Virus record (IMG/VR): IMGVR_UViG_3300035698_003535
Span: 1 to 24,130 of that record
Source of the DNA: a virus
DNA: 24,130 nucleotides
Strand: one strand, 5' to 3'
The notes beneath the pieces were generated by a model. It was given only the letters and a program-made list of their open reading frames with translations, did no database searches and was not told where the DNA came from. Each line of letters opens with the position of its first letter. The stretch's first letter is position 1. The translations under genes were made by a program, and so were the position numbers. Positions 1 to 24,130 of the stretch are shown here, piece after piece.

Positions 1-109
1 CTCTACAAATATCTATTTTGTCTGTTTCGTGAACCTCACCTTCTTTGTACTGATAACCCTTACACTTTAAATCCTTGTTGAAAGCTTTGTACCCTTCAAT
101 TTTTTTCAT
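1..109 (-). CDS. Phage hypothetical protein, DUF7666-like (3' end cut by window)
   Basis: Only the first 36 residues are inside the window and the frame is open to the left edge. The start at 109 follows a GGGGGGA ribosome-binding site just after the stop of the gene at 119-355. The visible part (KKIEGYKAFNKDLKCKGYQY, then an acidic stretch and a Cys) resembles the N-terminus of a widespread phage family I recall as DUF7666, which typically begins with a GYKAFNKDLxCRGFQY pattern. The function of that family is not known to me. It is the third gene of the small operon read from the promoter at 588-616. The family call rests on memory of the pattern, not on a search. Confidence 0.7.
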   Translation of the reverse strand, partial: MKKIEGYKAFNKDLKCKGYQYKEGEVHETDKIDICR

Positions 110-118
110 CTTCCCCCC

Positions 119-355
119 TTATTTATCCCCATTTGCTTTAGCATGATATTTACGGCAACCTTCTTCATCTTTATCTTCTGAATATTGCCCCTTTTCAATA
201 ATGTCCTGTTCGATTTCGTCTGCAATCCTTGCTATGTCATCTGTAATGTCCTTAATCTGGTCTTCCCATTTTTTAAGCCCTTCATAACATATTGCATGGT
301 CAATCATATCGTTGTCTATCAACTCATATACTAATCCCCAAACTTCTTTTCTCAT
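119..355 (-). CDS. Small acidic hypothetical protein, 78 aa
   Basis: I do not recognise this protein. It is 78 residues long, charged and largely helical in appearance, with a heptad-like region around residues 27-55 (EGLKKWEDQIKDITDDIARI and following) that could form a short coiled coil. It has no membrane segment or signal peptide. Its ATG overlaps the stop of the upstream zinc-ribbon gene by four bases (ATGA), which suggests translational coupling. It is the second gene of the promoter-proximal operon at the left edge and is probably not a virion protein, since it is separated from the late genes by a promoter and a hairpin. A role in early or regulatory functions is only a guess. Confidence 0.7.
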   Translation of the reverse strand: MRKEVWGLVYELIDNDMIDHAICYEGLKKWEDQIKDITDDIARIADEIEQDIIEKGQYSEDKDEEGCRKYHAKANGDK

Positions 356-567
356 CTCCCCCCCCTATCTGGATGTTGCCCAGTTAAATAAGTGTCTAAA
401 GCATTGACGTTGGAACATACCAAACATCTACCTTCCTCAACCTCATCATCCCCAAGAACACAATGACAATCTGTGCAAAGTTTATCCTCGCCTTTAATCA
501 GATATAACGCGTAATTGAAAGAATCCAACAAATCTGCCCTTCCGTGTGCCTGTAAGTTTCTTTTCAT
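352..567 (-). CDS. Small zinc-ribbon-like hypothetical protein, 71 aa
   Basis: This 71-residue protein has two CxxC knuckles, Cys31/Cys34 and Cys48/Cys51, with an extra Cys36. The spacing suits one structural zinc site of the zinc-ribbon type. The N-terminal 30 residues look helical. Function is unknown; small phage zinc ribbons can be DNA- or protein-binding adaptors, but nothing here decides that. It is the first gene after the promoter at 588-616, with a 5' leader of about 15 bases. Its start at 567 follows a run of five G's in AAAAGGGGG. The next gene overlaps its stop by four bases. Confidence 0.75.
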   Translation of the reverse strand: MKRNLQAHGRADLLDSFNYALYLIKGEDKLCTDCHCVLGDDEVEEGRCLVCSNVNALDTYLTGQHPDRGGR

Positions 568-582
568 GTCAACCCCCTTTTA

Positions 583-600
583 AGTAGAGTTTACTCTACT
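583..600. promoter_or_regulatory. Perfect 18-bp palindrome over the -10 box, likely operator
   Basis: AGTAGAGT-TT-ACTCTACT is a perfect inverted repeat of two 8-base arms around a 2-base centre. It covers the -10 hexamer and the predicted start region of the promoter at 588-616. A dimeric repressor bound here would block RNA polymerase. No repressor gene is visible in the window, so the regulator would be encoded elsewhere or by the host. An RNA hairpin role is unlikely because most of it lies upstream of the expected transcription start. Confidence 0.65.
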
Positions 601-616
601 AAGTTCCACAAGTCAA
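588..616 (-). promoter_or_regulatory. Sigma70-type promoter for the left-edge operon
   Basis: On the minus strand a -35 box TTGACT (611-616) is followed after exactly 17 bases by TAAACT (588-593), matching 5/6 and 4/6 consensus positions. Transcription would start near 581, about 14 bases before the ATG at 567. It lies in the only sizeable non-coding gap of the window, directly ahead of a new gene set, so it is a well-placed promoter. Confidence 0.7.
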
Positions 617-683
617 GCAATAAAATGATTTATTTTTCAATCTCCTGTAACGCCTGATTTCATTGGGTTCTAGGGATAGGGGA

Positions 684-725
684 AGCCGAGGCGCAAAAAA
701 CAAGGAATAAAAATACGCCCCGGCT
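684..725 (-). terminator. GC-rich hairpin after the last late gene, possible terminator
   Basis: AGCCGGGGCG (725-716) pairs with CGCCTCGGCT (693-684) with a single mismatch, enclosing a 22-base U-rich loop. It begins 10 bases past the stop of the last gene of the late block and lies before the next promoter. There is no U-tract after the 3' arm, so it is not a classic intrinsic terminator. It may be a weak or factor-assisted terminator or an RNA 3'-end stabiliser. The rest of the 568-734 gap contains only the promoter and palindrome listed separately. Confidence 0.45.
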
Positions 726-734
726 AGATGAATT

Positions 735-1037
735 TTAGATTAGTTTTTTCTCTTTAAGTTCGGCTAAACAAACTTTGATTGCTATGCCTAATGCGTTCTC
801 ACCGACATCTTTATACATGCTTTTTATGTGTCCATATACAAACTTGAACTTCGTTTCGTTATCCCAATCTGTATGCCCGGCAGCAGCTATAATCGTTTTT
901 CGTATATCAGCCATGATGTATTCGCCTACACCTTTTAATATAGGTTTAACGATGTAGCTTAGAATCCATTTTAGCCATGCGGGTGTGCGCATTTTTTGTA
1001 TTTTGTCTGCCAGTCTTTGAAATATGCTTTTTCCCAT
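735..1037 (-). CDS. Holin-LLH-like small phage protein, 100 aa
   Basis: I take the start at 1037 (MGKSIFQRLADK), which follows an AGGAG site 10 bases upstream; a longer reading from 1100 adds 21 residues that do not look like a natural N-terminus. The protein has a central hydrophobic/amphipathic stretch (WLKWILSYIVKPILKGVGEY, about residues 22-41) and a C-terminal helical domain ending in a lysine-rich tail. That arrangement, with a tail containing a lone Cys and an ELKEKK end, is reminiscent of the phage holin LLH superfamily, but the resemblance is weak. It is the last gene of the late block and is followed by a GC-rich hairpin. A membrane-associated lysis or tail-related role is inference. 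Confidence 0.7.
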   Translation of the reverse strand: MGKSIFQRLADKIQKMRTPAWLKWILSYIVKPILKGVGEYIMADIRKTIIAAAGHTDWDNETKFKFVYGHIKSMYKDVGENALGIAIKVCLAELKEKKLI

Positions 1038-1182
1038 CTTTTCCACTCTCCTTTTTGAATACCTGTAACATACCTTTAATAATAAATTTATCTGATACAT
1101 TCTCTATAGTTACCTTAATAGGCTTATTGAGAAAATCTTCTAGGATTTCGTTCATGCCCCACTTTGTTAAATCAAACCCCAT
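946..1182 (-). CDS. Small basic hypothetical protein overlapping its neighbour
   Basis: The ATG at 1182 follows a GAAGGTG ribosome-binding site and opens a 78-residue frame. The first 45 or so residues (start GFDLTKWGMNEILEDFLNK, then an alternating beta-like stretch) look like ordinary protein. The last 30 are very basic and overlap the next gene for 92 bases in another frame. It also overlaps the upstream two-helix gene by 11 bases. I do not recognise the family. The long overlap is unusual even for this compact region; the alternatives are a frameshift near 1037-1050 or that only one of the two frames is real in the overlap. Confidence 0.5.
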   Translation of the reverse strand: MGFDLTKWGMNEILEDFLNKPIKVTIENVSDKFIIKGMLQVFKKESGKDGKKHISKTGRQNTKNAHTRMAKMDSKLHR

Positions 1183-1345
1183 TATTCACCTTCTTTATAT
1201 CTGTAAATGTCTGAAAACCTAAAAATCCTCCCACTACAGCCAACACCATAAATTTATACTCATCCGCTGGAATGTTTTGTATGATGGTTACGACAGATAT
1301 GCACGTTATAGCCCAATTTGCAAACCAAAACCGTCTGCTTCTCAT
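1172..1345 (-). CDS. Small two-helix membrane protein, holin-like, 57 aa
   Basis: This short gene was found by reading the gap between its neighbours. The ATG at 1345 overlaps the previous stop as ATGA and has a GGGGG-type site just upstream. The product has a basic N-terminus (MRSRRFWF), a hydrophobic segment at about residues 9-22 (NWAITCISVVTII), a short acidic turn (PADEYK) and a second hydrophobic segment at about 32-46 (FMVLAVVGGFLGFQT), then a basic tail. Two short membrane spans in a protein of this size next to other small membrane proteins fit a class II-type holin or holin partner. No sequence family is recognised, so the function is inferred from topology and position. Confidence 0.6.
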   Translation of the reverse strand: MRSRRFWFANWAITCISVVTIIQNIPADEYKFMVLAVVGGFLGFQTFTDIKKVNNGV

Positions 1346-1554
1346 AGCGTACCCCCTTCTCTGTTTTTTAACCCTTTGTCTATTTTAGGTAAATCTTTAT
1401 TTAACTCTTTCATTACATGATTATATATTTCCTCTATACGTCTATAAGCATTACGAGCAGTACAGTCTTCTTTGGCAGTATTAATGTAATCGTTTATATC
1501 CCCGAAATGCGGAGCCATTCTTCTTAAATCATGAATAATTTCTAATATGGTCAT
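1342..1554 (-). CDS. Small helical hypothetical protein, 70 aa
   Basis: I do not recognise this 70-residue soluble protein. It appears mostly helical (start MTILEIIHDLRRMAPHFGD, then a charged middle containing a single Cys and a basic C-terminus). There is no signal peptide or membrane segment. The start at 1554 is supported by a GAGGTG site. It sits between two membrane proteins in the small-gene cluster and shares a four-base ATGA overlap with the next gene, so the two are probably made together. Confidence 0.7.
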   Translation of the reverse strand: MTILEIIHDLRRMAPHFGDINDYINTAKEDCTARNAYRRIEEIYNHVMKELNKDLPKIDKGLKNREGGTL

Positions 1555-1565
1555 GTTGCACCTCG

Positions 1566-1892
1566 CTATTCTTTATACCCGTTTATTCTCCCTAAAGCTT
1601 TAATCATTTCTTTATGCTCTTCTCTCTGGAACGTATGCGCGTCTTTAACTTCATTATGGAAGGATCTGTTTAACTCTCGGTTTTCTTTATGGAGGATTTG
1701 TATGTCTTTTAGTTCTTCAGTGAATCTGAGTTGTATTACACCCCACCCTTCACGCTCTTTTGTCATTTGTTGTAGTTGTTCTTTAGACACCCCAAGTACC
1801 CATTTTAAAAGAAAAAAGAAAGCAATAAACATCATTATAGATAAGGCAGCCCCTAAGCCTAGTTCAGTTACAAGTTTTGGTAAATATGGCAT
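1566..1892 (-). CDS. Membrane helix plus coiled coil: BhlA/UviB-holin-like or inner-spanin-like
   Basis: The protein has one clear N-terminal membrane helix at about residues 12-34 (LGAALSIMMFIAFFFLLKWV), followed by a long charged helical region to the C-terminus with heptad character (KEQLQQMTKERE through EEHKEMIKAL). This layout, a single N-terminal anchor and a soluble coiled coil with an early RE pair, fits either BhlA/UviB-type holin-like proteins or inner-membrane spanins. Its gene starts on the last base of the lipoprotein stop codon (TGATG), and an i-spanin next to a lipoprotein would be the expected Rz/Rz1-like order reversed. I cannot choose between the two from sequence alone. Confidence 0.65.
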   Translation of the reverse strand: MPYLPKLVTELGLGAALSIMMFIAFFFLLKWVLGVSKEQLQQMTKEREGWGVIQLRFTEELKDIQILHKENRELNRSFHNEVKDAHTFQREEHKEMIKALGRINGYKE

Positions 1893-2116
1893 CAGTCTCC
1901 CCCTTTTACTCCGCTTATCTCTATCAGTCCAGAAGGGATAAGCTCGGTTTTGCTATTCATCCACGCTTTAGTTGAACCGTCTGCTGCTTGCTCGAAGCCA
2001 CCATCAAAGCTACCTTTGCCTTCAATGCCAACAAGTTTACCGTCATCAAACTTTCCGTCTAAGTGACTAGCACAACCGATTAAAAATAGTATCGCTATAA
2101 TTAATATGTATCTCAT
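1892..2116 (-). CDS. Small outer-membrane lipoprotein, 74 aa
   Basis: A textbook lipoprotein signal is visible: MRYILIIAILFLIGCAS, with a lipobox L-I-G-C placing the modified cysteine at residue 15 and serine two residues later (not Asp), so outer-membrane sorting is expected. The mature part is about 60 residues, glycine-rich with short repeated Gly-Lys/Phe-Asp motifs (DGKFDDGKLVGIEGKGSFDG), probably beta. It overlaps its upstream and downstream neighbours by a few bases. Phage lipoproteins in such clusters are often o-spanins (Rz1-like) or superinfection-exclusion proteins. It lacks the proline-rich character of many Rz1 proteins, so either role is possible. Confidence 0.75.
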   Translation of the reverse strand: MRYILIIAILFLIGCASHLDGKFDDGKLVGIEGKGSFDGGFEQAADGSTKAWMNSKTELIPSGLIEISGVKGGD

Positions 2117-2193
2117 TTCTTCCCCTTCTTTTTATCCTTCCCTAATAGTATGGCTATGATTGCTATTATTGGTAAGCACACCAAAGTTATCAT
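2113..2193 (-). CDS. Tiny one-helix membrane peptide, 26 aa (39 aa if TTG start)
   Basis: A short frame between two genes encodes a hydrophobic helix followed by a lysine tail (IIAIIAILLGKDKKKGKK). Its stop overlaps the lipoprotein start as ATGA. From the ATG at 2193 it is 26 residues, but this start lacks a good ribosome-binding site. A TTG at 2232 has a GAGG site 7 bases upstream and would give 39 residues, overlapping the previous gene by 19 bases. A single helix with a positively charged tail fits pinholin-like or other lysis-accessory peptides. The exact start and whether it is expressed are uncertain. Confidence 0.5.
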   Translation of the reverse strand: MITLVCLPIIAIIAILLGKDKKKGKK

Positions 2194-2213
2194 ACTAGCT
2201 GTTACAATCTCTT

Positions 2214-2702
2214 TTACTGCACGAGCGTACAAGTTTCTTCTTCCTCTGGTTCGTCTTCAGTGACTACTTCATAAGTCGTAGATACTCTTATTTTCTGGTT
2301 TACACTCGCTGGCAAATATACTTCACCGCCAGCAGAATCTTTATATACAAGTTCCCATACTATCTCTTCGCTGGATTGTATATCATCCCAATCTACTTCA
2401 CCACCAATAGGCTTAGTCCAGTTAACTGGCAATATTTCAACTTCTTTAATTAGTGAATACTCTTTATTAATTTTATCTATTCTATTTTCTAATGTTTTCA
2501 CAACGCCCTCTATCTTCGTTATAGGTACCCGCGAAACGGAAGTGGTAGTAATGATATATTCATCTCCGTCTTTAACTACTTCTTTTGTCACTACTGGACG
2601 ACCGATTAACTTAATTTTTTGTAGCGTATCAGCTTTAGCCATTAACACAAATCCAAGTATTATACATATTATTACCATTATCGCTGCTGCTATCGGTTTC
2701 AT
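2214..2702 (-). CDS. Exported or membrane-anchored hypothetical protein, 162 aa
   Basis: The N-terminus is a Sec-type signal: a Lys, a strongly hydrophobic run (AAAIMVIICIILGFVLMAK) and an AKA-D cleavage motif at about residues 23-25. The mature part of about 135 residues contains alternating beta-type segments, a short helix with heptad character (KTLENRIDKINKEY) and a very acidic C-terminus (EDEPEEEE) that ends with Cys-Thr-Leu-Val-Gln. It follows the large LamG fibre gene with an AAGGAG site at a good distance. I do not recognise the family. It shares the A-x-A-D signal pattern with several neighbours and so probably belongs to the same exported set. Confidence 0.75.
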   Translation of the reverse strand: MKPIAAAIMVIICIILGFVLMAKADTLQKIKLIGRPVVTKEVVKDGDEYIITTTSVSRVPITKIEGVVKTLENRIDKINKEYSLIKEVEILPVNWTKPIGGEVDWDDIQSSEEIVWELVYKDSAGGEVYLPASVNQKIRVSTTYEVVTEDEPEEEETCTLVQ

Positions 2703-2734
2703 AATAACTCCTTAATTTTTATATTCCATGCAAC

Positions 2735-5700
2735 TCAATTCTTGTAGGACATAAATCCCTGATATAAACTAATTATATTATTTACATCCGCACTAGCCCA
2801 TTGTGCTGTTACTGTTACATCCATGTTAGCGGTTGTGTTAACATTCGCTACAGCTATGATTTCAAGTTCCGTACCATCTACGTCTAAATCAATATGCACC
2901 GCTCTTGGGCCAGCAGCACCCAACGTTCTTTGTGTTGCGTTAGCGTCTATATGCCAATGTGACCCTATTCCTATAGCTCCAGCAATAGGGTTTAAAGTTG
3001 CAACAACATTACCGCCAACTCTGATTCTTAATGTAATTCTATCAGCAGCAGTAGGCCCACCATTCTGTATAATACCATCTGCATGAAACTTAAACATATT
3101 ACCTGCACATAAACTATTAGCAGCCATTACACCTGTCCATAGCGTAGTTTCTGTCGTTGTATTCTCTACTGTAACAGTCGATACCGCTACATCACTTGTC
3201 CTGTCTATGGCTCTCTGTGTAGCTACGTTAGTAATATAGAATTTACCATCATAATATTCTAACGCTCCAGCTTCGGGTGTACCAAGTAAAGTATTAGAAG
3301 TAAGGGTTATAGGGTCTGAGAATATAAAGAATGGGTCATCATCTTCTGAATAACTTATCTGTCCGTCATTGGTATCTCCATCGAATACTATCGCAGGGTC
3401 TACGTCTGCATTGTTACCTACATACAAATCTCCGGTTATTCTTGTAAGTGGGGAAGTAAGTCTTATACCTGTGGTCGCCCCTATATCTATATATCCATCA
3501 GCAAGTGAATCTATGTATTCGTTACCGTCTGTCTGTGTAAATATTATTTTATCGGTAGCAAGTGTAGTACCGTTTAGGTCTATCATAGTGTCAGCCGTTA
3601 AGTCAAGATGTCCGTCATCAACAGAGCTAATTGATATATTGGTATTTCGGAAATATAACTTCTCTGTAGTATCAATAATTATATCGTCTTGAAACTGGAA
3701 ATAATCTTCGCCTTCCATCCATGTTAATAACCCATTATTGAGTTCACCTGTAAACTGTATGTATGGGTCTACCCCAGCCGTTGCTAACATACCTACATCT
3801 AAATGTCTGCCAACTCGCATATCTCCCGTAGCGTCTACATCAAATCTTGATAGTCCACCTACCGTCCATTGACATAGTATACTTACGCCTGATCCTGTGG
3901 TATTCTCAGCAACGTTCATATACTGTCCGATATATCCTGCCGTACCGGATTGGTTAACAGCTACGTAGTTCTCCATACCTTTTTCTTGTCCACTAGAGGC
4001 AGTTAACGTAGGAGTTATAACTAATGTACCATCTATCTCGGTATTGTTACTAATATCAAAGTGTGAACTTGCTACATTCCAACTTACTGATTCAACAAAC
4101 GCTGTTAAGTTATCGTCTGTGAATAGAAATTGAGGATCGTTAACACCATCATATATAATTATAGCTCCACCTTTAAATGCAGTAACCGAATTTAATGATG
4201 GTGACGTACCTATCAGATAAGGTGCATATCCTACGTCACCAATACCAGAAGCAGTAAAATCTAGTTCAGATGTTTCTAATGTCGAACCATTAGGCATTGT
4301 TACGTCAAACTGACCGCCTGTTATACTCATGCCTGTTCCAGCTACTACCGTTCCTGTGGTAGTGAAAGCACCGCTTTGTAAAGTAGCCGTACCGTCTGTA
4401 AACGTCTTAGTTGTAGCCATTGTTATATTCCCATCCGCATAAACAGTACCGTCAACTTCTAAATCACCTTCGATAATAAGATTGTCTTGTCCTGTAGCTA
4501 GACTTGTAGCTGTAAGCGTTGATGTTGTTCCTATAGCTGATACGTTTATAGCTGTTGAACCGCCGCCTCCACCTAATGAAGCTTCAGTACCATTCCCGCT
4601 ATTCCATAATGTGGCTATATTAGCTACACTTAACACTGTAGAATATATTCTAAAATCGTCTACTTTACCATCAAAGTAAAACTGAGTACCATTGTTCGTT
4701 CGTCTAGTACCTATAGTAAAATTATCTGTTTTTATAGTTGCATCTGTTATAACATCTTTAAACCATACTGTCTTATCTGATTCAACCAAATAACTACCAG
4801 CTGCAGTTATGTCTGAATTATTTTTATAAAAAACAGGAGATGTCCCATCGTGAACTACCGTAAACTGTGTCCATGCACCTATCATATCGTCTGTAACATT
4901 TACCGCACTTGTCCAATCCCATTTACCTACACCATCTACTTTAGCAATTACACGAATAGTATCCGTATCTAACTGCACTCTTGCATCAATATATGTATTA
5001 AATCCTGTATCAGTTGTTTTATGTGTACCCCAAAATATATGCCTATTTCCATCGTCAGCATCAATGTATATCCAACAAGATACAGCACCTTCAGTATCTA
5101 ATGCAAGAGTGGTTATTAAATCATCAGCGGTTATGTAATCGTCACTACCATTAAGATGTAAACAATCGTTAATCTTTCCAACTTCAGAAATATCTTGTGT
5201 ATTATCTCCACCAACTAAAGTACCATCATTGTCGTTTGTACTACTATCATCTACCGTTGTATTTGCGGCATTATCATTCATCTTAGCGTGGAAAACTTCT
5301 GATCCACCGCCACCGCCACCAGTAACAACTTCAGTAACTCCACCTATATAAGCTACCCCTGCCGCGTTTATATCGTCTGTAGAAGTGAGTTGTTCGGCTG
5401 TGACTGTCCCGGTTGTGGTTATCGCAGCATCCCCATACTCAAATTCATCCGCACTTTCGTCAAACGTTATCGTAGCATCATTGGCAGATCCTTTATAAGA
5501 CGTTACGATATCTGTAGCACTATCATCTCCAAGAGTAAGCAGATGTCCTTGCATAGTTATATCATCAGTTGATGTTAGCTGTTCTCCAGTGATAGTGTTT
5601 GTTGTAGTTAAATCAGTAGTCCACGAATAAGCTGCCGAGGGAGTGTTTGTACCGTCTAATCTAAGATATGTTGCTGTTAAAGTAGGGGAAGTAACGTAAT

Positions 5701-5890
5701 CAAGCGTTATTGTTGTACCGCCGTTATCAGTAAATCCAGTGACGTTTACAGTGCGAGGTCTAACCGATTCGGCATCTCCTAAATCGAAGAACTTTAACGG
5801 AGCGCGAGAATCTCTATTATCAGCTTGCACTAATGTACAGACTAACAATATTAAGCAAAAAGATATAATTCTTTTACTTTGGATATACAT
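2735..5890 (-). CDS. Large exported tail-fibre-like protein with LamG domain, 1051 aa
   Basis: This is the largest gene of the window. Residues 1-23 form a signal peptide (KRIISFCLILLVCTLVQA, then D). Residues 95-175 hold fibre-type repeats including two copies of EQLTSTDDI (about 103-111 and 166-174). A LamG/concanavalin-like domain spans about 199-430, with ISEVGK..CLHLNG near its start and YFDGKVDDFRIYSTVLS at its end, both classic for the family and usually linked to glycan or protein binding. It is framed by poly-glycine linkers at 191-197 and 440-445. Residues 450-880 are beta-rich fibre repeats, followed by the frequent fibre motif EYYDGKFYITN and a C-terminal jelly-roll-like domain. 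The likely role is receptor or glycan binding. A signal peptide is unusual for a tail fibre. Its start overlaps the previous gene by 17 bases and has only a weak ribosome-binding site. Confidence 0.85.
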   Translation of the reverse strand: MYIQSKRIISFCLILLVCTLVQADNRDSRAPLKFFDLGDAESVRPRTVNVTGFTDNGGTTITLDYVTSPTLTATYLRLDGTNTPSAAYSWTTDLTTTNTITGEQLTSTDDITMQGHLLTLGDDSATDIVTSYKGSANDATITFDESADEFEYGDAAITTTGTVTAEQLTSTDDINAAGVAYIGGVTEVVTGGGGGGSEVFHAKMNDNAANTTVDDSSTNDNDGTLVGGDNTQDISEVGKINDCLHLNGSDDYITADDLITTLALDTEGAVSCWIYIDADDGNRHIFWGTHKTTDTGFNTYIDARVQLDTDTIRVIAKVDGVGKWDWTSAVNVTDDMIGAWTQFTVVHDGTSPVFYKNNSDITAAGSYLVESDKTVWFKDVITDATIKTDNFTIGTRRTNNGTQFYFDGKVDDFRIYSTVLSVANIATLWNSGNGTEASLGGGGGSTAINVSAIGTTSTLTATSLATGQDNLIIEGDLEVDGTVYADGNITMATTKTFTDGTATLQSGAFTTTGTVVAGTGMSITGGQFDVTMPNGSTLETSELDFTASGIGDVGYAPYLIGTSPSLNSVTAFKGGAIIIYDGVNDPQFLFTDDNLTAFVESVSWNVASSHFDISNNTEIDGTLVITPTLTASSGQEKGMENYVAVNQSGTAGYIGQYMNVAENTTGSGVSILCQWTVGGLSRFDVDATGDMRVGRHLDVGMLATAGVDPYIQFTGELNNGLLTWMEGEDYFQFQDDIIIDTTEKLYFRNTNISISSVDDGHLDLTADTMIDLNGTTLATDKIIFTQTDGNEYIDSLADGYIDIGATTGIRLTSPLTRITGDLYVGNNADVDPAIVFDGDTNDGQISYSEDDDPFFIFSDPITLTSNTLLGTPEAGALEYYDGKFYITNVATQRAIDRTSDVAVSTVTVENTTTETTLWTGVMAANSLCAGNMFKFHADGIIQNGGPTAADRITLRIRVGGNVVATLNPIAGAIGIGSHWHIDANATQRTLGAAGPRAVHIDLDVDGTELEIIAVANVNTTANMDVTVTAQWASADVNNIISLYQGFMSYKN
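4556..5320 (-). other. LamG domain cassette flanked by poly-Gly linkers (within the 1051-aa gene)
   Basis: Inside the large fibre gene, codons for GGGGGGS (5300-5320) and GGGGGS (4556-4573) bracket a single LamG-type domain (4601-5296). Fibre-repeat sequence resumes on both sides. The symmetrical linkers suggest that the domain was acquired as a module and can move independently of the fibre shaft. Confidence 0.65.
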
Positions 5891-6182
5891 AACAGCGTAT
5901 CTCGTAATCTCCGTATTCTTCTGATGTCCAGCCTTTGCGGTCTCGCGTTCTATCGTCTACTAACCATTCACCGTTTTTCTTATATTCGCACCATCTATGC
6001 GGTTCGCCTTTTATCCATCCTCTAGCCATACGATATTCGTCACCTTTAGCTTTATGATACCGCATAGCCATTTTAGTAGCTTTTTTACAGGGTGTATCAT
6101 AAGCCCTTATCTGTAACTTCTCTAACCTACTTGTAGGTAGAGTGAATAACATTAACCCTACCAATAATAATTTAAACATCAT
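5874..6182 (-). CDS. Small transglutaminase-like protein with possible Cys-His-Asp triad, 102 aa
   Basis: The N-terminus (KLLLVGLMLFTLP, residues 4-16) is a hydrophobic signal or anchor without a clear A-x-A site. The mature part reads Cys32-K-K-A, a helix, then PHRWCEYKKNGEWLVDD (residues 61-77). The order Cys ... His62-x-Trp ... Glu-Tyr ... Asn-Gly-x-Trp ... Asp76/77 matches the transglutaminase-like cysteine-peptidase core, in which Cys, His and Asp are catalytic. It is much shorter than typical members, so it may be a minimal domain. An enzyme exported to the periplasm could act on peptidoglycan peptides or crosslink proteins, and no other endolysin candidate is visible. It overlaps the genes on both sides. 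The family assignment is from motif pattern only. Confidence 0.6.
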   Translation of the reverse strand: MMFKLLLVGLMLFTLPTSRLEKLQIRAYDTPCKKATKMAMRYHKAKGDEYRMARGWIKGEPHRWCEYKKNGEWLVDDRTRDRKGWTSEEYGDYEIRCYVYPK

Positions 6183-7410
6183 CTAAACTCGATAATACTT
6201 GATAATACACTACCGCTGTTATCGCTCCCTGTGCAGTAAACGCACCACCAGCATTTTTGGTTATTTGTATATCAGTTTCAGCACTTGTTATCTCAGTAGC
6301 AGCGTTATTATCAAACATAGTGTTTACTTTAGTATTCTGTGCTACCGCCGCTGCTGTAGCTAAAGCTTGCGTAGAACCATCTATATAAGCGGCATCCCAT
6401 GTTTCACCACCTACTAAAGCGGTATCTACTCTAAATGAACAACCTATAATCTTTGCTCCTGCTGGTATATCTACTTCTATATCTACTGTAGCTGCCGCTG
6501 GTATGTTAGCCGAAGCGGATGATGTAGAATATACAATACCTCCGGTATCTTCCGTATTATCTCTTTGGTTAATATTGAAATTCATTACAGCCGTAGCACT
6601 TGCTAAGTTATACTGAATACTCCCTATTTCAGCAGCATCGTCAGCAGCAAATACTAGTGAAACAGCACCAGAATCTCGTATATCAGCTATGGCCATTGCA
6701 CTATCTAGTATAAATACGTTATCGCCTACTGCCGAACCTGTTGATACCCCAGCCATCATAGGTACGTCACCAACACCGCCTAAAGTATATGTGCTAAATA
6801 TCATGTACTGAGTATCTGTACCCATCTGGACGGTATTGGCACCGCCGTCTACAAGTAACTGATTAGCATTAGCATCTGATTCAACTCTAAAGTCTATGTC
6901 TTGACTTGCTTCATTAATAACTACTTCACCTGTATCCGCACCATCAGCAGCCGCTAATATAAGATAACTTCTTTGTGTCCCGGCTTGCATAACTTGAAAT
7001 ATCAGACTACCGGCTTCTGCACCATTTGATACGTCTAAAGATCTGCTTACTATATTCGCAAAATCAGTAAGTTGTGAAGCATCATCTTCACCTCGAAATG
7101 TAATATTACCTAAATAATCGGCATCCGCAGGAGACACGCTATTTTTATAAAAATACAAAAAAGGATTATTATCATCTGCATTGGTATTTTCTATGGTAAC
7201 TTGTGGGTTCTGCGTAACTGCACTTGTAACAGTTAAACTATCCAAAGAAGCCGCACCAGATATAGTAGCTTTTATAGCACTATTTGTTGAATCGAATATA
7301 GTATTTAAAATATATTCTACTCCGTAAAAACCCGGATCCGCTTTAACTTGTGAAAATATACTCCCTAATAATACTAACGCTAATACACTTAACAAAAATA
7401 TCTTACGCAT
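6172..7410 (-). CDS. Exported fibre-like structural protein, 412 aa
   Basis: Residues 1-24 form a signal peptide (RKIFLLSVLALVLLGSIF, then QVKA-D). The mature part contains the fibre motif VTIENTNADDNNPFLYFYKN (about 71-90), then GNITFRGEDDASQ, a pattern common in marine-type phage tail fibres, followed by beta repeats (VVINEASQDIDFRVESDANA, about 168-187). The C-terminal 120 residues look like a separate beta-sandwich. No peptidase-type chaperone domain is visible at the end. A strong AGGAGG site precedes the start at 7410. The first residues of the mature protein resemble those of the upstream 48-residue mini-protein. It is probably a surface or fibre component; how an exported fibre joins a virion is unclear. 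Confidence 0.8.
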   Translation of the reverse strand: MRKIFLLSVLALVLLGSIFSQVKADPGFYGVEYILNTIFDSTNSAIKATISGAASLDSLTVTSAVTQNPQVTIENTNADDNNPFLYFYKNSVSPADADYLGNITFRGEDDASQLTDFANIVSRSLDVSNGAEAGSLIFQVMQAGTQRSYLILAAADGADTGEVVINEASQDIDFRVESDANANQLLVDGGANTVQMGTDTQYMIFSTYTLGGVGDVPMMAGVSTGSAVGDNVFILDSAMAIADIRDSGAVSLVFAADDAAEIGSIQYNLASATAVMNFNINQRDNTEDTGGIVYSTSSASANIPAAATVDIEVDIPAGAKIIGCSFRVDTALVGGETWDAAYIDGSTQALATAAAVAQNTKVNTMFDNNAATEITSAETDIQITKNAGGAFTAQGAITAVVYYQVLSSLDDV

Positions 7411-7419
7411 GATTTCCTC

Positions 7420-7566
7420 CTATTGTCCTATTATACTTATAGCATCTGTACCATCAAATACTGTATTCCATATAAATTCTGCGCTAGTAAAACCAGCATC
7501 AGCGATAACCGTTACCGCGCTACCAATTAACATACCTATTATTATTCCTATGATTAAGTTTTTCAT
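7420..7566 (-). CDS. 48-aa exported mini-protein resembling the fibre N-terminus
   Basis: A short gene between the ejection-type gene and the fibre gene, starting at 7566 after AGGAG. It encodes a signal peptide (NLIIGIIIGMLIGSAVTVIA, then D) and only about 26 mature residues. Those read ADAGFTSAEFIWNTVFDGT, against ADPGFYGVEYILNTIFDST at the same position of the 412-residue fibre protein next to it: 11 identities over 19 residues, with conservative changes elsewhere. It is therefore either a truncated duplicate of the fibre gene or a functional short partner carrying the same N-terminal interaction motif. Retention of a good ribosome-binding site and conservative substitutions favour function. 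Confidence 0.65.
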   Translation of the reverse strand: MKNLIIGIIIGMLIGSAVTVIADAGFTSAEFIWNTVFDGTDAISIIGQ

Positions 7567-7575
7567 TTTATTCTC

Positions 7576-8994
7576 CTATTTTGGTTGTTCACCGCCGCTA
7601 ATATTGTCTCCACCTCTACCAACACCGCGAAAGGCTCCCCTTAAAAGACCTATTGTAGCAGCTGTTTTAGCTACACCTTTACCAGCTTTTGTGATAAGTT
7701 GTTTTCTTGCTATATTTGTTGATTTAGCAACTATGTCTCTTATTTCTGGTAGAAATTCAGATAATTCTTTAAAAGCCAACCTAATGCCTTCTTCGGTTTT
7801 TCCGGCTTCTAATCCTCTAATACCTTTTTCTTTAATGATACCGCTAGTACCTCTTATACTTCTTTCAACTTTTCCGAAGTTACCTACAAATCGCGAAAAA
7901 TCATCTAATGAATTTTGTGCTTCTTTTGGTAATTGATTTAATAGTTTTCTGGTGGCGGTAACAGCCGATTTAGCTTTACCAGTTACTATATCACTAGCTG
8001 TTTCTTTTAATGCCTTTACAGACATAGCGTTTTTTATGGCTCTTCCAAGTTTCCATACATTGTCTGCTGTTGGGTCTATAGTTATTCTTGATGGAACTTT
8101 TACTGTTTCTATTATTCCAGTTTTAGGATTCGCAACTTTTTTGACACCTCCACCAATTTTCTTAATACCCAATTCAAGGGATTTTATAACATCATTATCA
8201 AAAACAGCACTTTTGAATTTCTCTGGGATTGAAGAAATTATATCATCAACGATTTCTTGTTTGAATTTTACATTAGATTTTTTTATTTGATTTGATATGT
8301 TTTTCCCTAATGTTTTCCTTAAATCATCTGCCTTGTCAATTGCTTTAGTGATGTCGTCTAAAACGCCAGAAAATTTACTAGGTTTTAATACTTCTGTTCC
8401 TTTTTTAAATCCAGTTAGTGCTCTTCCAGCTTTACCTAGACTTATACCTATAGCTTTTATGGGAGAACCTAACACAGAATCAAAAAGTGCTACTGATGAA
8501 CCAAACCCTATAAAAGAAGATATAGGTTCTGGAAATCCGGCTCTACGGGGAATATCTCCTAATTCAACAACTTTTTCTCCTTTAAGACCTTTCAAAGCTT
8601 CTCGTCCTAATGTTTTTATAGCTGGCTCTTTTCTTTTAATACTTTCTGCAAACAATGACTCAGGGTCTTGCAATCTTTCAATAGGTGCGGCTGCCGCAGA
8701 TTCAATTCTTTCAAAAGGTACAGCAATACCTTTTAATCCAGTAACAGCTCCTTTTAATAGTTTTTGTCCTATGTTACCAGTAAAAGGTATGCGCGTTTCT
8801 TCCTTTAATCGTTCTGAAGCCGGAACTCTTTCCGCTTGCATAGCTGATACTTTGTCGGCACCGGGTAAAGTCTCAGATATTCTAATACGTTCAGATAAGC
8901 CTTTTATACTCGATTGTTGTTCTGGTTTTAATATTTTAAATTTATCTGATTGAATAAATTTGTTTAATCTTACAATGGTATCTGGATTTGCCAT
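7576..8994 (-). CDS. Probable ejection/internal virion protein, 472 aa
   Basis: I do not recognise the sequence by family. It is rich in Lys, Ile, Ala and Gly, mostly helical, with several long amphipathic or glycine/alanine-rich segments, for example about residues 158-190 (SFIGFGSSVALFDSVLG...) and 443-464 near the C-terminus. No signal peptide is present. It is the third of three adjacent genes (276, 332 and 472 residues) placed after the tail genes. This is the position and size pattern of podovirus ejection proteins (P22 gp7/gp20/gp16, T7 gp14-16), which leave the virion and form a channel through the host envelope. Membrane-active segments fit that role, but the assignment is by context. 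Confidence 0.7.
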   Translation of the reverse strand: MANPDTIVRLNKFIQSDKFKILKPEQQSSIKGLSERIRISETLPGADKVSAMQAERVPASERLKEETRIPFTGNIGQKLLKGAVTGLKGIAVPFERIESAAAAPIERLQDPESLFAESIKRKEPAIKTLGREALKGLKGEKVVELGDIPRRAGFPEPISSFIGFGSSVALFDSVLGSPIKAIGISLGKAGRALTGFKKGTEVLKPSKFSGVLDDITKAIDKADDLRKTLGKNISNQIKKSNVKFKQEIVDDIISSIPEKFKSAVFDNDVIKSLELGIKKIGGGVKKVANPKTGIIETVKVPSRITIDPTADNVWKLGRAIKNAMSVKALKETASDIVTGKAKSAVTATRKLLNQLPKEAQNSLDDFSRFVGNFGKVERSIRGTSGIIKEKGIRGLEAGKTEEGIRLAFKELSEFLPEIRDIVAKSTNIARKQLITKAGKGVAKTAATIGLLRGAFRGVGRGGDNISGGEQPK

Positions 8995-8995
8995 A

Positions 8996-9994
8996 TTATC
9001 CCCCTAGCCTATCAAGTAAAGCATTTATATCATCATCTGATACATCAGCTACTATTTCACCTCGCGATTCTGACTCTAATCTACGCCTTATATCTGCTGG
9101 AACAAGTTCAGGATTCTTATCAAAAGCTAATTTCATTAATCCTTCTCTATAAGTATTCTGAAAATCTCTTAGCATTACATCTAATTTATTAAAATCTTCG
9201 TCAGACCCAGTAAAATCAGGCAAAAATGATTCTGGTTCTCTTGACATCGAAGTAGATAACCCATTTCTGAAAGATAATCCAGATTGTTCTATAGCACTGG
9301 GAACAGTGTCAAATGTCGTAGGAGCTGTTTGTTTAAATAGATTTATAAGTCTTGTAGCTCTAGCACCCGGCATTGATATTCTACCTACAGCAGCCGCGTA
9401 TTCAACAAGACCACCCTTGAAAGCATTTACAAATTCATTCGCTTTTGTTTTTCCCAACACTTCAGTTATGGCACCCCCAAAAATACCAGGGTCAACCCCG
9501 GTAAGTCTTTTGGTTCTATCAATCACATTTAACCACGAATCAAATGCAGTACCTATCTTAAGACGTGCGTTTGTCAAATCTTGTCTTGTATCTGAAATAT
9601 CTTTTTGTTTTTGCGCTTTGACCTGTTTATTTACTTCTATATCAGCAGAAGCTTGTTGTTCAGCTATTTTTGCTTCTGGCCCTTGTTCAAATTTAACAGT
9701 TATACCTGAAGGGCTGGCGGTAACAGATGAAATTTGACTTTTACCTTCTTCTAAAAATGGCCCTGCTAATTCTTTAGCTGTTGCCATTGCTTCGGCTGAT
9801 CTAATTTCAGATGGTTTTGTTTCTCCTATGGCTGCTCCAGTCAGTTGTCCTTTTGTTGTTTTAGAAATAGGGCCTCTTATACCTGCTCTTCGTGCTATAC
9901 CAGCAGGAGATGTTTGTGATGTTATCCCTATTATCTGATTTCTTTGTTGCTTCAACGAGTTTAATTGTTCTTGTAATGCTTTCATATCTGCCAT
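8996..9994 (-). CDS. Probable ejection/internal virion protein, 332 aa
   Basis: Starts at 9994 after AGGAG. The protein begins with a glutamine-rich helical region (MADMKALQEQLNSLKQQRNQ), has a beta-like stretch at about 90-110 (SSVTASPSGITVKFEQGPE) and a long helical region with a lysine/glutamine-rich coiled-coil-like part at about 112-150. The second half contains a glycine-rich segment (GVDPGIFGGAITEVLGKTKA), followed by a mixed helical domain and an acidic C-terminus (VSDDDINALLDRLGG). There is no signal peptide or obvious membrane span. It ends one base before the start of the 472-residue gene. It is probably the middle of a three-gene set of internal virion proteins; the exact function is not known. 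Confidence 0.65.
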   Translation of the reverse strand: MADMKALQEQLNSLKQQRNQIIGITSQTSPAGIARRAGIRGPISKTTKGQLTGAAIGETKPSEIRSAEAMATAKELAGPFLEEGKSQISSVTASPSGITVKFEQGPEAKIAEQQASADIEVNKQVKAQKQKDISDTRQDLTNARLKIGTAFDSWLNVIDRTKRLTGVDPGIFGGAITEVLGKTKANEFVNAFKGGLVEYAAAVGRISMPGARATRLINLFKQTAPTTFDTVPSAIEQSGLSFRNGLSTSMSREPESFLPDFTGSDEDFNKLDVMLRDFQNTYREGLMKLAFDKNPELVPADIRRRLESESRGEIVADVSDDDINALLDRLGG

Positions 9995-10007
9995 GGTATT
10001 CTCCTAT

Positions 10008-10838
10008 TTATACTTTTTGCACTTCAGCCGCTATTTGTTTTTCTAGTGCCGCTATCTGAGCGTCTATATTTGCTACTTGCTCCTGTTGTGCTGGTGATAA
10101 TCCACCTAATCCATCTTGACCGAATACTTGCGTTATACCAGAAGCCGACGGTTTAAATAACCCAAAATCGCCTGATGCCCCTGCTACTGCACCTTTCCCA
10201 AAGCCACCTTCTTCTACTCCAGGTAAAAAACCAGCTCCACCTGCTACTGATCCTCCAGCAATAGAAACAACTGCATCCCTTGTAGCTGTAAGCGCATCTT
10301 GCTGTGCCTTATCTGCCGCTTGTCTAAAACCTTGTTGCCTTAGAAATTCTGCTTTATCAAATAAATTAGCTGCCTGAGTTTCAGCGTTTTGTTGGCTTAC
10401 GTCTGTACCTATAAGAGAACCTTCACGACCTATTGCTGTACTCTGTTCTTGACGTTTAAGAAATTCGTTTTGTAATCGTTGGTTTGCTATTCTTTCGGCT
10501 ATACTTTCTTCGGTTTTCATTCCTTCTAATGCCGCACGATTTATGGGTATAGTCGAACGCCCTAACCCTCTTGCAGATGCTTGTTGTGATATTAACGGTA
10601 ATGTGTTTTCACGAAATGCACGTCTTTGTCTTGTAGCAAAAGTAGCACTTGCCGGGTCAAGTTCTTTCTCGGATATACCTAACCCTTCGCCTCTAGCCCT
10701 AGCACTTATCCTTCCGAATAAATCTTCGCCACGCGGGTCTTGTAATACAGTTGTACCTTTTCTTCTTGCTGGCGCTGAACCCTGCCCCTTACTTTTAGTA
10801 AAGCCTAAAGTACGTCCAATATCTTGAAATAATCCCAT
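10008..10838 (-). CDS. Probable ejection/internal virion protein, 276 aa
   Basis: Starts at 10838 after AGGAG. The N-terminus (MGLFQDIGRTLGFTKSKGQG) is a short amphipathic stretch followed by a basic, Arg-rich region. A long helical region at about 75-180 is rich in Gln, Arg and Ala (SIAERIANQRLQNEFLKRQE), then comes a Gly/Ala-rich low-complexity segment (VVSIAGGSVAGGAGFLPG) and a C-terminal helix (AQQEQVANIDAQIAALEKQI). Small Gly/Ala-rich and Gln-rich helical proteins just ahead of larger partners are typical of podovirus ejection proteins such as P22 gp7 or T7 gp14. This is assignment by composition and gene order, without a recognised family. Confidence 0.65.
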   Translation of the reverse strand: MGLFQDIGRTLGFTKSKGQGSAPARRKGTTVLQDPRGEDLFGRISARARGEGLGISEKELDPASATFATRQRRAFRENTLPLISQQASARGLGRSTIPINRAALEGMKTEESIAERIANQRLQNEFLKRQEQSTAIGREGSLIGTDVSQQNAETQAANLFDKAEFLRQQGFRQAADKAQQDALTATRDAVVSIAGGSVAGGAGFLPGVEEGGFGKGAVAGASGDFGLFKPSASGITQVFGQDGLGGLSPAQQEQVANIDAQIAALEKQIAAEVQKV

Positions 10839-10839
10839 G

Positions 10840-11058
10840 TTAATCTCCTATTTGTGTGCCGGTTATTTTAACAGCATTTCCATTCGCGGCTTTTATGAAA
10901 ATGTCGTTACCGAATATACCCCATGTATTTGCTTTCATTGTACTGTTTTTAGGTGTATCTTTAAATACTACGGGATTGCCTAAAGCGTTTCTGTATATCT
11001 GCTCAAATCTATCGTTCATATCTTTATCTTTTAATCGTGTTTTCTTTATAGGTTCCAT
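10840..11058 (-). CDS. Small hypothetical virion-region protein, 72 aa
   Basis: I do not recognise this 72-residue protein. It has a basic N-terminal third (MEPIKKTRLKDKDMNDRFEQ), then a beta-like region with repeated short strands (GNPVVFKD, WGIFGNDIFIKA, NAVKITGTQIGD). The pattern of the second half (Asn-Asp-Ile-Phe-Ile-Lys...Asn-Gly-Asn-Ala) resembles small phage beta proteins that cap or connect fibres, but this is a weak impression. Its start codon shares one base with the stop of the exported fibre-like gene upstream (TAATG). It ends just before the ribosome-binding site of the first ejection-type gene. Confidence 0.6.
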   Translation of the reverse strand: MEPIKKTRLKDKDMNDRFEQIYRNALGNPVVFKDTPKNSTMKANTWGIFGNDIFIKAANGNAVKITGTQIGD

Positions 11059-12467
11059 TATTCTTTATACTCCGTTGCTCTTATCCACGATTTACCTACA
11101 CCACCAAAAAATCTCGTTCCACCACTTGTTCCATTTAATCCTACATTTACACCAGCCGAACCTATACGAACTCTATATACATGTTCATCATCATCCGCTG
11201 CCGTTGTTGTATATATAAATGATAAAGTATCTATTTTATCAGCAGAAACTACTCGAAGTATACCAACATCTAATGCTGCTGCCGTTGAATCTATGAATAA
11301 CGGACATATAACATCTCCACCGCCTCCGCTTCCTGATACGTTTAACATTGCTTCTATAACAATAGTATTTCCAGTAATAGCGGTAATAGAAACAGTTAAT
11401 GCTTCTGTACCTTCGGTTATTTGTGGGATATTATCATCTAACGATATGTTCTGATTAGCATCCGTTATAACTGCTGCCGTAAAATTACTTACTGTCTGTA
11501 CCGCTGCACCTGGTAGAACATTATCTTGCCACGACCCATATGATTCTTCAGTTAAATTACCAGCTCCAACCGCATCCATCCAAAACCAATCGAGTACACG
11601 CCAGTATGCCGAATCTATTACTGAATATCTTAGTTCACCAGCAGAATTACCTGAAGTATCAGTTTTAGTTGGCGCGGTAGTAGTTAATTTATATTGTGTA
11701 CCGCCAGAATTAACTACTACATATCCTTTTGTACTGTTCGCCCTAGAACCGCCACTTGTAACAAAATCAGCTGCCGTACCTAAAGCTAAAGAAGTATCGG
11801 TAGTTTTATTTATACGTGTCGTTCCATGATAAACAATACCAGGACTAACCGTTACTGTCGCTGGTGTTACTACGCTTATAGTATAATTCTCTCTTTGAAA
11901 GTTTTCTTGCTCGCTTCCTAACGTTACAGCGGTAACTCTATCATCTCTAACAGCAAATATCTGTGTTGGGTCACTCGATACTCTCGATAATCTTAATGAA
12001 TCAGCCGTTATTGCCGGATCAGCCGCGCCTATGCTTTCTTCTGAATAAGTATAAACACCTTCGCTTGATAAATCCACGAAAGTCCATTTACTTGCAGTAT
12101 ACAAATGTGCCGTAGCATCTTTTTCTACTCTTGTACCAGTAATATATGCACGACCTGACGTTGTAGTAGCCGTTAAAGTTCCTGACGTTGTAGGTACAAC
12201 TAATCCAGTGAATACCCAATCAGAAAACGCATCATCCCATCGTTTATCGGTTCTAGCGTTATCCGTCAATGCTGTTACTGTTACTGTACCAGCTTGTATT
12301 AACGCACCATCTACGCTATTAGCTGCATCAGTCAATGTCTGACGATTAGATTCCATACGCGTTATTGTTACATCAGAAGGCGATACATAACTAAGTGTTG
12401 TTACTGTAGCAAATGCTGATGTTGCTATAACCATGAATCCTATAAACAAAATAAATACTTTTTTCAT
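11058..12467 (-). CDS. Exported tail-fibre-like protein, 469 aa
   Basis: Residues 1-20 are a Sec signal peptide (MKKVFILFIGFMVIATSAFA, cleavage after AFA). The mature protein is threonine-, alanine- and glycine-rich and beta-type throughout, starting with a pattern often seen at the base of phage fibres (VTITRMESNRQTLTDAANSV). A glycine-rich linker (SGSGGGGD, about residue 378) separates a C-terminal beta domain of about 85 residues that may be a receptor-binding tip. It follows the gp10-like gene with a TAATG overlap, the place where a podovirus would have a tail needle or spike. The signal peptide is not expected for a protein assembled in the cytoplasm. There is no enzymatic motif I can recognise. 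Confidence 0.75.
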   Translation of the reverse strand: MKKVFILFIGFMVIATSAFATVTTLSYVSPSDVTITRMESNRQTLTDAANSVDGALIQAGTVTVTALTDNARTDKRWDDAFSDWVFTGLVVPTTSGTLTATTTSGRAYITGTRVEKDATAHLYTASKWTFVDLSSEGVYTYSEESIGAADPAITADSLRLSRVSSDPTQIFAVRDDRVTAVTLGSEQENFQRENYTISVVTPATVTVSPGIVYHGTTRINKTTDTSLALGTAADFVTSGGSRANSTKGYVVVNSGGTQYKLTTTAPTKTDTSGNSAGELRYSVIDSAYWRVLDWFWMDAVGAGNLTEESYGSWQDNVLPGAAVQTVSNFTAAVITDANQNISLDDNIPQITEGTEALTVSITAITGNTIVIEAMLNVSGSGGGGDVICPLFIDSTAAALDVGILRVVSADKIDTLSFIYTTTAADDDEHVYRVRIGSAGVNVGLNGTSGGTRFFGGVGKSWIRATEYKE

Positions 12468-13996
12468 TATGCCCCTACCTTTTTACCTTTTATGTCACCT
12501 TTATCTATATAATTAACGCCTATACCTAATAGTTCTACTTCAAAATCTACAGACATTCTTATCTCAAATGCTATACTTACGCCTTTGGAATACTTTATTT
12601 TTGGTAATACTCTATCCATTACACCGCTTTGATTCCTTACGCGTATAAGACCTAACAACATAACTTCACCACTTAAATCTTGATTGAAGTCTGCTTTACC
12701 TACTAAATCGCTTAATCTACCGTCAAGTAAATATCTTATAAATAAATCGTTTTCTCCGGTACAACGTATCTCCGGGAATATCTCCGTTATTCTTACGTTT
12801 CTACCTTTAGAAATGGTTACGTCTTTAGTAAGCAAATATATCGGTATTTTAGACCCGTTAAAAGTACGTTCTCCTGGTGCATGTCTTAATACGAAATTGC
12901 TTGACGAACTACCTATCCATAAAAATGGTTCTTCTACTGTAGGATTACTTGACATATAAAACGATACATCTCTATCTCGTACCCATCGTGCTGAGCCACC
13001 TAAAGCATCCCACCAAAATTCAAGATTGTTTTCTGTTTCTCCACGTTCAACAAATGATAACATATAATAGTTATCGTAATAATACGCGACAGCTTTATCC
13101 AGATATACTTTTTTAAGATTAATTTTATCGTGTATCTTTTCTACGTGCGTTAGAAGTTTAGTACCTACACCATCAAATGACCATAACTCGATATTCTTAT
13201 CAGTCGCGGCTAGAAAGTTAATAGCTTTTTCTACTTTAATAGCCGTTCTACCAGCTACGATATTCCGTTCTTCTATTAAATCTATAGAAAAAGTCGACGC
13301 AACAGCGCTTATTTGGTCACCATTAAGTACATAGATACCTTGTGTATTCAAAAAATAAAAGAAATCTTCTATTTTACCTAACGCGAGATTGATTCCTTTT
13401 CCAGTACCTATGATCAATTGTATACTATCAACTGGGTCATCATATACGTCATATTCAAGATTCTTTGATATAAAAGCAAAATTCTGACTTATTAATATAA
13501 GTCTGTCTTTGTGTTCCATTAAGTCTATAGGATTAACCGGATCTCCGTTAGAATCTTCCACTGTAACTTTTTCAAAAGTATTATCATTGTTACCATCATA
13601 TTTATACAGATTCAAACCATCAACAAAATATAATATTGATTGTGTGTTTACTTTTACTATCCAATGTTTAGGGTATGCCGTTGTGTTCAACCCTGATTTT
13701 ATTTCAGTAGCAGTATTGCTTATTTCGTCAAGCAACCATAACTTCCCATCTACCGTATAACAAAAACTTTTTACTTTAACTACAACACCAGTTTCTTGCG
13801 TATCGTATCTTGCACCCCACGTTGCTCTATCGGTTAATTCAGTAGTTATATCTTTAACCGTACCAGGCGGTGTTTTTAGTACACCATCTCTTGATAGAAG
13901 ATTCTCGCATACTACTGGTGAAGCAAAATCGCCTTCGTTTTTAGGATTACGATCATCTATTCTACCTGTAAACTTCCAGAATTTATTCACTTGCAT
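12467..13996 (-). CDS. P22 gp10 / T7 gp12-like tail hub protein, 509 aa
   Basis: A 509-residue beta-rich protein, of the same order as P22 gp10 (about 470 residues). The N-terminus carries the pattern CENLLSRDGVLKTPPGTVKD (about 30-49), similar to the start of gp10/T7 gp12-like stabilisation or nozzle proteins. It continues with repeated beta-blades (VKSFCYTVDGKLWLLDE, KHWIVKVNTQSILYFVDGLN) that fit a beta-propeller-like fold. It would close the head-tail channel below the adaptor. A GTG at 13990 (codon 3) has a better-spaced AAGGA site than the ATG at 13996, so the true start may be two codons later. It overlaps the coiled-coil gene by 14 bases. The gp10 call is from pattern and order. Confidence 0.65.
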   Translation of the reverse strand: MQVNKFWKFTGRIDDRNPKNEGDFASPVVCENLLSRDGVLKTPPGTVKDITTELTDRATWGARYDTQETGVVVKVKSFCYTVDGKLWLLDEISNTATEIKSGLNTTAYPKHWIVKVNTQSILYFVDGLNLYKYDGNNDNTFEKVTVEDSNGDPVNPIDLMEHKDRLILISQNFAFISKNLEYDVYDDPVDSIQLIIGTGKGINLALGKIEDFFYFLNTQGIYVLNGDQISAVASTFSIDLIEERNIVAGRTAIKVEKAINFLAATDKNIELWSFDGVGTKLLTHVEKIHDKINLKKVYLDKAVAYYYDNYYMLSFVERGETENNLEFWWDALGGSARWVRDRDVSFYMSSNPTVEEPFLWIGSSSSNFVLRHAPGERTFNGSKIPIYLLTKDVTISKGRNVRITEIFPEIRCTGENDLFIRYLLDGRLSDLVGKADFNQDLSGEVMLLGLIRVRNQSGVMDRVLPKIKYSKGVSIAFEIRMSVDFEVELLGIGVNYIDKGDIKGKKVGA

Positions 13997-14600
13997 CCTT
14001 CTTCACGTTTGCTCTATCTATTTTTAACCGTTTTTCTTCTATTTTAAGTATTTCGTTACGTTCATCCATATCAAGTTTCACTTTAGCGTTTTCGTATTCT
14101 TTACGATTAACCATCTTTTCTTTAGCGTCAAGTTTAACTGCACGTTGGTTTAAGTCTTTAGACCGTTTATCTATTCGATTGTCATCTTCTTTAAGAAAAT
14201 CTAGTTTCTTCTTATAGTTATCTTCTATTTTACGATTCTTTTCTAACTGTAACGAGTTCATTTCTTTGATAGACTTCGTTTCAGCAAGATTAGATGCTAT
14301 TTCTTTTGTTTTACGTTCATATTCGCTTCTTTTAGTAGTATAATCCGAGATAGTAAGATTAAGTTCTTTTTCTTCTTCTTTAAGTTGGTTCATATATTCT
14401 TTATACTTTTCTTCGCTTTGATATAAATTGTTTTTGAGTTGTTTATGTTCTTCTACTCTATTCTGTTCTATCTGCAGTATATCTTGTTTCTGTCTTTCGA
14501 TATTTTCTTGTGCCTGTATTACTTTTGTATGTTCAGTTTCAAGACCGCCTACGAACTGTTCAAGATAAGGTTTTATATCTTTATATATTTTTTCTCTCAT
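13983..14600 (-). CDS. Long coiled-coil protein, 205 aa
   Basis: The entire protein is charged and helical, dominated by Glu, Lys, Gln and Arg with no glycine-rich or beta segments after residue 20. It gives an almost continuous heptad pattern (ENIERQKQDILQIEQNRVEE, then DRNEILKIEEKRLKIDRANV near the C-terminus). No membrane segment or signal peptide is present. It sits between a small beta protein and the gp10-like gene in the neck region. It could be a scaffolding, needle-like or internal virion component; it is too short and too early in the order to look like a standard tape measure. The start at 14600 overlaps the upstream stop as ATGA. Confidence 0.7.
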   Translation of the reverse strand: MREKIYKDIKPYLEQFVGGLETEHTKVIQAQENIERQKQDILQIEQNRVEEHKQLKNNLYQSEEKYKEYMNQLKEEEKELNLTISDYTTKRSEYERKTKEIASNLAETKSIKEMNSLQLEKNRKIEDNYKKKLDFLKEDDNRIDKRSKDLNQRAVKLDAKEKMVNRKEYENAKVKLDMDERNEILKIEEKRLKIDRANVKKDASE

Positions 14601-14914
14601 TTGTACTCCACTATTCTTAGTTCTGAAGTTTTAGTAGCAGCTACAACAAAGTAAATGCTAAACGTAACTTCTACATTAGTGAATATTTTCGTATCTCCAC
14701 TATATAAAACCCTACCGTTTGCTGATGTTACATCACTACCGCCAAAATATACATCTTCATTACCAGCGTTTTGTATCTCTATAGAATGATGTTCTTTGCT
14801 TATAATTACTTCAACTGTAGCCGCGTCAGTTATAGCTACGGCAGCTCGTTGTTGTGCTAGACTTATACGAGCCATATTTAATACAGTTTCGGTTGATCTA
14901 CGTTGTGTTCCCAT
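14597..14914 (-). CDS. Small phage beta-structure protein, 105 aa
   Basis: I choose the ATG at 14914 (MGTQRRSTETVLNMARISLA), which has GGGAGG nine bases upstream; a start at 14941 would add nine residues and lacks a site. The second half carries HHSIEIQNAGNEDVYFGGSD followed by VTSANGRVLYSGD, a pattern (I-Q-N-x-G-x-x-D-V-Y-x-G-G-x-D-V-T ... N-G ... L-x-x-G) common in small beta-sandwich phage structural proteins of unknown detailed role. It overlaps the end of the O-antigen-ligase-like gene by 17 bases and the next gene by four. A minor virion protein at the head-tail junction or a decoration protein is plausible. Confidence 0.7.
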   Translation of the reverse strand: MGTQRRSTETVLNMARISLAQQRAAVAITDAATVEVIISKEHHSIEIQNAGNEDVYFGGSDVTSANGRVLYSGDTKIFTNVEVTFSIYFVVAATKTSELRIVEYK

Positions 14915-16049
14915 TAAGCAATTCCACCTCCCACAATGCAAACATAGGGATTATAAATATAGCGAATCTACCTAAAAATATAGGAAATTGCGCTAACGAT
15001 ACGATAAAAAATACTAACAAGAAACCTGTCAACGCTAACGTATTAGGAGATTTTACAGCGTTTCTAAACCTTATAAAACACGACCTTATATACCCACCTA
15101 ACAGTATTAATCCTAAAATACCCCATTCAAAGAATAACGATATAGGCAAATTGTGCGGGTTATCCCATTGAACAACATGAACTATATCTCCTGTTCTTGT
15201 AATAGAATTAGCGTAATTGATATGTTTATTTTTAGTGAAGTTTCTGAACGAATCTAATCCCCAACCGGCAATAGGATGTCTGGTACAATCCCTTAATACT
15301 CGTTTCCATTGTCGCGGTCTTGTATTAAGCGTTCCCATAGGAGCATCGACTTTAATGACATACAATGACGCTAAAAGACACAAAGTGACTACTATTGTCC
15401 ACCACTGCCATCTTTTCACTCTATACCATAATATAAGCGCATAGCCTGTAACGCCTCCTAGAACGCATATTGTTGATCTGGTCATATAAAGAGGTATCGC
15501 AGCTAATAAAACAAGCCACATAGCGTATTTTGTGCGTCTGGTGGCGATTATCGGTATACTCATAGCTACTAATACGGCTAAACCAGATTTATTACCCATA
15601 AACCCGCATGGGTCGGTATTTTCTATAGTTCTTACTGCGCCAACGGTATCTTTAATAACCATCCAGTAATAAAAATCGAAGTCTATAAGCTGTAACACCA
15701 TATACGCGATATTGCAACCTACGAAGATTATCAATATTTTGATATAATGGTCTATATGCTCACGTTTGAACACTATTTTTGTCATATAGTATAGAACGCA
15801 CCCGAAAAAGATGTTCGTAATATAGATTATCCCTGTTTGTAGACCGAAGAAGATATATAACGATACAGTCCAGAAAATGAATAGCGTTAACCATATATTA
15901 CGTAACAATAACGAAAACGTTACCATTATACCTAGACAGAATAACGCTTGAAATACTTCTCGTTCGGGTAATCCGTAATATGCCGCTATACCTAAAAAGA
16001 TTAACGTACATATAAACCATCGTACAATTTTATGTATATCTATGTTGAT
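14898..16049 (-). CDS. O-antigen ligase/polymerase-like membrane protein (Wzy_C), about 383 aa
   Basis: A multi-pass inner-membrane protein with about ten hydrophobic segments. Counting from the first ATG (15926), the Wzy_C hallmarks are Arg150 (MTRST), RPRQW at 203-207, HPIAGWGLDSF at 217-227 after a periplasmic loop, and PHNLPISLFFEWGILGLILL at 257-276 with His258. In WaaL-type enzymes such Arg and His residues help transfer undecaprenyl-linked glycan. The open frame extends 41 codons or more upstream of 15926 and encodes another hydrophobic helix (RWFICTLIFLGIAAYY), so the ATG start is probably too short. No ATG, GTG or TTG occurs there; a GAGGAGA site points to ATC at 16049 or ATA at 16043. 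It lies between the adaptor and neck genes, a place where a glycan enzyme is not expected. Confidence 0.8.
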   Translation of the reverse strand: MNIDIHKIVRWFICTLIFLGIAAYYGLPEREVFQALFCLGIMVTFSLLLRNIWLTLFIFWTVSLYIFFGLQTGIIYITNIFFGCVLYYMTKIVFKREHIDHYIKILIIFVGCNIAYMVLQLIDFDFYYWMVIKDTVGAVRTIENTDPCGFMGNKSGLAVLVAMSIPIIATRRTKYAMWLVLLAAIPLYMTRSTICVLGGVTGYALILWYRVKRWQWWTIVVTLCLLASLYVIKVDAPMGTLNTRPRQWKRVLRDCTRHPIAGWGLDSFRNFTKNKHINYANSITRTGDIVHVVQWDNPHNLPISLFFEWGILGLILLGGYIRSCFIRFRNAVKSPNTLALTGFLLVFFIVSLAQFPIFLGRFAIFIIPMFALWEVELLNGNTT

Positions 16050-17044
16050 ATTACTCTCCTCGGCCCGGTCTGTCCTAACCCTGAACGTCTTGATTTCTGC
16101 CCTCTGTTCTTACCTATGTTTTTAGCAGCGTTTACTATTAATTCGTTAACGAGTTTGGTTAGTTTGCCTTCTTCTCTTAACAACGGAGGCGATGCCGGAT
16201 TACCAGAAAACTTCCATGCGAAAAACTCTACTCTACAATATTGTTTTAATACAGGATCATATTTCTGGTCAAACGGTAAATCATTCCCTGCCGTTGGCGC
16301 TGTTACTTTTAAATAATAGTCTATATATACAAGGTTAGCTGCCGATGGTGTTGGATTAAAGTATATCTTATCATCCCATAATGCCGCTTCGTCTGGTGTA
16401 TCAAAAGTGCTTGAAGATGGTTTAGGGTTCTTCGCTATTAAATCGTAATAATCTATCATCCAGATAGGTTTCTGATTAACCCTTTCTGTAAGTCTATATA
16501 TCTCATCTACATCCGTTATAGAAGCTTGTGTGCGTTCTGCCGCTACTGAAAATAGTTCCGCTATAACAGTTTGCCCGGTACTCGTACCGTCAGCGATAGT
16601 AACTACAGAAGTCGACCCAGTTGTATCCGATAGTATCTGTAAATATCCGTTCGCGTCTGCCGATGCTTGTGAACCGCTTGTAGCAGCATTTATAGCTATA
16701 ACTACAAGTGCTATCGTTGTTGCAGTCGATATATCTATATCAGCATAATCCGTTCCGTCTATATGAACATCAATCGTATCGTTAGTTTGTCCAGTAAACG
16801 TAGTTTTATCCCCTACGATAACGGCTTTAGTTATATCTCTATAAGCTTGACCAGCTATAGTCTTAAATGATGCAGATTCGCTTATACTATCTTTTAAATC
16901 GTTTTCAAATAACCATTGTTTCATCTGCCGTAATCCATCTTCCATACAATCAAGTAATAGGGTATCTAAATCGTCATCTACTATATCGTAATCCACCCTA
17001 CGTTTGATACTAGCTAGCATATTATTTACTGTACTTTTTCCCAT
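16040..17044 (-). CDS. Head-tail adaptor (gp4/gp6-like) with inserted beta domain, 334 aa
   Basis: The start at 17044 shares a base with the upstream stop (TAATG) and follows AAGGAG; a GTG at 17050 lies right against that site and is rejected. The N-terminus (STVNNMLASIKRRVDYDI, then DDDLDTLLLDCMEDGLRQMK) and the later segment (WDDKIYFNPTPSAANLVYIDYYLK, shown in part as FNPTPSAANLVYIDYY) are typical of phage neck adaptors with a helical bundle and a beta arm. Between them, at about residues 74-172, lies an extra beta-rich domain with ADIDISTATTIALVVIAINA, which resembles hook-IN-type or fibre repeat modules. The adaptor would join the portal to the gp10-like hub. Its stop overlaps the start of the O-antigen-ligase-like gene. 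Confidence 0.7.
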   Translation of the reverse strand: MGKSTVNNMLASIKRRVDYDIVDDDLDTLLLDCMEDGLRQMKQWLFENDLKDSISESASFKTIAGQAYRDITKAVIVGDKTTFTGQTNDTIDVHIDGTDYADIDISTATTIALVVIAINAATSGSQASADANGYLQILSDTTGSTSVVTIADGTSTGQTVIAELFSVAAERTQASITDVDEIYRLTERVNQKPIWMIDYYDLIAKNPKPSSSTFDTPDEAALWDDKIYFNPTPSAANLVYIDYYLKVTAPTAGNDLPFDQKYDPVLKQYCRVEFFAWKFSGNPASPPLLREEGKLTKLVNELIVNAAKNIGKNRGQKSRRSGLGQTGPRRVIST

Positions 17045-17445
17045 TACCACTCCTTATCCATGCTATCCCATACTGCTTGTTGTACTATATTTAAAATGTT
17101 CGATTCTAAATCTATAGATTCGTAAGTATTTATACACATTCCTTTATCATCAAAAGCTAATATTCCCCACGATTCTGGTGTTTTATCTCTAAAATCAAAA
17201 TCTAGTTTTATGTTTTGTTCAGATAGTTTATGTTGTAATATAAGCGGATTCGCTCCTTGTAATATACCTAGTTTGTCAGCGTGTGCCGTACTTAATAAAA
17301 ACATAGCGCATATAGTAATCGTACCTGCTTTAACAGCTTTCTTGGCTATTCTCATACGTGTTTTGAACGTACTATCATCTATTTTATTCTTTTCCATAAT
17401 GTTTTTAACCTTTCTCCGTAACAACTTGTTTTTCTTACCTGACAT
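17044..17445 (-). CDS. Exported hypothetical protein with a very long signal n-region, 133 aa
   Basis: From the start at 17445 (good AAGGGGGA site) there is a basic region of about 38 residues (SGKKNKLLRRKVKNIMEKNK...), then a short hydrophobic segment (ITICAMFLLSTAHA) and an AHA-D cleavage motif near residue 57. Internal ATGs at residues 17 and 31 would give a more usual signal length but lack clear ribosome-binding sites. The mature part of about 76 residues is mixed and includes DFRDKTPESWGILAFDDKGM and an acidic-aromatic C-terminus. I do not recognise it. Its position between capsid and adaptor genes is that of a head-completion protein, which would not normally be exported. Confidence 0.65.
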   Translation of the reverse strand: MSGKKNKLLRRKVKNIMEKNKIDDSTFKTRMRIAKKAVKAGTITICAMFLLSTAHADKLGILQGANPLILQHKLSEQNIKLDFDFRDKTPESWGILAFDDKGMCINTYESIDLESNILNIVQQAVWDSMDKEW

Positions 17446-17462
17446 AATCCCCCTTAAAATGG

Positions 17463-17487
17463 TGGGGTCTTTTGTTCGGAGACCCCA
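17463..17487 (-). terminator. Hairpin after the exported capsid-neighbour gene
   Basis: TGGGGTCT and AGACCCCA form a perfect 8-bp stem around a 9-base loop, 14 bases downstream of the stop at 17501 and just before the ribosome-binding site of the next gene. On the minus strand it is followed by CCATTTT rather than a long U-tract, so it is probably a partial terminator or an mRNA stabiliser that keeps capsid-region message levels above those of the neck genes. Confidence 0.5.
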
Positions 17488-17500
17488 AAACCGATATTAC

Positions 17501-18091
17501 TTATTCACACATGACGAAACATTCTACATCATCAGTCCCTGCTGCTGCTGTATCATAAAAGAAACCTGCATTACCCTGCGTAGAAGCGTCAGTACCGCCT
17601 CCCACGTAGTCTGCTGCTTCTCCCGCAACATCGCCACAACTCATAGCATCGCCAGCGGTTACAGTTGATGTGTCCGTCTGTACCCTAACTTGCGCTAAAC
17701 CATGTGTCTGTAACCAAGTCCAGTTCCTATTACCTCTATCTTGTGCCGCTGTATTGCTAAGCGTCACAGGCGTTAATGCTACCTGCGCGATTATACCAGC
17801 TACAGCCGAATCGTAAGATGTCGTAGTAGTAGTCACTGTTACACCGTCATCTGATATAATATCATAAACAACGATAGATTCAGTTACAAGTGTAGCACTG
17901 TTTGCCGTACCCGCAGCAGGAACGTATCGTACCATACGAAACGTTTTGCCGGGAGCTGACTGTGTGCCACCCTGTGCCGAACTTTTGTTCTCGCCTATTC
18001 CTGGACTAAGCCTATAACCCGGCGTTGCCGCGTACGCTACTCCTGCACCAAGCAGGGCAACAAGAATCAAACAAAATATTTTCTTCATCAC
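17501..18091 (-). CDS. Exported protein next to the capsid gene, 196 aa
   Basis: A clear signal peptide is present: MMKKIFCLILVALLGAGVAY, then A, with AYA-A cleavage at residue 21. The mature 175 residues are Thr-, Ala-, Gly- and Val-rich and beta-type. Two Cys lie near the C-terminus (ECFVMCE), with another in DAMSCGDVAG, so a disulphide after export is possible. Immediately downstream of the major capsid gene, an equivalent small beta protein would usually be called a capsid decoration protein. The signal peptide argues against simple cytoplasmic assembly. I do not recognise a family. It is followed by a hairpin at 17463-17487. Confidence 0.75.
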   Translation of the reverse strand: MMKKIFCLILVALLGAGVAYAATPGYRLSPGIGENKSSAQGGTQSAPGKTFRMVRYVPAAGTANSATLVTESIVVYDIISDDGVTVTTTTTSYDSAVAGIIAQVALTPVTLSNTAAQDRGNRNWTWLQTHGLAQVRVQTDTSTVTAGDAMSCGDVAGEAADYVGGGTDASTQGNAGFFYDTAAAGTDDVECFVMCE

Positions 18092-18099
18092 GCCTCCTT

Positions 18100-19125
18100 T
18101 TATGCAGTTGATACGTCTGTCATAACGAAATGAGCTTTAGGCAGATTCGTTACGAGATTACAAAAAACCCAAAAATACAATGCTTTGTTCAATGTAGCTC
18201 CAACTCTTTCAAACCCGTCTGGATTCCACATGAAGTTTCCATCTTTAAGAACTTCAAACGTAAGATGATTTGAGTTAAGACCATAAACATACCCATCCGT
18301 TATAGTGTTATCCGTATCATCCGTCAGATTTCTGTTCTCAAAGCCAATCGTGGTACTATCAAGCATGATAGTTTTAATTCCAAGCTGCGCGAGTTTATCG
18401 TTCGGCTGGAACCTATTCTGTGTAGATAAAAAGCCTACAAGACCGGAATAGTTACTTTCATCCATGATTATCAAATCGACACTATCGTTTGCACGAATAG
18501 TCTGCCGAATCTGTGCTTGTTTCATAGCCTTAATACCGCTTTCCGAACCAATATCAGTTATCGTAGTCGTAACCGCACCGTTCTGAAACGCTTTTGACGT
18601 TGAACGGGTCTGACCACCTACTGTACCAGCTGTCGGTGTTGCAGAAACAAGAGCAGGAACACTCTGAGGTTCGTCACTACCTGGCGAACTTTTCCAGAAT
18701 GAAGAGTTAAACTGATTTAGGATTGTATCTTCCGCTTGTTCTCTAAGCTCAAGTGCAAAATCCTTTATAGCTGCTCTTCCTTTGTTCCTAGCTTTATCTA
18801 GTGCATTTAAAATTACCGAACCTGTGAATGTTTTCCAATCAAATCTCATCCTCTGATCCGGGTCTTGCTCGTTTGTTGTCATGGTATCGCTTTTACCCTG
18901 CCACTTAAAGTTAGTACTCTGTCGAGTTCTAACTCCTTTCCAAATTTCCAGCCCGCCATCTTTAACTTTAAAACTCTTGCTTGTACCCTTACTCTTTAAA
19001 TAAGCAAGCAAAAGGTTCTGGTTAATGATACCGTCACCGTGTTTACCAAAATCCGGTATAGTGTGTAGGACTAGCGATTCCAGAATATCGTCACTACTAG
19101 CGTATGCAACGTTAGTCTCAGCCAT
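18100..19125 (-). CDS. Major capsid protein, 341 aa
   Basis: Placed directly after the scaffold gene and of normal size for an HK97-fold coat protein. Visible features fit a coat protein: an N-terminal arm, a long helical spine region (FTGSVILNALDKARNKGRAA, about 95-114, then DFALELREQAEDTILNQFNS), a glycine/threonine-rich insertion at about 150-185, and a C-terminal beta part including IMDESNYSGLVGFLSTQNRF and ANDSVDLIIMDE. The segment LAQLGIKTIMLDSTTIGF is typical of phage coat proteins in this group. No signal peptide. The start at 19125 has a GGTGG-type site. Identification is by order, size and general pattern. Confidence 0.8.
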   Translation of the reverse strand: MAETNVAYASSDDILESLVLHTIPDFGKHGDGIINQNLLLAYLKSKGTSKSFKVKDGGLEIWKGVRTRQSTNFKWQGKSDTMTTNEQDPDQRMRFDWKTFTGSVILNALDKARNKGRAAIKDFALELREQAEDTILNQFNSSFWKSSPGSDEPQSVPALVSATPTAGTVGGQTRSTSKAFQNGAVTTTITDIGSESGIKAMKQAQIRQTIRANDSVDLIIMDESNYSGLVGFLSTQNRFQPNDKLAQLGIKTIMLDSTTIGFENRNLTDDTDNTITDGYVYGLNSNHLTFEVLKDGNFMWNPDGFERVGATLNKALYFWVFCNLVTNLPKAHFVMTDVSTA

Positions 19126-19140
19126 GTCTCACCACCTTTA

Positions 19141-20169
19141 TTATGTAAGTACACCCATGGCGTCAAGAAAAGAATCAGCGTCAGCACTAGCGTTACCAGT
19201 CTTTTCGGGAACAGTAACTCCAGCTTTACCAACACTATGTGTATTCTGTTTCATTACACTTTTCTTAACATCACGGTCTTCCTTCTTACGTGCAAGCGTG
19301 CCACGCCCTATTACAAGTTCATGGTTCAAATCTTTGAAATATCCTAGTATCTCTTCCTGTTTAGAATCTGGGTTATCGTCTAAAAACTTGTGTAACTTAG
19401 GTTCTATATCAACTTTGAAATCTAATATTCCCTCGTCACTAACAGTTTTAGTAATCGTTTCCATTATCGCTTCAGCACCAGTTTTTCGCGAATAGCCTAA
19501 TAACGCCGTTTCTATCCGTTCAAGTCGACCTACCATTTCGGGGTCACGACCTTGGTCTGCGATGATATTAGATACCTTTGCTATATCGTGTATATAATCT
19601 TGCTGTTCTTGGGTTAGATTTTCCTTCTTATAACCAAGTTTAGCTATTACAGTATCCACAATATCCTGCTGCTTTACAGGTTGAGTATGTCCAGCTTTCT
19701 CTAAAGCTAATAGAATAGTTTCTTCTTTGTAACCAGCATCTTCCATTTTGGCTCGTATGTACGCTGACGAAGAAGTTACTTTATCAACATCTACTTGTTC
19801 TTTAGTAGATAACTTAGTTTGAAGTTCCTCTATCTCAGCATCTTTATCGTCTACTTGCTTCTGTTTTCTTATCCATGCCGGATGCTTATGGAACTCTTCA
19901 GGGGTTTCGCCCTCAGATTCTTTCGTTTCTTCTGAAGTTTCGGTGCCTTTTTTAGCGAGGTCAGGTTCCTCGTTACCTACTTCTTCAGGTTTCGTTTCGG
20001 TTTCTGTGGTTTTTTCTTCGGTAGAGGTGGCCGTAGGGGTTTCCTTCCCCTTTTCGTAATCATCGAGTAACTCATCCATCTTGTCGCTCGCTTCTTCTTG
20101 CGTGCTTGCTGCGATAGATTTTCTTTCTTCAATTTCGACTTCTTTAGCCTCTTTCTTTTCTTCTTCCAT
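19141..20169 (-). CDS. Capsid scaffolding protein, 342 aa
   Basis: An extremely acidic protein. The first 110 residues are almost entirely Glu, Lys, Thr and Ala and likely disordered (EEEKKEAKEVEIEERKSIAA). A coiled-coil-like segment follows at about 100-125 (KQVDDKDAEIEELQTKLSTK), then a helical region and a basic C-terminal part (RGTLARKKEDRDVKKSVMKQ) that could bind the coat protein. This layout, and the position between portal and coat genes, is characteristic of tailed-phage scaffolds. No protease domain is visible, so the scaffold is either recycled or cleaved by something outside the window. The start at 20169 has an AGGGAG site. Confidence 0.8.
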   Translation of the reverse strand: MEEEKKEAKEVEIEERKSIAASTQEEASDKMDELLDDYEKGKETPTATSTEEKTTETETKPEEVGNEEPDLAKKGTETSEETKESEGETPEEFHKHPAWIRKQKQVDDKDAEIEELQTKLSTKEQVDVDKVTSSSAYIRAKMEDAGYKEETILLALEKAGHTQPVKQQDIVDTVIAKLGYKKENLTQEQQDYIHDIAKVSNIIADQGRDPEMVGRLERIETALLGYSRKTGAEAIMETITKTVSDEGILDFKVDIEPKLHKFLDDNPDSKQEEILGYFKDLNHELVIGRGTLARKKEDRDVKKSVMKQNTHSVGKAGVTVPEKTGNASADADSFLDAMGVLT

Positions 20170-20181
20170 TATACTCCCTTG

Positions 20182-20274
20182 TTAGCCTCTATTTAACCTG
20201 CGAGGAAGCAGGGGTCTGGGAACGTAAATAGTATACAAACTATCTACGGTTTTATGTTCTTTATTGATAATCAT
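20182..20274 (-). CDS. Tiny ORF coupled to the 54-aa gene, 30 aa
   Basis: The ATG at 20274 overlaps the upstream stop as ATGA and has AAGGAG immediately before it, with very short spacing. The 30-residue product is basic and proline/arginine-rich at the end (YTIYVPRPLLPRRLNRG). I do not recognise it. It fills most of the gap before the scaffold gene. The overlap supports translation, but so short an ORF may be chance. Confidence 0.4.
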   Translation of the reverse strand: MIINKEHKTVDSLYTIYVPRPLLPRRLNRG

Positions 20275-20435
20275 TTCTCCTTTTTTGCTTCTGCAAAGAA
20301 ATAATCCGTACCTTTTAAACTAAAATGAAAGTATACTTTATACTTCTTATCAAGCACTTTCATCGCAGCCAATACTTTGTTTTCTCTGACTTCTTTCGGT
20401 AACTGTTTATATAAATCACCCATTGTAATAACCAT
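20271..20435 (-). CDS. Small hypothetical protein, 54 aa
   Basis: This gene lies between the zinc-ribbon gene and the tiny 30-residue ORF. The start at 20435 has an excellent AGGAGG site. The product is 54 residues, basic, with a helical first half (MGDLYKQLPKEVRENKVLAA) and an aromatic beta-like second half (KYKVYFHFSLKGTDYFFAEA), without signal or membrane segment. The pattern of alternating aromatic and charged residues suggests a folded mini-domain. Family not recognised; its place in the packaging/head region suggests an assembly or regulatory accessory. Confidence 0.65.
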   Translation of the reverse strand: MVITMGDLYKQLPKEVRENKVLAAMKVLDKKYKVYFHFSLKGTDYFFAEAKKEK

Positions 20436-20443
20436 CTTGCCTC

Positions 20444-20797
20444 CTATGCTAAAGTGGTTTGCATTTTCTGCGTGCCTTCACGCCTTATTTTCTTCATCTT
20501 ACGTTTTATACCTTCTTTCACCGAAGGATCACCGTTCTTGTGAAATTCTACCGCATCTCGATAACCAGCTTTTTCCCACGTTCGCCAGTTATCTATTGTT
20601 TTACCCGTCTTGTTATCAACAAACTCTTTACCTATCCCGAAAGTATCCCTTGTACCCGATATAGCTATAGAGGTTATCTGCCTGTCCATTTGCTTAGTGC
20701 ATACAGGACATTTCTCTACTCTAGCACTCTGAGCCATAGGCTTACTTATATCACGGCTTATATCGCATTTATAGCATTTATACTCATATACCGGCAT
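20444..20797 (-). CDS. FmdB-like zinc-ribbon protein, 117 aa
   Basis: The N-terminus MPVYEYKCYKCDISRDISKP with Cys8/Cys11 and a second knuckle KCPVC at Cys30/Cys33 is the FmdB/CxxC_CxxC_SSSS-type zinc ribbon, where MP-x-Y-E-Y-x-C is diagnostic. The remaining 80 residues hold a segment FGIGKEFVDNKTGKTIDNWR and a lysine/arginine-rich helical tail (KRKMKKIRREGTQKMQTTLA), which suggests nucleic-acid contact. Such proteins are frequent between portal and scaffold genes in phages, function unknown. It overlaps the portal gene end by 14 bases and has an AGGAG site six bases before its ATG. Confidence 0.8.
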   Translation of the reverse strand: MPVYEYKCYKCDISRDISKPMAQSARVEKCPVCTKQMDRQITSIAISGTRDTFGIGKEFVDNKTGKTIDNWRTWEKAGYRDAVEFHKNGDPSVKEGIKRKMKKIRREGTQKMQTTLA

Positions 20798-22649
20798 TTG
20801 CTGCTCCTTCGGGTAGTGCAGCTTCTCCAGGTATCTCTGGCGCTGGCTGTGCTTCCTCGAATACAGTCTCAGGATTAAGATTGTATTTGCTTACTATCTT
20901 GTCTATGAAACCAGGACTTATCTGTCTACCGTTTGGATACTCTTCACTTGGCATCCTTAACAACGTGAAAGCTCCTTCGCCTAATAGTTCTCTAAGTAAT
21001 AGTATCAAATCGCTACGTTCCTTATCCGTATTAGGTCTAAAACTCGTCTGTATATCAACGTCAATAAAATAATCAGCCGTTAGAAGCTCAGTTAACGGGT
21101 TTATTACTAATCCATTAACCGTTATAGCTTCGTACCAGTCAGGTTTAGCTCCGCCTGTTATCTTGAAGAATGTCTCGCCATCCCAGAAATTGACTATAAT
21201 ATCTTTACCAGTGTTGAGTTGTTCGCGTATAAGATTCCTTAATCCTTGCTGTATATCTATCTGGTTTGATTCAAACCCTGCTTCTTGCTGTTTAAGTTCT
21301 TCGGCAAACTTAACGTTTGGTCTTTCGCCTAATCTTGTTTCTGGTATACTCCACCCTTTAGCCGCCCTTTCTTTCCATATAGTGAACAGTTCTTTATTCT
21401 CGATTGATACTATAGCCGGTTGTATCGGTTGGATATTAGCGTTAGGTTGTCCGTCTACTGGTACAAGGTCGTTTATTACATCGCTTTCTAACGCGATAAC
21501 TCCATCAACTTTAACCTTATTCTTGTTATAACCTATCTTCGGTACGCTTTTCTCAGCCGTTTCTTTCAAGAACATAACGTATTCATTCATCTCGTCAGCC
21601 ATCTTCTTGTTAATCTGAAACATCGGTACTGGGTACATAGCGCCGTATTTATGTAACTGACCTATCTTTAAGTTAAATCCGTTCGTAGTGTAAGGTCTTT
21701 TAAACATAGCTATTTCTTCGTTAGAATATGATGGTGCGACTACAAGCGTCCAGTAATCGTTTGCGCCACGTTTAATCTGGAACTCGTACAACAACACAGT
21801 AGTTTTCATAGCTTGGTCACTATGTTTAGCGTATTCAAGATTCTGAGCATGCGAACCGTATTGTGCGTCTGTACCTACGCCTACTTTATCTTCAAAACCG
21901 GGATACTTTTTATCGAACTCGGCTTTACTCATCATCACACGTTTTAAAGAATATCGTCTAAACTTTAATCTTTCGGCACGCCAATCAAACAATATGTTTA
22001 ACGGATTCCATCTTTGCACATACGTTCTTTCGCCATCGCCAAAAGTTTCGTTTGTACTGAACGCCGATAACGGGTCTGGCCCTTCTTGCGCTAGTTTCTT
22101 CTCGGCTTCTTCGTTGTTCGATACTTTACCTACGAACTTCTTTATATTCTGTTTAGCCGTCTGCATAGGAGAGTTTTCTCTGTTAGCTAATTCTTCTTCA
22201 CTTGGTAGTACGATAAGCCTATCAAGCGCATCACGTTCGCCTAGATAATCTACTTCAACACCGCAATATCCCGCTGCGAACATATCGAATAAAGCTATTC
22301 TGTTTTCGTCAAGCGAATCAGACCTATTAAACCAATGGCTTAACGCGCTTTTCATTAAGTCCTCGCCATCTTCAGCTTCGGGTTTACCAGCCTCAGCTAT
22401 AATATCGGGATTCTGATACATAAGCGTTGATATTAACTGGTTCGCCGAAGGGAAATAATCGTTGATTACAGACAGATGTTGCTGTCTTACAACGTGCGGA
22501 TCAGATGCGTTAATCGTCATCATACCTTCGTAGTAATGCACAAGAAACGGATAGTTCCATCGAGTTACTAACTGTTTACGCTGTCTTTGTTCACAGCTTG
22601 CAGCTTCGTCTAGCCAGAACTTTACTTCTGGAAATTTTAGTTTACCCAT
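20784..22649 (-). CDS. Portal protein, 621 aa
   Basis: Lies downstream of the large terminase and upstream of the scaffold and coat genes, the standard portal position, and 621 residues is in the range of podovirus portals. The N-terminal region shows helical portal-type sequence (ASDPHVVRQQHLSVINDYFP, then LISTLMYQNPDI, about 49-83), an early FDMFAAGYCGVEVDYLG strand-turn-strand, and a clip/wing region with QRWNPLNILFDWRAERLKFR (about 211-230). The helical stem region includes EELKQQEAGFESNQIDIQQG. The C-terminus is proline/alanine-rich and probably flexible. The start at 22649 is supported by AAGGA and a TAATG overlap with the 20-residue ORF. The dodecameric ring would form the DNA entry channel. 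Confidence 0.85.
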   Translation of the reverse strand: MGKLKFPEVKFWLDEAASCEQRQRKQLVTRWNYPFLVHYYEGMMTINASDPHVVRQQHLSVINDYFPSANQLISTLMYQNPDIIAEAGKPEAEDGEDLMKSALSHWFNRSDSLDENRIALFDMFAAGYCGVEVDYLGERDALDRLIVLPSEEELANRENSPMQTAKQNIKKFVGKVSNNEEAEKKLAQEGPDPLSAFSTNETFGDGERTYVQRWNPLNILFDWRAERLKFRRYSLKRVMMSKAEFDKKYPGFEDKVGVGTDAQYGSHAQNLEYAKHSDQAMKTTVLLYEFQIKRGANDYWTLVVAPSYSNEEIAMFKRPYTTNGFNLKIGQLHKYGAMYPVPMFQINKKMADEMNEYVMFLKETAEKSVPKIGYNKNKVKVDGVIALESDVINDLVPVDGQPNANIQPIQPAIVSIENKELFTIWKERAAKGWSIPETRLGERPNVKFAEELKQQEAGFESNQIDIQQGLRNLIREQLNTGKDIIVNFWDGETFFKITGGAKPDWYEAITVNGLVINPLTELLTADYFIDVDIQTSFRPNTDKERSDLILLLRELLGEGAFTLLRMPSEEYPNGRQISPGFIDKIVSKYNLNPETVFEEAQPAPEIPGEAALPEGAANAGI

Positions 22650-22711
22650 TATTTCACATCCTTACTTGCATACGGTATTAATGTTTCTCCGTTTTTATTC
22701 TTCAGTGGCAT
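22649..22711 (-). CDS. 20-residue ORF fitted exactly between ParB-like and portal genes
   Basis: This frame starts with ATG on the last base of the ParB-like stop (TAATG) and ends in a TAA that itself overlaps the portal ATG (TAATG). An AAGGA site lies six bases before its start. The product is MPLKNKNGETLIPYASKDVK. Exact joining on both sides with ribosome-binding sites argues for real translation, perhaps to couple portal synthesis to the upstream gene. No function is assigned. Confidence 0.5.
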   Translation of the reverse strand: MPLKNKNGETLIPYASKDVK

Positions 22712-23130
22712 TATTTATCCTTCTTTGCTATCTTTTTAGTCGCTACTTTCTTCACGTATTCGTCTATCTGTTCCTGACTGCTTCCGACTACAAGAACTGG
22801 TATCTTTACCACGCCAGCTTTATAACACGCTAATACTCTACCTCGCCCTAACGCTTTTTCACGTCTTAAATCAATGTATGGTAAAGCGTATCGTGGCTTT
22901 AAGTTATCCAAATCTATCTTATGCCGTAATTCTTCTTTAGTAATATCTGTCTTAGCGTAACAGTTCTTCAGAAACTTCTCTGGTGCTATCAAAACAACTC
23001 TACTCTGTACGGGTAGCTTGCCTTTCATTATCTTCGTGTAATGGTCTTTCAATATCTGCATATTGGGTTTCGAGTACCCAGCTATGTCATAATTGAATAT
23101 TTTCTTGATATCATACGTTTTCTTAGCCAT
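22711..23130 (-). CDS. ParB/sulfiredoxin-like domain protein, 139 aa
   Basis: Residues 75-115 carry the pattern of the ParB nuclease/sulfiredoxin fold: PRYALPYIDLRREKALGRGR followed by VLACYKAGVVKIPVLVVG. In the family this reads D-x-R-x-G-R-H-R-x-x-A-A-x-x-A-G-x-x-x-I-P-V; here the central GRGR replaces GRHR, so the usual His is lost. A lysine-rich tail (KKVATKKIAKKDK) ends the protein. Phage copies of this fold can be CTP- or ATP-binding, nucleases or regulators. A perfect AGGAGG site precedes the start at 23130. It sits directly between the terminase and portal genes, so a packaging-related role is possible but unproven. Confidence 0.65.
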   Translation of the reverse strand: MAKKTYDIKKIFNYDIAGYSKPNMQILKDHYTKIMKGKLPVQSRVVLIAPEKFLKNCYAKTDITKEELRHKIDLDNLKPRYALPYIDLRREKALGRGRVLACYKAGVVKIPVLVVGSSQEQIDEYVKKVATKKIAKKDK

Positions 23131-23154
23131 TAGTTACCTCCTGGTTAATGGGCT

Positions 23155-24130
23155 TTACCTTCTCTTCTTCGCTTTAGCTTTCAATTCAGCTACTTTACCC
23201 CACGCTGATAATGGGTTGTGTACTGGCGTTACAGTCAAATCAGCTTTATCTTGTCTTGAAGCTACGATATATTTTAGACAATCCATTAAATGATCGTCTT
23301 TCTTGTACGGCATTGGTTGCATCTCGCCTCTTGACGTTTCTTTAGCTTCGTGCCAATGGTATCTTTCAATCTCCCACATAAGCTTTTTACAGCTACTAAA
23401 TATCTTGATTCTACCTTGTTTAAGGAACTCCGCAACTCGGTTGATACCACCGTATACGTCATTCTCCGCGGGTTCTGCTGTAATACCGTACTGATGGTAT
23501 TCATCGTACAAGCTGTATAAACTTCCTTCCCGTTCGACATTCTTCGCTTTACTCGCCGGATCAATAAGCCATTTAACATCTTCTTCTTTAAACTCTTGGC
23601 ATACTTCAGAGGCGCGCATATCTTTTTCGTAATATTCAGCATATATGATAATATTCGCATCTTCATCCACCATAGCTTTGAGGCCAGCGGTCGTACCGCT
23701 TAACGCCGGGTCAATAGCTCCTATTTTAGGGAATACTGATTGCACGAAATAAGGTTCGATAACGTGTTCTTTCTCGCTATACTCAGGATATACTAAACCT
23801 ACGTAATCTTCAAATGAAGCCATATGTTCCTGCTTGAACGCTCGATCACTCATGGTTTCTTTCTTCTTGTCTATTTCTGCTTTGCTAATATATGGATTAT
23901 CGTAACTTGTATACTGCCAGCTTTTAAACCCGTCTACCTCACGTTGACCTTTCATCCACAGTTCCCAGAAGAAATCTTTGCCTCTTGGAGTCCCTATCAT
24001 TAAAACGCTCGCTTCGCAATCAAGTAACATAGGCTGTACGATTGTTTCCCATACTTTTCTATTACCACGAATTAGTGCGACTTCATCTATAACTATACCT
24101 AAAGCACCGTGATTCTCTTTACAACCTAGA
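23155..24130 (-). CDS. Terminase large subunit, C-terminal part (5' end outside window)
   Basis: The frame is open to the right edge, so the start lies outside; 324 residues are visible. The first part holds the Walker B motif LGIVIDEVALI (hhhhDE) and a coupling motif (SVLMIGTPRGKDFFWELW). It is followed by the RNase H-like nuclease: IGAIDPALSGT (first Asp), VKWLIDPASKAKN (second Asp) and KKDDHLMDCLKYI (C-terminal Asp pair). These are the ATPase and metal-dependent nuclease sites of the motor that cuts and pumps DNA into the prohead. A separate small subunit is not in the window. The Walker A motif would be just beyond the right edge. Confidence 0.93.
   Translation of the reverse strand, partial: LGCKENHGALGIVIDEVALIRGNRKVWETIVQPMLLDCEASVLMIGTPRGKDFFWELWMKGQREVDGFKSWQYTSYDNPYISKAEIDKKKETMSDRAFKQEHMASFEDYVGLVYPEYSEKEHVIEPYFVQSVFPKIGAIDPALSGTTAGLKAMVDEDANIIIYAEYYEKDMRASEVCQEFKEEDVKWLIDPASKAKNVEREGSLYSLYDEYHQYGITAEPAENDVYGGINRVAEFLKQGRIKIFSSCKKLMWEIERYHWHEAKETSRGEMQPMPYKKDDHLMDCLKYIVASRQDKADLTVTPVHNPLSAWGKVAELKAKAKKRR

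Follow-up and report, generated by a model that had tools for sequence, protein, structure and literature searches.

Why would a virus carry the gene for an O-antigen-ligase-like membrane enzyme among the genes that build its head and tail? The gene lies at 14898–16049 on the minus strand of the window (the whole 24,130-base linear virus record analyzed here), and encodes a membrane glycan transferase of the GT-C type (Wzy_C; PF04932) with 383 amino acids if translation starts at an ATC codon. To our knowledge, the phage Wzy_C enzymes known are optional lysogenic-conversion cassettes.

The Wzy_C gene among the head–tail genes

The structural genes of the window are on the minus strand, in the order large terminase (truncated at the record end), portal, scaffold-like protein, capsid, two small proteins, adaptor, and Wzy_C, followed by a 105-aa protein, a coiled-coil protein, and then tail and fiber-like proteins. 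The portal protein (20784–22649) matched P22_portal (PF16510; 26.9 bits, cut-off 26.1), the major capsid protein (18100–19125) matched phrog_9953 (1e-24), and the SU10-like head–tail adaptor (16040–17050) scored 25.2 bits against PF24175, just below the cut-off of 27. Next to the capsid gene, 17501–18091 encodes a protein with a signal-peptide-like N-terminus (MMKKIFCLILVALLGAGVAYA, followed by ATPGYR); between it and the adaptor gene, a small conserved protein (17044–17445) contains a signal-peptide-like segment. On the other side of the Wzy_C gene, the 105-aa protein (14597–14914), which has no family match, is encoded at the same place in the relative L002 and elsewhere in the other relatives, and the coiled-coil-like protein (205 aa; 13983–14600) or a similar one directly follows Wzy_C in L005, L008, L018, L021, and L038. 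Among the relatives, the adaptor side of the gene is constant, whereas the downstream neighbor varies. Farther downstream are a tail-region protein conserved in the relatives (11058–12467) and a 1051-aa fiber-like protein with a lectin-like Laminin_G_3 domain (2735–5890), both with a signal-peptide-like N-terminus. All of these genes are on the minus strand.

The open frame encoding Wzy_C extends over 403 codons from stop to stop (14898–16109, minus strand). No in-frame ATG, GTG, or TTG is found upstream of position 15926, where the earliest ATG of the frame lies, and helix 1 of the structure model (see below) maps upstream of that ATG. When the window was compared with L002, whose Wzy_C protein is 65% identical, pN/pS over codons 5–41 was 0.42 in the Wzy_C frame, whereas the two alternative frames gave 1.27 and 1.36; thus, the frame is translated upstream of 15926. 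The codon at 16049 is ATC, not ATG, GTG, or TTG, and stands six bases behind AGGAG (AGGAG-N6-ATC; 16047–16060, minus strand), a putative ribosome site within the C-terminal codons of the adaptor gene. The same arrangement is kept in L002 (10008–10021), and the ATC behind AGGAG is therefore best read as the start of the gene in both genomes. In the other seven relatives, an ATG or GTG is placed on the adaptor stop or 1 nt away from it: the junction reads ATGA or GTGA in L005, L008, L018, L021, and L038, and TAATG in L011, with a gap of 1 nt in L015. In the window and L002, the two genes overlap by 10 nt. We also considered a minus-1 frameshift leading from the adaptor gene into that for Wzy_C and rejected it; no canonical slippery heptamer was seen by eye, and the relatives have starts of their own. 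A reading of this DNA made from its sequence alone had placed the gene at 14898–16049 and had it overlap both neighbors. The extent was right, with the ATC start and the minus strand now added, and so were the overlaps, which amount to 10 nt with the adaptor gene and 17 nt with the gene for the 105-aa protein (ATG at 14914). Its label of small neck gene for the latter is at best putative, as the 105-aa protein matches no family and the neighbor on this side changes from relative to relative.

Enzyme family, fold, and active site

That the protein is of the Wzy_C type, as the sequence-only reading had it, was borne out by the Pfam search it had proposed: PF04932 (Wzy_C, O-antigen ligase) matched at 3.8e-13 and 49.9 bits (cut-off 31.7; 54.1 bits by genome search), and the family exceeds the Pfam gathering cut-off in all nine genomes (the window and eight relatives). 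The motifs HPIAGWGLDSF and PHNLPISLFF, on which that reading had drawn, are present in the frame. Neither PHROGs nor NCBIfam yielded a useful match, and WaaL did not appear among the results of a PDB sequence search, even with an eight-row profile. Alignments of two, then six, then eight Wzy_C sequences were used. An initial structure model from three sequences was unusable (pLDDT 39); the AlphaFold model from the six-sequence alignment reached moderate confidence only (pLDDT 58, pTM 0.51). This low-to-moderate-confidence model has 12 long helices, so that the membrane protein foreseen earlier stands, albeit with more than the about ten hydrophobic segments then counted. A predicted loop (residues ∼258–300) precedes the last three helices, as is asked of a WaaL-type enzyme. 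In a VIA structure comparison, the model matched WaaL (7tpg; Z 12.4, rmsd 5.3, 294 residues aligned), and hence the resemblance that had been suggested for structure prediction to look for, but also the SEDS enzymes FtsW and RodA (Z 10–14), with all remaining rows at Z ≤6.6. The fold matches come from this comparison only, a Foldseek search of the model against the PDB having returned no significant match. The predicted fold is thus of the WaaL/SEDS type, common to SEDS enzymes and so not specific to WaaL, and it does not separate a ligase from a polymerase or a protein oligosaccharyltransferase.

The active site was compared in a joint alignment of the family with E. coli WaaL, the Wzy-beta proteins of phages D3 and epsilon15, and cellular homologues. 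E. coli WaaL depends on R215, R288, and H338 as residues important for function (PMC3643930), and the roles of the matching residues in 7TPG have been described (PMC10920833). Numbered from the ATC, R244 aligns with R288 (7TPG R265), the second phosphate-binding Arg, and H299 with H338 (7TPG H313), the acceptor-activating His, each invariant in eight of eight sequences. The site of the first phosphate-binding WaaL arginine (E. coli R215, 7TPG R191) is not conserved across the clade, being R in the window, L002, and L005 and K, H, or E in the others. The refuting outcome named in the sequence-only reading, a protein without the conserved Arg/His, was not obtained: the second Arg and the His are present, and only the first Arg varies. 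Judged from the alignment, the second Arg and the catalytic-type His, a putative WaaL active-site core, are retained in the family.

Both E. coli WaaL and its C. metallidurans counterpart 7TPG (CAZy GT121) have the 12 helices, the long loop, the second Arg, and the His in common with the clade enzyme, which, unlike WaaL, lacks the conserved first Arg, has no NCBIfam match, and is encoded outside an LPS locus; a single-sequence profile comparison with E. coli WaaL was not significant. The protein O-oligosaccharyltransferases PglL, PilO, and PglS share PF04932 with the clade enzyme, and such enzymes are often encoded beside their exported acceptor protein (PMC3643930, PMC12800693). The PglL type has a PglL_A or Wzy_C_2 domain, whereas a Pfam scan found neither (PF15864, PF11846) in any of eight family members.

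Among the phage enzymes, Wzy-beta of the Salmonella phage epsilon15 (AAO06084), a podovirus Wzy_C protein with ∼ten TM helices and the aligned Arg and His, was the nearest by profile of three known enzymes tried (E 5e-5). Wzy-beta of the Pseudomonas phage D3 is of the PF04932 type too and its Arg and His align with those of the clade enzyme, but its score (25.4 bits) is below the cut-off that the clade family exceeds. The gene arrangements differ. In both epsilon15 and D3, the gene runs against the late genes on the other strand and has further conversion genes next to it: that of epsilon15, a temperate phage, lies beyond a terminator and adjoins the alpha-polymerase inhibitor gene, and that of D3 belongs to a conversion region that also contains iap and the gene for an O-acetylase. 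In contrast, the window gene shares the strand of the head–tail genes and overlaps them, and the distinction drawn earlier between D3 and a gene inside the late operon was correct. No alpha-polymerase inhibitor or O-acetylase partner was recognized at the clade loci, without a dedicated search. Papers on LUZ100 and on a halovirus that mention an O-antigen ligase proved irrelevant to the clade enzyme.

Conservation across the clade and its outgroups

Searches of viral contigs with the enzyme, the portal, and the capsid as queries yielded ten related contigs. The region after the adaptor is covered by the window and eight of these (L002, L005, L008, L011, L015, L018, L021, and L038); L007 and L009 end before that spot. 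In all nine genomes, the Wzy_C gene is directly downstream of the adaptor gene, and the ends of the two genes overlap or lie 1 nt apart. All eight contigs are retrievable by capsid or portal alone, so the survey is independent of the enzyme as bait. Its outcome agrees with the placement for which a survey of related phages had been advised: no genome covering the spot lacks the gene, the absence or decay in relatives that was to count against the idea was not encountered, and the coupled ends in nine of nine genomes fit a gene embedded in, and probably cotranslated with, the head–tail genes.

The clade, which consists of uncultured and probably short-tailed phages, is deep: the most distant portal is about 30–32% identical to that of the window, and the GC content ranges from 0.37 to 0.58. 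The Wzy_C gene is under purifying selection (pN/pS 0.36), and its pairwise identities follow those of the capsid (Mantel r 0.86, p ∼0.002) and the portal (r 0.89, p ∼0.001). Among the six mid-distance genomes only, the correlation is weaker (0.42 for capsid and 0.46 for portal), and some exchange of Wzy_C within the clade may therefore have occurred. INPHARED contained no relative of the Wzy_C protein, the portal, or the capsid-adjacent protein. A search of genome contigs with the enzyme returned only weak alphaproteobacterial Wzy_C proteins (24–33%), which thus give no clue to the host. A tyrosine integrase was found in the L038 record only and a large serine recombinase in none of the nine clade records, which may be incomplete. 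L038 is the most GC-rich member (0.58), and prophage copies of it (integrase at G010:C1:23530-24006) might reveal a host.

Among cultured phages, the nearest capsids are those of Myxococcus phage Mx9, Bradyrhizobium phage ppBjS10J-1, and Ruegeria phage 45A6 (25–27% capsid identity). Downstream of the capsid gene, these phages roughly resemble the clade in gene order; their whole records contain no Wzy_C gene, and their structural genes show no signal-peptide pattern. Of 398 genomes belonging to the same phylum as G012 (from which L023 comes), 9 have distant capsid relatives. No Wzy_C profile match was found in six of these nine, with ∼8–10 kb on both sides of the capsid gene, or in the shorter pieces of the others. 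The prophage-like Pseudomonadota regions L045, L047, L048, L050, L051, and L053 contain a distant capsid gene and no nearby Wzy_C profile match. Pseudomonadota genomes with such capsids were considered as hosts of the clade and rejected, the Wzy_C match being missing; they serve as an outgroup instead. Because the gene occupies the same spot in nine of nine genomes, is under purifying selection, diverges like capsid and portal, and is missing from the outgroup records and regions examined, it is a clade-specific core late gene. We consider this status, together with membership in the Wzy_C class, close to certain. Unlike in the known phage cassettes, the enzyme class is here fixed, and probably cotranslated, in the head–tail module across a deep phage clade.

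Candidate acceptors of the transferred glycan

What the enzyme acts on is a matter of graded likelihood. The explanation we favor, tentatively and as a whole at somewhat less than even confidence, is that a core late-operon inner-membrane transferase of the WaaL/Wzy type is made late and alters the host surface glycan. Its synthesis would accompany that of the adaptor; the active loop of the enzyme would face the periplasm, and there a host glycan carried on undecaprenyl pyrophosphate would be passed to the acceptor, most likely a host surface glycan. Late in infection, new surface material would then no longer serve as receptor, and the altered surface may, as the sequence-only reading had suggested, spare progeny adsorption to debris and the cell superinfection. 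Host-surface modification is ranked first, and protein glycosylation second, because D3 and epsilon15 are precedents for phage Wzy_C enzymes that alter the host O-antigen. O-antigen polymerases are usually specific for one repeat unit each. Orthology across phages of 37–58% GC would thus be odd for an enzyme tuned to the surface sugar of one host, and counts against modification of the host surface. The favored explanation is also weakened by the lack of a recognized partner gene, by the varying first Arg, and by a structure model of moderate confidence that gave no significant Foldseek match.

A phage-encoded acceptor would account for conservation across hosts, and the same operons contain candidates. 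Signal-peptide-like starts, called by a crude rule for n-region, h-region, and cleavage site rather than by SignalP, were found on 48 of 208 genes in the nine clade loci versus 4 of 150 genes in five control phages. Half of the control matches are lysis-region proteins, one from D3 and one, annotated as Rz-like, from epsilon15. In the window, the genes with such starts are 17501–18091, 17044–17445, 11058–12467, 6172–7410, 2735–5890, and 2214–2702 (all minus strand). They recur on homologues of the capsid-adjacent protein, the small pre-adaptor protein, the tail-region protein, and the fibers, and the homologues of the first two carry them in all relatives. If exported, as these N-termini would predict, the proteins would share a compartment with the active loop of the enzyme. 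The enzyme might then be a phage protein O-oligosaccharyltransferase that moves host undecaprenyl-pyrophosphate-linked glycan onto Sec-exported phage proteins, with the capsid-adjacent protein, the small pre-adaptor protein, and the fibers as candidate acceptors. The phages with distant capsids lack both traits, the exported-type proteins and the Wzy_C gene; enzymes of this kind have PF04932 in common with WaaL and are often encoded outside LPS loci, beside the acceptor, as is the case for PilO of P. aeruginosa, which lacks the PglL motifs (PMC3643930). The missing PglL_A and Wzy_C_2 domains speak against such an activity. Export itself is predicted by the crude rule. Protein glycosylation is a serious rival, though on the unlikely side. 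Tailed-phage virions assemble in the cytoplasm, which leaves the route of exported proteins into them unexplained. The more specific proposal, in which the clade Sec-exports proteins of its own virion operon and a dedicated Wzy_C enzyme, cotranslated with the adaptor, glycosylates them with host lipid-linked sugars, would be a little less likely again; if true, it would amount to a phage-encoded protein O-glycosylation system within the structural gene module.

Two further explanations fare worse. The gene could be a chance moron, an insertion tolerated at that site of the operon that modifies the host surface without fixed importance, comparable to the conversion or moron cassettes in which the Wzy_C genes of D3, epsilon15, and VarioGold are found. 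A dispensable moron would have been lost or moved in some genomes, whereas the junction is the same in nine of nine, tightly coupled, and divergence is capsid- and portal-like; the moron is disfavored and appears improbable. Less likely still, the enzyme might act on the host pool of undecaprenyl-linked precursors, with no specific surface target, polymerizing or discharging them and so weakening envelope synthesis in aid of lysis or DNA entry. Undecaprenyl-pyrophosphate donors are common to WaaL, Wzy, and SEDS enzymes, the fold of the model resembles WaaL as well as SEDS, and late expression is plausible, but the Wzy_C locus showed no association with lysis genes, and we regard such an effect as very unlikely.

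With host-surface modification retained as the favored explanation, the fixed place of the gene implies a late function needed everywhere in the clade, be it closing the surface behind the progeny or modifying exported phage proteins. The clade operons raise a second question, the reason for signal peptides on structural-operon proteins. The capsid-adjacent protein with the signal-peptide-like start is tandemly duplicated in L002 (6101–7333) and L007 (11519–12745). L005 has two genes between its fiber and tail genes, one for a sulfotransferase (16435–17067; PF13469, 62.6 bits) and one with a weak likeness to glycosyltransferase 2 (17194–18021).
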